From NCBI RefSeq assembly GCF_033344935.1, contig NZ_JAWPMM010000001.1:620001-684000 (forward strand): DNA of 64,000 bases, in the 5' to 3' direction. This stretch comes from Reichenbachiella sp. Lineage in GTDB: Bacteria > Bacteroidota > Bacteroidia > Cytophagales > Cyclobacteriaceae. A model generated the notes under the pieces. That model made no database searches. It was given only the letters and a program-made list of their open reading frames with translations, and was not told the origin of the DNA. Within the stretch, counting starts at the first letter, position 1. The number at the start of each line of letters is the position of its first letter. This document shows, in pieces, positions 1-64,000 of this stretch. The position numbers and the translations under genes were made by a program.

Positions 1-586
1 CGACAATGAAACTAAAATCTCTCGTAACAATTTCCTTTCCGAATTTTTGAACGTCACCTATTTGTCCTCCAAACTGAGCGCATGAGAGGTAAAAATCTGT
101 GTCGTTGATGATTTCAATGTCAAATTGTTTGTCTTCGACGTTTTGGTTTTCTAGTTTATACTTTACCTCAAAAGGGGAGTTGCCATACCTTTCATCGACC
201 AAATGGCTTCGACCTGGATGGTAATAAGATATATCCATACCTATGGCGTCAACCACCTTGCTAAAGAAAAGTCTTGATCTTAAGATTTCTATTTCGCCAG
301 CTAATCCTTTGATGTCTTGTTCGAGAGGGTTTTGAAGGCCAAGTAAGTTGGCATCGTTTTTAATATCGAGTTTTAAAATTGATTCGGCACTGTAGATTGG
401 CTTGGTATATCTTACATATAAAAAGGCAAGACTCATCGTAATAACAAGTATTGCCAAAACCCAAGGCCAAACAGAAACAAAAACCTGTCTTAGTTTCTCA
501 AAGTCAAAATCATCAAATGGTCCGTCTCCAGCATTTGTTTGATGGCCTTGAATTTCTTGTGGAATATGTACGTTTCTAGGATTCAA
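1..586 (-). CDS. Wzz-like polysaccharide chain-length determinant / tyrosine-kinase family protein, N-terminal part (runs off the left edge)
   Basis: About 195 residues of the N-terminus are present. A cytoplasmic segment with an acidic stretch (GDGPFDDFDFEKL) is followed by one membrane helix (about residues 42-62), then the periplasmic Wzz-like segment (YSAESILKL, then an EIEILRSRLFF motif). This is the layout of inner-membrane co-polymerases that set polysaccharide chain length; in Bacteroidota they often carry a C-terminal tyrosine kinase, which would lie outside the window. It follows the export lipoprotein gene in the same operon. The only plausible start is TTG at 586-584, one codon after the TAG of the upstream gene and in the same frame. 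The next in-frame ATG is far inside the domain. The family is fairly certain; the start and the presence of a kinase domain are not. Confidence 0.75.
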   Translation of the reverse strand, partial: MNPRNVHIPQEIQGHQTNAGDGPFDDFDFEKLRQVFVSVWPWVLAILVITMSLAFLYVRYTKPIYSAESILKLDIKNDANLLGLQNPLEQDIKGLAGEIEILRSRLFFSKVVDAIGMDISYYHPGRSHLVDERYGNSPFEVKYKLENQNVEDKQFDIEIINDTDFYLSCAQFGGQIGDVQKFGKEIVTRDFSFIV

Positions 587-589
587 AGA

Positions 590-1396
590 CTAAAGATTCT
601 GTAAAACTAATACGAGTGCAAGTGTACTGCTAAGAAGGCTTAAAATTGGTGCAATATCTTTGGTTGCTTCTATGAATGGTCTTCTCCAAGGTTCGACATA
701 TATAATATCTCCAGGCTCTATGTCTAACATGGATTGCTTCATGCCTGATACTGTTGATAGATTTATTTGATACACTTCAGGGTTAGATAGTTTCCCCCGG
801 ATCACCTTGATATTCTGTGATTTGGATCCCATGTCAAGTCCACCTGCCATGGCGAGAACCTCAACTAAAGACACGTTTTCATTCATTAATGGAATTATTT
901 GCCCTCCAGTAGGGGTGGCACCCAATACAACCACTCTTTTATTATTAAATGTTAGTTTAACAAACGATTGCTTATAAAACTGGTCGTATCTTTTTTGTAA
1001 CATTAATTCGGCCTGATCCAAGGTCAAACTGTCTACTTTCACTTGACCAACAATTGGAAATTTTACAGTTCCATCCGTTTTTACTAAATAGTCGAAGGTC
1101 GGTCTATTTTGCATGCCCTGCATATTCTGCTGTAGTTCATTGTTCGGGTCTACAATTCTTTCCCCATCGTTTGTAAAGACCTCTAAAGAAAGCATGTCAT
1201 CGATCTGAATTACATAATTTCGTTCGGCTTGGTTGACGGCAGAAGACAGGTCTTGTTCGGTAAACTCTTCGTCGAGTTTGAACATTACATCCTGCTTATA
1301 GGCCTTACAGCTGATAAGTGAAATTATAATTGGAAAATAAAATATAAGAGAGTTAAACCTTTTCACTATGGGTAGTTTGGGGAAAATTCCATTCAA
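590..1396 (-). CDS. Polysaccharide export outer-membrane lipoprotein (Wza/OPX family)
   Basis: 268 residues. The N-terminus has a signal peptide ending in a lipobox with Cys30 (SLISC), so it should be an outer-membrane lipoprotein. Residues about 55-150 are the Poly_export domain (VIQIDDMLSLEVF, then DGTVKFPIVGQV), about 155-235 an SLBB domain (GGQIIPLMNENVSLVEVLAMAGG), and the C-terminus ends in a hydrophobic helix (about 248-268), as expected for an OPX protein whose C-terminal helix spans the outer membrane. It forms the exit channel for capsule or exopolysaccharide with the co-polymerase encoded just downstream. The glycosyltransferase gene lies 24 bases upstream, so the three genes form one operon. 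A Met at residue 1 gives a long n-region, and a later start is possible. Confidence 0.88.
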   Translation of the reverse strand: MNGIFPKLPIVKRFNSLIFYFPIIISLISCKAYKQDVMFKLDEEFTEQDLSSAVNQAERNYVIQIDDMLSLEVFTNDGERIVDPNNELQQNMQGMQNRPTFDYLVKTDGTVKFPIVGQVKVDSLTLDQAELMLQKRYDQFYKQSFVKLTFNNKRVVVLGATPTGGQIIPLMNENVSLVEVLAMAGGLDMGSKSQNIKVIRGKLSNPEVYQINLSTVSGMKQSMLDIEPGDIIYVEPWRRPFIEATKDIAPILSLLSSTLALVLVLQNL

Positions 1397-1420
1397 ACGG
1401 TAATATAAAACAGAACAAAT

Positions 1421-2542
1421 TTATTCATTAGGTATTTGATTCATAATATTTGACAGATGTTTTAAATATTGATTGATCACAATTTGTTCATCAAATTTTC
1501 TTTCGACGAGTGCCCTACTCTTTCTACCCATTTCTTGTAGTTTATCTTCAGGCGTTTCGCAGATATCCATCATTTTATTCGATAGGTCTGTCGGACTTTT
1601 GACTTTGCATAAGTAACCATTTTCACCATCTTCCACTACCTCTCTACATCCGGGAACATCCGTAGTTACAATTGGTTTGCCTAAAGCGGCGGCTTCCAGT
1701 AGCGTGCGTGGAGTTCCTTCCCGATAGGAAGGTAATACCACACAATGAGATGATTTTATAAAGGGTCTAACATCCTCTACTTCTCCAAGATATTCTAAGA
1801 AGCCATTATCCACGGCTTCAGAAATAGTTTCTTTAGGAATACCTCTTGCATGACCAGTATCCAACTTCCCCAATAGTTGAAAAGTTACATCCGGGTATTT
1901 AGCGTGCACTTGTTTTGCTGCTTCTATGTATTCTAAAATTCCTTTATCAATGATCACTCTGGAGATCATCAAAAAGGTTTTATTTTTTTGATTTGGAATT
2001 GGGCTGGCTTGAAAGTCAGTTAAATTAATCCCAGATCCAGGAAGTAAGTCTGAATTGAGATGAGGTAAATTTATTTCAGCCAGAAAAGCCTTTCTGTCGT
2101 CCGAATTTTGAAAAAACACCAATTCAGCTTTGCTGAATGCTTTCTTATAGAGCTTCTTGGCTGCAAAAGAGGCCACACTTTTGGAAAGAAACACGGTGCC
2201 GAGTCCGCTCACATTGTTGATCACGGGTATATTCAAAGAACGAGCAGCCAAAGTGCCATATATGTTTGGTTTGACAGTATAGTGAAGAACAATGTCCGGC
2301 TTCAATCCCTGGTAAACCTTTTTCAGCTGCCTGAGCAAATTATAATCTTTGAAAGGATTCGAGCCAGTATTGTCCATCGTTATTGGGACATATTCACAGC
2401 CTTCTTCCTTTAATTTATGAGAGTATTCATCCAGCGGCGCTATCGCAATTACTTCATTGCCCTGCTCGATTAGGGTCCGGATGAGTCCCATCCGAAAGTT
2501 GTAAATATTCCACGAAGTGTTAATCGTAATGGCGATTCTCAT
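1421..2542 (-). CDS. Glycosyltransferase family 4 (GT-B fold)
   Basis: 373 residues. The N-terminal half begins with the GT4 motif INTSWNIYNFRMGLIRTL, and the C-terminal half carries the nucleotide-sugar binding part (LMISRVIIDKGILEYIEA; the ExxxxxxxE signature sits in YREGTPRTLLEAAALGKPIV). This matches capsular GT4 enzymes such as CapM-type galactosyl or N-acetylgalactosaminyl transferases acting on lipid-linked sugars at the cytoplasmic face. The donor and acceptor cannot be read from sequence. It is the first visible gene of the minus-strand polysaccharide operon and precedes the export lipoprotein by 24 bases. It is divergent from hflX. Confidence 0.88.
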   Translation of the reverse strand: MRIAITINTSWNIYNFRMGLIRTLIEQGNEVIAIAPLDEYSHKLKEEGCEYVPITMDNTGSNPFKDYNLLRQLKKVYQGLKPDIVLHYTVKPNIYGTLAARSLNIPVINNVSGLGTVFLSKSVASFAAKKLYKKAFSKAELVFFQNSDDRKAFLAEINLPHLNSDLLPGSGINLTDFQASPIPNQKNKTFLMISRVIIDKGILEYIEAAKQVHAKYPDVTFQLLGKLDTGHARGIPKETISEAVDNGFLEYLGEVEDVRPFIKSSHCVVLPSYREGTPRTLLEAAALGKPIVTTDVPGCREVVEDGENGYLCKVKSPTDLSNKMMDICETPEDKLQEMGRKSRALVERKFDEQIVINQYLKHLSNIMNQIPNE

Positions 2543-2634
2543 TTTATAAAAGTGAATAGCAAGGGTTTTACCATGTCAAATATATTTATGATTAGATGAT
2601 GCCCGTAGATAGATCGACGAATATTCTGTTTTAC

Positions 2635-2666
2635 TTGATGGAAATCCTAATTATTGAACAATTTTG
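2635..2666 (+). promoter_or_regulatory. Candidate Bacteroidota promoter for hflX
   Basis: TTG at 2635-2637, a 21-base spacer, then CAATTTTG at 2659-2666, one mismatch from the Bacteroidota -7 consensus TAnnTTTG. Transcription would begin around 2673, just before the ATG at 2682, giving a very short leader. The upstream in-frame TTG at 2664 would lie inside this box, which argues against it as the start codon. Confidence 0.5.
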
Positions 2667-2681
2667 CAAAAAAGGGAAGAA

Positions 2682-3851
2682 ATGGGAGATTATTACGAAA
2701 CCAAAAAAGAAATAGAGAAGGCAGTATTGGTAGCACTATCACCAAGTAGACAATCTGTAGAAAAGACAGAAGAATACTTGGATGAGCTGGAGTTTTTGGC
2801 GGAGACTCTTGGTATTCAAACCAAAAAATCCTTTGTTCAAAAATTGGATAAACCAGACATCAGAAGTTTTGTAGGTAAGGGAAAATTAGAAGAAATAATT
2901 ACTTATGTCAAAGATCAAGAGATAGATGTGGTGATCTTTGATGATGACCTTTCGCCATCTCAATTGAGAAACTTGGAAAAGGAGCTGGAGGTTAAAATTT
3001 ATGATCGCAGTTTACTTATTCTCGATATTTTCCTAAAAAGAGCTCAAACTTCTCAAGCAAAAACACAAGTAGAACTGGCTAGATATCAATACCTTATGCC
3101 AAGACTAACCAGAATGTGGACCCACCTTGAGCGACAACGTGGAGGCACAGGAACTAGAGGTGGTGCAGGGGAAAAAGAAATAGAGACTGATAGACGTATG
3201 ATTCGTGATCAGATTTCTGTCTTGAAGAAGAAGTTGGCTAAGATTGACAAACAGGGGGAGACTAGACGCAAGTCAAGATCAAACGTGGTTCGGGTGTCAT
3301 TAGTTGGATATACCAATGTGGGTAAATCTACTATAATGAATATGCTCTCAAAGGGTGATATTTATGCCAAAAATGAACTTTTTGCTACGGTAGACTCTAC
3401 GGTCAGAAAAGTAGTGATTAATACGATCCCATTTCTATTGTCAGATACTGTTGGGTTTATTCGAAAACTCCCACATAATCTAATTGAATCCTTTAAATCA
3501 ACGCTAGATGAAGTACGAGAAGCTGATATTCTTTTGCATGTAGTAGATATCTCACATCCTTCGTTTGAGGAGCACATGCAGGTGGTAAATGATACGTTGC
3601 AGGAATTGGGGGCTGCAGATAAAGAAACAATTGTAGTCTATAACAAGATAGATCAACTTACTTCACCAGGTGAGGACGATAATTTCGATTTTGTGGCTGG
3701 AATTGATACTGCTTCAAAAAACAAAACGAATATCTTTATCTCAGCCGTTAAGAAAACTAACACCGCTGAATTTAGAAAGGTGATTTTTGAGAAAGTCAAA
3801 AACCACCATATGAAAATTTATCCGAATTATTTAGCTCCAGAATACTATTAG
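2682..3851 (+). CDS. hflX: GTPase HflX
   Basis: 389 residues from ATG at 2682; an in-frame TTG at 2664 would add six residues but lies inside the likely -7 promoter box. The N-terminal HflX domain (FVGKGKLEEI) leads into the glycine-rich linker (RGGTGTRGGAGEKEIETDRR) and a coiled segment, then the G domain: P-loop GYTNVGKST, switch DTVGFI, and NKID. HflX binds the 50S ribosomal subunit and splits or rescues stalled ribosomes under stress. Its C-terminus is short, as in many Bacteroidota. It is transcribed alone and ends in a 4-base overlap with the convergent FISUMP gene. Confidence 0.95.
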   Translation: MGDYYETKKEIEKAVLVALSPSRQSVEKTEEYLDELEFLAETLGIQTKKSFVQKLDKPDIRSFVGKGKLEEIITYVKDQEIDVVIFDDDLSPSQLRNLEKELEVKIYDRSLLILDIFLKRAQTSQAKTQVELARYQYLMPRLTRMWTHLERQRGGTGTRGGAGEKEIETDRRMIRDQISVLKKKLAKIDKQGETRRKSRSNVVRVSLVGYTNVGKSTIMNMLSKGDIYAKNELFATVDSTVRKVVINTIPFLLSDTVGFIRKLPHNLIESFKSTLDEVREADILLHVVDISHPSFEEHMQVVNDTLQELGAADKETIVVYNKIDQLTSPGEDDNFDFVAGIDTASKNKTNIFISAVKKTNTAEFRKVIFEKVKNHHMKIYPNYLAPEYY

Positions 3852-4429
3852 TAATCCTTTACACAGCGGCAGCTGTTCATGTTTCTTGCGCTGATCACGT
3901 CATGGGCTACCTCGTCGTAGTCCGCATAAAGTGAAATCAAACCAGCAGTTCTTTTGTTGCCAATCTCTGCATCCCATAAGTGAGCAGTTTTTCCGATGTC
4001 ACTAAACTGTCCTTCTACATTCGAAAAACCAGCCATAAGGATGTTTAAATTACTAACACCACCCTCTTTAAGCTCTTTTGCAGCCGTTTTATATCCGCCG
4101 TAGTTAAGCATGAGTTCCTGCCATTCTAGTTGAGTGGAGAGGTGCCATCCTTCTGGACAAGCTAACTTGGCATCAACCCAGTTGTACAATCTGCCGAATT
4201 TTCCGCAGTAGGCAGGGTAGTTTTTGTAACATACTGAACCCTCAGTTTCATAATTTAAGTTTTCTGCCATCCATTCTCTTTCAATGAAAATGCCACCTTC
4301 CAGCTCAATTCTCATTACAGCTGTTTTATAAGTTTTTCCATCTCGAGGGTCAGTCATAGAACCCATCTCTTGAGCAAATGCTCCAAAGGAAAGTGAAAAA
4401 ATGGTAAGTAGAGTAAAGATTCTTTTCAT
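3848..4429 (-). CDS. Secreted protein with a FISUMP (Fibrobacter succinogenes major paralogous) domain
   Basis: 193 residues from the ATG at 4429-4427; an upstream in-frame ATG at 4462 would add eleven residues before a normal signal peptide (MKRIFTLLTIFSLSFGAFAQ), so the internal start is preferred. After cleavage near residue 19 the protein has the typical FISUMP pattern: DPRDGKTYKT, WMAENLNYETEG, a Cys pair, GRLYNWVDAKLACPEGWHL and a terminal CRCV. The domain is common in secreted Bacteroidota and Fibrobacter proteins and its biochemical role is unknown. It has no lipobox and no C-terminal sorting domain. Its stop codon overlaps the end of hflX. Confidence 0.85.
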   Translation of the reverse strand: MKRIFTLLTIFSLSFGAFAQEMGSMTDPRDGKTYKTAVMRIELEGGIFIEREWMAENLNYETEGSVCYKNYPAYCGKFGRLYNWVDAKLACPEGWHLSTQLEWQELMLNYGGYKTAAKELKEGGVSNLNILMAGFSNVEGQFSDIGKTAHLWDAEIGNKRTAGLISLYADYDEVAHDVISARNMNSCRCVKDY

Positions 4430-4663
4430 GTTCGATTTATTAAGGTTTAATCGAGGATTCATTAATTATTCTGAAAATAATACAAAAATTGGCTATGTCA
4501 GACCAAAAATATAAAAATTCTATGACTCGGCCTCATTTTGCAAATCTTAAACATTGTATTAAATTTAACAAATATCCATGCTAAATGGAATTATCTGCTA
4601 ATGAGGAAGTTATATAAATTTTAAAACTAAAGAGTCTATCTTTCGGAATAAATCCAACTTGAA

Positions 4664-5365
4664 ATGACGCAGAGGAATATTTCTTCTTACTTACCTATAT
4701 TTTATATCTGTTTAGTTGTCTTCAGTATTTCTATTATTCATATGAGTGAGGTAGTCAACAAACGTCGACATCAACGAGAAATAAAAGCGATTGATTTAAC
4801 TCAGAAGAAGGAACGGTCTAAGAAAAAGAGAAAAAAACCTGTTTCTAAAGAAAAAAAAGAAATTGTTCAAAATACGGATACACTATCTCAAACTTCTAAA
4901 AAGTCAGCAGTTGAGACTACCAAGGAAGCGAAGGTGCCGGATAAAATTGGAGACAAGGAATTTTTCACCAACTTATTTGCAAACGATAATTCCAACGGTA
5001 GCTTGAAATCAGAAGCTCGGTCTAGAACAGATATCGTCATTAGGTACTACAAAAAGGAAAAAGACGGTGATCGGGTATATCAATTAAGAAATTTAGGGTT
5101 TTATATTCATGAGCGACCTGCAGAAGATGATTTCGATGATTATGCATCTAATGCTATTTTTTATGGAGACTCTGTGAAAAAGGAAGATCTGATAAGAATA
5201 GCATATTATCTGATGGAAAATGGAATTAATCTCCAAAGCATGACATTGTCCAAGTATCATGATGCATGGAAAGCTCATTCTGTGGAAATTGGGACCGACA
5301 CTACTGCTTTAAAAGAGAAACCTTTTACGCTAAGAACACTTAGGAAAGAGTGGGAGGATATGTAG
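4664..5365 (+). CDS. Membrane-anchored protein of unknown function with a basic linker
   Basis: 233 residues. One N-terminal membrane helix (about 10-27) is followed by a very lysine-rich, low-complexity linker (about 34-85) and a compact C-terminal domain (about 120-233) with RNLGFYIHERP and a later SNAIFYGDSV segment. I remember similar Tyr/Arg-rich domains in other Cytophagales proteins but know no function. The topology suggests a short cytoplasmic tail, one helix and the domain outside the cytoplasm, or the reverse. It ends 9 bases before the UbiA gene, so it is likely co-transcribed with it and with purN. Confidence 0.7.
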   Translation: MTQRNISSYLPIFYICLVVFSISIIHMSEVVNKRRHQREIKAIDLTQKKERSKKKRKKPVSKEKKEIVQNTDTLSQTSKKSAVETTKEAKVPDKIGDKEFFTNLFANDNSNGSLKSEARSRTDIVIRYYKKEKDGDRVYQLRNLGFYIHERPAEDDFDDYASNAIFYGDSVKKEDLIRIAYYLMENGINLQSMTLSKYHDAWKAHSVEIGTDTTALKEKPFTLRTLRKEWEDM

Positions 5366-5374
5366 TTTTGTGAC

Positions 5375-6247
5375 ATGCAAAGAAGGTCTCATATCCAGTT
5401 GCTCGTAGATGCCCTAAGACTGAGTCGTTTCAATAATCTTGTTATCATTTTTATCACCCAATATGCGGGAGCGATATTCTTGTTGAATTCAGATCAGCCC
5501 GTTTGGTTTGTTGTTGGAGACTTCAGGTTTTTTGTATTGGTACTAAGCACAGTTATTATAGCGGCGGCGGGTTACTACATTAATGACTACTACGATATAA
5601 AAATTGACCTAATCAACAAGCCAGATCGTGTAATTGTAGGAAATACGATTAAGCGAAGACCAGTTATGATCGCTCATACCTCCTTGAATGCTTTGGGCAT
5701 TCTTTTGGGAGCTGTAGTTTCCTTGTGGATTGGTGTCATAAACTTGGTTTGTGCCTTTTTACTTTGGTGGTATTCCAATCAGCTGAAACGGCTTCCCTTC
5801 ATTGGAAATTTTGTGGTCGCGCTCCTGACCGGCTCCACGCTGTTGGTACTTTTGGTGTATTATCAATCCTTGGATTTACTCACCATGGTTTATGCGCTAT
5901 TCGCATTTGGCATTACTTTGATTCGTGAAATCATTAAGGACATTGAAGATATGGAGGGCGACGCTAATTACGATGGATTGACTTTGCCAGTTGTCTTTGG
6001 TTTGAGGAAAACTAAAATTATTCTATTCTGCATCATCGCTCCTTTTTTTTCTAGTCTGGTGGTGTTTTTGCTTCAGGTACGAAACCAATATCTTCTATAT
6101 TATTTTGGTGTACTTACGATTCCATTTATATACTTTTTATACAAGCTGGTTTTAGCTGACACCAAAAAACATTTTTCGTATCTGAGCAGCTACTGCAAAT
6201 GGCTTATTATTGCAGGCATTTTGAGTATGGCCATTCTAAAATTTTGA
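5375..6247 (+). CDS. UbiA-family prenyltransferase (geranylgeranylglycerol-phosphate geranylgeranyltransferase-like)
   Basis: 290 residues, strongly hydrophobic, with about eight or nine membrane helices. It carries both Asp-rich motifs of the UbiA superfamily: NDYYDIKIDLINKPDR (about residue 70) and DIEDMEGD (about residue 190), which bind the Mg-diphosphate of the prenyl donor. Bacteroidota proteins of this length and motif set are usually annotated as geranylgeranylglycerol-phosphate geranylgeranyltransferase, but the true acceptor is not settled by sequence. The gene follows an unknown membrane protein and precedes purN by 7 bases; the pairing with purN looks like operon convenience rather than pathway. 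Confidence 0.82.
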   Translation: MQRRSHIQLLVDALRLSRFNNLVIIFITQYAGAIFLLNSDQPVWFVVGDFRFFVLVLSTVIIAAAGYYINDYYDIKIDLINKPDRVIVGNTIKRRPVMIAHTSLNALGILLGAVVSLWIGVINLVCAFLLWWYSNQLKRLPFIGNFVVALLTGSTLLVLLVYYQSLDLLTMVYALFAFGITLIREIIKDIEDMEGDANYDGLTLPVVFGLRKTKIILFCIIAPFFSSLVVFLLQVRNQYLLYYFGVLTIPFIYFLYKLVLADTKKHFSYLSSYCKWLIIAGILSMAILKF

Positions 6248-6254
6248 TCAAGTA

Positions 6255-6827
6255 ATGAAAAGACTTGCAATTTTTGCTTCAGGGAGCGGTTCGAACGCCG
6301 AACAAATCACCAAATATTTTCACAATAAACAATCAGGGGTATCTGTCGAACTGATTCTGACCAACAAGTCTAATGCCTTTGTTTTAGAGCGAGCTAAGAA
6401 ACTTGGAGTAGAAACCAAAGTTTTTGATAGAGATGCGTTTTATCATTCTGATAAAATTGTAGATCTGCTTAAATCAAAAGATATTGATTTGGTGGTATTA
6501 GCAGGATTCTTATGGTTGGTTCCAAAAAACTTAATTGCTGAATTTCCAGATCGAATAATAAACATTCACCCAGCGTTGCTCCCAAAGTATGGAGGTAAGG
6601 GTATGTATGGTCATCATGTACACGAGGCCGTAGTTGCTAATAGCGAAAAAGAAACTGGAATAACGATTCACTTGGTCGACGAAGTGTATGATAATGGCGA
6701 CATTCTCAGACAAGAAAAGTGTGAGGTGTCGGATGCTGATACGCCGGATCAAGTGGCGGAAAAAATTCATGAATTGGAATATGAGCACTTTCCTAAAACC
6801 ATTGAAGAATACCTTTCCAAAATTTAG
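6255..6827 (+). CDS. purN: Phosphoribosylglycinamide formyltransferase (GART)
   Basis: 190 residues, the usual length. It transfers a formyl group from 10-formyl-tetrahydrofolate to GAR in purine synthesis. The N-terminal GSGSNAEQI loop binds the phosphate of GAR. The catalytic trio is visible as Asn103 and His105 in NIHPALLPKYGG and Asp146 in VYDNGD. It sits 7 bases after the UbiA gene and 85 bases before purH, with a separate promoter for purH in between. Confidence 0.95.
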   Translation: MKRLAIFASGSGSNAEQITKYFHNKQSGVSVELILTNKSNAFVLERAKKLGVETKVFDRDAFYHSDKIVDLLKSKDIDLVVLAGFLWLVPKNLIAEFPDRIINIHPALLPKYGGKGMYGHHVHEAVVANSEKETGITIHLVDEVYDNGDILRQEKCEVSDADTPDQVAEKIHELEYEHFPKTIEEYLSKI

Positions 6828-6857
6828 CTCTTTAGAGGGTAAAACTTTAGCGTATTT

Positions 6858-6889
6858 CTGCACTTCTGCTAAATAAATAAGTACTTTTG
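6858..6889 (+). promoter_or_regulatory. Candidate promoter for purH
   Basis: TACTTTTG at 6882-6889 matches the Bacteroidota -7 consensus TAnnTTTG exactly. CTG at 6858-6860 lies 21 bases upstream in the -33 position (consensus TTG). The start codon at 6913 would have a leader of roughly 20 bases. Confidence 0.6.
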
Positions 6890-6912
6890 CCCCTTATTTT
6901 TAAAAGGGGAAA

Positions 6913-8439
6913 ATGGGATCAAAAAAAATTAAATCAGCACTTATTTCTGTCTTTCACAAAGACAACCTGGACAACATCGTCAAAGTATTGGCCGCTAATG
7001 ATGTAACTATCTATTCTACTGGCGGAACACAAAAATTTATTGAAGATTTGAATATTGCAGTTACTCCTGTGGAGGATCTGACTTCTTACCCTTCTATTTT
7101 TTCTGGTCGAGTAAAAACCCTACACCCTGCTATTTTTGGAGGCATCCTCAATAGAAGAGACAATACTAGTGATCAAGAAGAAAAAGCAGCACATGATATT
7201 CCGGATATTGATTTGGTGATAGTTGATTTGTATCCATTTGAAGCTACTGTGGCGTCGGGAGCCAATGAGGCTGATATTATTGAAAAAATTGACATTGGAG
7301 GTATTTCTCTCATTAGAGGAGCGGCTAAGAATTTCAACGATGTATTGATCGTGTCTTCAATGGAACAATACGAAGAAGTTTTAGGCATGCTGGATTCACA
7401 AAACTGTGAAACCTCTCTTGAGCAAAGAAAATCATTTGCTTGTAAGGCATTTGATATTTCCTCTCACTATGATTCTGCAATTTTTAACTATTTCAACAAG
7501 GAGCAAGAAGAGCCATCATTCAAACAAAGTGTAAGACAATCTCAATCCTTGAGATATGGTGAAAACCCACATCAGAATGGAAGCTTCTTTGGAGACCTAA
7601 CAGAATTATTTGACCAACTCAATGGCAAAGAGCTTTCATATAACAACTTGGTGGATGTAGATGCAGCCGTATCTTTAATCAGAGAGTTTGAAGGAGAGAC
7701 AGCTTTTGCGATTATCAAGCATACGAATGCATGCGGCGTGGCGTTAGGATCTGACGTAAAGGATGCTTATTTGAAAGCATTGTCTTCCGATAATGTTTCT
7801 GCTTTTGGAGGTATTTTAATTACCAACAAGAAAGTAGATCTGGCAGCAGCAGAAGAGATCAACAAATTGTTTTGTGAAGTGCTAATTGCACCAGAATACG
7901 ACGAAGAGGCTTTGAAATTATTGAAATCCAAAAAGAACAGAATAATTCTTCGTATCAAGGATTTATCTCCAAATCCAGTGCAATTCAAGTCTCTTTTGAA
8001 TGGAGTGATCGTACAGGATGCAGATTTAAAAACGGATGCAAAGGAAGATTTGACTACAGTCACTAAAAAAGTACCAACAGCAGAGCAAATTGATGCCCTG
8101 TTGTTTGCTTCTAAAATTTGTAAGCATACGAAGTCTAACACTATTGTATTTACAAACAACGATATGATGCTTTCAAGCGGAACTGGCCAGACAAGTCGGG
8201 TTGATGCTTTGAATCAGGCGATTGAAAAAGCTGGTAGTTTTGGAATGGACTTAAATGGAGCAGTGATGGCATCTGACGCTTTCTTTCCATTCCCTGATTG
8301 TGTGGAAATCGCTAATAAAGCAGGAATTGCAGCAGTCATTCAACCAGGAGGTTCGATCAAGGATCAGCTGTCAATAGATTATTGTGACGAGGTAGATATG
8401 GCTATGGTCATGACGGGTACTCGTCATTTCAAACACTAA
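6913..8439 (+). CDS. purH: Bifunctional AICAR formyltransferase / IMP cyclohydrolase
   Basis: 508 residues, standard size. The N-terminal MGS-like IMP cyclohydrolase domain (about 1-190) shows STGGTQKFIED, FSGRVKTLHPAIFGGIL and GGISLIRGAAKN. The C-terminal AICAR transformylase domain (about 200-508) has LRYGENPHQ, the catalytic KHTNACGVA segment and a C-terminal RHFKH. Together they carry out the last two steps to IMP. The gene is cytoplasmic, monocistronic-looking, and follows purN, so two folate-dependent purine steps are neighbours. Confidence 0.97.
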   Translation: MGSKKIKSALISVFHKDNLDNIVKVLAANDVTIYSTGGTQKFIEDLNIAVTPVEDLTSYPSIFSGRVKTLHPAIFGGILNRRDNTSDQEEKAAHDIPDIDLVIVDLYPFEATVASGANEADIIEKIDIGGISLIRGAAKNFNDVLIVSSMEQYEEVLGMLDSQNCETSLEQRKSFACKAFDISSHYDSAIFNYFNKEQEEPSFKQSVRQSQSLRYGENPHQNGSFFGDLTELFDQLNGKELSYNNLVDVDAAVSLIREFEGETAFAIIKHTNACGVALGSDVKDAYLKALSSDNVSAFGGILITNKKVDLAAAEEINKLFCEVLIAPEYDEEALKLLKSKKNRIILRIKDLSPNPVQFKSLLNGVIVQDADLKTDAKEDLTTVTKKVPTAEQIDALLFASKICKHTKSNTIVFTNNDMMLSSGTGQTSRVDALNQAIEKAGSFGMDLNGAVMASDAFFPFPDCVEIANKAGIAAVIQPGGSIKDQLSIDYCDEVDMAMVMTGTRHFKH

Positions 8440-8504
8440 GTAATCATTAAATTAATTATCAATCGATAGTTAGTATTGATTACGTAATTATTTGTGCGTA
8501 ATTT

Positions 8505-8520
8505 GTGATCTTTTGATCAC
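8505..8520. repeat. Perfect inverted repeat upstream of mreB
   Basis: GTGATC-TTTT-GATCAC, a 6-bp stem with a four-T loop, centred about 33 bases before the mreB ATG. The flanking leader also has ATCAAT...ATTGAT arms near 8459-8480. This could be an operator or a leader hairpin controlling the shape operon; it has no U-tract, so it is not a normal terminator. Confidence 0.45.
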
Positions 8521-8545
8521 CAAAAATATTTGAGTCAACGGAGTT

Positions 8546-9574
8546 ATGGGAATATTTGATTTTTTCTCGAGTGATATTGCGATCGATTTAGGAACGGCCA
8601 ATACTTTGATCATTAGCAAAGGAGAGGTTGTGGTCGACGAGCCTTCCATTATTGCTATCGATAAGTCTAAGAATAAGGTGCTAGCTATTGGAGCAGAGGC
8701 CATGCAGATGCATGAAAAAACGCATGAAAGCATCAAAACCATTCGTCCACTCAAAGACGGTGTAATCGCCGATTTCCAGGCAGCTGAATCTATGATTCGT
8801 GGTATGATCAAAATGATCGATAAAGATAAGAAGCGACTATTCCCTGCTTCGCATCGCATGATCATTTGTATACCTTCTGGTATCACTGAGGTTGAAAAAA
8901 GAGCCGTACGAGATTCTGCAGAACATGCAGGAGCTAAAGAGGTTTTTATGATTCATGAGCCTATTGCAGCAGCCATCGGAATCGGAATCGATATTGAAAG
9001 ACCTGATGGTAGTATGATCGTTGATATCGGAGGTGGTACTACTGAGATTGCTGTGATTGCACTTTCAGGCATTGTTTGTGATCAGTCAATACGTGTCGCT
9101 GGAGATGCTTTCAACAAGGACATTTTGGACTATATGAGAAGGCAGCATAATTTGCTTATCGGCGAAAGAACTGCTGAAAAGGTTAAAATTCAAGTGGGAT
9201 CAGCCCTAACGGAATTGGACGAAGGCCCTGAGGATTTTGATATCCGTGGAAGAGATTTGATGACGGGTATTCCAAAGGTGATCAAGTTGTCTTACTCAGA
9301 GGTTGCCTTTGCGATTGATAAGTCAGTTTCTAAAATAGAAGAAGCAGTACTCAAAGCCTTGGAAATTGCCCCGCCTGAATTGTCAGCCGATATTTATGAT
9401 AATGGTATTTACCTGACTGGTGGCGGTGCTTTACTTAGAGGCCTTGACAAGCGGTTAGGAATGAAGACCAAACTGCCTATTCATATTGCTGAAGATCCAT
9501 TGAAGGCAGTAGTTCGAGGTACTGGAAAAGCTCTGAAGGAATTAGAGCGTTATCGTGCCGTTTTAATGCAGTAA
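8546..9574 (+). CDS. mreB: Rod shape-determining actin homologue MreB
   Basis: 342 residues. MreB polymerises under the inner membrane and positions the wall elongation machine. The actin-fold ATP site is complete: phosphate 1 loop AIDLGTANT near residue 13, phosphate 2 DIGGGTTEIAV, and adenosine loop LTGGGALLRGLD. The N-terminal MGIFDFFS is the short amphipathic membrane-binding start seen in MreB. It is the first gene of the five-gene elongasome operon and is followed by mreC after 5 bases. The 106-base leader has two dyads. Confidence 0.97.
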   Translation: MGIFDFFSSDIAIDLGTANTLIISKGEVVVDEPSIIAIDKSKNKVLAIGAEAMQMHEKTHESIKTIRPLKDGVIADFQAAESMIRGMIKMIDKDKKRLFPASHRMIICIPSGITEVEKRAVRDSAEHAGAKEVFMIHEPIAAAIGIGIDIERPDGSMIVDIGGGTTEIAVIALSGIVCDQSIRVAGDAFNKDILDYMRRQHNLLIGERTAEKVKIQVGSALTELDEGPEDFDIRGRDLMTGIPKVIKLSYSEVAFAIDKSVSKIEEAVLKALEIAPPELSADIYDNGIYLTGGGALLRGLDKRLGMKTKLPIHIAEDPLKAVVRGTGKALKELERYRAVLMQ

Positions 9575-9579
9575 GCTAA

Positions 9580-10395
9580 ATGGAAAGGCTCCTCCAGTTT
9601 CTATATAAATATAGAACTTTCATCCTGTTGCTAGTGCTGGAAGGAATTTGCTTTTGGATTATTGTCAATTCCAATATCTATCATGGAGCCAAATATTTTA
9701 CATCGTCTAATCGATTGGTTGCGACGATCGTGTCTGCCTCAGATCAAGTTGGAGACTACTTTGATCTAACTAATCAAAATAAGAGATTGGCTGAAGAAAA
9801 TGCCCGACTTCGTCAGCGATTATTAAATCTTACGGACTCTGTTTTTATGGCGGAGTTACTTTTAGACTCTAGTCATTTGGGAGTCAAGGCCAAGGTCATC
9901 GACAATTCACTTTTTTTCAGAAACAACTATTTAACTATAAACAAAGGCTCAATACACGGCGTGGAGTCTGGCATGGGTGTGGTTGGACCTGATGGGATAG
10001 TTGGTCAGGTGTTAAATACAACAGAAAACTACGCAACTATCACTTCAATCTTGCATGGCAAATCCATGGTTTCTGCCAATCACATGCCAACAGGCACCTT
10101 GTGCTCTGTAGTATGGAAGGGTGAAGACCCTCTTTATGCAAACCTAGAATACTTACCAAGACATATTTCAATTGCTCCTGGTGATTTAATTAGTACATCA
10201 GGTTTTAATTCTACCTATCCAGAGGATGAAATGATAGGAGTAGTGACAGAAGTTCATCTGGAAGATGACGCTACTTTTTATGATGTGAAGATTAAATTGG
10301 CCACAAACTTCTATTCACTTACGCATGTGTACTTGCTTTATTTGACAGGGCAGGAAGAAATTGATTCATTAAACTCAGAACTCAGATATGAATAG
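9580..10395 (+). CDS. mreC: Rod shape-determining protein MreC
   Basis: 271 residues: an N-terminal membrane helix (about 12-30), a coiled coil (about 63-85, NKRLAEENARLRQRLLNL) and a periplasmic beta domain (NNYLTINKGSIHGVESGMGVVGPDGIVGQV). It bridges MreB to PBP2 in the periplasm. The size and layout are normal. The gene begins 5 bases after mreB, and its end overlaps mreD by 8 bases. Confidence 0.94.
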   Translation: MERLLQFLYKYRTFILLLVLEGICFWIIVNSNIYHGAKYFTSSNRLVATIVSASDQVGDYFDLTNQNKRLAEENARLRQRLLNLTDSVFMAELLLDSSHLGVKAKVIDNSLFFRNNYLTINKGSIHGVESGMGVVGPDGIVGQVLNTTENYATITSILHGKSMVSANHMPTGTLCSVVWKGEDPLYANLEYLPRHISIAPGDLISTSGFNSTYPEDEMIGVVTEVHLEDDATFYDVKIKLATNFYSLTHVYLLYLTGQEEIDSLNSELRYE

Positions 10396-10903
10396 GTTTA
10401 ATGTCTTTAGTGGGTTGTTTAGGACGATTTTGCTCATTCTTGCGCAGGTGATACTATTCAAGAATCTTGTGCTATTCGATAGCGCTTTTTGTTTTGCCTA
10501 TGTATTGATATTCTTAATGCTACCGATGGATACTAATCCGATAGTGCAACTATTGGTTGGGTTTGTCGTGGGGATAATTATAGATGCATTTTACAATACA
10601 TTAGGTATCCACGCAGCGGCTAGTGTACTTGTAGTATATCTGAGAATATACTGGTCTAGAGTGATGACCCCTAGTGGGGGATACGATTCAGGCCCTAAAA
10701 TTAATGTAAGAACACAAGGGATAGGGTGGTTTTTAACCTATACCTATCCATTGATACTTGTTCATGCATTGCTTTTGCTTTTCATTGAGGCCTCTGGTTT
10801 TGGTTTGTTTTGGCAGACGCTGACCAAAGTTTTTTATAGCTCTGTCTTTACAACGGTCATCATTTTGATCATCCAGTATTTATTTTATAAAAAAATGAAA
10901 TAG
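10388..10903 (+). CDS. mreD: Rod shape-determining protein MreD
   Basis: 171 residues with about five membrane helices and little conserved primary sequence, as is normal for MreD. Assignment rests on size, hydrophobic profile and position between mreC (8-base overlap) and pbp2 (1-base gap). A DAFYNTLGIHAAASV segment matches the MreD helix pattern. It is an integral part of the elongasome and works with MreC on PBP2. Confidence 0.88.
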   Translation: MNRFNVFSGLFRTILLILAQVILFKNLVLFDSAFCFAYVLIFLMLPMDTNPIVQLLVGFVVGIIIDAFYNTLGIHAAASVLVVYLRIYWSRVMTPSGGYDSGPKINVRTQGIGWFLTYTYPLILVHALLLLFIEASGFGLFWQTLTKVFYSSVFTTVIILIIQYLFYKKMK

Positions 10904-10904
10904 G

Positions 10905-12788
10905 ATGAATGAGGATAGAAAATATATTGTGAGGATTGCCATCGTTCTGGTAGCGGCGAGCTTCCTCATCAAACTATTTTCAATTCAGGTATTGGACGAT
11001 GATTACAAAGCGAAGGCCGAAAGTAATATCATTCATACCGTAACAGAGTACCCTTATCGTGGGTTGATCTTTGACAGAAACGGAGAATTGCTGGTACATA
11101 ATGAGCCAATATTTGACTTAGATGCAGTGCCTAGAGAATTACAAATCAAGGACACACTCATGTTGAGTAGCATGCTTGGTATTGACTATAAGGATCTACT
11201 CTCAAATTTACAAAAGGCTAAACGATACTCTTCTATTCAGCCTACGACTATTGTTAAACAAGTGCCCAATCAGGTATTTGCGCAGGTGCAAGATAAACTG
11301 GTAAACTATGATGGAATTTATCCAAAAGCCAGAACGATACGCGGTTATGAATACGAAGGATTAGCTAATGTTTTTGGATATATCGGTGAGGTAAGCAAGC
11401 GGCAACTAGATCGAGATACTACCAACTATTACAAAAGTGGAGACTATATGGGAATCACCGGTCTCGAATCTTCTTATGAGAAATACCTGAGAGGAAAACG
11501 CGGAGTAAAGTACAAGATGGTGAATGTACGTCGTGTGGAGATGGGCTCATTCAAAGATGGAGAGCTGGATACACTATCTGTACCAGGAGAAAACCTGACC
11601 CTCAGCATAGACATTGAATTGCAGTCTTATGCGGAAAAGCTAATGAAGGGTAAAATTGGCAGTGTGGTAGCTATAGAGCCATCGACTGGCGAAATTTTAA
11701 CTTTCGTTTCTGCACCAAGCTATAATCCCGCTGATCTAGCAGGTAGAAATTTTAGTGAAAACTTTAGAGAGTTAAGCACTGATAGTTTAAAGCCACTTTT
11801 TAATAGGCCGCTCATGGCGATGTATCCTCCAGGCTCTATTTTCAAAATTGTACAGGGTCTAATTGCTTTGGAAGAAGGGGTGATAGGTGCCTATGACAAG
11901 GTTTACTGTGACCACTCTTTAATAGGCGATCATGCACCGCAAGGCATCTATGATATGCGTCGTGGTATCATGCTGTCTTCCAATAATTACTTTGCAAAAG
12001 TTTTTCGTTTGGTGATCAATCAGTATCCTGAGATGAGTCAGTTTGAGCAGGCTCCCCTTGGATTGGCTAATTGGAAGGAACAAGTGGGTAGGTTTGGACT
12101 GGGCAGACCTTTGGGTGTGGATTTACCCAACGAGAAGTCAGGTTTTATGCCAGATCCAGCTTATTACAATAGAGTGTATGGCACTGGAAGGTGGAAGGTT
12201 TCCAACCTCACCTCATTGAGTATCGGTCAGGGTGAAATTCTCATGAATCCCATTCAGATGACTAATTTGGCAGCAATCATGGCCAACCGAGGCTTTTACT
12301 ATAAGCCGCATATAGTAAAATCAATAGGAGAATCTGGCTATTTGCCCCCGGAGTATCGAGAGCGAATAGAAACTGGAATCAGTGCCGAACACTTTCCAGT
12401 TATTATTCAGGGTATGGCTGATGCATTGAGTGGCACAGCTCCAAGGGCTATTGTACCAGATATCGCTATTTGTGGCAAAACTGGAACAGTTGAAAACCCA
12501 CACGGAGAAGACCATTCTGTGTTTATGGCGTTTGCGCCAAAGGACGATCCCAAGATTGCGATTTCGGTCTTTGTTGAAAATGCAGGATGGGGTGGTAGAG
12601 CTGCTGCCTCTACGGCGAGCCTACTGATAGAGACTTATTTAAAGGGAAAACATACCAGACAGTGGTTAGAAGATTATGTCTTGGTGGGGGATTTTAAAGA
12701 TCGAAAAAGGACGACCCCGGCCCCTGCTGTAGTAGATTCAGTGGGAACAGAAAGCAATGAGATACTCGAAACGGAAGGGATAGAATGA
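10905..12788 (+). CDS. mrdA: Penicillin-binding protein 2 (elongation transpeptidase)
   Basis: 627 residues. One membrane helix (about 8-25), a PBP dimer/pedestal domain (YRGLIFDRNGELLVHNEP) and the transpeptidase domain with all three active-site motifs: Ser311-x-x-Lys314 in PPGSIFKI, Ser358-Ser-Asn360, and Lys525-Thr-Gly527. It cross-links lateral wall peptidoglycan in the periplasm with RodA as its glycosyltransferase partner. The C-terminal 40 residues are a variable tail. The stop overlaps the rodA start by 4 bases, which suggests translational coupling of the two partners. Confidence 0.96.
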   Translation: MNEDRKYIVRIAIVLVAASFLIKLFSIQVLDDDYKAKAESNIIHTVTEYPYRGLIFDRNGELLVHNEPIFDLDAVPRELQIKDTLMLSSMLGIDYKDLLSNLQKAKRYSSIQPTTIVKQVPNQVFAQVQDKLVNYDGIYPKARTIRGYEYEGLANVFGYIGEVSKRQLDRDTTNYYKSGDYMGITGLESSYEKYLRGKRGVKYKMVNVRRVEMGSFKDGELDTLSVPGENLTLSIDIELQSYAEKLMKGKIGSVVAIEPSTGEILTFVSAPSYNPADLAGRNFSENFRELSTDSLKPLFNRPLMAMYPPGSIFKIVQGLIALEEGVIGAYDKVYCDHSLIGDHAPQGIYDMRRGIMLSSNNYFAKVFRLVINQYPEMSQFEQAPLGLANWKEQVGRFGLGRPLGVDLPNEKSGFMPDPAYYNRVYGTGRWKVSNLTSLSIGQGEILMNPIQMTNLAAIMANRGFYYKPHIVKSIGESGYLPPEYRERIETGISAEHFPVIIQGMADALSGTAPRAIVPDIAICGKTGTVENPHGEDHSVFMAFAPKDDPKIAISVFVENAGWGGRAAASTASLLIETYLKGKHTRQWLEDYVLVGDFKDRKRTTPAPAVVDSVGTESNEILETEGIE

Positions 12789-14050
12789 GAGCGGAGAGTA
12801 TATTAGATCGAGTCGATTGGACAACCATCAGCCTTTATTTTGTAATGGTTCTTTTGGGCTGGTGTAGTATCTATGCTGCAGTATATGACGAGGAAAATGC
12901 AGCGGATCTGATTTCGTTGGCATACAACCCGGGTAAACAATTAATGTGGATAGGCACTTCATTGATCATCATTATTGGGGTGATGAGTTTAGATTTTAAG
13001 TTTTATGACTATTCGGCCTATGTCATATATGGCGTGGTTATCGTCTTGCTAATTGCGGTTCTGACTACAGGGACAGTAGTAGCAGGGTCTAAATCTTGGT
13101 TTCAAATTGGAAGTTTTCGATTACAGCCTGCTGAGTTTGCCAAATTTGCTACGGCATTGGCTTTGGCCAAGTATTTAGGTAACGTGCACGTCAAGTTCGA
13201 GGAAATAAAAACTCAGCTAATCGCATTAGCAATTTTTGGAGCGCCGATGTTATTGATTTTACTTCAGGGAGATGCTGGTTCTGCGATGGTTTTTGGTTCC
13301 TTCTTGATTGTTCTTTTTAGAGAGGGAATATCTCCAATCTATTTCATTTTAGGTTTTGCATTTGTTGTGCTATTCATTCTGACTTTGCTGGTTAGTAAAA
13401 CGGTTTTGTTTATTGCGACCATAGTAATTTGTGTGATCATGATCGGAGTATCTTTCAAAAACCCCAAACGTATTATTGCTACAGTTGTGCTCGGAGCCAT
13501 GGTTTTTGCAACCGTAATTAGTGTGGATTTTTTAATGACTAGCGTCCTAAAGCCACACCAGCGAAGTAGAGTAATTTCATTGGTAAACCCTGATGCCGAC
13601 CCGCTAGGGGCTGGATGGAATGTGACTCAGTCTAAGATTGCCATAGGCTCTGGAGGCTTTTTTGGCAAAGGCTTCTTGCAAGGCACACAGACAAAATTTG
13701 ATTTTGTCCCTGAGCAGAGTACTGATTTTATTTTCTGCACAATTGGAGAAGAGCAAGGTTGGTTAGGGAGTGTAGTTCTAATCAGCCTCTTCGTGGTCCT
13801 ACTCTTTCGAATTTCAGCAATTGCAGAAAGACAAAAGTCGAAATTTGCAAGAATCTATGGGTATGGGGTTTTAAGCGTTTTCTTTTTTCACTTTGCGGTG
13901 AACATCGCCATGACCATTGGTTTTTTTCCTGTGATTGGGATCCCTCTTCCTTTTTTTAGTTACGGGGGTTCTTCTTTGTGGTCATTTACCATTTTGCTGT
14001 TTATTTTGATCAAATTGGATTCCCATCGTATGCAGATACTGATGCGATAA
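12785..14050 (+). CDS. rodA: SEDS peptidoglycan glycosyltransferase RodA
   Basis: 421 residues with about ten membrane helices. SEDS features: SKSWFQIGSFRLQPAEFAKF near residue 102, LQGDAGSAMVF (with the catalytic-type Asp) and the C-terminal PEQSTDFIFCTIGEEQGWLG and IPLPFFSYGGSS. It polymerises lipid II during elongation, paired with PBP2. The predicted loop in the middle (residues about 205-255) is longer than in E. coli RodA, as is usual in Bacteroidota. It is the last gene of the mre operon and runs directly into a convergent gene with no gap. Confidence 0.95.
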   Translation: MRAESILDRVDWTTISLYFVMVLLGWCSIYAAVYDEENAADLISLAYNPGKQLMWIGTSLIIIIGVMSLDFKFYDYSAYVIYGVVIVLLIAVLTTGTVVAGSKSWFQIGSFRLQPAEFAKFATALALAKYLGNVHVKFEEIKTQLIALAIFGAPMLLILLQGDAGSAMVFGSFLIVLFREGISPIYFILGFAFVVLFILTLLVSKTVLFIATIVICVIMIGVSFKNPKRIIATVVLGAMVFATVISVDFLMTSVLKPHQRSRVISLVNPDADPLGAGWNVTQSKIAIGSGGFFGKGFLQGTQTKFDFVPEQSTDFIFCTIGEEQGWLGSVVLISLFVVLLFRISAIAERQKSKFARIYGYGVLSVFFFHFAVNIAMTIGFFPVIGIPLPFFSYGGSSLWSFTILLFILIKLDSHRMQILMR

Positions 14051-14656
14051 TCAAGGAATTGGGATTGTTGAAAATGCAGGGTCGTTGACTTTTACTTCAT
14101 AAAATTCAAAGAAATACTCATCTTTTCCACCTTGTATGATCTGCACATGCATTGGAAGCGTGAAGCCTTGAATATCTTCCCACTGGGAATAATAGATGTC
14201 AATTTTTTCCGTGCTGTCGAATGGATTTGTTATTTGAAAACCTTCAACTCGACTAGATTCAGGCTCAAACTGAAACTTGACTTCATTACCTATAGCATCA
14301 AAATACTTCCCTTTTCTGTAGTTGAAAACTGCATTGGGTTGATGGGCTATTAGATGAAAGGAATGGCCTTTGCCTACCGATAATTCGGCAGCGTCTATTA
14401 CTCTACTTATGCTATCTCCGACCAACGCAAATCCTAGCGTGTCGCCGAAAGCCACCGCATCATAACCGGCACTACCTTCATTATAGTTTTGATGAAATCG
14501 AAAATAGCCGTCTATAGTAGCGTGCAGCGTAGTATGGTATTCACGTTCAGGTCCTTTGCATTTAGCCTTGGAGCTTATAGAATAGAGTTCTTGATTTTGC
14601 TTGGTTGATGAACAACTTATGAACAGAAGTATAAAAAGGTATCTTAGGTTTGTCAT
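14051..14656 (-). CDS. Putative lipoprotein of unknown function
   Basis: 201 residues. A signal peptide ends in a lipobox (LLFISC), giving a mature lipoprotein. The remainder looks like a beta-rich fold (repeated short hydrophobic strands, YFRFHQNYNEG, QWEDIQGFTLPMHVQII) without a family I recognise. It might be a LolA-like or other lipid-carrying fold, but this is only an impression of the strand pattern. Its stop abuts the rodA stop on the other strand. Confidence 0.65.
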   Translation of the reverse strand: MTNLRYLFILLFISCSSTKQNQELYSISSKAKCKGPEREYHTTLHATIDGYFRFHQNYNEGSAGYDAVAFGDTLGFALVGDSISRVIDAAELSVGKGHSFHLIAHQPNAVFNYRKGKYFDAIGNEVKFQFEPESSRVEGFQITNPFDSTEKIDIYYSQWEDIQGFTLPMHVQIIQGGKDEYFFEFYEVKVNDPAFSTIPIP

Positions 14657-14713
14657 TTCGTATCATGTTTCATTCAAAAACAACTACATAGCACAAACCC
14701 CTTTTATAACTGA

Positions 14714-15802
14714 CTATCGAAATCTCTTGAATATCACTTTGAGCAACTCTTTTACCTCTTCAGAATTCATATCCCAAGCATACTTTTTGGCATAGTTCTG
14801 TACCAAAATTTCAACAGATGAGTCGAATGAATCGCACTCCTCTACCTCATCCATGGCTACTTCATAGTCCTTGTCGTTCCCTTCGAAGAGATCGTTGACG
14901 AACATATAGCGTTGGTTGATGTTTATGTTGTTCTTGAGGTTTGAAAGTGATTTAGTTTCAAGTGCTGCAGCTACAGTTTTTGATTTTTCTTTTTCCTCAT
15001 ATTGCTGGTTGAGGGTTTTGATGTCTCCTTTATACTGCTGGTTAATATTATCTGATTCCGATTCTACTTCCTCTTCTTCTATTGGCTCAAACTCATTATT
15101 GATTTCTTCTTCTGAAGCGGACTCCTCAGGTGTCGAAATTTCAATGTCTTCTAACTCTTCCAAAGGTTCTGGCATAGGAAGTTCATCCGCGGTTTCCTGT
15201 CGCTCAACTACATTTAGAGGCAAGGTAGTTTCAAACAAGCTAGCCGTTTGCTCAATTTCTTGGTTTGCATCCTGGTATGCTGCTATTGCGCTTTGAATCG
15301 CCGATTGGAGGTCGCCTTCTTCTTTCAGTCTCTCAAGAAGTTCGTCAAACAAAGGTTTGTGTAACTTGATATACTTACTATTAGACATTAGCTCTCTGCT
15401 TTTGTCTTTGCCTGTGCTTTTTGCCAATTCTTTTGAATAGTATTTGGCTGGCTCATAGAGTAGTTCTAAAGTGGATACTACTGCCTTTTCTATCAGATGT
15501 AAAAAATGATCTTTCTCTATTCGAATATTCTTCGACAAAGTATTGATGAAGGCTTTAAGTGCCTGGTTCACATCCTCACTCTTGTAGTCAAAATACGGAC
15601 TTTTGAATTTCTTAATTTCATTCTGCCATTCGTCAAAGAGGACTTTCAGTACAAAAAAATTGACCTGCTTGACAGGCGTGATTGAAATAATCTGTTGACC
15701 AGAAATGGAATCATTTTGGCTAAAAAATTCTTCGGCTATTTTGGCTGCGTAGGACTGGCTGTAGGTGTTTGTGGCTTCTTGATTTAATTTGCTACCGTGC
15801 AT
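14714..15802 (-). CDS. Conserved Bacteroidota protein of unknown function, Glu-rich centre
   Basis: 362 residues, no signal peptide or membrane helix, so probably cytoplasmic. An alpha-helical N-terminal domain (about 1-190: VNFFVLKVLFDEWQNEIKKF) is followed by a very acidic low-complexity linker (about 200-265) and a C-terminal domain (about 290-362) with INQRYMFVNDLFEGN and YAWD. I recall a similar NDRFxFxNDLF motif at the C-terminus of several uncharacterised Bacteroidota proteins; the function is unknown. It is divergent from the ferredoxin gene, with only 31 bases between the starts. Confidence 0.72.
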   Translation of the reverse strand: MHGSKLNQEATNTYSQSYAAKIAEEFFSQNDSISGQQIISITPVKQVNFFVLKVLFDEWQNEIKKFKSPYFDYKSEDVNQALKAFINTLSKNIRIEKDHFLHLIEKAVVSTLELLYEPAKYYSKELAKSTGKDKSRELMSNSKYIKLHKPLFDELLERLKEEGDLQSAIQSAIAAYQDANQEIEQTASLFETTLPLNVVERQETADELPMPEPLEELEDIEISTPEESASEEEINNEFEPIEEEEVESESDNINQQYKGDIKTLNQQYEEKEKSKTVAAALETKSLSNLKNNININQRYMFVNDLFEGNDKDYEVAMDEVEECDSFDSSVEILVQNYAKKYAWDMNSEEVKELLKVIFKRFR

Positions 15803-15833
15803 AATATTTGCTTCTTTTGCTAAGTTAAAGAAT

Positions 15834-16157
15834 ATGCCGAAAATCGTTATACAAAACCTTCACAACAAGGAGATTTTCATCATCAACGAAAATAAAAATC
15901 TTTTAGATATAATACATGAAAATTATATCGACTGGATGCATGCTTGTGGAGGAAAAGGTAGATGCACTACCTGTAAAGTACAAGTCCTGGATGGTCTCCA
16001 AAACTTCTCGGAAGAGAGTCAAGCAGAACTTAAATTTAGGAAAATGAATCGGTTAGCCTCTAACGAACGACTATCTTGCCAATGCCAAATTAATGGAGAC
16101 ATCGTTGTGAAAGTGGCTCCAGAACATAAATTCAATCATATCCAGTACTCTGACTAA
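15834..16157 (+). CDS. 2Fe-2S ferredoxin
   Basis: 107 residues from the ATG at 15834; an earlier in-frame start would add residues that are not part of the fold. The plant-type cluster ligands are Cys38, Cys44 and Cys47 (C-x5-C-x2-C in [11 protein letters not shown]) and Cys82 in RLSCQC. It is a small soluble electron carrier; the redox partner is not indicated by neighbours. The next gene, tdk, starts 5 bases after its stop, so they are likely co-transcribed. Confidence 0.9.
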
Positions 16158-16162
16158 AGCGA

Positions 16163-16759
16163 ATGTTTGTCGAACCAAGAATTGATAGTTTTAAGGCCGA
16201 CTCTAGGGGAGCAGGGTGGATAGAAGTAATTTGTGGCTCCATGTTTTCTGGTAAAACAGAAGAACTCATTCGCCGACTCAATCGCGCAAAAATTGCCAAG
16301 CAAAAAATCGAAATTTATAAACCTGCTGTGGATACGAGATATCATGAGACAAGTGTAGTGTCTCACAACGATTCTTCCATCCGCTCTACCCCAGTTCAGT
16401 TTGCGGATGATATTTTATTGCTCGTTGGGGATAGTGATGTAGTAGGTATTGATGAGGCTCAGTTTTTTGATATGGAATTGATTAAAGTGGCAAGGACGCT
16501 GGCCAACAAAGGCAAGCGAGTCATCTTAGCTGGACTTGATATGGACTTTAAGGGAGAGCCCTTTGGGCCGATGCCAGGTTTGATGGGAATCGCAGAGTTT
16601 GTTACAAAAGTTCATGCTATCTGTATGAAATGCGGAGGTGTGGCGTCCTATTCCTATAGACTGACCAAGTCAGATCAGAAGGTGCTTCTCGGCGAACAAG
16701 ACGCCTATGAGGCAAGGTGTAGAAATTGTTTTTATAAAAATTCCGACAATGAGGGTTAA
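16163..16759 (+). CDS. tdk: Thymidine kinase (type II)
   Basis: 198 residues. Thymidine kinase salvages thymidine to dTMP using ATP. The P-loop is [10 protein letters not shown] (Lys31), the Walker-B-like motif is DEAQFF, and the lasso holds the structural zinc site with Cys pairs in CMKCGG and CRNC. Length and motifs are normal for the type II family. Its end overlaps the porZ start by 11 bases. Confidence 0.95.
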
Positions 16760-18974
16760 AGTTGGTTTTTTTCTGCTCGTTCTTTTGTTGAAGGCTTTTT
16801 CGATAGAGGCACAAGAACTCATTCCTATGGGCACCTGGCGCTCACACTTCAATTATGAACAAACCACTCTCGTTGAAAAGACTACATCTAAAGTATTTGC
16901 AGCGGCTTCGCATGGCTTGATGTATTTTGATCAGGAAGACGGGAGTATCAACAAACTGTCTAAAGTCGATGGTCTGAGTGATGTAGGAATTAGTGCCCTC
17001 GCTTACAACTCAGATTCCGAGTACTTGACGATTGGTTACCAAAGTGGAAACGTAGACATCATTACTTCAGAAGGAATTCAGAATTTGCCTATTTTATTCA
17101 ATAGCGATGTGACAGAAATCAAGGAGATCAACCATGTTTCTTTTTATGCAGGAAATATGAACTTATCTACAGATTTTGGTCTTTTGGTTCTAACCGCTGA
17201 GAATAAAATAAAAGAAGCTTATCAAAATTTGGGCGAAAACGGAGAGGTCATAGCTGTAAGAAACTCTGTAGTGATGGATGATGTTTTGTATTTGGCCACA
17301 GAGGATGGAGTTATCTCGGGCTCATTGACCAATGGTGACAATCTTCAAGATTTCAATAATTGGACGAGATATGCTGGAAGTTTAGTTTATAATACTGATA
17401 TGGTTTCAATAGCCATGTCTAATCAAAAAGTATTTGCAGCTTCAGCTACTGCGTTATATCAGCTTTTTGAAAGCAACTGGACAGATTTGGCTATTGTACT
17501 CGAGGCTGGAGAGTCAATAAAAAACATTAAGGAAGGAGTAGAAAACCTGTTGATAACGACCAATCAAAGAGTTTTGATTATGAATAATTCAGAAGCCATT
17601 TCTACGCTTGATGCTCCGAGTGATGCGGTCATTAATGATATATTTCAGGAGGGCGCTTCTATATTTTGGTATGCTGATGATTTAAGTGGTTTGTCCAAAT
17701 TGGAAAATGGTAGTGTTGAGCATATCGTTTTGGCTGGGCCATTGAATGGCATTGTAAAGCTCAAGGAGCAAGCGGGAGATATTTATGCATTGCCAGAACT
17801 GGCTATCGATTACACATTGCCGGCCTCGAATGGAAAAGGATATTCGGTATTTAAATCAGGCAATTGGACAACTAAGACTCCCAGCGACCTCGATGGATTT
17901 GTAAATATTTCCGATGTGTTGGTGTTAAACGATATTGAGTTGATTTCCTCCTTTGGAAAAGGAATTTTAAATACAGACAAAGCAATCGATTATACTAACA
18001 GCCCACTACAAGAGGTTGAATTAGGGACAGGGAATACGCTAGTGTCAGGACTTACTATTGATCAATCGGATAATATTTGGGTAGCCAATTTTGACGCCTA
18101 TTCATTATACCAATGGAATGGCATTGACGACTGGCAGCCATTTGACTTTGGTTCCTCGGCGGCGGCTGAACCTACTTCTATAGCAATCAATGAAAATAAT
18201 CAGGCATGGATGACCTTGGGATTGCAAAATGGCCAGGGTGTCTTGGCCTACGATATTGAAGCAGAAATAAGTCGCTATATCACAGCTACCGCTACAAGCC
18301 TGCCTTCGAATCAGGTTAATGATTTAGCTTTTGGAAAGGATGATGAGATTTGGTTTGCTACAAGTAAAGGGCTGGCTTATTTTCCTTATTCATTCGGTAT
18401 TATTGAGGATCAGACCATCGACGTTACACTCCCCATTTTTGAGGATCGTATTTTGTTTGAGGACAAAGAGGTACTTTCATTAGCCATCGATGGTGGGAAT
18501 CGCATGTGGGTGGGGACACAAGATGGTCTTTGGTTATTTGATGAAAATGTATCGAATTTGATCGAACATTTCACTTCAGAAAATAGTCCGCTTCCATCCA
18601 ATACTGTGATTGATCTAAGCATTCATCCGGAAACGGGAGAGTTATTTGTGGCTACTGACCAAGGTGTGGTTTCCTATCGAACGAACGCTACTGAAGGGTT
18701 AGAAACTCATCAAAATGTTAAGATTTTCCCGAATCCTGTTTTGCCAAATTTTGAGGGTTGGGTGGGTTTATCTGGCTTAGCCAATGATGTCAACATCAAA
18801 ATTACATCTGTATCTGGTCAGCTCGTCAAAACCGTAAACGCGTCAGGAGGAGGGGCTTCATGGGATGTTCGCGATTACTCAGGTCGTAGAGTGGCCACTG
18901 GGGTTTATTTGGTTTTTAGTTCAAGCAGAGATGGTAGCGAGACATTCGTCGGTAAAATAGCCGTGATAGACTGA
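16749..18974 (+). CDS. porZ: Type IX secretion system protein PorZ (beta-propeller with sorting domain)
   Basis: 741 residues from ATG at 16749, which places a clean signal peptide ([16 protein letters not shown]) at the start; a longer in-frame reading begins inside tdk. Two seven-bladed-type propeller regions (first [34 protein letters not shown], later two-component-regulator-like blades such as [14 protein letters not shown]) are followed by a C-terminal type IX sorting domain ([14 protein letters not shown] to FVGKIAVID). PorZ is a surface part of the T9SS attachment complex and is proposed to deliver anionic LPS to PorU. The gene overlaps tdk by 11 bases and recO by one base. Confidence 0.88.
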
Positions 18975-19666
18975 TGCTTCATAAAACACGTGGCATAGTA
19001 TTAAATTATATCAAGTACAGAGAGACTTCAATCATCGCTAGAATCTATACAGAAAGTTTTGGTATCCAATCCTACATCATTAATAGCGTAAGAAGTAAAA
19101 AATCGAAAAAGGGATTGGCTTTGTTGCAGCCGCTTACTGTTTTGGATATGGTGGTTTATTTCAAGAACCAAAAATCGGATGGTTTGCAGCGAATTTCTGA
19201 ATATAAGCCGGCTCATAATTTTACGAGTATTCCATTCGACGTGAAGAAGTCAGCAATGGCTTTATTCGTTACAGAATTACTCGCAAAGGTTTTAAAAGAA
19301 GAAGATGATCGAGGGCAAGTATTTGAATTTTTATTCCAATTTATACTAGCTCTGGATGAAAGAAAAGCCGGCTATGGGAGTTTACACATATTTCTCCTGG
19401 TGCAACTCACACACTATATTGGATTCGGTATTCATGCCAAAAAGGAATTGGAAAATGAAAATTTGTTGCACGAACTATCTACTAGCTATGACGAAATATA
19501 TGAAGCAGTATTATTGCTTAATAGCGGTAGTTTATCAGATGAGTTGACGATGAAGAATTCATTGAGACGAGATGTGCTTAATTATATGATTGAGTACTAC
19601 AAATTGCACATTGAAGGATTCAAAGAGCTTAAATCTTTGGATGTCCTGACTCAAATATTTCGTTAG
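18974..19666 (+). CDS. recO: DNA repair protein RecO
   Basis: 230 residues, a normal size. The N-terminal OB-fold ([27 protein letters not shown]) is followed by the helical domain with LALLQPLTVLDMVV and LLVQLTHYIGFG. RecO loads RecA on SSB-coated DNA. I see no zinc-binding Cys set, as is common in Bacteroidota. The ATG overlaps the porZ stop (TGATG), so translation is likely coupled. Confidence 0.92.
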   Translation: MLHKTRGIVLNYIKYRETSIIARIYTESFGIQSYIINSVRSKKSKKGLALLQPLTVLDMVVYFKNQKSDGLQRISEYKPAHNFTSIPFDVKKSAMALFVTELLAKVLKEEDDRGQVFEFLFQFILALDERKAGYGSLHIFLLVQLTHYIGFGIHAKKELENENLLHELSTSYDEIYEAVLLLNSGSLSDELTMKNSLRRDVLNYMIEYYKLHIEGFKELKSLDVLTQIFR

Positions 19667-19728
19667 GCATCCATTCGTTCCCAAAAGAATCTATAAATTT
19701 ATCTTAAACATTTTCTAGAAAAACAATT

Positions 19729-20187
19729 ATGAAATATCTATCTGTAGCCTTATTGAGCGTAATGATCTATAGCTGCTCAACGCCTAATAAATCCAATGAA
19801 CAATCTGCACCCGTCGAAGACAATACGGCAATTGCAGAAAAACCAATGGTTGACTCAGCCTATGTGTTTTTTAAACACCCAGCAGATGGTGCAACTGTGC
19901 CGAGCCCTGTATATATCGAGATGGGCGTGTCAGGAATGCAAATTGAACCTGCTGGTGCTGTCAAGGAGGGATTTGGTCACCACCATGTCCTAATCAATCA
20001 ATCAAGCTGGCCAGAAGGGACTGTGATCCCTATGTCAGATTCTACGATTCATTATGGGAAAGGACAGACCGATACCACATTAGAATTAGAGCCAGGAGAG
20101 TATACGATATCATTGCAATTCGCTGATGGTGTTCATTCTTCTTATGGTGAGAAAATGGCCGCATCGATCACTGTGACTGTTGAATAA
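19729..20187 (+). CDS. DUF4399 lipoprotein
   Basis: 152 residues. The signal peptide ends in a lipobox (MIYSCS), then a low-complexity linker and a DUF4399 domain (about 48-152) beginning FFKHPADGATVPSPVYIEMGV and containing GHHHVLIN and HYGKGQTDTTLEL. The cluster of three His residues could bind metal. The function is unknown; the protein should be on the outer-membrane or periplasmic surface. It sits alone between recO and the oxygenase. Confidence 0.82.
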   Translation: MKYLSVALLSVMIYSCSTPNKSNEQSAPVEDNTAIAEKPMVDSAYVFFKHPADGATVPSPVYIEMGVSGMQIEPAGAVKEGFGHHHVLINQSSWPEGTVIPMSDSTIHYGKGQTDTTLELEPGEYTISLQFADGVHSSYGEKMAASITVTVE

Positions 20188-20216
20188 TCTCGTTTCTAAC
20201 CCAAACAAAACTCCTC

Positions 20217-21188
20217 ATGAGCGAAAAGCTATACAACGAAATTCCATCACTGGATTTGGCTGACTTCAATTCAGGTGATGAAGTAAGAAAGCAAAAGTTT
20301 GTTGCTGATCTTGGTGCTGCTTATCATAGTATTGGATTCGTGGCGGTCAAAAACCATGGTTTGTCTGATGAACTTTGCACTAAGCTCTACCAAGCAGTTC
20401 AAGATTTTTTTGCTTTGCCTGATGAAGTGAAGCAAAAGTACGAAGTACCGGAGCTGTTTGGCCAACGAGGATATATTGGAAAAGGCAAGGAACATGCAAA
20501 AGGCCGAGCAACAGGGGACTTAAAGGAGTTTTACCACGTCGGTCAGGAAGTAGTCGATGGCGATCCGATCAAAAAGGAATATCCAGATAATATTTGGCCT
20601 GAGGAAATTGAAAATTTTGACAAGATAGCTTTAGAGGCTTATCAAACCTTAGAAAAGGCTGGAAGACAAATGCTGAAAGCTATTGCACTTTATTTAGGTC
20701 TTGAGGAGGACTATTTTGAAAGTCGTGTGCACAATGGAAACAGTATCCTGAGGCCTATTCATTACTTTCCTATAGAAAACCCTGAAGAAGTACCCGATGA
20801 CGCCGTTAGGGCGGCAGAGCATGGTGATATCAATTTGATCACTCTGTTGATGGGTGCTAGTGCTGATGGATTGCAGGTGCTTCGTAGAGATGGTGAATGG
20901 ATACCAATTACCGCATTGCCAGAGCAAATCGTCGTCAATGTAGGGGATATGCTTGCTCGCCATACTAACGACAAACTTAAATCGACCATACATCGAGTAG
21001 TTAACCCTCCAAAGGAGCTAATGAAAACTTCGAGATTCTCAATTCCTTTTTTCATGCATCCAAGGTCAGATATGGATTTGACTTGTTTGGAAAACTGTAT
21101 TGATGAAGATCACCCAAAACAATTTGAAGACATTACGGCTGGTGAATTTTTGCATCAACGACTGGCAGAAATTGGCCTGAAGAAGTAA
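20217..21188 (+). CDS. 2-oxoglutarate/Fe(II)-dependent oxygenase (isopenicillin N synthase family)
   Basis: 323 residues. The N-terminal DIOX_N part (PSLDLADFNSGDEVRK) and the jelly-roll core are both present. The iron-binding facial triad is visible: His202 and Asp204 in EHGDINLITLL, and His259 in STIHRVVNP. Arg273 and Ser275 (RFSIPFF) would bind 2-oxoglutarate. The substrate cannot be read; relatives include isopenicillin-N-synthase and gibberellin-oxidase-like enzymes. It starts 29 bases after the DUF4399 lipoprotein and touches chrA, so it may be an operon member. Confidence 0.88.
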   Translation: MSEKLYNEIPSLDLADFNSGDEVRKQKFVADLGAAYHSIGFVAVKNHGLSDELCTKLYQAVQDFFALPDEVKQKYEVPELFGQRGYIGKGKEHAKGRATGDLKEFYHVGQEVVDGDPIKKEYPDNIWPEEIENFDKIALEAYQTLEKAGRQMLKAIALYLGLEEDYFESRVHNGNSILRPIHYFPIENPEEVPDDAVRAAEHGDINLITLLMGASADGLQVLRRDGEWIPITALPEQIVVNVGDMLARHTNDKLKSTIHRVVNPPKELMKTSRFSIPFFMHPRSDMDLTCLENCIDEDHPKQFEDITAGEFLHQRLAEIGLKK

Positions 21189-22363
21189 TGATTAAGAAGG
21201 TTCGATACTATATTTTTCTTAAAGATGTTTTTTTACTAACCATTTCTGCATTTGGCGGTCCGCAGGCACATTTTGCCATGATGTTGGACCTGTTGGTGCA
21301 TAAAAGGGGATATCTCGATGAAAAGGATCTGATTGAATTGACGGCCTTGTGCCAGTTTCTTCCTGGCCCCACCTCTACCCAAACATTGACAGCAATAGGA
21401 TTTAGGGTCGGAGGGCCAAATCTTGCCTATCTGACTTTACTTATTTGGATTACGCCGGCATTTTTAATCATGACGTTCGCGGGTATTTTCATCTCTACGC
21501 TCGAACAGTACGATATTTCCATGGAGTTTGCTCGTTTCATCAAACCGATGGCTGTAGGAATAGTGGCTTATTCAGCATATGTCATCATCAAAAAAGTGGT
21601 GACTACCAGACTAGCAGTTGTACTTATGTTGGTTGCTGCGGTGGCGAGTTTTTTGGTTCGTACACCTTACATATTTCCCTTTATCCTTTTGGTAGGTGGT
21701 AGCATTACTGCATTCAATTATAAACGCCATGAAAGAGAGGAGAAGGAAGGCATTCGCATTCAGTGGTCCAATTTTATCTTATGGGCTGGTGTGCTTGTCG
21801 GAGCGGCTTTAATAGGTGCGTCAGTTGATTGGCTCGGTATTCGAATTTTTGAAAATTTCTATCGTATTGGGAGTTTGATTTTTGGAGGAGGCCAGGTTTT
21901 GGTGCCATTTATGTATACGGAATTTGTTGAGTTTAAGGAATATTTAACCTCTGAAGAATTTCTTTCTGGCTTTGCATTAGTACAAGCTGTACCAGGGCCT
22001 GTGTTTTCATTTGCATCCTATGTAGGATCTATTTCTATGAAGGAGTATGGCATGTTTGGACAGGTGATGGGCGGGTTTATGGCTGCGCTTGGAATCTTTC
22101 TTCCTGGTACATTTCTGATCTTCTTTGTTATTCGCTTTTGGGAAGAATTAAAAAAATTCAGAATCGTTAAAGCTTCTCTGGATGGAGTGAATGCCGCCAG
22201 TTCGGGAATGATACTAGCGGCTGTCGTATTGCTTTCACAACCACTGATGGGAGATTATTTAAACTATGCCATCATGATAGGAACATTTGCTATCATGTTT
22301 ACCAAAAAAGTACCTACCCCATTCCTGATTCTTGGGGGAATATTGCTTGGTGTCATTCTGTGA
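21188..22363 (+). CDS. chrA: Chromate transporter family protein (CHR, long two-domain form)
   Basis: 391 residues with about ten or eleven membrane helices. The two CHR half-domains show SAFGGPQAHFAMM with LPGPTSTQTLTAIG in the first and FGGGQVLVPFM with VQAVPGPVFSFASYVG in the second, the internal repeat of long-form ChrA. Members export chromate, though some Bacteroidota copies may move other anions such as sulfate. The ATG overlaps the oxygenase stop, and its own stop overlaps the GTG of the next gene. Confidence 0.88.
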   Translation: MIKKVRYYIFLKDVFLLTISAFGGPQAHFAMMLDLLVHKRGYLDEKDLIELTALCQFLPGPTSTQTLTAIGFRVGGPNLAYLTLLIWITPAFLIMTFAGIFISTLEQYDISMEFARFIKPMAVGIVAYSAYVIIKKVVTTRLAVVLMLVAAVASFLVRTPYIFPFILLVGGSITAFNYKRHEREEKEGIRIQWSNFILWAGVLVGAALIGASVDWLGIRIFENFYRIGSLIFGGGQVLVPFMYTEFVEFKEYLTSEEFLSGFALVQAVPGPVFSFASYVGSISMKEYGMFGQVMGGFMAALGIFLPGTFLIFFVIRFWEELKKFRIVKASLDGVNAASSGMILAAVVLLSQPLMGDYLNYAIMIGTFAIMFTKKVPTPFLILGGILLGVIL

Positions 22364-22760
22364 TTGATCATACCCTAGAAAATCGAAGGAAACTGTGGTT
22401 AGCCCTGTCTGAACTTTATCTGGATACAGAATCGACCGACGAGGATTACTTTAGAATAGCCAATGAAATAAAGGATTTAGGCTTTGTCTTTGGCAAGGCA
22501 AAGAGGATAGATTATTACGAAGTAGCCCCAGCATTAGGCGCTAACCTATTGAGTACGGCTGGGATTTGGTCTGGTTTTTGTTCGGAAGAGATCAATACCA
22601 AGTGTCATTATAACTACACCCGGAGAGAGAATCTATTCTTCAGAATAAAGTGTCATTTGTACAATACCCTTTGGTGGAAATTCCGAAAAAAAACTGGAAG
22701 AGATTGCAGAAAAAAGCCTCAACTGCTGAGCAATTGAGGCCTTCAATTTTTTGTTTTTGA
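22360..22760 (+). pseudogene. DUF7079-family gene with a likely frameshift near its 3' end
   Basis: The GTG at 22360 overlaps the chrA stop. The first 90 or so residues match the DUF7079 pattern (LWLALSELYLDTES, DYFRIANEI, EVAPALGANLLSTAGIWSGF). In the original frame the tail becomes cysteine- and basic-rich and ends at 22737 inside a terminator (125 residues). From about 22645 the +2 frame instead reads FVQYPLVEIPKKNWKRLQ, which fits the family's usual C-terminus (an LxxGRLxVPLSPEWRxT-like end), and stays open to 22760. I infer a one-base indel, or a sequencing error, around 22640-22655. The function of the family is unknown. Confidence 0.55.
22710..22740 (-). terminator. Rho-independent terminator of the yqeY-ompH operon (probably bidirectional)
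   Basis: GCCTCAA at 22716-22722 pairs with TTGAGGC at 22734-22740 around an 11-base loop. On the minus strand the hairpin is followed at once by six U (the A run at 22710-22715), a strong terminator for the operon ending at 22764. On the plus strand a T6 run follows after six bases, so it may also stop chrA transcripts. Confidence 0.8.
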
Positions 22761-22763
22761 ACC

Positions 22764-23306
22764 TTAGTTCAACTTAGCAGGAGGAGTGATTCCCATTTTT
22801 TTGAATACTAAATCAGAAACGTCATATTTCTCATCTGCATCCAATAGGATATCTACACCAGGTACACCAGTGCTGAAGATCATGTCATAACCATTTTCAG
22901 TTCTAACAGCTTTAACAGCGTTTCCGATTTTCTCGAAAAGTGGAGCGTATAACTCACCTTGCTTCTTTTGCAATGAGGTTTGAGCTTCTCTTTGGAAAGC
23001 TTCGAACCTTTGGTTCAAAGATTGCAATTCAGCTTCTTTGTCAGCTCTAACCAAGTCAGTCATAGTAGCTGCTCCTTGCTGATATTCCTGCAATTTAGTT
23101 TGAAGCTCAGTGCCTTTTGATTGCAATTGGTTTTGAAGCTGTGCTTCATAAGCTTTAAATTCAGAGTCTACTTGCTTTGCCTCAGGCATTTGGCTAAGAA
23201 TGTACTCTACATTGGTATAGCCTATTTTCATTACCACACCCTGCGCACTTGCAGTCAGGCTAAATGCAGACAATACAACTGCAAAAATTATCGATTTAAC
23301 TTTCAT
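22764..23306 (-). CDS. OmpH/Skp family periplasmic chaperone (second of a tandem pair)
   Basis: 180 residues. A signal peptide (IIFAVVLSAFSLTASAQG) is followed by the OmpH domain: GYTNVEYILSQMPEAKQVDSEF, a long helical arm (about 45-115, LQNQLQSKGTELQTKLQEYQ) and a return strand NGYDMIFSTGVPGVDILLDA. Skp-like chaperones hold unfolded outer-membrane proteins on their way to BamA. It follows its paralogue by 13 bases and ends the operon. In many Bacteroidota the next gene is murI; here it is a terminator. Confidence 0.92.
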   Translation of the reverse strand: MKVKSIIFAVVLSAFSLTASAQGVVMKIGYTNVEYILSQMPEAKQVDSEFKAYEAQLQNQLQSKGTELQTKLQEYQQGAATMTDLVRADKEAELQSLNQRFEAFQREAQTSLQKKQGELYAPLFEKIGNAVKAVRTENGYDMIFSTGVPGVDILLDADEKYDVSDLVFKKMGITPPAKLN

Positions 23307-23319
23307 AATTCAGTTCTAA

Positions 23320-23871
23320 TTAGTTGTTACTTATTACATCATTTTGATCACCAAGTCCAAGCTCCTCCAGCACGTAGTCGGTATAGTCATGAACAGGATC
23401 GGTATAAATCATTACCAAATCTCCACTCTTGTCAAACACAATTTGCAAGCGATGATTTTTGGCTACCTTCTCAACAGCATCAAATACTTGATCCTGTACA
23501 GGTTTGATTAATTCTTTTTTCTTCAAGAAAAACAGGCCTTCAAATCCAAAAACCTTTTTTTGATAGGCTTTGACTTCGTCCCATTTAAGATCAATTTCTT
23601 TTAATCGATCGTCTTTCATTTCTTTCGTTAAGAGCACTTCTTCTGCTTGCAGAGAAGTTTCCATTTCTTCGATGTCTTTGTACATCTCACGAATCTCTTG
23701 CTCCCAGGCTTTTGAAATTTTTTCAATTTCACCTTTAGCCTCGCTATATTCTGGCATTTGACTTAGGATGTAATCCGTATCCACGTAGCCAAATTTCTGT
23801 GCAAATGTATCATTTAAAATGAAAACTAAAAGCACTAAAATCAGTGATGTAAGTCGGGTTGCAATTTTCAT
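23320..23871 (-). CDS. OmpH/Skp family periplasmic chaperone (first of a tandem pair)
   Basis: 183 residues with signal peptide (LILVLLVFILNDTFAQ) and the OmpH core: GYVDTDYILSQMPEYSEAKGEIEK, a charged helical arm and a NHRLQIVFDKSG return strand. It differs from its neighbour in the arm and has a longer C-terminal tail (VLEELGLGDQNDV). The two copies may form separate trimers with different clients. It is 59 bases downstream of bamA. Confidence 0.92.
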   Translation of the reverse strand: MKIATRLTSLILVLLVFILNDTFAQKFGYVDTDYILSQMPEYSEAKGEIEKISKAWEQEIREMYKDIEEMETSLQAEEVLLTKEMKDDRLKEIDLKWDEVKAYQKKVFGFEGLFFLKKKELIKPVQDQVFDAVEKVAKNHRLQIVFDKSGDLVMIYTDPVHDYTDYVLEELGLGDQNDVISNN

Positions 23872-23930
23872 ACCACTAAAATTAGACTTTGCACATTATT
23901 TTATCTAATAAACTCACGCATTCTTTGAAT

Positions 23931-26585
23931 TTACCTCAATTGCTGGCCAATTGAGAAGTGTATCTGACCTCCTGGATTTGAACTTTGACCTGGTAATGCA
24001 TCATACCCATATCCCCAATCTATACCCAATAGTCCGAATGCCGGCATAAAAATTCTTACACCAAAACCGGATGACTTGTACAGCTTGTTAGGGTTGAAGT
24101 TTTCAAAACCATTCCAGTTATTTCCTGCCTCAGAGAAAGCTAGTAAATAGATTGTAGCTGATGGATTTAACGATACTGGGTATCTTAATTCCATAACAAA
24201 CTTGTTGTATATGTTTCCTCCGGTAATATTCGTTACTGGATCATAAGGAGTAATAGAGTTGTTGTCATAGCCTCTAAGTCCAATTACATCATTACCAAGT
24301 AAGAAATTAGTACCTGTCAAGCCATCTCCACCTAACTGGAACCTTTCAAACGGACCTACACCTACTTTCTCCTGGTAGTAACCCATGAATCCCATATGAG
24401 CCCGGGCGGCTAGCACCAAGTCGCCTGCCAGCTGCATATAGTATTTGGCATCAAACATCCATTTGTGGTATTCTACATATTTATATTTTTCACTGTTTTC
24501 AGCAGTTTCATAGTCAATATCATTCCACAATGACCATGGAGGGGTCAATGCTAAACTCAAAGAAATAGAAGACCCAGACCTTGGATACATTGGATTATCA
24601 ACACTATTTCTAGCTAAAGTTGTATTGAACGTGAAGTTGTTTGCAGCTCCAGTGCTGAAACCTAGAGAGTTCCCATAGTTGAACAGGTTATATCTTAGAT
24701 AAGAAAGTGAGTTGCTTAGCGTAAAGTAATCGTCAGGCCATTTGACTCTTCTTCCTAAACTCACCGTTGTACCAAATACCTGCAATGAGCCAATTGTTTT
24801 GTCTGTGAAGAAATCGATACTTCTTTGGACTGAGTAGTTGAAACTCACACCGAATGAGTGAGGCTTCTTTCCACCTAGCCATGGTTCAGAGAAACTCACT
24901 GAATAACTTTGATACCTTTTTCCATTGGCTTGAAGTCTCAGGGATAGTTTCTGTCCATCTCCCACAGGCAATGGTCTCCATTTATCGAAGTGCGGGATGT
25001 TTCTTAAAGAGAAGTTGTTGAATGTAAGCCCTAAGGTTCCAACGAATCCAAAGGTTCCTCCCCATCCTCCAGAAAGTTCTACTTGATCACTTGGTCTTTC
25101 TACCAGTTCCCATTCAATATCAACGGTTTCATCTACAGGGTTAGGGATAGGTTTTGGGTTTACTTGCTCAGGATCAAAGTAACCAAGTTGAGAAAGTTCC
25201 CTTTGAGTTCTAATTAATTCTGCACGACTAAACTTTTGACCTGGCATGGTACGCAATTCTCTCATGATTACATGATCATTGGTACGATCATTGCCAGTCA
25301 CAAAAACTTTTCGGATGGTGGCCTGAGCACCTTCATAGACCCTCATTTCAATATCAACCGAGTCACCATCGATTTTAGTTTCTACTGGAGTAACGCTGAA
25401 AAATAAATAGCCATTATCCATGTAGAGTGAACTAATGTCTGGGCCGTTAGGATTAAAATTTAATTTTTTATCAACGAGCTCTAGATTGTAGATATCTCCC
25501 TTTTCAATGGCAAGAATCTGATCCAAGGTACGGTCATCATGGATAAAATTACCGACCCAATTAATATCTCTAAAATAATATTGTTGGCCTGGATTTACGC
25601 GGATGTTGATATCTACAGATTTGTGATCTGCAAATACAATAGTGTCTTCAACGATTTCAGCATCTCTATGTCCTTTGGAGTTGTAGAAGGCGATAAGTGC
25701 TGCTTTGTCTTCTTCGTATTTTTCTTTTACAAATTTTGACGACTTGAATACATTTAACTTTACATTTTCGTGGACGATTTCAAGTAATGTGTTTGATACG
25801 TTGTGCTCAACGCTATCATCTACAAATTCAAACCGTTCACCTTTAGGTTTGAAGAGGTCTAGGCTGGAAGCCAAAAGTGCGCTGATCAATTTGAACCTGG
25901 CCCTTTCACCAGAGTTTTTCATTTTACTCTTGAGCTTGGCATCCGTAAAATGTTCGTTACCCACAAAGTTGACATCTCTGATTTTTACTTTTCTGTTTTT
26001 ATCAACACGGACATCTAATAAGACGCTGTTGTGCAGTGTACTGTCTGTTTTGTAGCGTATATCTACCGTTGTATTGAGATATCCTTTTTCGTAGAAATAT
26101 TTTTTAATGGTAAGCTCTGCATTCTTGCGAATGGCATCAGTCATCACTCGGCCTCTAATTAGGTTGACCTTTTCTCTAATATCAGACTCTTGACTTTTAG
26201 TTAGACCCTTAAATTCGAACCTGCTTAATCGCGGCCTTTCTGCCAATGAAATGGTTAAATAGACATCCTCCCCTACAACTTTAGAGGCATAAATTTGAAT
26301 ATCACCTATAAGTCCTTGCTTCCAAAGCTTTTTAATGGCTGCTGTAATGCCATCGCCAGGTATTTTGATTTTGTCACCTACTTTTAGACCCGAAATTGAA
26401 ATGAGAGCAATTTTGTCAAGATATTCAGCACCAACCACCTCAATATCTGCAATGGTAAATTCCTGAGGATTGGAATAGCTAATATTTACATTATTCGAGT
26501 TGGTTCTACCTTGACTGCCATATCTAATCTGACCAACAGCTGCTGTTGAAATGCAAAGAAAAAGTAAAAGTATTTTGGATTTCAT
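23931..26585 (-). CDS. bamA: Outer-membrane assembly factor BamA
   Basis: 884 residues, longer than the E. coli protein but normal for Bacteroidota. A signal peptide (LLFLCISTAAVGQ) and a short Ser/Asn-rich segment precede five POTRA domains (starting FTIADIEVVGAEYLD; the last about IRKVFVTGNDRTNDHVIMRELRT) and the 16-stranded barrel (from about residue 480; QVELSGGWGGTFGFVG). The barrel ends with FSIGQQLR. It inserts beta-barrel proteins into the outer membrane with its partners. The upstream uppS gene is 31 bases away, the downstream ompH pair encodes the feeding chaperones. Confidence 0.95.
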   Translation of the reverse strand: MKSKILLLFLCISTAAVGQIRYGSQGRTNSNNVNISYSNPQEFTIADIEVVGAEYLDKIALISISGLKVGDKIKIPGDGITAAIKKLWKQGLIGDIQIYASKVVGEDVYLTISLAERPRLSRFEFKGLTKSQESDIREKVNLIRGRVMTDAIRKNAELTIKKYFYEKGYLNTTVDIRYKTDSTLHNSVLLDVRVDKNRKVKIRDVNFVGNEHFTDAKLKSKMKNSGERARFKLISALLASSLDLFKPKGERFEFVDDSVEHNVSNTLLEIVHENVKLNVFKSSKFVKEKYEEDKAALIAFYNSKGHRDAEIVEDTIVFADHKSVDINIRVNPGQQYYFRDINWVGNFIHDDRTLDQILAIEKGDIYNLELVDKKLNFNPNGPDISSLYMDNGYLFFSVTPVETKIDGDSVDIEMRVYEGAQATIRKVFVTGNDRTNDHVIMRELRTMPGQKFSRAELIRTQRELSQLGYFDPEQVNPKPIPNPVDETVDIEWELVERPSDQVELSGGWGGTFGFVGTLGLTFNNFSLRNIPHFDKWRPLPVGDGQKLSLRLQANGKRYQSYSVSFSEPWLGGKKPHSFGVSFNYSVQRSIDFFTDKTIGSLQVFGTTVSLGRRVKWPDDYFTLSNSLSYLRYNLFNYGNSLGFSTGAANNFTFNTTLARNSVDNPMYPRSGSSISLSLALTPPWSLWNDIDYETAENSEKYKYVEYHKWMFDAKYYMQLAGDLVLAARAHMGFMGYYQEKVGVGPFERFQLGGDGLTGTNFLLGNDVIGLRGYDNNSITPYDPVTNITGGNIYNKFVMELRYPVSLNPSATIYLLAFSEAGNNWNGFENFNPNKLYKSSGFGVRIFMPAFGLLGIDWGYGYDALPGQSSNPGGQIHFSIGQQLR

Positions 26586-26616
26586 CTTTAAATCTGACCT
26601 ATCTGTTGCTTTGATT

Positions 26617-27357
26617 TTATTTTTTTACCAGTTGTTCACTTGTCATCCCCAGGCGTCTTTCTCTATTTTGAAAGTCTAATATGGCGTCGTATAAATGTTC
26701 CCTTCTAAAGTCTGGCCAAAGCGTTTCGGTAAAATGCAGCTCGGCATATGCGGCCTGCCACAATAAAAAATTACTAATTCGATGCTCACCGCTCGTTCGG
26801 ATCATTAACTCAACTTCCGGAGCAGTATGCTCATCTATATATTGGTTTATGAAGTCAACACTTACTGTATCAACTTCATTCGGGTTTTCCTTTATCTCGT
26901 CAATGAGCTTTTTAACTACATGACTAATTTCCCACTTGCCTCCATAGTTCAGCGCCAGGGACAAAACCATTCCTGTATTGGATTCAGTTTCTTTCATTCC
27001 TAAAGCGAGATTTTTCTGAGCATCTACTGGTAAATGCTCAATGTCACCAATTGGTTGTAAGCGGATGTTGTTTTTTACCAGTGTCGGGATTTCTTTTTTT
27101 ATAGTTGAAATAAGAAGGGACATAAGACCTTCTACCTCTATTTTCGGTCTGTTCCAGTTTTCCGTCGAAAAAGCGTAGAGTGTGAGATGTTTAACCCCTA
27201 ACTCCGCGCAACCTTCGGTCACATCTCTCACCGCCTGAATAGCGTTTCTGTGGCCAAACAGTCTAGCTGCTCCCCGCTTCTTTGCCCATCGCCCATTACC
27301 GTCCATTATTACGGCTATATGTGTAGGAATTTTTGCTGGATCAATCTTCTCTTTCAT
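26617..27357 (-). CDS. uppS: Undecaprenyl diphosphate synthase (isoprenyl transferase)
   Basis: 246 residues from the ATG at 27357; an in-frame GTG at 27375 would add six residues. The enzyme elongates farnesyl diphosphate to undecaprenyl diphosphate for wall and polysaccharide synthesis. Motifs: HIAVIMDGNGRWAKKRG near the start (catalytic Asp), the GHRNA segment, TLYAFSTENWNRP, and the C-terminal ELMIRTSGEHRISNFLLWQAAYAEL. The family normally reads RTSGExRxSNFLLWQ, so it is intact. It is embedded in the envelope operon with bamA and the PorG-like genes. Confidence 0.95.
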   Translation of the reverse strand: MKEKIDPAKIPTHIAVIMDGNGRWAKKRGAARLFGHRNAIQAVRDVTEGCAELGVKHLTLYAFSTENWNRPKIEVEGLMSLLISTIKKEIPTLVKNNIRLQPIGDIEHLPVDAQKNLALGMKETESNTGMVLSLALNYGGKWEISHVVKKLIDEIKENPNEVDTVSVDFINQYIDEHTAPEVELMIRTSGEHRISNFLLWQAAYAELHFTETLWPDFRREHLYDAILDFQNRERRLGMTSEQLVKK

Positions 27358-27439
27358 GCCCTCTTTGTTGACCACTGGCCAAAACCAAACCGCAAATTTG
27401 TGCTTTTTTTTAGTTAAAATGAACTTAAGGGAGATTTAA

Positions 27440-28162
27440 TTATTTATACAAGGATTTGTTGGGTACGTCCTTGTAAAGACAGGGTATTTTAAAAATCAGG
27501 TATGAGAATGAAATGTTCAAATAATGATACCAATCTTTATCATTGGGATTACCAAATTGAGTGTTTGTCTTGTCATACACATCGCCGTCTGAAATGCCAT
27601 CCAATTGATCAAAGAAGGTCTTTCTTGCACCAAACTCTAGTGCTAAACTGAATTGTTTACCAATGAGATGTTTAACCCCTAATCCAAAGGGGAGTACGGG
27701 TTGAATACTACTGAAATCGTCCTGCTCTTCCAAGTTTAAAAACTTAGTTAATCCGAATCCTGCAAAAAAGTAAGGCGTCCATTTAATTGTGGAATTTTTG
27801 TTTTTGTAATCCAAAAAATGAAATTCAAAATTAGCTGATGCCTCAATAAATGATCGATCAAAAGAGGCATTTCTAATTTGACCAAGCGCATCAAATGGAT
27901 GACTATCATCTCCTGAAACTTTGCCATACAGGAGCCCTGCTTTAAAAGTGACATCTTTTTCGAAATTGATTCGATATATACCCTGAATACCTATGTTTTG
28001 GTTCGCAATTTCATACCCACGGTAGAGGTCACCGGCATAACTTACACCTCCTAGAGCTACTCCAATTTCAGTTTTCTGTCCAATACATAAAGTTTGTGCC
28101 AAAAGAAAAGCCGATAGAATCGGCAATGCTTTAAGGGTAATATGAAGAGTTTTTTTTATCAA
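27440..28162 (-). CDS. PorG-like outer-membrane beta-barrel protein (DUF6089)
   Basis: 240 residues. A signal peptide (LLAQTLCIGQ) precedes a small barrel of the DUF6089/PorG type: TEIGVALGGVSYAGDLYRGY, then alternating strands and a final strand near YHYLNISFSYLIF, with a short basic tail. PorG of the type IX secretion system anchors the PorKN ring in the outer membrane, and a PorG-type gene beside uppS and bamA is a conserved Bacteroidota arrangement. A 9-base gap separates it from a longer relative upstream. Which of the two is the true PorG is not clear. Confidence 0.75.
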   Translation of the reverse strand: MIKKTLHITLKALPILSAFLLAQTLCIGQKTEIGVALGGVSYAGDLYRGYEIANQNIGIQGIYRINFEKDVTFKAGLLYGKVSGDDSHPFDALGQIRNASFDRSFIEASANFEFHFLDYKNKNSTIKWTPYFFAGFGLTKFLNLEEQDDFSSIQPVLPFGLGVKHLIGKQFSLALEFGARKTFFDQLDGISDGDVYDKTNTQFGNPNDKDWYHYLNISFSYLIFKIPCLYKDVPNKSLYK

Positions 28163-28170
28163 ATATGTGC

Positions 28171-29250
28171 TTATCTGAATTTGCCTCTGGTTGCTCCTTT
28201 TTGATCGAAGATATAAACTAGGCGAATTTGAGTGGTGATATAAAAATCATCTTGGCCTGGACCACCTCTCGAATGATCACTTCTTGGGTCATATCCGCTA
28301 CCATGAGTATATGGTCCGGTTGTTCCGGTATCTCCTGGATTTAAAGAGCGGGTTGCGCCTGATAGCACATGCGTTGCTTCAGCGCCCCTTTCAGACATGG
28401 CTCTGGCTAAATTGTCATCGCCGAATGTGGCCAAATCTACATATCCGCCACTTACATCATCTAAATAATCAGTGAATGTTTTTCTAAAACCGATTTCAAA
28501 ATTTAGATCAAAGTTATGATGAAGTTTGACTTTGACTCCCAACCCGACGGGTATAACAAAGGCAAATTTACCATAGGGGTCTGCTCCTATGCTATCAATA
28601 TTCTGCCCTTCTGTACCTAGATCTCTGAGATCCACCCATTCTCCCGCTTCAGCTATGGCATTACCTGCTTGATCAAAATCCGGCGCCTTTGCCTTGGGGT
28701 TATGCGCAATTACTGCCACGCCCACAAACATGTATGGATTTATTGGAAATCTTCCTCTTACGCCACCATTGTTAGGAATCATATCGGCTTCAAAGCCAAC
28801 AGATAATTCGTGAATATTGTTTTTGAAATGTAAATTCCGAAGGTATCGTCCATATTTACTTGCGTCACCCGAACTTTCATCACCGTTGTTAAAATCGTCT
28901 CCTTCAATGGTTCCAAAATTATACCCAGCACGCAGAAATATGCCGGGATAGACCATCCGAGATCCGGTTATGCCAAATCCAAATTTAGTCTCACCGTAGT
29001 TCGTGCTAAATCGTTTTACTTCTGGAGATAAATCGCCATAGTAATTGAGAACGTTAATACTAGCACCAACGGTCCAATAATTTGTTTTGCCGACACCGCG
29101 ATAGCTGGTTCGGCCACCACTATAATTGGAGTATTTTTTGTTTCTACTTTTGCTATAGCCATAACGTCTCTTCTGACCAAAAGAGTCAGTGACGCAAACT
29201 GCTAGTAGTAGCAATGTGAATGAGATTAGTAATTTTTTACGCATTTCCAA
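28171..29250 (-). CDS. PorG-like outer-membrane beta-barrel protein with basic Tyr/Ser-rich N-terminal segment
   Basis: 359 residues. The signal peptide ends near DSFGQ. A basic low-complexity stretch rich in Arg, Lys, Tyr and Ser (about 27-52) precedes a barrel similar to the next gene (WTVGASINVLNYYGDLSPEV, then FLRAGYNFGTIEGDD, NIHELSVGFEADM). The C-terminal half carries an insert with Gly/Asp/Ser-rich repeats and ends IRLVYIFDQKGATRGKFR. It looks like a duplicated and expanded PorG-type protein and is co-transcribed with it. The basic segment could contact peptidoglycan or nucleic acid; this is a guess. Confidence 0.72.
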   Translation of the reverse strand: MEMRKKLLISFTLLLLAVCVTDSFGQKRRYGYSKSRNKKYSNYSGGRTSYRGVGKTNYWTVGASINVLNYYGDLSPEVKRFSTNYGETKFGFGITGSRMVYPGIFLRAGYNFGTIEGDDFNNGDESSGDASKYGRYLRNLHFKNNIHELSVGFEADMIPNNGGVRGRFPINPYMFVGVAVIAHNPKAKAPDFDQAGNAIAEAGEWVDLRDLGTEGQNIDSIGADPYGKFAFVIPVGLGVKVKLHHNFDLNFEIGFRKTFTDYLDDVSGGYVDLATFGDDNLARAMSERGAEATHVLSGATRSLNPGDTGTTGPYTHGSGYDPRSDHSRGGPGQDDFYITTQIRLVYIFDQKGATRGKFR

Positions 29251-29328
29251 TAATCAAACGACCAAAAAACTTTTATTATATAATTCGGCGCAACTTATTA
29301 TAAACGCTAAAATTATTGTTTTTAACTT

Positions 29329-30207
29329 CTAATTCCTAACGTCCTGCCCCCAATTTAATTTATTCCTGAGTGTATCAAAGAAATTGGAGCCCGAAATTTT
29401 AACGAGTTTTGCTGTAAAATCACCTTTTGTTAGTGAAATTTTAACCGTACTATTCACAGTATGAGACCTGGAGTCTAATGAAATAAGAAAGGAGCGTCCT
29501 TTGCCTTCAATTTCAAACGAAATTTCACTTTTATCTGAAACAACCAAGGGTCGAACATTTAAATTGTGTGGGCTCACCGGTGTAATAATAAAGCTCTCAG
29601 ATTGTGAAAGCACCAATGGCCCGCCACAACTCAAAGAATATCCTGTAGAGCCTGTAGGCGTAGAGACCATGAGTCCATCAGCCCAGTAAGTATTGACGAA
29701 CTCTCCGTCAATAAAACATCTTACAATGATCATCGACGAGGTATCTCTTTTTAGAATTGCGACCTCATTTAATGCAAAATTTTGTCCTTCGAACAACTCG
29801 GTATTGCTATTGAGATGTAGAAGCGCTCGATCCTCAAGTTCATACTGCCCGTCAAAGAATAAATTCAAGGCAGATTCTATATCACTTTTTGCTGTTGTGG
29901 CCAAAAAGCCCATGGTGCCTAAATTTATCCCTAGAATTGGAATTTGCATTGCTCCAACCAACGAGACGGTTTCAAGTAGAGTACCATCTCCACCAAGACT
30001 GAAGAAGAAATCTATTGGCTCCAGACTTTCTAGAATATTAATTTGAGGGTAAGATTGTAAGTATGCCTTTGCTTCGGCTCTGTTTTCTTTGGCACAAACA
30101 TCAGTGATAAATATCTCATGCCCATTGTCCATTAATTTCTTGGCAATGGTTTTAACATACGGAAAGGACTCTTTGGAGAACTTTCTTCCATGCAGCGCGA
30201 TTCTCAT
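29329..30207 (-). CDS. nadK: NAD kinase
   Basis: 292 residues. It phosphorylates NAD to NADP. The diagnostic GGDGTLLE motif is at residues 72-79 (Asp74), the NE of FALNEVAILKRD and the DGLMVSTPTGSTGYSLSCGG segment are present, as is the C-terminal SPHNLNVRPLVV. Size and motifs are normal for the bacterial enzyme. It lies 12 bases after the CBS-domain gene and 78 bases before the longer PorG-like gene, the standard Bacteroidota order. Confidence 0.95.
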   Translation of the reverse strand: MRIALHGRKFSKESFPYVKTIAKKLMDNGHEIFITDVCAKENRAEAKAYLQSYPQINILESLEPIDFFFSLGGDGTLLETVSLVGAMQIPILGINLGTMGFLATTAKSDIESALNLFFDGQYELEDRALLHLNSNTELFEGQNFALNEVAILKRDTSSMIIVRCFIDGEFVNTYWADGLMVSTPTGSTGYSLSCGGPLVLSQSESFIITPVSPHNLNVRPLVVSDKSEISFEIEGKGRSFLISLDSRSHTVNSTVKISLTKGDFTAKLVKISGSNFFDTLRNKLNWGQDVRN

Positions 30208-30219
30208 GTGTTAATGAAT

Positions 30220-30885
30220 TTAGACTTTGAGGTATCTGAGGAGTGTGTCCAATCGTTCTTTTTCAATCAATTCCTCGTCTCCTTTGCCAAAGATAGAACT
30301 TATTGTGTATCCAAATCTTTCTAATGAAGCTATTATAGCTGATGCATTCTCCAGATTCAGCTTAATGGTAACTCTAATTTTACCAGGTTGTTGTTCATTA
30401 TTTTCAATAAAGCTACTCAGTATTTTTCCTCCTTCAGACTCTATGATTCTACTCAACTCAGTCATTGAGTAGTCAGTTTGTGTCATGGAAATTACTATAA
30501 TGGTTCCTGGGCTATTGATAGAGGACATTTTTGAAAATGCCTCAACTACGTCTTGAATTGTAACCGTGCCAAGGTATTTCTGGTTTTCATCTAAAACGGC
30601 TACTAAATTAGAACTGGCTTCATAAGCTTTCTTGAGTAGTTCGTAATAGTGTTCATTTTGATCTACAAAAAGCCCCGTGCCCATAAACTGATAATCTTCA
30701 ATTTTTTCGGCCCCGGTAAAATGATCAAACAATAGATTTTCGTTAAAGAATCCTAAAAAACTACCGTTGTCTACTATTGGCAGTTCATGTACATGAAATT
30801 CACTCATCCACGACTGCGCCTTATCTATATTGTCTGAAGGTTTTAGTGGTGGTATAGTGTAATTAATTAGATCCTTTGCTCTCAT
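30220..30885 (-). CDS. CBS-domain protein with an ACT-like C-terminal domain
   Basis: 221 residues. Two CBS motifs span about residues 1-120 (AKDLINYTIPPLKPSDNIDKAQ and NLVAVLDENQKYLGTVTIQDVV), a ligand-binding pair usually sensing adenine nucleotides. The rest (about 133-205, GTIIVISMTQTDYSMTELSRI) has the pattern of an ACT domain. It begins with a 4-base overlap with the hydrolase gene and precedes nadK, so it could sense the nucleotide pools linked to NAD(P). This is inference from position only. Confidence 0.8.
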   Translation of the reverse strand: MRAKDLINYTIPPLKPSDNIDKAQSWMSEFHVHELPIVDNGSFLGFFNENLLFDHFTGAEKIEDYQFMGTGLFVDQNEHYYELLKKAYEASSNLVAVLDENQKYLGTVTIQDVVEAFSKMSSINSPGTIIVISMTQTDYSMTELSRIIESEGGKILSSFIENNEQQPGKIRVTIKLNLENASAIIASLERFGYTISSIFGKGDEELIEKERLDTLLRYLKV

Positions 30886-31652
30886 GCTTGTACCGTTTGG
30901 TTCAAAAATTCGTCTAGTATATCATTGAATTTGTCTGGTTGCTCCATCATAGGGGCATGACAGCATTCATCAATGAAACGCAAGGTGGAGTTTTTTATTA
31001 GGCGATTAAAGTCGTGACCCACACTCGGTGGTGTAATTGTATCATTGAGTCCCCAAATAAGCAGGGTTTCGTTTTCTATTTTATGCAGTTCATCAGCTAG
31101 GTTATTCCTTTGTGCAGATTTTGCCATCTGAATGATCCTCATGCACTTTGGGATGTCGTTGGTTGTTTCGAAAATTTCATCAATATATTCTTTTGTGGCT
31201 GTATTTGGGTCATAGAATGTATATCTCACTCGTTCTTCTATGTACGAATAATTACCCCGTTTAGGATACGAACCGCCCATAGAATTTTCGAATAGTCCTG
31301 AACTACCTGTCAAAATCATTCGGTCTACTTTTTCAGGATGCTTCAAAATGTACATGAGCGCTACATGCCCACCTAGCGAATTTCCCATCACATCAAATTG
31401 GTTGTAACCTTTAAAATCAATGAAGGATTCAACAAACTCGGTCAACTTTGTCAAGCCAGTTTCTCGAACTGGCATATCATAAATAGGCAGCATTGGTATT
31501 ACTACTTTGAATTGGCCTGAGAATTTATTTACTACTGCTTCCCAATTGCTAAGTGCTCCAAACAACCCGTGCAACAAGAGCATCACTTTTCCTTCTCCTT
31601 CTTCTATGTATTTGAATTCTCCTTCTTCTATGATATTGGGTACTTCTAGCAT
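30882..31652 (-). CDS. Alpha/beta hydrolase
   Basis: 256 residues. Alpha/beta hydrolase signatures: oxyanion region LLHGLFGALSNW, nucleophile elbow GNSLGGH, an Asp near WGLNDTITPP and the catalytic His in CCHAPMMEQPDKF. The substrate is unknown; esterase or carboxylesterase activity is likely. It overlaps the CBS gene by 4 bases and follows cvpA by 53 bases. Confidence 0.85.
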   Translation of the reverse strand: MLEVPNIIEEGEFKYIEEGEGKVMLLLHGLFGALSNWEAVVNKFSGQFKVVIPMLPIYDMPVRETGLTKLTEFVESFIDFKGYNQFDVMGNSLGGHVALMYILKHPEKVDRMILTGSSGLFENSMGGSYPKRGNYSYIEERVRYTFYDPNTATKEYIDEIFETTNDIPKCMRIIQMAKSAQRNNLADELHKIENETLLIWGLNDTITPPSVGHDFNRLIKNSTLRFIDECCHAPMMEQPDKFNDILDEFLNQTVQA

Positions 31653-31705
31653 TCTGTATTTGTAGTTTTGCTAATATTAGGTATAATATATTAATTTCTG
31701 ATGAA

Positions 31706-32245
31706 TCAAACGTTAAGTTCCTGCTGATTTACCATTTCTTTCGATTGTTCGAAAAAGTCCATAAAATAAGGAAACAATCCTGAAAATAAATTGAACATAG
31801 CTGGTGCAAAGGAGGCAATGGGTCCAAATAACATACTTCCTTCACTAGTGGATTCGCTGATCGTGCCTCCAAAGGATTCAAAAATCCAAAAGAATATGCT
31901 GATGAAAAGGGCCCATTTTACAATTCCCATTAAGCTGCCTATGATATCATCTAAACTACCTAATAAGGTCATGTCTATGATCTTCTTCACTGTTTTGCCA
32001 ATCACATTTAATAGCACGATGATGCCAATAAAAATGATTGTAAATGCTATAATAGGAAGTAAGGAATCATAGCCTTCTATGTATTCGGATAAAACAGAGA
32101 TGCCCCAATCCAAAAGTTTGATCCCTGCCAAAATTGCCGCAAAGAATGCCACTAAGGAAATCACTTCCATTAGCATACCTCGTCGGAAGCCTGTGTAGGC
32201 GCCTATCAGCAGAAAAACCAATATGACTATGTCTATGGTATTCAC
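31706..32245 (-). CDS. CvpA family membrane protein
   Basis: 179 residues with four membrane helices. The N-terminus (DIVILVFLLIGAYTGFRRGML) and the mid GKTVKKIIDMTLLGSLDDIIGSLMGIVK match CvpA (colicin V production protein). The role is unclear: linked to colicin export, envelope stability and biofilm. It is separated from yqeY by three bases. Confidence 0.88.
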   Translation of the reverse strand: MNTIDIVILVFLLIGAYTGFRRGMLMEVISLVAFFAAILAGIKLLDWGISVLSEYIEGYDSLLPIIAFTIIFIGIIVLLNVIGKTVKKIIDMTLLGSLDDIIGSLMGIVKWALFISIFFWIFESFGGTISESTSEGSMLFGPIASFAPAMFNLFSGLFPYFMDFFEQSKEMVNQQELNV

Positions 32246-32248
32246 TCT

Positions 32249-32698
32249 TTAGGATAGCATTGTTTTAACCATGGCCGAAATAGTTTTTCCGTCAGCTTTT
32301 CCAGCTAAAGCTTTGGTGGCCATTCCCATGACTTTGCCCATGTCTTGTGGTCCTGATGCACCTACCTGACCGATTACTTTTTGCAATTCTGCTTTTAGTT
32401 CGTCTTCGCTCAATTGCTTTGGTAGGTATTGGCTGATAATGTCCAATTCGCCTTGCTCCTTATCGGCAAGATCATCTCTGCCTTGCTCTCTGAATAGATC
32501 AACAGAATCTTTTCTTTGTTTGGCAGCTTTCATGAGGAGTTTCATTTCGGCATCTTCTGAGATGTCTTCAGCCGCTCCTTTTTCCGTCTCAGTCAAAAGA
32601 ATCATAGATTTGATAGACCTCAATGCGGTCAATTTTTCTTTTTCTTTAGCCAACATGGCGGCCTTTATATCTGCGTTTATTTGATCTTTCAAGCTCAT
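32249..32698 (-). CDS. GatB/YqeY domain protein
   Basis: 149 residues from the ATG at 32698; longer in-frame readings extend through the promoter region and are not credible. All of it is a YqeY domain (DQINADIKAAMLAKEKEKLTALR, QYLPKQLSEDEL, GPQDMGKVMGMATKALAGKADG), related to the tail of the GatB amidotransferase subunit. It may bind tRNA; function is unproven. It is the first gene of the minus-strand operon leading to bamA, starting 51 bases after the -7 box on the minus strand. Confidence 0.9.
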   Translation of the reverse strand: MSLKDQINADIKAAMLAKEKEKLTALRSIKSMILLTETEKGAAEDISEDAEMKLLMKAAKQRKDSVDLFREQGRDDLADKEQGELDIISQYLPKQLSEDELKAELQKVIGQVGASGPQDMGKVMGMATKALAGKADGKTISAMVKTMLS

Positions 32699-32728
32699 AA
32701 TTCTGGTTTTCTTAATCGATGAATTGAT

Positions 32729-32736
32729 TATTTTTG
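32729..32736 (+). promoter_or_regulatory. -7 box of the pdxJ promoter
   Basis: TATTTTTG fits TAnnTTTG exactly. The -33 position (around 32707) is a T run rather than TTG. Transcription would start near 32743, about 60 bases before the pdxJ ATG. Confidence 0.6.
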
Positions 32737-32739
32737 CGG

Positions 32740-32769
32740 CAAATTTAATCAGAAAGAATTCTAACCCAA
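32740..32769 (-). promoter_or_regulatory. Promoter for the yqeY-ompH operon
   Basis: On the minus strand TTG (plus CAA at 32767-32769), a 19-base spacer, then TAAATTTG (plus 32740-32747), a perfect -33/-7 pair. The leader to the yqeY ATG would be about 35-40 bases. The -7 box lies three bases from the pdxJ -7 box. Confidence 0.7.
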
Positions 32770-32806
32770 TGCGGAGCCCAAGATACAAAAGGCTCGTATA
32801 TCTAGT

Positions 32807-33520
32807 ATGACAAAACTGAGCGTAAACGTAAATAAATTTGCTACCATCCGAAATGCTCGTGGTGGCAACAATCCTGACTTGGTGAAGGTAGCCCGGGACT
32901 GTGAAAAATTTGGAGCACAAGGGATCACCATTCATCCGCGACCCGACGAGCGACATATCACTACTGAAGATGTGTATCAGCTAAAAGAGGTAGTGACAAC
33001 TGAATTTAATATCGAAGGTTATCCAGATGAGCGATTTCTTAGAATCATTGAAGAAGTGAAGCCAGAGCAGGCCACATTGGTCCCTGACTCTCCAGAAGTA
33101 CTGACTTCTAATGCCGGGTGGAATACGATAGCACATGCCTCGTTCCTAAAAGAGGTGATTGACAGAATCAAAGCTGCGGGAGTGAGAACTTCCATTTTTA
33201 TTGACCCCATTCCTGAGCGTATAGAAGGAGCAGCGAAGGTCGGTACAGATCGGATTGAATTATATACTGAAGCATTTGCCATTGGATATCTAAAGGATAA
33301 AGAAGCGGCAGTAAGGCCTTATGCTAATACAGGGCGGTTAGCCAAAGACTTAGGATTGGGAGTGAACGCCGGACATGATTTGGATTTGGTCAATCTTAAA
33401 TTTCTCAAGGAGCAATTGCCATTCATGGATGAGGTATCAATCGGACATGCGTTGGTTTGCGATGCTTTATATTATGGATTGGAAAATACCATTGAACTTT
33501 ACAAAAGAGAACTAGCATAA
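32807..33520 (+). CDS. pdxJ: Pyridoxine 5'-phosphate synthase
   Basis: 237 residues. It condenses 3-amino-2-oxopropyl phosphate and deoxyxylulose 5-phosphate to pyridoxine phosphate. Motifs: [20 protein letters not shown] and [20 protein letters not shown], the EGYPDERF and [12 protein letters not shown] segments, and the phosphate-binding [10 protein letters not shown] near residue 183. The sequence has the Bacteroidota variant of the first loop. It is followed without a gap by a hydrolase and overlapped downstream, so these form one operon. Confidence 0.95.
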
Positions 33521-34282
33521 ATGGAGTTATTGAATTACAAAAGGTTTGGACAAGGCCAGCCGCTAATCATACTTCATGGGTTCTTGGGCTCTTTGGACAA
33601 TTGGTTAACACTCGGAAAAAGGTTTGCAGAAGATTATGATGTCATCTTAGTTGATCAGCGAAATCATGGCAAGTCTTTTCATTCGAATGACTGGGGTTAC
33701 GATGAAATGACCACGGACTTGGAGCATCTGATAGAGACTCTAAATCTTGAAAATCCTATCTTGTTGGGCCACTCTATGGGAGGAAAAACGGTGATGCAAT
33801 ACGCCGCTTTTTATCCTCAACAAATTGATAAGCTGATAGTGGCGGACATTGGCCCTAAAGCATATCCAGTACACCACGATCAGATCCTAAATGGGTTGAA
33901 AAGCATACCTGTTGGGCAAATTTCTTCTCGGCAAGAGGCGGATGAAATCCTGTCTGATTATGTAAAAGAAGAGAGTACGCGAATATTTTTATTAAAAAAC
34001 CTAAAAAGAACTTCTGAAGGTTTCGATTGGAAAATGAATCTACCAGTGTTGGCAGAAAAGATCGAAGAGGTGGGCAAGGCATTAACTTATCATTTGCCGA
34101 TTGAAACGGACACCCTATTTATAAGAGGAGGAAATTCCAACTATATTCTGGATGAAGAATGGGAAGATATCGAAGAGATATTCCCAAATGCACAACTAGA
34201 AACTATCGAAAAAACCGGCCATTGGTTGCATGCTGAAAATCCAGATAAGTTCTACGATCTAGTAACTAACTTTCTGGCATGA
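33521..34282 (+). CDS. Alpha/beta hydrolase (YbfF-like)
   Basis: 253 residues, with ILHGFLGSLDNW (oxyanion), LVDQRNHGKS, the nucleophile elbow LLGHSMGGKTV and GHWLHAENP (catalytic His). It resembles acyl-CoA or carboxylic-ester hydrolases of the YbfF type; the true substrate is unknown. The start codon directly follows the pdxJ stop and its stop overlaps the next gene by 4 bases. Confidence 0.85.
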   Translation: MELLNYKRFGQGQPLIILHGFLGSLDNWLTLGKRFAEDYDVILVDQRNHGKSFHSNDWGYDEMTTDLEHLIETLNLENPILLGHSMGGKTVMQYAAFYPQQIDKLIVADIGPKAYPVHHDQILNGLKSIPVGQISSRQEADEILSDYVKEESTRIFLLKNLKRTSEGFDWKMNLPVLAEKIEEVGKALTYHLPIETDTLFIRGGNSNYILDEEWEDIEEIFPNAQLETIEKTGHWLHAENPDKFYDLVTNFLA

Positions 34283-34983
34283 GCGAACAAAAACTATATA
34301 TGATCCCAATGGTCATCGCTGACAATACCGAGCAGGACGTCATCAGCGATCAGGTCAAACATGTGATCAAGTCCTTGGACTATTTTTTGGTAGAGAATGT
34401 ACGCACTGCGCGCAGATACATGAGTAAGCTCAGATTGGGGCTTACGATCGAGGAGCTGGAATTTGAAGTGTTGGATCGAAAGACCAAGCCGGAGCAGGTA
34501 GAAGCTTATTTTGCGAAAGCCAATGGTAAAAACATAGGAATACTCTCAGAGTCCGGTTGCCCTGGCATCGCCGACCCAGGAGCTGTTGCTGCTTCGGTGG
34601 CGCACAAGCAGGGACTCAGAGTGGTGCCGTTGAGCGGGCCGTCGTCCATTTTTATGGCGCTTATGGCTTCTGGTTTCAATGGCCAATCTTTTGTATTCCA
34701 TGGCTATGTGCCGATAGATAAAAAGGACAGGGAGAAAAAAATCCGTGAAATGGAAGATGCGGCTTCACGATTGCGCCAGACGCAGATATTTATGGATACA
34801 CCTTATAGAAACCAAAAACTCTTTGAGCATTTGATTAAGGCTTGTCATCCGAATACTTTGCTTTCTGTAGCTAAAGGAATTACAGGAGATGAAGAATATA
34901 TTTCTACCAAATCCATCGGAGAATGGAAACGAGAAAAAATTCATTTACACAAAACGCCAACCATATTTTCGCTTTATGCGTGA
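34279..34983 (+). CDS. SAM-dependent tetrapyrrole-methylase-fold methyltransferase (RsmI-like)
   Basis: 234 residues, one domain of the tetrapyrrole methylase family. It begins KLYMIPMVIADN, then YFLVENVRTARRYMSKL, the SAM-binding SESGCPGIADPG near residue 95, VVPLSGPSSIFMALMASGFNG and the C-terminal VAKGITGDEEYI. The real RsmI (16S rRNA C1402 2'-O-methyltransferase) shares these motifs but is longer; this is the shorter paralogue common in Bacteroidota. The substrate is not known. The 4-base overlap with the hydrolase suggests coupling. Confidence 0.82.
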   Translation: MSEQKLYMIPMVIADNTEQDVISDQVKHVIKSLDYFLVENVRTARRYMSKLRLGLTIEELEFEVLDRKTKPEQVEAYFAKANGKNIGILSESGCPGIADPGAVAASVAHKQGLRVVPLSGPSSIFMALMASGFNGQSFVFHGYVPIDKKDREKKIREMEDAASRLRQTQIFMDTPYRNQKLFEHLIKACHPNTLLSVAKGITGDEEYISTKSIGEWKREKIHLHKTPTIFSLYA

Positions 34984-34996
34984 GGAAATCAGTACA

Positions 34997-35029
34997 GTTT
35001 TTAGATACAAATCATTTAACCTAAATTTG
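34997..35029 (+). promoter_or_regulatory. Candidate promoter for metK
   Basis: TAAATTTG at 35022-35029 is a perfect -7 box. A GTTT at 34997-35000 lies 21 bases upstream in the -33 position. The leader would be about 20 bases, too short for a SAM riboswitch. Confidence 0.6.
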
Positions 35030-35058
35030 CCGACTTCAAAATAGAAAACATTTAGAAT

Positions 35059-36312
35059 ATGCCATATTTATTTACATCGGAATCTGTGTCCGAAGGACAC
35101 CCAGATAAAGTAGCAGATCAAATTTCTGACGCACTTTTAGACCATTTTCTAGCATTCGATAACACGTCGAAAGTAGCTTGCGAAACCTTGGTAACAACTG
35201 GTTTGACTGTATTGAGCGGTGAAGTGAAAACTGAATCTTACATCGATGTACAAACCGTAGCCAGAGATGTGATCAACAGAATTGGATACACCAAAGGGGA
35301 GTATCAGTTCGATGGCAATTCTTGTGGTGTGATTTCTGCCATTCATGAGCAATCTCCAGACATCAACCAGGGTGTAGAAAGAGCCAGTGAAGAAGAGCAA
35401 GGCGCAGGTGATCAGGGCATGATGTTCGGGTATGCGACGAACGAAACAGAGAATTACATGCCATTGGCCTTGCAAATTTCTCACATGCTTTTGATTGAGT
35501 TGGCTGCCTTGAGAAGAGAAAATGATGCCATCAAATATTTGAGACCAGATGCAAAATCTCAGGTGACTATCGAATACAATGATGACAATAAACCGGTAAG
35601 AATTGATGCCATTGTGGTATCTACTCAGCACGACGATTTCGACGAGGAGTCTGCGATGCTAGCTAAAATCAAAGAAGACATTGTAAAAATCTTGATTCCA
35701 AGAGTTGTTGCTCAATTGAAACCTGAAATTCAGGCGTTGTTTAATGATCAAATCAAATATCATATCAACCCTACTGGAAAATTTGTAATTGGTGGACCAC
35801 ACGGCGATACGGGATTGACAGGTAGAAAAATAATCGTAGATACCTATGGCGGAAAGGGCGCTCACGGCGGTGGAGCATTTTCCGGAAAAGATCCTTCAAA
35901 AGTAGATAGATCTGCAGCCTATGCAACCAGACACATTGCTAAAAACATGGTAGCAGCAGGTGTGGCCGACGAGATGTTGGTGCAGGTATCTTACGCTATC
36001 GGTGTGGCTGAGCCAATGGGTATTTTTGTGAATACATATGGTTCTGCTAAGGTGGACATGAACGACGGCGAGATTGCTAAGAAAATCTCTGAGATCTTCG
36101 ACATGAAACCAGCGGCTTTGATCAAAAGATTGAAATTGATGAACCCGATTTATTCGGAAACTGCAGCATACGGCCACATGGGACGAACACCAGAGATCAA
36201 AAAAGTGACCTTCTCATCTCCGGCTGCCGCAGACGTGACTCAAGAAGTAGAAACTTTCACCTGGGAGAAACTAGATTACGTAGATCAGGTGAAGCAGGTG
36301 TTCGGAATATAA
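35059..36312 (+). CDS. metK: S-adenosylmethionine synthetase
   Basis: 417 residues. It makes SAM from methionine and ATP. The signature hexapeptides and loops are intact: [20 protein letters not shown] at the start, [15 protein letters not shown] near residue 115, the [20 protein letters not shown] loop near 236 and [19 protein letters not shown] near 273. Size fits the longer Bacteroidota form. It is followed by a terminator whose 5' arm overlaps the last codons. SAM made here would serve the neighbouring methylases, but this is general, not specific. Confidence 0.97.
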
Positions 36313-36329
36313 TTTTTCCGAACTTTTTT
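36301..36329 (+). terminator. Terminator of metK
   Basis: TTCGGAA at 36301-36307 pairs with TTCCGAA at 36316-36322 around an 8-base loop and is followed by C then T6 (36324-36329). The 5' arm covers the last three sense codons region and the stop of metK. Confidence 0.8.
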
Positions 36330-36363
36330 GCTATAAATTGCGATTACTAGATTTGACTCTTAA

Positions 36364-38367
36364 ATGTTAAGAATGAAAAAGGTAATCGCAATTTTTTTTA
36401 TACTCCTAAGTGCCCAATCCTGGGCGCAAATATTACAACCAGCCAAGTGGTCTCTTGAGGTTTCTAATCCAGATGCAAAAGCTGGAGAAGAAGTCGATTT
36501 GATCTTCAATGTGAAGATCGACAAGGACTGGTATTTGTATTCCACAGATTTCGATCCTGATCTTGGTCCTATGGTGACCGAGTTCGAATTTATCCCACAC
36601 GAGAGTTATGCCATAGTCGATTCTTTGGCTCCCGTAGGAGCAAAGAAAAAATATGATGAACTCTGGGAAGGCGAATACACCTACTTCCGTGAAAAGGGAA
36701 AATTTGTAGCGCGAGTAAAAATCCTATCTGAAAATCCTGAAATCAAAGGATCCTACGCCTATCAGGTGTGTACCGATGTGGATGGCAAGTGTATCCCGTT
36801 CGATGACGAGTTTAGTTTTGGAGAATTGCTGGGTGCGAAAGCGGCAGCTACAAAGGGGGCTCCTGCAGAAGAAAAGAGTGAAGTAAAAGAATCCGAAAGC
36901 AAAGAAACTAAGGAAGGTGTACTAGACCAGCGTGGAGTGAATGACCCGTATAGTCTTTGGGCATTTATGATTGCTGCATTTTTGGCGGGTATCGCCGCTA
37001 TATTCACACCTTGCGTATTTCCTATGATACCTATGACGGTGAGCTTCTTCACCGGAAAGAAAAAAGGATTGGGCGTGCTTTATGGCTTGTCGATTATCAT
37101 CATTTATACATTGATCGGCTCTTTGCTGGCGCCATTTATGGGGCCTGAAACGGCCAACGAACTCGCCACCAACTGGGTTCCAAACGTCATCTTTTTTGCA
37201 GTATTTGTCATTTTCGCCTTGTCCTTTTTGGGGCTCTTCGAAATCACCCTACCTAGCAAGTTTGTCAACAATGTGGACAAGCAAGCGGACAAGGGTGGAT
37301 TTATCGGCGTGTTCTTTATGGCCTTCACGTTGGTGCTGGTTTCATTTTCTTGCACTGGGCCGCTGGTAGGTACGATTCTGGTAGAGTCTGCTGGAGGACT
37401 GATCCTCAAGCCTATCCTGGGCATGTTTGCTTTCTCCATGGCCTTTGCCTTGCCATTTACGGTATTTGCGCTGTTTCCTAGTTTGATGAACAATATGCCG
37501 AAGTCGGGCGGTTGGCTCAATAGCGTGAAAGTGGTGCTGGGATTTTTGGAATTGGCTTTCGCCTTCAAATTCTTAAGTATTGCCGATCAGGCCTATCATT
37601 GGAATCTTTTGGATAGAGAAATTTATCTCGCGATCTGGATCGTGATTTTCACTCTTATGGGCTTTTACCTTTTGGGTAAAATCGAATTGCCACATGATAG
37701 CAAAACCGAAAAGACTTCCGTAGGTGGGCTGATGTTGGCGATCATCACCTTCTCGTTCGTGGTGTATCTGATTCCAGGAATGTTTGGTGCACCGCTCAAA
37801 GCACTTTCTGGATACTTACCACCACAGACCACCTTAGATTTTGATTTGACCTCATCGAGGGGTGCAAACGCTAATGTGGAAAGCACCATTTGCGAAGCGC
37901 CTAAATATGCTGACTTCTTGCATTTGCCGCATGGCATTCAAGGGTACTTCGATTATGAGCAGGCATTGGCTTGCGCCAAAGAACAAAACAAACCGCTTTT
38001 TATCGACTTTACCGGACACGGTTGTGTGAATTGCCGTGAAATGGAAGCACGTGTATGGTCCGACTCGCAGGTGTTGAAACGACTCAAAGAAGATTTTGTG
38101 GTAGTTGCGTTATATGTGGATGACAAGACAGAGCTGCCCGAATTGCAATGGTTTAAGTCTGAATATGATGGCAAAATGAAAAAATCAATCGGAAAGCAAA
38201 ACGCTGATTTTCAAATCACAAGATTCAATAATAACGCCCAACCTTACTACGTCATTCTAGATACAAATGGCGAACTGATACCACCAATCAAGGCTTATGA
38301 TCTAGAAATTGCTAATTTTGTGACGTTTTTGGATGAAGCCAAAGCGGAATTTGAAAAAAGACAGTAA
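36364..38367 (+). CDS. DsbD-like thiol:disulfide reductase (DsbD_N - CcdA-like membrane core - thioredoxin domain)
   Basis: 667 residues. A signal peptide (IFFILLSAQSWAQ) precedes an N-terminal DsbD-alpha-like domain (about 22-150, ending with VCTDVDGKCIPFDDEF), a charged linker, the membrane core of eight helices (about 195-490; FTPCVFPMIPMTVSFF and SFSCTGPLVGTIL hold its Cys pair), and a C-terminal thioredoxin domain with Cys554-V-N-Cys557 (GHGCVNCREME). It passes electrons from cytoplasmic thioredoxin to periplasmic proteins. A start at the Met three codons later is possible. The gene runs into the M23 peptidase with six bases between. Confidence 0.92.
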   Translation: MLRMKKVIAIFFILLSAQSWAQILQPAKWSLEVSNPDAKAGEEVDLIFNVKIDKDWYLYSTDFDPDLGPMVTEFEFIPHESYAIVDSLAPVGAKKKYDELWEGEYTYFREKGKFVARVKILSENPEIKGSYAYQVCTDVDGKCIPFDDEFSFGELLGAKAAATKGAPAEEKSEVKESESKETKEGVLDQRGVNDPYSLWAFMIAAFLAGIAAIFTPCVFPMIPMTVSFFTGKKKGLGVLYGLSIIIIYTLIGSLLAPFMGPETANELATNWVPNVIFFAVFVIFALSFLGLFEITLPSKFVNNVDKQADKGGFIGVFFMAFTLVLVSFSCTGPLVGTILVESAGGLILKPILGMFAFSMAFALPFTVFALFPSLMNNMPKSGGWLNSVKVVLGFLELAFAFKFLSIADQAYHWNLLDREIYLAIWIVIFTLMGFYLLGKIELPHDSKTEKTSVGGLMLAIITFSFVVYLIPGMFGAPLKALSGYLPPQTTLDFDLTSSRGANANVESTICEAPKYADFLHLPHGIQGYFDYEQALACAKEQNKPLFIDFTGHGCVNCREMEARVWSDSQVLKRLKEDFVVVALYVDDKTELPELQWFKSEYDGKMKKSIGKQNADFQITRFNNNAQPYYVILDTNGELIPPIKAYDLEIANFVTFLDEAKAEFEKRQ

Positions 38368-38373
38368 TTATAT

Positions 38374-39681
38374 ATGCAGTTTTTGAAGAAGTGGGGTTGG
38401 AGTTTGGTATTGTTGGCAGGGATCGTACCAGCGACTATTTATTTTGCCTTTTTGTATCAACCCATTCCTGAAGATGAGTTGGTAGAAGTGCCTGTGGTGG
38501 AGGATACCGTACAGGCTTATATTCCTAAAAAATATTATGGAATTATCGTCGATTCTTTGCTGATTGAAGAAGGCAAGATTAGGCGAAATCAAAATCTGGC
38601 TGATATTCTGAAGCCATACAATGTGCCCTATGAAAAGATTCATAAAGTAGCGCATGATTCTAAGAAGGTATTTGATGTAAGGAAATTTGTGTCTGGCAAG
38701 CCGTATTCGATGCTTTACAAGGGAGACAGTTTGAAAGAAGCGACACACTTCATCTACAGACCAAACGCGATCGATTATGTGGTGATTGATTTTCAGGATT
38801 CTGTAAAGATGTATCAGGCCAGTAAGCAAATCGAATTGAAAGAAACAGAGATGGTAGGTGAGATCAACACTTCGCTATATGTGGATATGCTCGAAGCTGG
38901 AGGTAACGCTGATTTGGTAAACAAACTGGTGGATGTATTTGCCTGGCAGGTGGATTTCTTTGGGATTCAAAAAGGAGACAACTACAAGATGATCTACGAC
39001 GAACAATACGTGGATGATGAGTTGGTAGGTATTGGCGAAATCAAGGCGGCATATTTTCAGCATGTGGGTGATTCGTATTACGGTTTCCGATTTGAGCAAG
39101 ACAGTGTAGGAACCGACTATTTCGATCAGCACGGTCAAAGTCTCCGTCGTGAATTTTTGAAAGCACCATTGAGCTTCACCAGAATTAGCTCCAGATATAC
39201 CGGTCGCCGTTATCATCCGGTGCAAAAGAGATATAAAGCACACTTAGGCACCGACTATGCAGCGCCAGTAGGCACGCCGATCAGAGCAGTAGCCGATGGC
39301 AAAATCATTGCTGCCAAATACCACAGGTTTAATGGCAACTTCGTCAAGATTCAGCACAACGGAAATATTGCGACCCAATATCTACACATGTCGAAGATCG
39401 CCAGTGGTATCAAATACGGTCAGAAAGTAAAACGTGGACAAACGATCGGATTCGTAGGATCAACAGGTTTGGCTAGTGGCCCACACTTGTGCTATAGGTT
39501 TTGGAAAAATGGCGTGCAAGTGGATGCGCTCAAGGTGGACTTACCACCATCAGAGCCTATTTTGCCTGAAAATATGGCTACCTTTGATTCAGTAAGACTC
39601 GTGTGGCAACAGAGATTGGACCAGATGTATTTGCCTGTCGAAGCAGCCGATAGTGTCGTTTACGCCAGCGTTTCCAGGTAA
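38374..39681 (+). CDS. M23-family peptidoglycan metallopeptidase
   Basis: 435 residues. A membrane helix (about 8-27) and a long periplasmic region with coiled or CRISP-like repeats precede the M23 domain (about 265-400). Zinc ligands: His290-x3-Asp294 in HLGTDYAAPVG, the catalytic His in QYLHMSKIA, and His371-Leu-Cys373 in GPHLCYRFW, where the usual second His of HxH is Cys. I recall the HxC form in other Bacteroidota. The enzyme likely cuts cross-links in peptidoglycan, alone or as a MepM-type hydrolase. It follows the DsbD gene by six bases. Confidence 0.88.
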   Translation: MQFLKKWGWSLVLLAGIVPATIYFAFLYQPIPEDELVEVPVVEDTVQAYIPKKYYGIIVDSLLIEEGKIRRNQNLADILKPYNVPYEKIHKVAHDSKKVFDVRKFVSGKPYSMLYKGDSLKEATHFIYRPNAIDYVVIDFQDSVKMYQASKQIELKETEMVGEINTSLYVDMLEAGGNADLVNKLVDVFAWQVDFFGIQKGDNYKMIYDEQYVDDELVGIGEIKAAYFQHVGDSYYGFRFEQDSVGTDYFDQHGQSLRREFLKAPLSFTRISSRYTGRRYHPVQKRYKAHLGTDYAAPVGTPIRAVADGKIIAAKYHRFNGNFVKIQHNGNIATQYLHMSKIASGIKYGQKVKRGQTIGFVGSTGLASGPHLCYRFWKNGVQVDALKVDLPPSEPILPENMATFDSVRLVWQQRLDQMYLPVEAADSVVYASVSR

Positions 39682-39747
39682 GTTATTGGTTATCAGTTAT
39701 TGAGTGAATCGGTACTGATTGACCCCAATAACTTATTAACCAATAAC
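39682..39747. repeat. Two-armed inverted repeat filling the intergenic space
   Basis: GTTATTGGTTA (39682-39692) with TAACCAATAAC (39737-39747), and inside it AGTTATTG (39695-39702) with CAATAACT (39726-39733): together a 19-of-22 base paired stem. It starts at the base after the M23 stop and ends 17 bases before the nitroreductase ATG. I remember similar GTTATTGG repeats between genes in other Bacteroidota, so it may be an interspersed repeat rather than a terminator, as no T run follows. Confidence 0.6.
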
Positions 39748-39764
39748 CCATTAACTAATCACAA

Positions 39765-40346
39765 ATGAATTACGATATAACTCAAATATCCGATCTGATT
39801 AAGAATCGTAGATCCATCTTCCCGAAAAACTATTCTGGAGAAAGGGTGTCTGATGAGGTGATTGCAGAGATGCTCGAAAATGCCAATTGGGCCCCGACCC
39901 ACAAGATGACTGAGCCGTGGAGATTCACTGTTTTCTGCGATGAGGGTATTGAGGCTTTCGCCAATTTTCAGGCAGAGTTGTATCTGAAGTCTGCTGGCAA
40001 GAAGCCAGACAAGGACAAAATCAAAAAACTCAAGTCCAAGCCTTTGATGTGTTCACACATCATTTCTATAGGTATGAAAAGAAACAAATCCATTCCGAAA
40101 ATGGAAGAGATTGCTGCCGTGGCTGCGGCTGTACAAAACATGCACCTGACCGCCACTGCGCATGGCGTCGGCTGCTATTGGAGTACAGGTGGCGTGACCT
40201 ACGACAAGAATGCAAATTCTTTCTTTGATCTCGGGGAGAAAGATTTGTTGATGGGCTTTTTATACGTCGGCATGCCCAAAAAAGCTAAGTGGCCCAAGGG
40301 CAAAAGAAAGTCCATAGATAAGAAAGTAAAGTGGGTGAGGAAGTAA
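39765..40346 (+). CDS. Nitroreductase-family FMN enzyme
   Basis: 193 residues. It starts IKNRRSIFPKNYSGERVSDE, with NRRS binding the FMN phosphate, and has NWAPTHKMTEPWRFTVF, IAAVAAAVQNMHLTATAHGVGCYWSTG and LLMGFLYVGMP. This is the standard small nitroreductase fold, using NAD(P)H to reduce nitro groups or quinones; the natural substrate is unknown. It stands alone after a repeat and converges on the methyltransferase gene with no gap. Confidence 0.9.
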   Translation: MNYDITQISDLIKNRRSIFPKNYSGERVSDEVIAEMLENANWAPTHKMTEPWRFTVFCDEGIEAFANFQAELYLKSAGKKPDKDKIKKLKSKPLMCSHIISIGMKRNKSIPKMEEIAAVAAAVQNMHLTATAHGVGCYWSTGGVTYDKNANSFFDLGEKDLLMGFLYVGMPKKAKWPKGKRKSIDKKVKWVRK

Positions 40347-41054
40347 TCACTTACAAATAATCAACTCCCAACGATAGGCCCAGCGCCAGGTGAGGGAGTA
40401 GTCTTGGATCCCGGCCATTTTCAAATATTTTTCTAATTCTTCTCTGGTAAAGGATCGTTCAACGGACAACAAAGAATCGTATTTCACCATTTCTGACTTA
40501 GACCAATTGGTGATTAAGTACTTGGTGAATAGATAAGATACCCAATGACGATGTAGGTCGTTGATCACCAGGCCCACCCGCACCTGTCTCATCAATTGCT
40601 GGAGTAATTCTACGATTTCCTCAGCTTGCATGTGATGGAAAAATAGGCTGGCATGGGCAATGTCAAACTCACGAGCTTTGAACTCTTCCCTCAGAATATT
40701 TTCTGCGCTGAATGAAATGTTAGGGTATTTGCTGCAGTTTTTTTGTGCGTAGTCTACAATGTATTTATTCGCATCTATGCCGACCAGCTGAAGGTCTTGG
40801 TTGTGTTTCTTGCCCCATTTAGCGAATAGCTTTAGTGTATCTCCACCCCCACATCCTAAATCAACTATTTTATAATTCTCTTGAGGTTTTTTTAGGATTA
40901 GTTTTTTCACCCCATTTAGCGAAAGCAGATCTCCACCTAAGTAAGTATTGATTTGATTGAGTTCTCGTAGCGTTTGATTGACTACCTCTCCTTGGCAGAA
41001 AAAATCATCCATGATTTCTTCTTTGAGTGAGCGCTGTTTGAGAAAGTCGAACAT
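40347..41054 (-). CDS. Class I SAM-dependent methyltransferase, polyketide-cluster member
   Basis: 235 residues from the ATG at 41054; longer readings run into the polyketide gene. Motif I KIVDLGCGGGDTLKLF (about residue 70) binds SAM, then LVGIDANKYIV and EFDIAHASLFFHHM. It resembles small-molecule O- or C-methyltransferases acting on phenolics or quinones. The gene starts 4 bases after the type III PKS stop, so the two are co-transcribed and it probably methylates the PKS product. Confidence 0.85.
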   Translation of the reverse strand: MFDFLKQRSLKEEIMDDFFCQGEVVNQTLRELNQINTYLGGDLLSLNGVKKLILKKPQENYKIVDLGCGGGDTLKLFAKWGKKHNQDLQLVGIDANKYIVDYAQKNCSKYPNISFSAENILREEFKAREFDIAHASLFFHHMQAEEIVELLQQLMRQVRVGLVINDLHRHWVSYLFTKYLITNWSKSEMVKYDSLLSVERSFTREELEKYLKMAGIQDYSLTWRWAYRWELIICK

Positions 41055-41058
41055 GGTC

Positions 41059-42156
41059 TTAAACGGTTTTGAACAATAGACTTTCAAGGGTGAGGCCTGG
41101 CCCGAATGCAAAGGAGAGAATTTTTTTATTAGGCTGGGATTTTAGTGGCGACCAAACTTGATTGAGTACAAATAGAACAGTTGGTGAAGACATATTACCA
41201 TGATTTTTCAAAATTTCATAAGCCTGATGGTTCTGTGTTTTAGTAATTCCCAATTGGTTTTCTATGGCTTCTAGTATTTTCTTGCCGCCAGGGTGAATAG
41301 CATATGCATCTATGTCAGTCAGCGCTAAATTGTTCTTAGCTAACAAATCAGAGGTAAGCTTTTGGATTCCACCCTCGATAATTTTTGGCACGTAGGAGGT
41401 CAACGCCATTTCAAAACCAAAGTCTCCAATTTGCCATGCCATATCATTTTGGCCGCTTATAAAAAGTTGACTGGCTGAATGCATAACTTCAAGTGCTGGT
41501 TTATTTTTTTGAAGTTGACCTGAAACAACCACAGCAGCCGCACCATCCGCGAATAGTGAGTGAGCGAGAAGATTGTCCTCAGTTTGTTCTTTTTGGAGAT
41601 GTAAACTGCAAAGCTCAACACTTACGATCAAAACCTTGGCTTCTGGGCTATTGTCACAAATTTCTTTGGATAGATTAATCGCATTCATGGCTGCATAGCA
41701 ACCCATAAAGTTGAGGCTATTTCTTCTAATGTCTGAGGCTAGATTGAGTGCTTTGATTAGATCAACATCTAAGCCTGGTGCGTACATACCGGTGCAGCTT
41801 ACAGTAATTAAGTGAGTAAATTCTGACAATTGATGATTGTTGTCCAAACAGTCCGTGATGGCCGAAATAGCCAGTGGCAGCGCTTCTTGTCGGTAGATAT
41901 TCATGCGTTTCTGCGTGCTTGGGAATGGACTTAGATTTTCCTCATTAGAATAGAAGGTGAATGTACCTGGTTGTTTTTTGTAATCATCTAGTACAGAATA
42001 CCGGTGTTTAATACCAGTAGCCCGGTATAAGACTTTAACTTTTTTATGTTGGTTAGCGTCTTCAGTCAAATGGTCGCACATAAACTGTGCGAGATCCTCT
42101 TGAGAGTAACGATTGGCCGGATTGGCTGTTCCTATAGCTGTGATGTAAGCGCCCAT
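41059..42156 (-). CDS. Type III polyketide synthase (chalcone synthase fold)
   Basis: 365 residues. The thiolase-fold triad is complete: Cys153 in FMGCYAAMNAI, His288 in AIHPGGKKILEAI and Asn321 in NHGNMSSPTVLFVL. Type III PKSs extend an acyl starter with malonyl-CoA and cyclise to alkylresorcinols, alkylpyrones or phloroglucinols; which one is not visible. CTGMYAPGLDVDLI occupies the position of a loop near the tunnel. The gene pairs with a methyltransferase downstream and a UbiA prenyltransferase on the opposite strand, a likely small biosynthetic locus. Confidence 0.9.
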   Translation of the reverse strand: MGAYITAIGTANPANRYSQEDLAQFMCDHLTEDANQHKKVKVLYRATGIKHRYSVLDDYKKQPGTFTFYSNEENLSPFPSTQKRMNIYRQEALPLAISAITDCLDNNHQLSEFTHLITVSCTGMYAPGLDVDLIKALNLASDIRRNSLNFMGCYAAMNAINLSKEICDNSPEAKVLIVSVELCSLHLQKEQTEDNLLAHSLFADGAAAVVVSGQLQKNKPALEVMHSASQLFISGQNDMAWQIGDFGFEMALTSYVPKIIEGGIQKLTSDLLAKNNLALTDIDAYAIHPGGKKILEAIENQLGITKTQNHQAYEILKNHGNMSSPTVLFVLNQVWSPLKSQPNKKILSFAFGPGLTLESLLFKTV

Positions 42157-42266
42157 TTTCTAAAGTGGAAAATAGCGAAAATTTGGGATTCGAACGAATG
42201 ATTAAAATGGTAGAATCGGAAACGGATTAGACAAGCATTTAATAAATTGTTGCGAAAAGGCATACA

Positions 42267-43127
42267 ATGACCAAATCCACATTTTTACACCTTCGTTTTC
42301 CATTTTCTTTTTTTCTGTTACCTGTTTTCGTTTTCGGAGTAGCAATAGCTCAGCCGGAGGATTGGACCCGAATAGCGTTGGTGTTTTTTATTCTTCATTT
42401 TCTGCTATATCCTGCGAGTAATGGATACAATTCCTACTTCGATCAAGATGAGGGAAGTATTGGTGGATTGGAGCACCCACCGGAAGCAACGAAGAACTTA
42501 TATGGTTGGTCGCTGATTTTGGATTTGCTGGCGCTAGGACTTGGACTATTAATTGATTGGAGGTTTAGTGGTTTGCTTTTAATCTATGGGCTGGTATCCA
42601 AAGCTTATAGTCATCCTTTAATTAGACTCAAGAAGCGACCAATTCTGGGATGGCTGGCAGTAGGTGTTTTTCAGGGTTATTTTACATTTCTCATGACGGT
42701 TTTCGGAGTTTCTACTTATCACATTGATCTATTTGATTGGCAATGGCAACTTCCTGCGCTGTTGAGTTCGATGTTACTTCTGGGTAGTTATCCTATGACG
42801 CAGATCTATCAGCACAAGGAGGATGAAGAACGAGGAGACATTACCATAAGTTTGAAGCTCGGCATCTTAGGAACCTTCTATTTTACAGGCGCATTCTTTT
42901 TTATTTCAACTTTAGGATTTATTTACTATTTCACGGAAACCCATTCGCCCCAGACTGGTCTTTTGTTTATCATTCTTATGCTTCCAGTAGTAGGTTATTT
43001 CTTTTATTGGTTTTTAATAGTGCGAAAAGATGCCAACAAAGCAGATTTTAGACATACCATGCGATTAAACTTGGTGTCTGCTTTGATGTTGAATCTGTTT
43101 TTCTTGATTTTTGCCTTGAATCTTTAA
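42267..43127 (+). CDS. UbiA-family prenyltransferase, second copy
   Basis: 286 residues with about eight or nine membrane helices. The first Asp motif is NSYFDQDEGSIGGLEHPP and the second HKEDEERGDITISLKLG. It is distinct from the copy at 5375 and its motifs are less canonical (a NxxxDxD-like first box). It is divergent from the type III PKS, with 110 bases between, and 8 bases before the ECF sigma gene. The likely acceptor is the aromatic or phenolic product of the PKS, giving a prenylated polyketide (inference from position). Confidence 0.82.
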   Translation: MTKSTFLHLRFPFSFFLLPVFVFGVAIAQPEDWTRIALVFFILHFLLYPASNGYNSYFDQDEGSIGGLEHPPEATKNLYGWSLILDLLALGLGLLIDWRFSGLLLIYGLVSKAYSHPLIRLKKRPILGWLAVGVFQGYFTFLMTVFGVSTYHIDLFDWQWQLPALLSSMLLLGSYPMTQIYQHKEDEERGDITISLKLGILGTFYFTGAFFFISTLGFIYYFTETHSPQTGLLFIILMLPVVGYFFYWFLIVRKDANKADFRHTMRLNLVSALMLNLFFLIFALNL

Positions 43128-43135
43128 AAGACTCA

Positions 43136-43717
43136 ATGCCTACCATACCCATTCAAAACAATCTGGACCAAAACTTCAAAGACTTATATTTTGAGTTTTA
43201 TGAAGCTGCCCTGCGTACGGCTATGTATGTGCTGAAACGACAGGATGCAGCGGAAGACGTCGTTCAGAATGTTTTTCTCAAACTTTGGGACAAACGAGGG
43301 CAATTGGACCAACTCAACAATCCAAAAGCTTACATCATGCAGATGGCCAGGAATGGAGCCCTGGATGTAGTCAAAAAAGGAGATTACTTGGGAGAAGAAT
43401 TTATCCCGTTAGAGTTTGAGGAAGATTTAGCCGATACCAATATTGAGCACGATGATATGCGTAAAGCCATTGAGCAGGCTGTTGGACAATTGAGCCCTAA
43501 GTGCAGATTGGTTTTTTCCCTGAGTCGATTTGAAGGATTAACCAATCCAGAGATAGCGGAGCATTTGGATGTTTCTATCCGAACCGTAGAAACACAAATT
43601 TCTAATGCGCTCAAAAGTTTTAGGACAGACTTACGCCATTACTTTATAGAGTTTTTAGGCTGGGGCCTTCTTGTTGGAAGTCAATGGATTGATAAAGGGT
43701 CAGAATTATTTTTGTAA
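43136..43717 (+). CDS. ECF RNA polymerase sigma factor (Bacteroidota FecI-like)
   Basis: 193 residues. Region 2 (FYEAALRTAMYVLKRQDAAEDVVQNVFLKLWDKRG) and region 4 (LSPKCRLVFSLSRFEGLTNPEIAEHLDVSIRTVETQI) are both intact. It is followed by a FecR-type anti-sigma gene 58 bases away and a TonB-dependent receptor, so it likely activates that receptor in response to an outer-membrane signal. The C-terminal tail has a hydrophobic stretch (FIEFLGWGLLVGSQWI). Confidence 0.93.
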   Translation: MPTIPIQNNLDQNFKDLYFEFYEAALRTAMYVLKRQDAAEDVVQNVFLKLWDKRGQLDQLNNPKAYIMQMARNGALDVVKKGDYLGEEFIPLEFEEDLADTNIEHDDMRKAIEQAVGQLSPKCRLVFSLSRFEGLTNPEIAEHLDVSIRTVETQISNALKSFRTDLRHYFIEFLGWGLLVGSQWIDKGSELFL

Positions 43718-43775
43718 TGTTTTACGTGTTTTAACAATTGGTTCGTCTTAGTATCGAGTCCCAAAGGTTAAAAAC

Positions 43776-44756
43776 ATGAATGATCAGAAATTTTTCGACC
43801 GCTGTGCCCAGAAACTATCTGGAGCCTTTACATCTGAAGAAGAATCGAAGTTTTACGATTACCTGGAGAACAATCCAGATCAAAAGAACGCTTTTCATGA
43901 TTTTGAAAAGCAATGGGAGACAAGTGGTAAGCTTAAGCTTAAATATGAAGCTGACCCGCAGCTAGCATGGGAGAAGTTTTCCGAACTTAAATCTGACGAC
44001 CAGCCTACCACCGTACGGTGGATTCATTTTGCCACCCGTCTGGCAGCTATGATTTTGCTGACTGTTGGTTTAGGGTTCTTAATTCGTGAATTCGGAAAAA
44101 ATGAACCCTATCACTACGCAACTTTTGAGGGCGAAACTAAATGGGTTGTATTACCAGATAGTAGTAGAATCAAATTGAATGAATCTACACTACTTACAGT
44201 TGCTTCTGATTTTAACATGGAAGAAAGGAATGTTTCTCTAAAGGGAGAAGCTTTTTTTGAAATTTCCAGAGATGAATCCAAACCGTTTATCATTCAGACC
44301 GAAGGAGCCAAAACACAGGTGTTGGGAACTTCTTTCAATATTCGAGCTATCGAAGAGGAGGATAATGTTGAAATATATGTGGTAAGCGGGAAAGTTTCTT
44401 TTTCAGCCAAAGATTCAGAACTCATTCTTACTCAAGGAATGGCGGCAAATTTTGATAAATCCAACGATCTACTGGCGCTTGAAGAAAATCAAGCCAATGC
44501 ATTGGCCTGGCACGTCAATTCTCTCGAATTCAAGGACGCTCCATTGGACAAGGTCTTTGCCGATCTCGAGAATTATTTTGACGTTGAAATAGTCATTGCC
44601 AATAACAAAATAAAAAACTGCCGCTTCACGGGCGAATTCAAAAAGCCGAAACTAAAAGAAATATTGAAGGTGATAGCCATTTCTATCGGTATTACTCACA
44701 CCGAAAACAATAATAGCTATACCATTCAAGGAGAGGGTTGCTCTCCACAACCATAG
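43776..44756 (+). CDS. FecR-family anti-sigma factor
   Basis: 326 residues. A cytoplasmic N-terminal region binds sigma, a helix at about residues 89-108 (LAAMILLTVGLGFLIREFG) crosses the inner membrane, and the periplasmic FecR domain follows (YATFEGETKWVVLPDSSRIKLNESTLL). The C-terminal DUF4974-like segment has LEFKDAPLDKVFADLENYFDVEI. Its signal receptor is the TonB protein encoded next. The end overlaps the next reading frame, but the real receptor start is 29 bases after the stop. Confidence 0.92.
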   Translation: MNDQKFFDRCAQKLSGAFTSEEESKFYDYLENNPDQKNAFHDFEKQWETSGKLKLKYEADPQLAWEKFSELKSDDQPTTVRWIHFATRLAAMILLTVGLGFLIREFGKNEPYHYATFEGETKWVVLPDSSRIKLNESTLLTVASDFNMEERNVSLKGEAFFEISRDESKPFIIQTEGAKTQVLGTSFNIRAIEEEDNVEIYVVSGKVSFSAKDSELILTQGMAANFDKSNDLLALEENQANALAWHVNSLEFKDAPLDKVFADLENYFDVEIVIANNKIKNCRFTGEFKKPKLKEILKVIAISIGITHTENNNSYTIQGEGCSPQP

Positions 44757-44785
44757 TCAAATACTCAAAACAATATCTTAAACCA

Positions 44786-47377
44786 ATGAACAAATATTAT
44801 TATTTGGCCTTGCTATGCCTGTTTTCTACAGGAAGTGTGCTGGCACAGGAAAAAACTGATTTAAAGATTAATACCTATTTTCATGAACTTCCGCTAGAAA
44901 AGGTTCTAACCTATTTGGAAGAGCAATCAGATTACACCTTCTCCTATAGCTCTAGTGCTATACCCTTAGATGAAAAAGTAACACTTAAAGAACAAGATAT
45001 TTCCTTCTGGTATGCACTAGATGAATCGTTAAAATATTTGCCTGTTTCTTACGAAGTGGTAAATCAAAATATTGTACTAAAGTATAATGAATTGACTCAA
45101 ACGATTCGGGGTACTATTCTAGACAAGGACACAAAACAGCCCATTTTTGGCGCAACCGTAATGGTTGTTGGCTCGGATCCTTTGATAGGAGCCACAACGG
45201 ATATGAATGGCAATTATCGATTGACCAATGTGCCTGTTGGCCGATTGACGCTACACTATGGCTATTTGGGTTATGAAGAAGGCGCAATTCCCAATGTACT
45301 ATTAGGTTCTGGTAAGGAGCTGATATTGGATGTGGAGTTGGTCGAATCTGTGATAAAGATGGAAGAAATCGTGGTGAGTGCCACTGGCATTGGGTCACAG
45401 CCGCTCAACGAAATGGGTATGATCAGTGGGAGATCATTTACTGTTGAGGAAACCAAAAGATACCCCATAAGTATTGGTGATCCCATGAGACTGGCTTCTT
45501 CTTTTGCTGGCGTCATGGGAACTGACGACGACTCTAATGAAATTGTGATTCGAGGGAATAGTCCTCGAGGTATACTTTGGAAAATGGAAGGTGTTGAAAT
45601 TCCCAATCCCAATCACTTTTCCAGCGAAGGGGCTTCTTCTGGAGGGATCAGTATGTTTAGCACACAGGTTATTTCTAGATCAGACTTTTATACTGGTGCG
45701 TTTGCGCCGATTTATGGAAATGTGCTTTCTGGTGTATTTGATATCAATTTGAGAAAAGGAAATAATGAAAAGCATGAGCATACAGTTCAGGCCGGATTGT
45801 TAGGAATAGACCTTTCTTCAGAAGGACCAATTAGTAAATCTTCGGGTAGCTCTTATTTGTTCAATTATCGATATTCTACCCTATCTATTCTGAGTGACCT
45901 TGGTGTTGTAGAAATAGATGAGAATGAAAAGAATACCTTTCAGGATTTAGCTTTCAAAGTAAATTTTCCAACTGAGAACATGGGGACCTTCTCTGTTTTT
46001 GGCATGGGCGGACTAAGCAAATATTCGAGGACCGGCGAGGGGTTTCGAGAAGATATTGAAAAATACAATATGGGTGTAATTGGTGTATCTAATGATCTGA
46101 TCCTCAATAGTAGTACATTTTTAAAGACTAATGTATCTGTCTCAGGGACTGAGGTTGGGAATGATGAGTTCGTGAAATATCAACAAGACACCATTAATGT
46201 GGATTATAATAATCTTGAATCATTCAAGAAAAGCTATACCAGGGGGTCAGTCATCTTGAACAAAAAGTTTAATTCCCGGCATATTTTAGAATTAGGAACT
46301 GTTATTAGTTGGTTGGATTATGATTTTGTAGAGCGGGAGCATAACATTAATAATGCAGATCCTTTTGTTGATCTGGTTTTGTTTAATGATGAAGGCGCTT
46401 CAGGTACTCAACAAGCTTTTGTGTCATGGAAGTTTAGAATTACCGAGAAGCTGAGTCTGGTTAATGGCTTACACTATTTCAGGTTTAGTTTTACAGGAGA
46501 GGATTCGTGGGAGCCTCGCTCAAGTCTCAAGTGGCAATTCAGAGAGAATCAATCTATCACTGCCGGTTTTGGTATGCATAGTAGATTGGAGTCTTTGGAG
46601 TATTACCTCGGAAATCATATCAACAGCGATGGCACTACCGTTGACAACAATCCTAATCTGGGCATGTCCAAAGCCAATCATTTCGTTTTGGGCTATGATC
46701 GGGTGTTAGGGCCAAGTTTATACTTTAAAACTGAAGTGTACTATCAACATCTCTATAATATTCCTATTTCTAACAACCCTGCTTTTGGTTGGTATTCGTC
46801 GATCAATTCTTCGGATGACTATTCAACAATCCCACTTGTAAATGAGGGCACTGGAGAAAACTACGGAATAGAAATGACGCTGGATAAACGATTTTCTAGA
46901 AACTACTATTTTATGGTCAATGGTTCCATTTTCGAATCCAAATACAAAGGCGGAGATGAAATTGAGAGAAACTCCAGATTCAATGGCAATTTCACTTATC
47001 ATGGTTTGGGAGGTAAGGAATGGAAGGTTGGTAAGAACGGGAAAAACAATATCCTTGGTGTAAGCGCTAAAATTTCTTATGCTGGAAATAAGCGGCTAAT
47101 TCCTATTGATTTAGAAGAATCAATAGATCAAGGCCGACAAGTGAATGATTTTGATCGTGCTTTTGAAGAACGAGCGCCCGATTATTTTAGGTTTGATTTG
47201 CAAATTAGCTATCGAAAAAACAGAGCTAAATCTACTTCCGAATGGCGACTGGATCTACAAAATGTAACAGGACGAATGAACTATGGAGAACAGTATTACA
47301 ATGATGGTTTGCAGCAGATTGTTCAGGAGGATCAGATTGGATTAATACCCGTACTCAGTTACCGAATTGAATTTTAG
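44786..47377 (+). CDS. TonB-dependent receptor with secretin/TonB N-terminal signalling domain
   Basis: 863 residues from the ATG at 44786, whose signal peptide (YYYLALLCLFSTGSVLAQ) is typical; longer readings overlap FecR. The N-terminal STN-like domain (about 22-90, FHELPLEKVLTYLEEQSDYTFSYSS) would touch FecR. A carboxypeptidase-regulatory-like domain (about 95-180, IRGTILDKDTKQPIFGATV), plug (EIVIRGNSPRGILWKMEGVEIPNPNHFSSEG) and a barrel follow, ending VLSYRIEF. The ligand is unknown; no SusD partner gene follows, so it is not a standard glycan SusC/D pair. Confidence 0.9.
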   Translation: MNKYYYLALLCLFSTGSVLAQEKTDLKINTYFHELPLEKVLTYLEEQSDYTFSYSSSAIPLDEKVTLKEQDISFWYALDESLKYLPVSYEVVNQNIVLKYNELTQTIRGTILDKDTKQPIFGATVMVVGSDPLIGATTDMNGNYRLTNVPVGRLTLHYGYLGYEEGAIPNVLLGSGKELILDVELVESVIKMEEIVVSATGIGSQPLNEMGMISGRSFTVEETKRYPISIGDPMRLASSFAGVMGTDDDSNEIVIRGNSPRGILWKMEGVEIPNPNHFSSEGASSGGISMFSTQVISRSDFYTGAFAPIYGNVLSGVFDINLRKGNNEKHEHTVQAGLLGIDLSSEGPISKSSGSSYLFNYRYSTLSILSDLGVVEIDENEKNTFQDLAFKVNFPTENMGTFSVFGMGGLSKYSRTGEGFREDIEKYNMGVIGVSNDLILNSSTFLKTNVSVSGTEVGNDEFVKYQQDTINVDYNNLESFKKSYTRGSVILNKKFNSRHILELGTVISWLDYDFVEREHNINNADPFVDLVLFNDEGASGTQQAFVSWKFRITEKLSLVNGLHYFRFSFTGEDSWEPRSSLKWQFRENQSITAGFGMHSRLESLEYYLGNHINSDGTTVDNNPNLGMSKANHFVLGYDRVLGPSLYFKTEVYYQHLYNIPISNNPAFGWYSSINSSDDYSTIPLVNEGTGENYGIEMTLDKRFSRNYYFMVNGSIFESKYKGGDEIERNSRFNGNFTYHGLGGKEWKVGKNGKNNILGVSAKISYAGNKRLIPIDLEESIDQGRQVNDFDRAFEERAPDYFRFDLQISYRKNRAKSTSEWRLDLQNVTGRMNYGEQYYNDGLQQIVQEDQIGLIPVLSYRIEF

Positions 47378-47384
47378 CAACTAA

Positions 47385-47416
47385 TTGATAATCACTTCAA
47401 AATTTATTTAAATTTG
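47385..47416 (+). promoter_or_regulatory. Promoter for the tRNA-Pro transcript
   Basis: TTG at 47385-47387, a 21-base spacer, and TAAATTTG at 47409-47416, a perfect match to the Bacteroidota -33/-7 pattern. Transcription would start near 47423, about 80 bases before the tRNA. Confidence 0.75.
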
Positions 47417-47456
47417 CCACCCCAAATACATATTCAGGAAGTGGCGAACGTCGCCC

Positions 47457-47475
47457 GGCGCAGTCCGGTAGCGCA
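47457..47475 (+). repeat. Partial tRNA copy: 19-base D-arm duplicate in the tRNA-Pro leader
   Basis: These 19 bases equal the D-arm of the tRNA-Pro at 47514-47532. The leader around them folds into GGCGA/TCGCC (47443-47455) and ATCG/CGAT (near 47474-47485) hairpins. The flanks do not match tRNA-Pro, so this is a fragment and not a second gene. Confidence 0.6.
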
Positions 47476-47505
47476 TCGTTTCGATACCCTGTTTTGTTAC
47501 TAATT

Positions 47506-47579
47506 CGGGATGTGGCGCAGTCCGGTAGCGCACCACGTTAGGGACGTGGGGGTCGCAGGTTCAAATCCTGTCATTCCGA
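47506..47579 (+). tRNA. tRNA-Pro, anticodon AGG
   Basis: Folded by hand: acceptor stem of seven pairs (CGGGATG with CATTCCG, one G-U), D stem GCGC/GCGC, anticodon stem CCACG/CGTGG with loop TTAGGGA, variable GGGTC, T stem GCAGG/CCTGT with loop TTCAAAT, and discriminator A. The bases after the discriminator are not CCA. Anticodon positions 34-36 are AGG, so it would read CCU, and CCC/CCA if A34 becomes inosine. It has its own promoter and terminator. Confidence 0.9.
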
Positions 47580-47592
47580 CTATAAAGATGAA

Positions 47593-47618
47593 GGCAGTCA
47601 GCAATGGCTGCCTTTTTT
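47593..47618 (+). terminator. Terminator of the tRNA-Pro transcript
   Basis: GGCAGTCA pairs with TGGCTGCC (one U-G) around the tetraloop GCAA and is followed by T6. This is a textbook rho-independent terminator 14 bases after the tRNA. Confidence 0.88.
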
Positions 47619-47669
47619 ATATTAGAATAAGTTTATAAGTTCTAATTTGGATTAACGTTTAGACCTATC

Positions 47670-48152
47670 ATGAAAAAAATGTTATTGACACTGTGCTTAG
47701 CAATCTTTATGAGCTCTTATAGTTTGGCACAAACAGATAATGCTATTGAAAAGACAAAAATCGGCTTGTTTAAAACTAAGGCGGCCTACAAAAAGTGTGG
47801 GATCACCATGACCAACGCGCAGTTTTTTAAGCTTATTGGCGAAGATTCGAATATGAGTGAATTTGTGAAGCCTCTGGCGATCAACTATATGGGAGATGCC
47901 TTGCTCACAGCAGCGTCAAGCGTATTAATTTTCTGGCCTATTGGTGAGCATATTGCGGGCAATGATGATCCTAATTGGACGCTAGCTTATATTGGGGCTG
48001 GCTGTGCACTATTGTCCATTCCATTCAAAAAGGGGTTTGAAAAAAATGCAGACAAAGCCATGAAATTTTATAACAATGGCTATCAGAAAGTCGCTGTAGA
48101 TTTTAGGCTGAACTTGAATGCCAATGGTTTGGGGTTGGCTATGAAATTTTAG
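47670..48152 (+). CDS. Secreted or membrane protein of unknown function
   Basis: 160 residues. A signal peptide (LLTLCLAIFMSSYSLAQ) precedes a segment with two hydrophobic stretches (about 72-90 and 102-116, ALLTAASSVLIFWPIGEHI and WTLAYIGAGCALLSIPF) and a C-terminal amphipathic strand (VDFRLNLNANGLGLAMKF). This might be a membrane protein or a short barrel end. I do not recognise a family. It stands alone between the tRNA and the inverted-repeat element. Confidence 0.7.
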   Translation: MKKMLLTLCLAIFMSSYSLAQTDNAIEKTKIGLFKTKAAYKKCGITMTNAQFFKLIGEDSNMSEFVKPLAINYMGDALLTAASSVLIFWPIGEHIAGNDDPNWTLAYIGAGCALLSIPFKKGFEKNADKAMKFYNNGYQKVAVDFRLNLNANGLGLAMKF

Positions 48153-48172
48153 AGTCATAGAAGTTCCTAAAT

Positions 48173-48303
48173 GGAGACGGTCTCAAAAATAACGGCACCT
48201 GTCAGGCTGAGGTACTCGAAGCCCCACTGACAGAAGCAGACTATGTTTCGACGTAGTTTAACTTGATAGAAATTCCAATAGGTCTTCTTTTGAGACAGGC
48301 TCC
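48173..48303. mobile_element. 131-bp non-coding element with imperfect terminal inverted repeats (MITE-like intergenic repeat)
   Basis: The left end GGAGACGGTCTCAAAA (48173-48188) and the reverse complement of the right end (48288-48303) match at 14 of 16 bases. Inside is a perfect 7-bp dyad CTGTCAG...CTGACAG with the stretch TGAGGTACTCGAAGCC, the type of sequence I associate with dispersed intergenic repeats in Bacteroidota. No open reading frame and no clear target-site duplication were found. Confidence 0.55.
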
Positions 48304-48383
48304 TTTCTGTTCCGTTCGTGTAAATTTCAGAACCATAACTAGCTTGGAGCGTTTCTTTCTTTTTTTACTAATCAAATCATTGT

Positions 48384-48971
48384 ATGCGTACATTATTACT
48401 TTTTTTGGTGTGTCTTAGCGCTATTGCTAAGGCTCAGGACTCTACAGACTACTATTACAAAATACCAGAATACCCAGAAAGTTACAATGCTGGTACAGTG
48501 GCAGCTCGAATGGTAGATGGATTAGGTTTTAGGTACTATTGGGGTACGATAGGGTTGAAGGCCGAAGATTTGGCTTATCAACCATCTCCAGAAGCTAGAA
48601 CGGCTGCAGAAACCATTGATCATATTTATGAGCTTACCAATGTTTTGGTAAACGCTACGAAAAAACTGCCCAATGACTTTACAAAAGAGAATGAGGAAGA
48701 ATTGACCTTTGAAGAAAAAAGAGCCAAGACACTACAAAACATCAAAGAGGCGAGTGAGATTTTGAAGCAAAGCACGGCAGAAGATCTGGAGAGTTACAAG
48801 ATAATATTCATCAGTTCTAGAGGGCGTACAGAGTATCCATTCTGGAATCAGCTCAACGGTCCGTTGGCAGATGCCATCTGGCATGTTGGGCAAGTGGTGT
48901 CATTTAGACGGGCTTCAGGAAATCCGTTCAATTCGAACGTGAGTGTATTGAGGGGGAGACTGAAGGACTAA
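48384..48971 (+). CDS. DinB-like protein with signal peptide
   Basis: 195 residues. A signal peptide (LLLFLVCLSAIAKAQ) precedes a four-helix DinB-type domain. Possible metal ligands are His in TIDHIYEL and in IWHVGQVVSFRRASGNP near the C-terminus, as is typical of the family. DinB-like proteins are usually cytoplasmic thiol- or metal-dependent enzymes; an exported version is less usual. The function is unknown. Confidence 0.78.
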   Translation: MRTLLLFLVCLSAIAKAQDSTDYYYKIPEYPESYNAGTVAARMVDGLGFRYYWGTIGLKAEDLAYQPSPEARTAAETIDHIYELTNVLVNATKKLPNDFTKENEEELTFEEKRAKTLQNIKEASEILKQSTAEDLESYKIIFISSRGRTEYPFWNQLNGPLADAIWHVGQVVSFRRASGNPFNSNVSVLRGRLKD

Positions 48972-49053
48972 GGGTACTCAGTAAAAATACGGATTTTATT
49001 GTGATAGGACGTTAAGCTCGTGGTAGTTAGCCATTTTTTGATAGTTTTGGTCT

Positions 49054-49911
49054 ATGGTAGAATATAACCCCAAGAGCTGGCTAAACTTACTCTTTCATAG
49101 CTACAGCCGATATGTTTTCAGACGTTTGTTGCCTGCGCTGATGTACGTCACAGTCTATACGTCATTTATCACCTATGTTTTTTATGAGTTAGACATCAAC
49201 TTTGTCAGTACCACATCGGTTCACAGTATATTGGGTATTGTACTAGGATTCTTTTTGGTATTTAGAACCAATGGCGCTTATGACAGATGGTGGGAAGGTC
49301 GAAAAGTTTGGGGAGAGTTAGTAAACAATACTCGAAATCTGGCGATCAAGTTTTCAATAATGGTGCCTGGAAGCCATCCTGAAAGACAATATATCACAGA
49401 ATGTATTGCTGCTTATCCTAAGGCATTGAAGGAGCACTTGAGAGAAGGAGTACCGGTAGAAATGGGACAGGAGATGGTGGAAAAGCTGAAGATGGAGAAT
49501 CTCGATCATATACCTAACGCCATTGCTAAAAGACTCATTGGAATTACCAACCTGCTAAAGAAAGACAAAACAATTGATCAGGAACAATACCGAGTACTCG
49601 ATGAGCAGTTGGTAGCTTTGACTGATATCATGGGTAAATGTGAACGAATTAGAAATACACCTATTCCTTATTCATATAGCATGTTTATGAAGAAGTTTAT
49701 CTTCACATTCATAGCTACGCTACCATTCGCTTTTGTAACGGTATATCATTATTGGACCATTCTGATCGTAGTATTGATACTATATATTTTGATGAGTATC
49801 GAATTACTGGCAGAGGAGATAGAAGATCCGTTTGGCTCAGACATCAATGACTTGCCGACAGATATTCTAGCAGGCAAAATCGAAAAGAACGTAAGAGAAA
49901 TTATGGACTAA
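49054..49911 (+). CDS. Bestrophin-family anion channel (UPF0187)
   Basis: 285 residues with about four membrane helices. The N-terminal YRYVFRRLLPAL-type start, FFLVFRTNGAYDRWWEGRKVWGELVNNTRNLA near residue 70 and the C-terminal LLAEEIEDPFGSDINDLPTDILAGKIEKNVREI match bacterial bestrophins, pentameric channels for chloride or other anions. Size is normal. A terminator hairpin begins inside the opposite gene only 10 bases after its stop. Confidence 0.9.
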   Translation: MVEYNPKSWLNLLFHSYSRYVFRRLLPALMYVTVYTSFITYVFYELDINFVSTTSVHSILGIVLGFFLVFRTNGAYDRWWEGRKVWGELVNNTRNLAIKFSIMVPGSHPERQYITECIAAYPKALKEHLREGVPVEMGQEMVEKLKMENLDHIPNAIAKRLIGITNLLKKDKTIDQEQYRVLDEQLVALTDIMGKCERIRNTPIPYSYSMFMKKFIFTFIATLPFAFVTVYHYWTILIVVLILYILMSIELLAEEIEDPFGSDINDLPTDILAGKIEKNVREIMD

Positions 49912-49917
49912 GGTTCA

Positions 49918-50937
49918 TCAGGCAAAAAACCAGAAATCTAATACTGGTTTTTTGCCCCATTTTTTTAATTGTTCTCTTATTTCAACTTGTCCATCCGGAG
50001 AAGCTACCACTATCATGAGCTGTGGGTGGTCTAGGTTCTGAATCTCTTCAAAGTGAGCTAGCCTAATGCCATAAACATCCTTCCCTATTTTGTTTTCATT
50101 GTCGCAGACCCAGTGAAACTGGTTTTCCTGCTGAAGGAGTAATTTGGCCATGTCTTTGCCGTTTCGGCCAGCTCCCCACAATACTAACGGTCTGGACAGG
50201 TCTCTATCTAGTTCGTAGAAATTTTTAATCTTTAGGTCGAAGTACCTGTTGTCCTTATATTCTTCCCATGTACGCGAAATCCGATTGGATCGGTCCCTCC
50301 AATGGTGCAATACTTTATCCAATCCAGCGATCTTCATACCATGCTTATAGAACCTGAAAGTCAGGTCATAGTCCTCTGGATATATCTCCGAGTCAAAAGC
50401 TCCTACGGCATCAAAATCATCTTTATGTGCTAGCCAACTATGTGATGGGATCACACATTCTTTGTAAATCTCTTCGTAGTGGACACTTCTACGTGCTACA
50501 TCGTTGAGCCAACGCTCATAGCGGAGAAATCCATCACCTACTTCACCTTCATCAACGAAATGTTCCGTACCCCCAGCAATAATTGTTCCCTTGCCATGCT
50601 TTTGCCATTCATCAACAAGTACTTCCAGTTTATCAGCTGGCATTTTATCATCGGAATCCATCCGATTGATTAGTGTTCCGTTGACATGCTTGTATCCCTC
50701 TTGTAGCGTTGGGATGAGCTTGGGTTTTGTGCTATGAAATACACGGACACGGGCATCCTTTTGCGCGTAAGCTTCTAATATTTCTGGCGTACGATCTGTA
50801 GAATGATCATTAACGGCAATCAATTCCCAATGAGGGTAGGTTTGAGCTAGGATTGAATCCAGACAGGCAGGCAAATAAGGCTCGGTGTCCTTCGTGGCCA
50901 TAATGATAGAGACAAGGGGCTGAGGTTCTTCATTCAT
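49918..50937 (-). CDS. Family 2 glycosyltransferase with C-terminal Rossmann-like domain
   Basis: 339 residues. The GT-A domain (about 1-225) begins PLVSIIMATKDTEPYLPACL, has NDHSTDRTPEIL and the DxD-type MDSDDKMP motif. After it, about residues 235-339, comes a second fold with LVLWGAGRNGKDMAKLLLQ and WVCDNENKIGKDVYG, a nucleotide-binding Rossmann pattern. This fusion could let the protein make or modify its sugar donor; the activity is not known. The last residues are encoded over the terminator of the convergent bestrophin gene. Confidence 0.87.
   Translation of the reverse strand: MNEEPQPLVSIIMATKDTEPYLPACLDSILAQTYPHWELIAVNDHSTDRTPEILEAYAQKDARVRVFHSTKPKLIPTLQEGYKHVNGTLINRMDSDDKMPADKLEVLVDEWQKHGKGTIIAGGTEHFVDEGEVGDGFLRYERWLNDVARRSVHYEEIYKECVIPSHSWLAHKDDFDAVGAFDSEIYPEDYDLTFRFYKHGMKIAGLDKVLHHWRDRSNRISRTWEEYKDNRYFDLKIKNFYELDRDLSRPLVLWGAGRNGKDMAKLLLQQENQFHWVCDNENKIGKDVYGIRLAHFEEIQNLDHPQLMIVVASPDGQVEIREQLKKWGKKPVLDFWFFA
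49921..49967 (+). terminator. Terminator of the bestrophin transcript, embedded in the GT2 coding sequence
   Basis: GGCAAAAAACCAG (49921-49933) pairs perfectly, 13 bp, with CTGGTTTTTTGCC (49944-49956) around a 10-base loop. A T7 run follows at 49961-49967 on the plus strand. The stem lies over the final codons of the minus-strand glycosyltransferase. Confidence 0.78.
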
Positions 50938-50987
50938 TGCGCAAACCTCGATAATCTGGAAGTGAATTCAAACCGTAACGGTGATGC

Positions 50988-51443
50988 TTATTGGATTCTC
51001 ACGTCATGAAAACCAGCTCGTTTCCATTGTCCTTCTTCTTTTACCCATGAGTGAGAAACCCTGATCCTTCTTGAGAATACTTCGCCATTTAAAACTCCAT
51101 CCATTTCTATAACACCAGTCACATAGGCTGATTGATCATATAGTATGAGTTGCTTGTCTTTGAACTGATATTTAGTAACCTCAAGTGCTCCGTTTTCTAG
51201 CTGCTCTTTTCTATTTTTCAAATAAGTCATCCAAGCTTCTTTGGAAATGGCAGGGCTACTTCCATTTACATGTGTGTACTGGTCGGTAGTCAATTGATTG
51301 AGTTTGTTGATATCAACTTTTTCAAATGCCAGATTAAACTCGTCTATGGTTTGAGAGAGCAATTTTGAATCTGACTCAGTAGAGGTTTCAACATGACAAG
51401 AAATGAATACAACTAAATAAACGAGGTAAGTATATATTTTCAT
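50988..51443 (-). CDS. NTF2-like (DUF4440) lipoprotein
   Basis: 151 residues. The N-terminus (YTYLVYLVVFISCHVET) has a lipobox Cys, then an NTF2-like cone fold (about 28-150; IDEFNLAFEKVDINKLNQLTTDQYTHVNGSS, then VTGVIEMDGVLNGE and HSWVKEEGQWKRAGFHDVRI). DUF4440 proteins are varied in role (isomerase-like or carrier folds). The function is unknown. It is 10 bases after the VOC gene on the minus strand. Confidence 0.83.
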   Translation of the reverse strand: MKIYTYLVYLVVFISCHVETSTESDSKLLSQTIDEFNLAFEKVDINKLNQLTTDQYTHVNGSSPAISKEAWMTYLKNRKEQLENGALEVTKYQFKDKQLILYDQSAYVTGVIEMDGVLNGEVFSRRIRVSHSWVKEEGQWKRAGFHDVRIQ

Positions 51444-51453
51444 TGTTTCGGAT

Positions 51454-52119
51454 TTATGTAGTTAGTTTTCCTGATTTACACTTGATAGTCATATGCTCTC
51501 CATTTTCTAAATAATCCAGTTCAAAATCATTTAAAACACAGGGAATCTCTGTTGGCATCCAATGCCGTCCTTCTTTGACGACTATTAGGGCACCTTCATG
51601 ATCACCCACCCAACAGAAATTTTCATTCCAAGCTTTCGGGTTTATAGGCTGAACACCTTTGTTGGTCATTAATTCATGACTCATTTCTAGTGTATTCAAA
51701 ACGGGAAGCCCGATTTCATTCACGCAGATGACATCATTGATGTCAAAAGTTTTTTTGGCTGGGTAATCAAGTGAGGGTCGTTCAATAAATTCAGCAATGT
51801 TTCCATCAGGGTCAAAGAAATAAATAGAGCGACCAGTATCAAAGTGAATAATCTTCTCTTCTTGGAAAGGCAGGAGTTCAATTTCGCGCGATTCTAGATA
51901 CTGGATAGAAGATTCCAAGCTGCCTGTAGGAATTAAAAAACAAAAATGATACAAGTTAGGTGGGTCAAGTTGTTGGCTAAAAATAAATTCAGTAAATCCT
52001 GCTTGTATCACGAGTTGGTCAGTAGTACTTTTTTTTATTCCAAAGCCTAAAACATCGGCATAAAAACCCTGCTGCTTTTTAACGCTTTTGGATCCTAATT
52101 TTAGTTTGTTAAATTTCAT
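51454..52119 (-). CDS. VOC-superfamily protein (two-module glyoxalase/dioxygenase fold)
   Basis: 221 residues containing two VOC modules: the first opening FNKLKLGSKSVKKQQGFYADVLGFG and ending in IYFFDPDGNIAEFIE, the second continuing from about residue 135 with a looser pattern. Metal-binding residues would include His (LYHFCF) and Glu (NIAEFI). The substrate is unknown; such proteins detoxify electrophiles or cleave C-C bonds. It is the first gene of a two-gene unit with the NTF2-like lipoprotein. Confidence 0.8.
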   Translation of the reverse strand: MKFNKLKLGSKSVKKQQGFYADVLGFGIKKSTTDQLVIQAGFTEFIFSQQLDPPNLYHFCFLIPTGSLESSIQYLESREIELLPFQEEKIIHFDTGRSIYFFDPDGNIAEFIERPSLDYPAKKTFDINDVICVNEIGLPVLNTLEMSHELMTNKGVQPINPKAWNENFCWVGDHEGALIVVKEGRHWMPTEIPCVLNDFELDYLENGEHMTIKCKSGKLTT

Positions 52120-52211
52120 CTTGGTTAGTGGAGTTCGATTCTAGAATATATAAACAGATTTTTAGAATGTTAGTTTCGTCTAATAATTTTAGTCGATTTG
52201 GGGATAATTCT

Positions 52212-52219
52212 TATATTTG
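52212..52219 (+). promoter_or_regulatory. -7 box upstream of the 52248 gene
   Basis: TATATTTG, an exact match to TAnnTTTG, 28 bases before the ATG at 52248. The -33 region is only T-rich. Confidence 0.5.
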
Positions 52220-52247
52220 AAATTAACCAATCGAATATCAATCAAGA

Positions 52248-52799
52248 ATGCAAGTCAGAGGATCAGTAATCAAGAGTATAGATAGTTTTGTTGCGGATAA
52301 TCACGGGAGCAAATACGAAGAATGGAAAAAGGGATTATCGGCAGCATCGAATTTATTGCTTTCTTCGGTATCTACCTCCAATTGGTATCCAGTAGAACCA
52401 GGTGTGATCGTACCTACAGAGGTGCTTTGCGATATGTTTTACGATGATAAAAAGCAAGGGGCGTGGGAATCTGGTCGATATAGCGCTAAGATGGGCTTGA
52501 CTGGAATTTATAAGGTGTTTGTCCTAATTAGCTCCCCCTCATTTATGCTGAAAAGAGCTTCTCGCGTGATTGCTACTTTTTACGAGCCTACAGATTTAAC
52601 TGTAGCTCATAGTTCAGATACATCTATGGTTATTCAATTCACCAAATTGCCAATTAAAAATGAATTGATAGAATATCGAATTGCCGGGTGGATGGAAATG
52701 GCCTTAGAAATCTGCGGATGCAAAAACCTGAAAGTTGACATCACCAAATCAATGGCTAAGGGCAACAGTGTTTTTGAAACCACAATCAACTGGGACTAA
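52248..52799 (+). CDS. Conserved protein of unknown function (weakly TIGR02265/DUF2378-like)
   Basis: 183 residues, no signal peptide or membrane helix. It opens MQVRGSVIKSIDSFVADNH and contains SNWYPVEPGVIVPTEVLCDM, then an internal hydrophobic stretch and the C-terminal IAGWMEMALEICGCKNLKVDITKSMAKG. The WYP plus charged helix layout is reminiscent of the Myxococcus DUF2378 family or V4R/heme-NO-type domains, but I cannot confirm it. It may sense a small molecule. Confidence 0.6.
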   Translation: MQVRGSVIKSIDSFVADNHGSKYEEWKKGLSAASNLLLSSVSTSNWYPVEPGVIVPTEVLCDMFYDDKKQGAWESGRYSAKMGLTGIYKVFVLISSPSFMLKRASRVIATFYEPTDLTVAHSSDTSMVIQFTKLPIKNELIEYRIAGWMEMALEICGCKNLKVDITKSMAKGNSVFETTINWD

Positions 52800-52802
52800 G
52801 CC

Positions 52803-53168
52803 TTAGAGTTTAAAATCAGGATTATAAATCAACCCTAGAATATTTCCCCATGGATCCTTCACGGTAGCCACTTCCAAAGCGCCTCCAACATTAGTAGGAG
52901 GTTCATGCTCTGTGGCGCCTAAATCTAAGAAATGCTGATACCTACCACGGATATCTTCTACTCCCCAATAATTGATTACACTTTCGGCTTTTTCTGTCGT
53001 AGGAGTCGATTCTGGTTGTAGACCTAATTCGTAGCCAGCCACATTGAAGCCGACGTATCCGTCTTCTTCGAAATACGGAGAAACTTCAAAGGCTTTCGTA
53101 TACCATTCTGTAGCTTCTTTAATATTTCCTACTTTATAAATTGCTGTTCGTAATCCTAGAATTGCCAT
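52803..53168 (-). CDS. VOC-family protein, single module (glyoxalase-like)
   Basis: 121 residues: AILGLRTAIYKVGNIKEATEWYTKAF, FNVAGYELGLQPEST and VKDPWGNILGLIYNP give the VOC pattern. Such proteins dimerise to make a metal site; the usual C-terminal metal Glu position reads Gly-Leu-Ile here, which raises doubt about catalysis. It is transcribed alone from a clear -7 box. Confidence 0.85.
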   Translation of the reverse strand: MAILGLRTAIYKVGNIKEATEWYTKAFEVSPYFEEDGYVGFNVAGYELGLQPESTPTTEKAESVINYWGVEDIRGRYQHFLDLGATEHEPPTNVGGALEVATVKDPWGNILGLIYNPDFKL

Positions 53169-53193
53169 GCGCGTATTGCTTTAAATTTCATTT

Positions 53194-53201
53194 CAAATGT
53201 A
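53194..53201 (-). promoter_or_regulatory. -7 box upstream of the 53168 VOC gene
   Basis: On the minus strand TACATTTG, an exact TAnnTTTG match, 26 bases before the ATG. No clear TTG was seen at -33. Confidence 0.5.
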
Positions 53202-53314
53202 AGCTTATTTTTCGCTTTAGAAGAAACGATTCTTCGTAATATTGGTCTTTGATTTATGAATTATTTAAACCCTAATGTGGTCGTGCCGTATGCGACACTA
53301 TGAATGATACACTA

Positions 53315-54043
53315 ATGAAAAATATTTACATTTTACTTCTAGTATTACTGGCCGCTTGTACGCCAAACAAAGACCCACAAAAGATTATCGACAAGGCTAT
53401 TGCCGCTCATGGAGGACAACTTTTTGAAGGGCGTACGGTGACTTTCGATTTTCGGGATAAGCACTATTTGGTTCAACGAAAGCCCGAGGGCTATACTTAT
53501 ATCCGTTCGTTCGAAGATGATAGTTTGGGCCAGGTCAAAGATGTATTAACTAATAGCACGGAACTTGAGCGATATGTCAATGACACACTTCTATATATTA
53601 GTGATGAGTGGAAATTCAAATATGCAAATTCAGTAAACTCTGTCTTGTATTTTTTTCAATTGCCTTATGGGTTGAATGATGCTGCTGTTGTAAAGAAGTA
53701 TTTAGGCCAAAAAGTGATCAATCAAAAACTCTATGAGAAAGTTCAAGTGACTTTTAAGCAAGAGAACGGCGGGAAGGATTTCGAAGATGTATTTGTATAC
53801 TGGATCAATGCAGAAACTAATACATTGGACTTTCTAGGTTATTCCTATTTGACAGATGGAGGAGGAGTAAGATTTCGTCAGGCGGTGAATCGCAGAACAA
53901 TCAAAGATATGGTTTTTCAAGATTACATCAATTTCAAGCCAGCGGATAAAAACGCTCCAGTCGAGTCCCTTGATCAAGCTTTCATCGAGGCTTCCTTGGT
54001 CGAACTATCACAAATTGAAAATGAAAATATTGAAGTGAAATAG
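53315..54043 (+). CDS. DUF6503-family lipoprotein
   Basis: 242 residues from the ATG at 53315, which starts the standard lipoprotein signal (MKNIYILLLVLLAACT); an in-frame ATG at 53300 adds five residues. After the Cys the protein reads DPQKIIDKAIAAHGGQLFEGRTVTFDFRDKHYLV, then a beta-rich body. I place it in DUF6503 from the IIDKAIAAHGG start; no function is known. Likely anchored in the outer membrane or periplasm. Confidence 0.78.
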   Translation: MKNIYILLLVLLAACTPNKDPQKIIDKAIAAHGGQLFEGRTVTFDFRDKHYLVQRKPEGYTYIRSFEDDSLGQVKDVLTNSTELERYVNDTLLYISDEWKFKYANSVNSVLYFFQLPYGLNDAAVVKKYLGQKVINQKLYEKVQVTFKQENGGKDFEDVFVYWINAETNTLDFLGYSYLTDGGGVRFRQAVNRRTIKDMVFQDYINFKPADKNAPVESLDQAFIEASLVELSQIENENIEVK

Positions 54044-54079
54044 GTAATGCTAGATTGAATTATCTACTTGTCTCAATAT

Positions 54080-54967
54080 TTAAATCGGTACGTTTACATG
54101 TCTTTCAGCATGGTATGAAGATCTTACCAATGGACCTGACTCGACATATTTCAATCCTCTTTTCAATCCTTCTTCTCTATATTTATCGAATTGATCGGGA
54201 TGAATAAACTCCGCTACTTCAATGTGCATTTTGGTTGGCTGTAAGTACTGACCCAAGGTCAGAATATCTAACCCATGCTCTACCAAATCATCCATGGCTT
54301 TGTGCACTTCGTCTACTGTTTCACCCAGCCCCAGCATGATACCAGATTTGGTACGTTGACCATATTCCTTGGTCAGCTTGATTTGCTTTAAGCTCCTGGC
54401 ATATTTGGCTTGTGGACGAACTCTTCTATAAAGGCTTTCTACGGTTTCCATATTGTGAGAGACCACTTCTTGTCCACCATCAATCATACGATAAAGTGCT
54501 TCCCATTTTCCTTTTACATCTGGGATCAAAATTTCAATAGTTGTCTCCGGTGAAGCCTTTTTGGTTTCTACTACTGTCTGATACCAAATTTCTGCCCCAC
54601 GATCTTTTAACTCATCACGATTAACCGAAGTAATCACCGCATGCTTTACACCCATGGTTTTAATGGCATCAGCTACACGCTTAGGTTCATCTGTATCGTA
54701 CTCTGGTGGTCTACCAGTAGCTACAGCACAGAAGGTACAGCTACGTGTACAAACGTTTCCAAGAATCATGAAAGTAGCAGTACCGGCTCCCCAACATTCA
54801 CCCATGTTTGGGCAATTGCCACTCTCACAGATTGTATGAAGCTTGTTTTCATCTACAATCTTTCTCACATTAGCATAGCTTTGGCCTACTGGCAACTTCA
54901 CTCTCAACCAATCTGGCTTCGTGCGCTTTCTGGCTTGCTTTCCGTCGACTACTGGTAATTCTATCAT
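54080..54967 (-). CDS. lipA: Lipoyl synthase
   Basis: 295 residues. It inserts two sulfurs into octanoyl groups on lipoyl domains by radical SAM chemistry. The auxiliary cluster motif is Cys47-x4-Cys52-x5-Cys58 ([12 protein letters not shown]) and the radical SAM motif Cys73-x3-Cys77-x2-Cys80 (CTRSCTFC). The conserved C-terminal RSSYHAE supplies the Ser ligand. Length is normal. It is transcribed alone. Confidence 0.97.
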
Positions 54968-55056
54968 GAAACTCGAAATTTGTGCAAAGAAACAAACAAG
55001 TGTACTAACTTGGAGGGTTTACGAGTGGTTTTTTGAAAAGATCAGAGTATGGCTAC

Positions 55057-55797
55057 TTATTTTCTATGACCGTAGAACAGCGTAATGAAAGCCGACAAAT
55101 AAACAGATTTGTTGTCTTCCACTGGCATCAACTCTACTTCGCCGGCATAGGCTTCTATCATAGATCCTATTTCAAATCCAGTCACATTACTCTTGAAAGC
55201 ACCCATTTCAAAAGTCATAGAAGCTTTCAGGTTTAAGCCAGGTTTGATTTTTGATTCCCCAAGCCCTTGAAACAAATGACCGGTTCCTGTAATGGATTGA
55301 TATGAATATAATACTGGTGTTTTCCCTGGGCCTACGGTCTTTGGATCATACCCAAAAGGCACTGCCGTGCGGCTATCTCCTACTTTTACATAATATGGAG
55401 CAACTATTCCAATGGTTGGACCAGCGGCAATAGAAGCATTGATTTGAACACCTTGTTGTGGTGCTTTCTTGAATAGAATAAAATCTCTTCCGTATTGTGC
55501 TCGAATGGCATACAAATAATTGGATTTGCCATAAATAAATGGATTTCCAGCTGCTGAATTTCTTCTATGCTCATTGGGATGCTTCACATTCATCAGCTCG
55601 AACCCAATGGTACGAAATTGGGTCTCACTAAGCGCACTAGAGAACTTCATCACGAACCCACCAATCAAGCCACCATTTGTGTTCTTATTGATGCCCCAAA
55701 TAAACTCTTTGGTATAGTCGTAATGACCAGACGATTGGGCGACGGCACTAGTTGCAAAAAATGCAAGGCATGATATAAGTAAAAGCTTTCTGCGCAT
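55057..55797 (-). CDS. Outer-membrane or secreted protein of unknown function
   Basis: 246 residues from the ATG at 55797, giving a clean signal peptide (KLLLISCLAFFATSAVAQ); an in-frame ATG at 55827 adds ten residues. The body is Gly-, Phe- and Tyr-rich with alternating strands (FIWGINKNTNGGLIGGFVMKF, FETGNLKASMTFEMGAF-like end), as in small outer-membrane barrels, ending LSAFITLFYGHRK with a terminal charged strand. No family is recognised. Confidence 0.7.
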   Translation of the reverse strand: MRRKLLLISCLAFFATSAVAQSSGHYDYTKEFIWGINKNTNGGLIGGFVMKFSSALSETQFRTIGFELMNVKHPNEHRRNSAAGNPFIYGKSNYLYAIRAQYGRDFILFKKAPQQGVQINASIAAGPTIGIVAPYYVKVGDSRTAVPFGYDPKTVGPGKTPVLYSYQSITGTGHLFQGLGESKIKPGLNLKASMTFEMGAFKSNVTGFEIGSMIEAYAGEVELMPVEDNKSVYLSAFITLFYGHRK

Positions 55798-55844
55798 ATT
55801 CTTAATAAATCTAACAACTTCATCCACTTATTACATTACTCAGA

Positions 55845-55852
55845 CAAAATTA
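55845..55852 (-). promoter_or_regulatory. -7 box upstream of the 55797 gene
   Basis: On the minus strand TAATTTTG, an exact TAnnTTTG match, about 48 bases before the start codon. Confidence 0.45.
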
Positions 55853-55865
55853 AATTCTGATAACT

Positions 55866-55896
55866 TTTGATTTGAAGTGTAGGTACTTAAGCTTTG
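55866..55896 (+). promoter_or_regulatory. Candidate promoter for the OsmC-family gene
   Basis: TTTG at 55866-55869, a 19-base spacer and AAGCTTTG at 55889-55896, one mismatch from the -7 consensus. It is 33 bases upstream of the ATG. Confidence 0.45.
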
Positions 55897-55928
55897 CAAA
55901 ATAACGTTTTTTCAAAATTTAAAGTTTA

Positions 55929-56336
55929 ATGGGCACCTTAAAAAACCAATATCTTGGAAACCTTCGTACCGAAGGCCTGCATATTCCTTCGGGGAATAAG
56001 ATCATAACTGATGCTCCGGTAGATAATATGGGCAAAGGTGAAGCATTCTCTCCTACCGATTTGATGTCATTTTCGTTGAGTGCGTGTATGATGACTATCA
56101 TGGGGCAAGTCGCTGATCGCGAAAATATTGCCATGGAAGGCTTGACTACTGATATCACCAAAGTGATGTCCGCCAGCCCAAGAAAAGTGTCAGAAATTCA
56201 TGTCAATTTCAATTGGCCTAAATTGGAACTGACTGACAAACAAAAAAAGATGCTCATCAATGCAGCCAAAACTTGCCCCGTTGCTTTAAGTATCCATCCG
56301 GATATCAAATTAGAAGTAACTTTTAATCTGAATTAA
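55929..56336 (+). CDS. OsmC-family protein
   Basis: 135 residues. The OsmC fold with KGEAFSPTDLMSFSLSACMMTIMG in the middle (the first redox-type Cys in SACMM) and a second Cys in KTCPVALSIHPDIKLEV. The two Cys residues may reduce organic hydroperoxides. It is transcribed away from the OM-protein gene. Confidence 0.88.
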   Translation: MGTLKNQYLGNLRTEGLHIPSGNKIITDAPVDNMGKGEAFSPTDLMSFSLSACMMTIMGQVADRENIAMEGLTTDITKVMSASPRKVSEIHVNFNWPKLELTDKQKKMLINAAKTCPVALSIHPDIKLEVTFNLN

Positions 56337-56395
56337 CTTACTTTTTTGGATTTAGCCCGTATAAACCTTTTTTCATAGAGATAAACCTATCATCA

Positions 56396-57886
56396 ATGCT
56401 CAAAGATCTTCGCATCAACAATTCACTAACCGGAAAGAAGGAACTATTTGAACCTATTCATGCCCCACATGTAGGCATGTACGTCTGTGGACCTACCGTT
56501 TATAGTGATGTGCATTTAGGCAATGTCCGTACCTTCTTGAGTTTTGATGTGATTTTCAGGTATCTCATGCACCTTGGCTATAAAGTTCGATACGTTAGAA
56601 ACATTACGGATGTAGGACATTTGGTCAACGATGGTGACGAAGGCGAAGATAAAATTGGCAAAAAAGCTAAGTTAGAGAACCTAGAGCCAATGGAAGTGGT
56701 TCAACGTTACACGCAGGATTTCCATCAGGTCATGGCCATGTTCAACACACTGCCGCCGAGCATTGAGCCGTCGGCTACCGGTCACATTCTTGAGCAAATT
56801 GAGATGATCGAGCTATTGATAGAAAAAGGCTTGGCCTATGAGGTGGAGGGTTCGGTTTACTTTGATGTCAATGCCTATCAAAAAGACCATGATTATGGCA
56901 AACTTTCGGGTAGAAAAATAGAAGAACTCTTGTCCAACACCAGAGATTTGGATGGGCAAGATGAAAAAAGAAACTCAGTAGATTTTGCGCTTTGGAAAAA
57001 TGCTTCTCCAGAACACATCATGCGTTGGAACTCACCATGGGGTGCTGGTTTTCCAGGCTGGCACTTGGAGTGCACCGTGATGGGTAAAAAATATTTAGGA
57101 CAAACTTTCGATATCCATGGCGGAGGAATGGACCTAAAATTCCCTCACCATGAATGTGAACTGGCGCAGTCTGTAGGTGCTCATGGTACTGATCCTGTGA
57201 AGTACTGGATTCATACCAATATGCTGACGGTGAATGGTCAAAAGATGAGTAAATCCCTCGGTAATTCTTTCTTACCGAGAGAATTGTTCTCAGGTGATCA
57301 TGAGCTCTTAGATAAGGCTTATAGCCCAATGACCACTAAGTTTTTCATGTTGCAATCGCATTATGCCAGTACATTGGATTTTTCCAATGAAGCCCTAAGT
57401 GCTGCCCAAAAAGGCTATCGCAAACTGATGAATGGATTGAAAACGCTACGTGGTTTATCTGCAGAAGGAATTGCTGATGGCGAACCAAACGAAAAAGCCA
57501 TTCAACAAATCAATAGCCTGTGCGACAACTGCTATCGCGCAATGAATGACGACTTCAATACGGCATTGGCCATTGGTCATTTGTTTAACCTTTTGAAGAA
57601 AATCAACTCCATTCATACTGGAGTGCTTTCCATTGCCGAAATAGGGTCAGATACGTTCAATCGAATGAAGACTACGTTCGAGTCTTTTGTATTGGATATA
57701 CTCGGCTTGAAGGAAGAAAGTAATGTAGATTTTGATGGTTTGATTGACGTTTTAATCAATGTCTACAAGGAAGCTAAAGAAGCCAAAGACTACGACAAAG
57801 TAGACGAAATCAGAAACGGCCTAAAAGCCCAAGGTGTCGTGCTCAAAGATATGAAGACAGGAATTGATTGGGCGTACGAGGAGTAA
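56396..57886 (+). CDS. cysS: Cysteinyl-tRNA synthetase
   Basis: 496 residues. The class I signatures are GPTVYSDVHLGNVR (HIGH equivalent) and KMSKSLGN (KMSKS), with Cys at YVCGPT, Cys in HLECTVMG and His in FPHHECE forming the zinc site. The C-terminal helical anticodon domain is present (DFNTALAIGHLFNLLKK). Normal size. Confidence 0.97.
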   Translation: MLKDLRINNSLTGKKELFEPIHAPHVGMYVCGPTVYSDVHLGNVRTFLSFDVIFRYLMHLGYKVRYVRNITDVGHLVNDGDEGEDKIGKKAKLENLEPMEVVQRYTQDFHQVMAMFNTLPPSIEPSATGHILEQIEMIELLIEKGLAYEVEGSVYFDVNAYQKDHDYGKLSGRKIEELLSNTRDLDGQDEKRNSVDFALWKNASPEHIMRWNSPWGAGFPGWHLECTVMGKKYLGQTFDIHGGGMDLKFPHHECELAQSVGAHGTDPVKYWIHTNMLTVNGQKMSKSLGNSFLPRELFSGDHELLDKAYSPMTTKFFMLQSHYASTLDFSNEALSAAQKGYRKLMNGLKTLRGLSAEGIADGEPNEKAIQQINSLCDNCYRAMNDDFNTALAIGHLFNLLKKINSIHTGVLSIAEIGSDTFNRMKTTFESFVLDILGLKEESNVDFDGLIDVLINVYKEAKEAKDYDKVDEIRNGLKAQGVVLKDMKTGIDWAYEE

Positions 57887-58029
57887 GTCTATCTCCCATT
57901 TGAATCTTTATAAATGTATTCGCTTAGACAGTAGGCATGCAGAGTATATTTTGAATTCTATAAGTCGAATGATATTTTAGAGGTGGCCTTATATAATTTC
58001 TTTAATCAACCTTAGCCTTTTACACCTCG

Positions 58030-59823
58030 ATGAAATTCATACTTTTCAGCATATTCATTGCGATATGCTCGTTGACTTTTGGGCAAAATTCAAAATCATT
58101 CTATATCCATTTACAGGATAGCCAAACCAATGAACCTATTCCCTACGCCCACATATCAAGTAAAGGGGAACTAGTGGCCATTACAGATCATTTTGGAAAT
58201 GCCACGATTTCAAAAAGTTCAGACGCCACTTATCGAACAACGTGTATTGGATATAAAGCTTTGACGTTTTCTAGTGAAGCTTTTTCTCTTCATAAGAAAA
58301 CAATACTAACACTAATTCCAGATCAAAAAGTACTTAAGTCCGTCACTATCACCCCCACCACCCTTGAAGACATGATTAGAGAAGTATATGATAATATTCC
58401 TAATGCTTATATATCCAAACCTCATTTGTTGAGTGGTGAGTTGACAGAAAAATACATGGATACCCTTGGACACGCACAAATTACATCCTCAGCCCAATTA
58501 CAAGTGCAAAAGGAGTCCTATACCAGGAAGCATAGCAAAGGGGAGGTTAAAATAGATTCGCTATCTAAGACTTATAATGTGGCAAACTCGGTTTATACCC
58601 AAATCTATGCAGGTGCTCATATACCTCATCGTTTTGATTTTGTAATGAAGCGAGAAGAGTTTATTAATCCTTCTGGGTTTAATAAATATGATTATATGTA
58701 CTTGGGAGAAATCAGTCTCCAAAACCGGAAAGTAGATGTGATTGGTTTTACACCAAACTCCTCATCTCTGGTAGAAGGACAATTCAAGGGAAAGATTTAT
58801 GTAGATATGATGGAAAAGGTTTTTCTAAAAGCCGAATATCAATACACGAAGTCTGGTCTACTCGGAAACCCAGAGTCTAGGTGGCCGGACCAACGTCTTT
58901 TTATTACAGAATATAATTTAAGTGATGAGGGTTGGTATTTTGCGTATACTTGGGATGAAGCCGTATTGAAAAGTAAGAATTTTTTATTGAGTCAATATTT
59001 TAAAACTAAGTCAATTGACTTCGATACACTAGTGAACTGGAGTTATGAAGAAAAAACACATTTTCACGATGTGATAGAAAAGAAAGCTGGGGATAGCTTG
59101 ATCATATTAAATGATATGCCAGTTGTTGATTCCGTGCCACAAGTCGAATTTTCCAGAACTTCAGGCAAACTGTATAAGCTGGTATCCAAATTGGAATTGG
59201 GTTTTGGTATTCAAATTTATACTTTGATGAGCAATGAACTTCGAGCTACAACTACGCTCAATTATCAAAACGATCAATTGAATTGGGATGAGTCATTTCA
59301 TATTTCACCAATTACTATCGGTGTTTCTGGAATGATTAGATATGCTTTTATGAGCAAATGTTTTGCAACATTCACTCAAGCAGAAAACTACAATAGCTCT
59401 GTTAAGAATAAACACTGGGATTTAGGTTTATTGTATCGTTGGCAATTCAATTCCAAGAGACCAACCTATATGAATTTACATTTAGGATATGCCGAATTTG
59501 TGAGCCGTTTTGCTTTTGATAAGCAAGATGGAGTTCAGCCTTTTTTTAAACAAAAGAATATTGGAATGGTTGCTGGGATAGGTTACGAAGTACGACTTAA
59601 CCCCAGATGGAAATTAGGATGGCAATACAAATATTTTCTATCATTAGGTACTAAAGAAAAGTTCTACCTGAAGGAAAAGTATGGCATCTTCAATATTTTT
59701 AGCAAAAACCATGAATATTCTTCAGAATTGATGAATTGGTCAGTTAATGGAGAGACACAAATCGATCCTATATACATATTTGACAATCACTCCTTTGATG
59801 TTTCCCTTATCTTTTCCTTATGA
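58030..59823 (+). CDS. Carboxypeptidase-regulatory-like outer-membrane protein of unknown function
   Basis: 597 residues. The signal peptide is FILFSIFIAICSLTFG. An N-terminal carboxypeptidase-regulatory-like domain (about 22-105; FYIHLQDSQTNEPIPYAHISSKG) is followed by a long beta-rich body, probably a barrel in the last third (LELGFGIQIYTLMSNELRATTTL, then LDLGLLYRWQF-like strands). This layout occurs in DUF5686-like Bacteroidota proteins. Its cargo or ligand is unknown. A convergent antiporter gene lies 13 bases downstream. Confidence 0.75.
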   Translation: MKFILFSIFIAICSLTFGQNSKSFYIHLQDSQTNEPIPYAHISSKGELVAITDHFGNATISKSSDATYRTTCIGYKALTFSSEAFSLHKKTILTLIPDQKVLKSVTITPTTLEDMIREVYDNIPNAYISKPHLLSGELTEKYMDTLGHAQITSSAQLQVQKESYTRKHSKGEVKIDSLSKTYNVANSVYTQIYAGAHIPHRFDFVMKREEFINPSGFNKYDYMYLGEISLQNRKVDVIGFTPNSSSLVEGQFKGKIYVDMMEKVFLKAEYQYTKSGLLGNPESRWPDQRLFITEYNLSDEGWYFAYTWDEAVLKSKNFLLSQYFKTKSIDFDTLVNWSYEEKTHFHDVIEKKAGDSLIILNDMPVVDSVPQVEFSRTSGKLYKLVSKLELGFGIQIYTLMSNELRATTTLNYQNDQLNWDESFHISPITIGVSGMIRYAFMSKCFATFTQAENYNSSVKNKHWDLGLLYRWQFNSKRPTYMNLHLGYAEFVSRFAFDKQDGVQPFFKQKNIGMVAGIGYEVRLNPRWKLGWQYKYFLSLGTKEKFYLKEKYGIFNIFSKNHEYSSELMNWSVNGETQIDPIYIFDNHSFDVSLIFSL

Positions 59824-59836
59824 GAAGGATTAATCC

Positions 59837-61768
59837 CTAATAATCAAACCTTCTGGTCAGATCATTGAGGCTTTTCTTGGATCCTACAAAAGTCACCAAA
59901 TCTTTGAGACGAAGTCTGGTATATCCATGTGAGATGATCATTTGACCTCCGCGTTTGATGGATAGAATGATAACATCTGCTGGCAGGCGCAAATCTCTCA
60001 AAGGCACACCATGCAAATTCGGATTCATTACTTCTAGATCTCTGGAATCTTGTCCGGGCTCCATACCAAGCAAGAGTGAAGTAGCTTGAGGCGACCTTAC
60101 ATAATGATCCATCAGACTAACCATGGCCATAGAAGGGTCGACAATTCTTACCCCTAGGTTTAAAAACTTATCATAATACAATCGATCTGTTAGCCGAACG
60201 ATGATATCGGGCGTACCAAAGTGGTGATAAGCCAGTTCACAAACTTCAAGGTTTTCACGGTCGGCCAGCATACAAACAATTGCTTCAGTTTTTGCTGCAC
60301 CCATGTCTTTAATTTGCTGAAGGTTGATTTTGTCCATATAATGGATTACGATCCCCTCAGGTTCATCTATGCTGCCTTTCTTCATCAGTGTCACAATCTG
60401 AACCTGCCAATTGTTCGTCATCAGTTGTTTGGCTAATGCTACAGACTGACTTTCAAAACCGAAAATAATAGCGTCTCTGATCCCGTCAGTTTGAAACTTG
60501 GCTCGGGTTTTATCTTCACCCACTTTTCTTAGGGCATACTTAAACAGGGGAGGTCCTACGATTTGATTGAGTACAATGATTCCGATCATTATGGTTGCAA
60601 ATTCCGGCCCCCATTCTGGGAATTGGTTAGAAACCAGAGCGGTTAAACCAAGTGCTACCCCTGCTTGAGTGACATAAGGCATCCAGCCTACATGTACAAA
60701 CCGAATGGGATCTTTCGCAATAAACCCTCCAGCATAAGATCCGCCTATGATGGTTATCAAACGAATGCAGAAAAAGAATAATGCAATCGGCCAAATACTA
60801 AAAAGAATGTGAATATCTAAGGAAGCACCCGTCAACGTGAAAAAGGCCGCATAAATCATAGGCCCTGTTTTTTCCAGTATGGACAAGAACTCAGGTTTAA
60901 ATCGAGAGTAGTTAGTGATGTATAGGCTTGCAATAATACAAGTAATCAAAGGTTCAAGTCTGATATGATGACCAGGGATGACATCAAGTGTGCCCAGCAG
61001 ATGATTGATAAAATAAACCCCCCACCCAAGCAAAACTATAACTACGGCCTTTGTGTCAGATTTGAGTCCAAAACCAAGAAATACATCGAGTAATCTACCC
61101 AATAAGTATCCTATCCCTGCGGAAATTAGTATTTCTAAAACCGGAAATAATACACTGATATATTTGAATTCGTTTCCGCTCACGAGCGAGATGCTCATGG
61201 CAAAGCACATGGCGAACAATACAATAACTATGAAATCTTTAAGTACGGTGACACCCATTACAGTTTGGGTGAACGGCCCTTTGGCTCTGAGTTCGTTGAT
61301 CACAGCTATGGCTGAAGCTGGTGACCTAGCTACGAATACGGTACCTGCCAATAGTGCGACGGCCAGTCTCGTGCTGAAATTCATATCGGCCATAAATGAG
61401 ATATGATCAGCTAAAAAGAAAACTGTGAGACTGCCTATACCAAATGAAAAGAAAAGCTGTCCCAGCGTATTCCATTTGATGCTATTGATTTTAGAAATCA
61501 ATTCTCTAAAGTATAATTCTGCTCCAGCAGCAAATGCGATAAAGGCTAAGGCTAATTCATTGATAAAGTTGAGTTCACCAATCGATTGAGATGGGATTAG
61601 ATCCAAAACGAAAGGGCCACACAAAATACCAGTCATTAAAAAACCGGTAATAATGGGTAGGTTAGCTTTTTGAAAAACTGACGCAATTCTATTAGCGGCA
61701 ATGGACACTACTCCAAACCCAGCAATTAGAATAACTGTAAGTTTTATACTATCAAAATTGAGATCCAT
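59837..61768 (-). CDS. CPA2-family cation:proton antiporter with TrkA-N/TrkA-C regulatory domains
   Basis: 643 residues. About 12 membrane helices (residues 1-410) carry the antiporter fold, followed by a cytoplasmic TrkA-N Rossmann domain (about 420-550, DAIIFGFESQSVALAKQL, a modified GxGxxG) and a TrkA-C domain to the end (DVIILSIKRGGQMIISHGYTRLR). This is the K+-efflux KefB/KefC-like architecture; the ion (K+ or Na+) is not known. The gene is divergent from the epimerase gene with 94 bases between. Confidence 0.88.
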   Translation of the reverse strand: MDLNFDSIKLTVILIAGFGVVSIAANRIASVFQKANLPIITGFLMTGILCGPFVLDLIPSQSIGELNFINELALAFIAFAAGAELYFRELISKINSIKWNTLGQLFFSFGIGSLTVFFLADHISFMADMNFSTRLAVALLAGTVFVARSPASAIAVINELRAKGPFTQTVMGVTVLKDFIVIVLFAMCFAMSISLVSGNEFKYISVLFPVLEILISAGIGYLLGRLLDVFLGFGLKSDTKAVVIVLLGWGVYFINHLLGTLDVIPGHHIRLEPLITCIIASLYITNYSRFKPEFLSILEKTGPMIYAAFFTLTGASLDIHILFSIWPIALFFFCIRLITIIGGSYAGGFIAKDPIRFVHVGWMPYVTQAGVALGLTALVSNQFPEWGPEFATIMIGIIVLNQIVGPPLFKYALRKVGEDKTRAKFQTDGIRDAIIFGFESQSVALAKQLMTNNWQVQIVTLMKKGSIDEPEGIVIHYMDKINLQQIKDMGAAKTEAIVCMLADRENLEVCELAYHHFGTPDIIVRLTDRLYYDKFLNLGVRIVDPSMAMVSLMDHYVRSPQATSLLLGMEPGQDSRDLEVMNPNLHGVPLRDLRLPADVIILSIKRGGQMIISHGYTRLRLKDLVTFVGSKKSLNDLTRRFDY

Positions 61769-61862
61769 CTACAAGCGCATAATTTGGATTAAATTCTAAA
61801 ATAGTCAATATCTTTAAAAGGGTTCCAATTATGGACTGCTTTTACGGGCTAAAATTTTATAT

Positions 61863-62771
61863 ATGAATATTCTTATCACAGGAGGTACAGGTTTGTTAGG
61901 AGGAAGGCTAGTAGACTATTTTTCAAGTCTTGGAATGTTCCCGCGATTGTTGAGCAGGAAGGAAGATTTGAACGCAGAGATTTCACGTTTCGAATGGAAC
62001 ATTCGTGAGAGTAAAATTGACCCTAGCGCCTTAGAAGGTGTTGATGTATTGATTCATTTGGCTGGTGCTAATGTGGGTGAGGGTAGATGGACAGCCAACC
62101 GCAAAAAGGAAATTATAGATAGTAGAATAGATTCAACACAACTGCTTTATGAGGCAGTTGCTGGAATGCAAAACAAGCCCAAAACACTAATTTGTGCTTC
62201 AGCTACCGGTTACTATGGCCTTCAAGAATTTGATCACGAATCTCAGGAGGATGAAAATGCGGGTGGTGATTTTCTAGCACAAGTATGTGAAAAATGGGAA
62301 TCAGAGGCCGATCGATTTCAGGATTTGGGATTAAGAGTTGTCAAGTTGAGAACCGGAGTCGTTTTTGACGAATCTGGAGGGGCACTTCAAAAAATGACGC
62401 TACCTATTCGTTGGTTTGCAGGAGCTCCATTGGGTTCAGGTAAGCAAATAATTCCCTGGATTCATTGGAAAGATTGGTGTGGAGCTGTTGGACATTTGGT
62501 TAATGAAAATGAACTATCAGGCGCTTACAATCTGGTGGCTCCAGAACCTGTAACTAATGCAACATTGACTCGTTTGATTGCAAGGGTTATTGGAAGGCCA
62601 TTGTTTTTGCCCAATGTGCCGGCGTTTGTTCTGAAGTTGATGCTAGGAGAGATGTCATCTATTGTATTGAGGGGACATAAAGTATCTAGCCAGAAACTTG
62701 AGGCATCTGGATTTAAATTTCAGTACACTTCGGCAGAACAAGCCCTTTCTGAATTATTAGGTCGAGATTGA
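61863..62771 (+). CDS. TIGR01777-family SDR epimerase-like protein
   Basis: 302 residues. The Rossmann motif ITGGTGLLGGRLVDYF is at residues 4-19, then DVLIHLAGANVGEGRW, the catalytic-type Ser and Tyr in CASATGYYGLQ, and the C-terminal DUF1731-like part (FVLKLMLGEMSSIVLRGHKVSSQKL). It belongs to the epimerase/YfcH family of unknown substrate. It is transcribed alone. Confidence 0.9.
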   Translation: MNILITGGTGLLGGRLVDYFSSLGMFPRLLSRKEDLNAEISRFEWNIRESKIDPSALEGVDVLIHLAGANVGEGRWTANRKKEIIDSRIDSTQLLYEAVAGMQNKPKTLICASATGYYGLQEFDHESQEDENAGGDFLAQVCEKWESEADRFQDLGLRVVKLRTGVVFDESGGALQKMTLPIRWFAGAPLGSGKQIIPWIHWKDWCGAVGHLVNENELSGAYNLVAPEPVTNATLTRLIARVIGRPLFLPNVPAFVLKLMLGEMSSIVLRGHKVSSQKLEASGFKFQYTSAEQALSELLGRD

Positions 62772-62798
62772 GGCTTTAGCCAATAATCTCTAACTTTG
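62768..62798 (+). promoter_or_regulatory. Promoter for the TIGR00730-family gene
   Basis: TTG at 62768-62770, a 20-base spacer and TAACTTTG at 62791-62798, an exact -7 match. The leader to 62850 is about 45 bases. The TTG overlaps the last codons of the preceding gene. Confidence 0.7.
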
Positions 62799-62849
62799 CC
62801 GGCTTGGCATTTTTTTAGTCAAAGAATTTAACAACCTACATATAACAAC

Positions 62850-63575
62850 ATGGGAGACGGAAGTAAGAAAAAAGCGCACGTTGAGAAAATAAAAAAAGCT
62901 TTTAAAGACAAAAACTGGAATGAAATTAAAAGTGCGGACTCATGGGTGATTTTCAAAGTCATGTCTGAGTTTGTGGAAGGGTTTGAAAAGTTGGCAAAGA
63001 TTGGCCCTTGCGTTTCCATCTTTGGTTCAGCTAGAACCAAACCTGATCATAAGTACTACAAAATGGCAGAGGAGATCTCAGCCAAATTAGTCCGTCATGG
63101 ATATGGGGTGATCACTGGAGGTGGGCCAGGTATCATGGAAGCCGGTAACAAAGGTGCGCATAGTGAAAAAGGAAAATCTGTGGGTTTGAATATTGACCTT
63201 CCCTTCGAGCAAAACAATAATATTTACATCGACCAGGATAAGTTGATCAACTTCGATTATTTCTTTGTAAGAAAGGTGATGTTCGTTCGATATTCGCAGG
63301 GTTTTATCGTTATGCCTGGTGGCTTTGGTACTCTAGATGAAATGTTTGAAGCTTTGACTTTGATTCAAACACTGAAAATTGAAAAATTTCCAATCGTTTT
63401 GGTGAGTAAAGCCTATTGGGGAGGGTTAGTTGATTGGTTGAAAGACGTTTTGCTCAAGGAGAAAAATATTAATGCGGATGACCTGGACCTATTCCATCTG
63501 GTAGAGACTGAGGAAGAAGCAGTGGCAGTGATCGACAACTTCTACAACCAGTACAAACTATCTCCAAATTTCTAA
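62850..63575 (+). CDS. TIGR00730-family Rossmann-fold protein (LOG-like nucleotide 5'-monophosphate phosphoribohydrolase)
   Basis: 241 residues. The family signature PGGxGTxxE is in PGGFGTLDEMFE, with GGGPGIMEAGNKGA at the nucleotide pocket and GSARTKPDHKYYK before it. Homologues called LOG release free cytokinin-type bases from nucleoside monophosphates. In bacteria the role is often in purine salvage or unknown. It is 31 bases before uvrA. Confidence 0.88.
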   Translation: MGDGSKKKAHVEKIKKAFKDKNWNEIKSADSWVIFKVMSEFVEGFEKLAKIGPCVSIFGSARTKPDHKYYKMAEEISAKLVRHGYGVITGGGPGIMEAGNKGAHSEKGKSVGLNIDLPFEQNNNIYIDQDKLINFDYFFVRKVMFVRYSQGFIVMPGGFGTLDEMFEALTLIQTLKIEKFPIVLVSKAYWGGLVDWLKDVLLKEKNINADDLDLFHLVETEEEAVAVIDNFYNQYKLSPNF

Positions 63576-63606
63576 TAATTGAAAACTTAATACCTGCAAA
63601 AGAATA

Positions 63607-64000
63607 ATGGCAAAAGCGGCAGAAACTGAGGATCTGGAACTAACCGTTCTGGATTCCTTGGAAGGGGAACATACGGATTACATCGAAGTGTATGGTGCGC
63701 GCGAGCACAACCTTAAGAATATCGATGTTAAGTTCAAGAGAAATCAGTTGGTGGTCATTACGGGCATCAGCGGTAGCGGCAAGTCATCCCTAGCTTTTGA
63801 CACCATCTATGCAGAAGGCCAGCGTCGCTATATGGAAAGCTTTTCTGCCTATGCGAGAAGTTTCATGGGAGACATGGAGCGTCCAGATGTAGACAAGATC
63901 AACGGGCTTTCCCCCGTAATTTCAATTGAACAAAAAACAACTAGTCGAAACCCAAGGTCTACCGTCGGGACGGTCACTGAGGTATATGATTTCATGCGAC
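63607..64000 (+). CDS. uvrA: UvrABC excision nuclease subunit A, N-terminal part (runs off the right edge)
   Basis: The first 131 residues are present. The N-terminus is ordinary, then [18 protein letters not shown], the Walker A loop [35 protein letters not shown] and the beginning of the zinc-domain region ([25 protein letters not shown]). UvrA scans DNA and loads UvrB at lesions. The rest lies outside the window. Confidence 0.95.

What the first reader, a model, noticed from the sequence alone, without database searches (positions are those of the whole stretch)
40347..43127. Small biosynthetic locus: type III polyketide synthase, methyltransferase and UbiA prenyltransferase
The PKS has its full Cys-His-Asn triad, is co-transcribed with a small-molecule methyltransferase (4-base gap) and is divergent from a membrane prenyltransferase. 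Together they could make a prenylated, methylated aromatic (a meroterpenoid or quinone-like lipid). This is the best candidate in the window for an undescribed product. Each enzyme class is known; the combination and the product are inference.
Basis: partly seen in the sequence, partly recalled or inferred. Interest (0 to 1): 0.6.

Follow-up and report, generated by a model that had tools for sequence, protein, structure and literature searches.

The report
Conserved Bacteroidota phenolic-lipid gene set
Three neighbouring genes in this bacterium, plus a fourth one elsewhere in its genome, form a widely shared but uncharacterised pathway that probably makes a decorated fatty phenol for the cell membrane; its membrane prenyltransferase-like protein has an unusual active site.

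Summary
Confirmed and extended. Window 40347-43127 holds a type III polyketide synthase (PKS) with an intact Cys-His-Asn triad, a methyltransferase (MT) 4 bases behind it, and a divergent UbiA-family gene 110 bases away. A fourth gene was missed: a FAD oxidoreductase that flanks UbiA in many relatives lies about 245 kb away here. Outside the order the four often form one operon. The enzyme classes match the Actinoplanes agq cluster as recalled, so the combination is not new in kind. Best reading: an alkylresorcinol-type lipid, methylated, hydroxylated and prenylated. Unusual: UbiA has a confident UbiA fold but lacks the first Asp of both Asp-rich motifs (Ser56, Gln182; 132 of 132), so prenyl transfer is unproven. 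The wide distribution suggests a lineage lipid rather than a sporadic natural product. Nine open-access literature searches found no product. New variant of a known kind.

The parts
41059..42156 (-). Type III polyketide synthase, 365 aa, triad C153-H288-N321
   Evidence: PF00195/PF02797; nearest solved sequences are Steely1, a Mycobacterium marinum enzyme and PKS18; model pLDDT 95.6, best fold matches 4b0n Z 50.4 (rmsd 1.9 over 360) and PKS11 4jat Z 49.0 (rmsd 1.6 over 346); only match in the genome at E <= 0.001
40347..41054 (-). SAM methyltransferase, likely ATG start at 41054 (235 aa), 4 bases behind the PKS stop
   Evidence: PF13649/PF13847, nearest NCBIfam PRK06202 129.8 bits, under its cut-off of 243; start by alignment and sequence
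42267..43127 (+). UbiA-superfamily integral membrane protein, 286 aa, atypical motifs N55-S56-x-x-D59-x-D61 and Q182-H-x-x-D186
   Evidence: PF01040; model pLDDT 95.5, best fold match 4tq4 Z 23.0, rmsd 3.4 over 268; S56 and Q182 in 132 of 132
42157..42266 (.). 110-base divergent intergenic region between PKS and UbiA (presumed promoters; not analysed)
   Evidence: coordinates, sequence

Best explanation
A four-gene pathway for a decorated phenolic lipid, split in this genome. PKS loads a fatty acyl starter, extends it with malonyl-CoA and cyclises it to an alkylresorcinol-type phenol (inferred from class and nearest relatives). The distant FAD oxidoreductase (G000:C1:416070-417170, outside the window) hydroxylates the ring to a hydroquinone (inferred). 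The methyltransferase methylates it (inferred). The membrane UbiA protein attaches a prenyl group or otherwise finishes the lipid in the membrane (inferred; least certain step). Shown here: the gene set, its co-occurrence, its operon in other orders, the intact PKS triad, the UbiA fold (predicted) and the altered UbiA motifs. The product is probably a membrane or redox lipid of the lineage rather than a sporadic antibiotic (inferred).
For: Co-occurrence in 291 genomes of the order: PKS 224; with UbiA 218, with oxidoreductase 210, with MT 192; all four 183, none of the four 62. In 198 genomes of the class (7 of the 37 below belong to the order): this PKS type in 37, UbiA in 37 of 37, MT in 37 of 37, oxidoreductase in 34 of 37; at the cut-offs used, MT (45) and oxidoreductase (42) occur only in genomes with a PKS of one of two types. 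Of the 30 such genomes outside the order, UbiA lies next to PKS in 27, within 1.9 kb in 2, on another contig in 1 (coordinates, read by eye). Of 20 loci fetched from these 30, 11 have UbiA>PKS>MT>oxidoreductase on one strand, one of them with a cut oxidoreductase. Named loci: 61 of 75 with room have the divergent PKS; MT directly behind it in 51 of 57; oxidoreductase behind UbiA in 44 of 55. Own-genome oxidoreductase: one match at E <= 0.001, 52% identity to a relative's. PKS is nearest to enzymes that take fatty or lipophilic starters (starter use partly recalled). Planctomycetal PKS genes from PKS/MT/oxidoreductase operons were shown by others to give alkylresorcinols (PMC10896814, abstract and passages).
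Against: No chemistry was available. UbiA lacks the first Asp of both motifs, so ordinary Mg-diphosphate catalysis is not assured. In the order, 32 of 224 PKS genomes lack this MT type, 14 lack the oxidoreductase and 6 lack UbiA; 4 genomes have UbiA, 2 MT and 2 the oxidoreductase without this PKS, so the steps are not universal. In the 61 regions UbiA lies in the same region in only 30. 14 of 75 named UbiA loci with room have no divergent PKS at hand. The oxidoreductase could act on the prenyl chain: its best NCBIfam match is the geranylgeranyl reductase family, though under the cut-off (123.2 against 158.8). Related genomes are not independent, so the Fisher values overstate significance.
Confidence: 0.6

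Rival explanations
1. The UbiA protein is in the pathway but is not an ordinary prenyl-diphosphate transferase: it uses another donor, another metal scheme, or does a cyclisation or other membrane step.
For: Ser56 for the first Asp of motif I and Gln182 for the first Asp of motif II are invariant in 132 of 132 members, next to invariant N52, N55, D59, D61, R120, K122, Q136, Q179, D186, so the site is under selection but different; the genome's own MenA-like (L093) and L094 paralogues keep ND..D and an Asp-containing second motif.
Against: The predicted fold is clearly UbiA, best to prenyl-diphosphate-bound structures (4tq4 Z 23.0, 4tq3 Z 22.4), and D59, D61, D186 remain; variant motifs exist in accepted members (the solved chlorophyll synthase aligns with Ser at the Q182 place, though with Asp at the Q179 place).
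Confidence: 0.25
2. The PKS makes an alkylpyrone rather than an alkylresorcinol, and the other genes decorate that.
For: Several of the nearest structures are alkylpyrone synthases by title or recall (PKS11 Z 49.0; PKS18 Z 48.8).
Against: The PKS + methyltransferase + FAD oxidoreductase set is that of alkylresorcinol clusters (PMC10896814, PMC8086630 passages).
Confidence: 0.2
3. The oxidoreductase is a geranylgeranyl-reductase-type enzyme that saturates the prenyl chain, not a ring hydroxylase.
For: Best NCBIfam match is GG-red-SF at 123.2 bits; the Actinoplanes product carries a dihydrogeranyl group (title cited in PMC10896814).
Against: The match is under the cut-off of 158.8; the same oxidoreductase family stands in 8 OX-MT-PKS operons whose genomes gave no match to this UbiA at E <= 1e-25, so it works without this UbiA; PF01494, the hydroxylase-type FAD domain, also matches.
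Confidence: 0.2
4. UbiA is unrelated to the PKS product (for instance quinone or another lipid) and is only a neighbour.
For: UbiA without this PKS in 4 of 222 UbiA genomes of the order and in 5 of 42 in the class sample, with E-values of 2.0e-58 to 1.4e-30.
Against: 218 of 224 PKS genomes share it in the order; 37 of 37 against 0 of 9 by PKS type in the class; same-strand neighbours in 22 and divergent neighbours in 5 of 30 genomes outside the order; the genome has a separate MenA-like and a CtaB-like gene (names by motif, recalled).
Confidence: 0.08
5. The locus makes flexirubin or its dialkylresorcinol part.
For: Flexirubins are known resorcinol lipids of Bacteroidota (PMC3072089 passage).
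Against: The flexirubin dialkylresorcinol genes are darA/darB homologues (PMC3072089 passage); Marivirga strains carry type III PKS clusters but the three new strains made no flexirubin-type pigment (PMC11225308 passages), and Marivirga arenosa has this locus (L155).
Confidence: 0.02

Closest known systems
agq cluster of Actinoplanes missouriensis (alkyl-O-dihydrogeranyl-methoxyhydroquinones; Awakawa et al. 2011)
   Same: Enzyme classes as recalled: type III PKS, methyltransferase, flavoprotein hydroxylase, UbiA-type prenyltransferase; PMC10896814 says its alkylresorcinols are prenylated and hydroxylated.
   Different: Another phylum; sequences not compared (paper not held; genome not reached); here the set is split and widespread, and the UbiA motifs are atypical.
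hidABC (hierridins, cyanobacteria) and the planctomycetal alkylresorcinol operons
   Same: PKS + methyltransferase + FAD oxidoreductase (PMC10896814, PMC8086630 passages).
   Different: No UbiA named there, except one cyanobacterial cluster with a prenyltransferase (PMC8086630); gene order differs.
srs operon of Streptomyces griseus (alkylquinones)
   Same: PKS, methyltransferase and flavoprotein (recalled; alkylquinone product per PMC10896814).
   Different: No UbiA (recalled).
OX-MT-PKS operons of the same class found here (8 loci)
   Same: Homologous oxidoreductase (37-46% to this genome's) and MT (31-39%).
   Different: PKS of another type (25-31% identity) and no match to this UbiA in those genomes.

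Membership tests
Type III PKS (chalcone synthase superfamily) | Cys-His-Asn catalytic triad | tested here: met
   C153, H288, N321; 61 of 61
Type III PKS (chalcone synthase superfamily) | Chal_sti_synt N and C domains and fold | tested here: met
Type III PKS (chalcone synthase superfamily) | Iterative condensation of malonyl-CoA on a CoA/ACP starter | not testable with these tools
   needs enzyme assay
UbiA superfamily | PF01040 above cut-off and UbiA fold | tested here: met
   68.9 bits vs 34.2; Z 23.0, rmsd 3.4 over 268, to 4tq4
Canonical UbiA prenyltransferase | Motif I NDxxDxxxD (motif recalled) | tested here: not met
   N55-S56-x-x-D59-x-D61-E62; S56 in 132 of 132
Canonical UbiA prenyltransferase | Motif II DxxxD (motif recalled) | tested here: not met
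   Q182-H-x-x-D186; Q182 in 132 of 132; Asp there in the own MenA-like paralogue
Canonical UbiA prenyltransferase | Prenyl-diphosphate transfer activity | not testable with these tools
   needs enzyme assay
agq-type cluster | All four gene classes in the genome (classes recalled) | tested here: met
   window genome: three in the window, oxidoreductase at 416070-417170; all four in 183 of 291 genomes of the order
agq-type cluster | The four genes in one cluster | tested here: not met
   in the window genome the oxidoreductase is about 245 kb away; met in many relatives
agq-type cluster | Orthology of the single genes to agqA-D | not tested
   agq sequences not reached; paper not held
agq-type cluster | O-prenylated methoxyhydroquinone lipid product | not testable with these tools
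   needs lipid MS/NMR
Flexirubin cluster | DarA/DarB-type dialkylresorcinol enzymes as ring makers | tested here: not met
   ring maker here is chalcone-synthase type; darA/darB role from a PMC3072089 passage

The most novel reading that the evidence does not exclude
Cytophagales and many other Bacteroidota share a near-universal, undescribed phenolic or quinone-like membrane lipid, finished by a new subclass of UbiA enzyme whose Ser/Gln-substituted active site handles its donor differently from known prenyltransferases.
Probability: 0.25. Interest if true: 0.75.

Novelty: new variant of a known kind. Interest (0 to 1): 0.55.

Why it matters
Three quarters of the sampled genomes of the order hold the PKS-UbiA pair (218 of 291) and 183 of 291 all four genes, yet nine answered searches of open-access papers showed no product for it. 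If it makes a membrane or redox lipid, it would be a new lineage marker and perhaps part of respiration or envelope protection. The UbiA subfamily offers a direct test of which Asp residues the fold really needs. Named strains carry the locus (Marivirga arenosa L155, Algoriphagus marincola L169, Belliella aquatica L175, Fulvivirga lutimaris L132), so one gene deletion with lipid MS would answer it.

Tried and rejected
Flexirubin: rejected (different ring-making genes; Marivirga has type III PKS clusters, but its new strains made no flexirubin-type pigment). Halogenase role of the oxidoreductase: its best solved relatives by profile are FADH2-dependent halogenases; I made no test that decides this and did not pursue it. 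A methyltransferase replacing the MT in loci without it: the neighbouring cluster c27, looked at for this, has glycosyltransferase-like sequences by eye, so no replacement was found. Plasmid collection: no match to UbiA at E 0.01; PKS matches in 160 records, of which four were opened. Psychrobacter (PKS, FAD oxidoreductase, MT) and Deinococcus (PKS, MT, oxidoreductase) have no UbiA annotated in the stretch shown and none by tblastn at E 1e-3; Nonomuraea and Streptomyces had no gene table there, and one search found only the PKS. YceI (PF04264) and DM13 genes near UbiA in some loci outside the order: kept as a lead; the own genome has six YceI matches, the nearest about 14 kb from the oxidoreductase. 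Absence of other families from the fold lists proves nothing.

PKS tree (55 rows, a part of those held): a 100/99 branch parts 11 rows (ten PKSs of Bacteroidota genomes without this UbiA, plus Nonomuraea) from 44 (41 UbiA-partner PKSs plus Deinococcus, Streptomyces and Psychrobacter). The Psychrobacter PKS falls inside the UbiA-partner group, so that group is not one clean clade; the bootstrap had not settled, and long branches meet.

That the order is Cytophagales is inferred from equal contig lengths (for example G078:C1 and JAHBUD010000001.1, G229:C13 and JAEUUA010000023.1, G173:C87 and JANYHI010000061.1); the class name is recalled. The 60 order regions were picked by hand for spread from the matches listed; the 80 named loci are the best 80 of 581 and were found with UbiA, so their counts lean towards UbiA. 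Five of the 80 with under 1.5 kb upstream were left out of the 75. Weak PKS matches were set aside by E-value: 27 of 251 (9.7e-8 or weaker; the 224 kept are 9.9e-38 or stronger); the cut between the two PKS types is the gap between 2.6e-99 and 8.6e-69. Cut-offs for UbiA, oxidoreductase and MT were 1e-25, 1e-50 and 1e-25. Handle lists were copied by hand into; the set sizes agree with the tallies. Class adjacency counts were read by eye; two of the 27 adjacent UbiA genes there are broken or split (G387, G341).
Full report
What is there. The window is G000:C1:620001-684000 of a 4.88-Mb single-contig genome. At 40347-43127 lie a type III PKS (41059-42156, -), a methyltransferase behind it and a divergent UbiA-family gene (42267-43127, +). 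The PKS triad Cys153-His288-Asn321 is intact and invariant in 61 of 61 aligned sequences. The methyltransferase most likely starts at the ATG at 41054, 4 bases after the PKS stop, as homologues begin there. The PKS gives one match in the genome; PF01040 has five matches, of which this UbiA is one.

Conserved synteny. In 60 regions of the order picked by hand, plus the window, MT lies in the same region in 36 of 61, UbiA in 30 and a fourth gene, a roughly 370-aa FAD oxidoreductase, in 28. A common layout is oxidoreductase> <UbiA PKS> MT>. In the 80 best named loci, found with a UbiA alignment, 61 of the 75 with room have the divergent PKS, MT is directly behind it in 51 of 57, and the oxidoreductase stands behind UbiA within 1.5 kb in 44 of 55. 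The window lacks the oxidoreductase; an ECF sigma/FecR/TonB-type set follows UbiA instead. The oxidoreductase is elsewhere in the same genome, one match, 52% identity, at 416070-417170, about 245 kb away.

Co-occurrence. Over 291 genomes of the order: PKS 224, UbiA 222, oxidoreductase 212, MT 194; PKS with UbiA 218 (6 PKS without, 4 UbiA without), with oxidoreductase 210 (14 and 2), with MT 192 (32 and 2); all four 183, none 62. Over 198 genomes of the class: this PKS type in 37, all 37 with UbiA; a second PKS type in 9, none with UbiA; UbiA in 5 others with E-values of 2.0e-58 to 1.4e-30; MT in 37 + 8, oxidoreductase in 34 + 8, and neither, at the cut-offs used, in any genome without a PKS. 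Of the 30 genomes of the first type outside the order, UbiA adjoins PKS in 27 (22 same strand, 5 divergent), lies within 1.9 kb in 2 and on another contig in 1. Of 20 such loci fetched, 11 read UbiA>PKS>MT>oxidoreductase on one strand (one with a cut oxidoreductase), 3 have UbiA divergent before PKS>MT>oxidoreductase, 1 has PKS>MT>oxidoreductase>UbiA, 1 has the layout of the order, and 4 lack one or two genes at the locus. The second PKS type stands in OX>MT>PKS order in 8 of the 9 genomes, with homologous oxidoreductase and MT; the ninth has the PKS alone. A tree parts the two PKS types by a 100/99 branch, with Deinococcus, Streptomyces and Psychrobacter PKSs on the UbiA-partner side, Psychrobacter inside that group, and Nonomuraea on the other side (cautions under Tried and rejected). 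So in these samples UbiA goes with one PKS type, which argues that it acts on that PKS's product. Genomes are related, so these counts are not independent events.

The UbiA protein. The model is confident (mean pLDDT 95.5), and its best fold matches are UbiA enzymes, two of them with bound prenyl diphosphates (4tq4 Z 23.0, rmsd 3.4 over 268; 4tq3 Z 22.4). The first row outside the UbiA group, if the membrane PRTase rows at Z 17.2 and 15.8 are counted in it (recalled), is a farnesyl diphosphate synthase at Z 14.2. Yet the Asp-rich motifs differ: N55-S56-x-x-D59-x-D61 and Q182-H-x-x-D186, with S56, Q182, Q179, D59, D61 and D186 in 132 of 132 members. The own MenA-like paralogue has NDYGD and DIESD at these places; the solved chlorophyll synthase has NDFYDRDID in motif I and aligns with Ser at the Q182 place and Asp at the Q179 place. 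It is therefore a member of the superfamily by profile and fold but fails the canonical motif test; whether it transfers a prenyl group must be tested.

The PKS and the oxidoreductase. Nearest solved sequences of the PKS are Steely1, a Mycobacterium marinum enzyme and PKS18; nearest folds are 4b0n (Z 50.4), PKS11 (49.0), M. marinum (49.0), PKS18 (48.8) and Steely1 (48.1). From recall, these take fatty or lipophilic starters. The oxidoreductase matches PF01494 and, below cut-off, the geranylgeranyl reductase family, and by profile solved halogenases, FixC and an archaeal reductase.

Mechanism. A fatty acyl starter plus malonyl units gives an alkylresorcinol-type phenol; hydroxylation, methylation and a UbiA-catalysed membrane step follow. 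Steps are inferred from class, neighbours and known cousins. Others showed by expression that planctomycetal PKSs, several from PKS/MT/oxidoreductase operons, make alkylresorcinols and that one added MT-oxidoreductase pair gives a single methylation (PMC10896814, abstract and passages). That paper also says the Actinoplanes AgqA alkylresorcinols are prenylated and hydroxylated; the agq paper itself was not held, so its gene list is recalled. The loseolamycin PKS has UbiA and methyltransferase genes nearby (PMC7587189, gene table passage). A hierridin-like cyanobacterial cluster with a prenyltransferase is noted in PMC8086630 (passages).

Against flexirubin: its genes are darA/darB homologues (PMC3072089 passage); Marivirga genomes have type III PKS clusters while the three new strains made no flexirubin-type pigment (PMC11225308 passages), and Marivirga arenosa has this locus (L155).

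Literature. Flavobacteriaceae surveys count type III PKS clusters without naming a product in the passages seen (PMC7440613, PMC10734526); Marivirga and Reichenbachiella papers list them (passages); PMC8146288 was seen in passages on the agq-like cluster of a Micromonospora. PMC9248904 gave no match for the terms tried. Nine answered searches of open-access text showed no product for this locus in their listings; subscription papers were not searchable.

Verdict. Real, conserved, functionally linked; not new in enzyme classes; new as a widespread Bacteroidota gene set with an atypical UbiA and, here, an unlinked fourth gene. Product unproven.

Noticed in passing
43136-47377: An ECF sigma factor, a FecR-type anti-sigma and a TonB-type outer membrane protein start 8 bases after UbiA on the same strand, where many relatives have the oxidoreductase; UbiA may be co-transcribed with them here.
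   Followed up: partly
39765-40346: A nitroreductase-family gene ends directly against the methyltransferase end. A homologue sits tail-to-tail close to the MT also in L052, L058, L066 and L134, L135: possibly a minor fifth partner.
   Followed up: partly
5465-6169: A second UbiA-family gene in the window (L094), with NDYYD and an Asp-containing second motif.
   Followed up: no
L096 (G000:C1:716434-717141): A weakly matching UbiA-like protein (36.9 bits) with atypical motifs elsewhere in the genome.
   Followed up: no
L177: A Psychrobacter plasmid PKS (43% identity) falls inside the UbiA-partner part of the tree, but its neighbouring oxidoreductase is only distantly similar (21%): possible horizontal transfer of the PKS.
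   Followed up: partly
L183, L184, L185, L186, L192, L194: A cluster whose tested member is a YceI-family protein (L183, L184, L185, L192, L194), and a cluster whose tested member has a DM13 electron-transfer domain (L185, L186), stand near UbiA outside the order.
   Followed up: partly
L103, L118, L156, L166: Records titled Anammoxibacter, Thalassovita and Thalassobius MAGs carry this Bacteroidota-type UbiA; probably mis-binned contigs.
   Followed up: no
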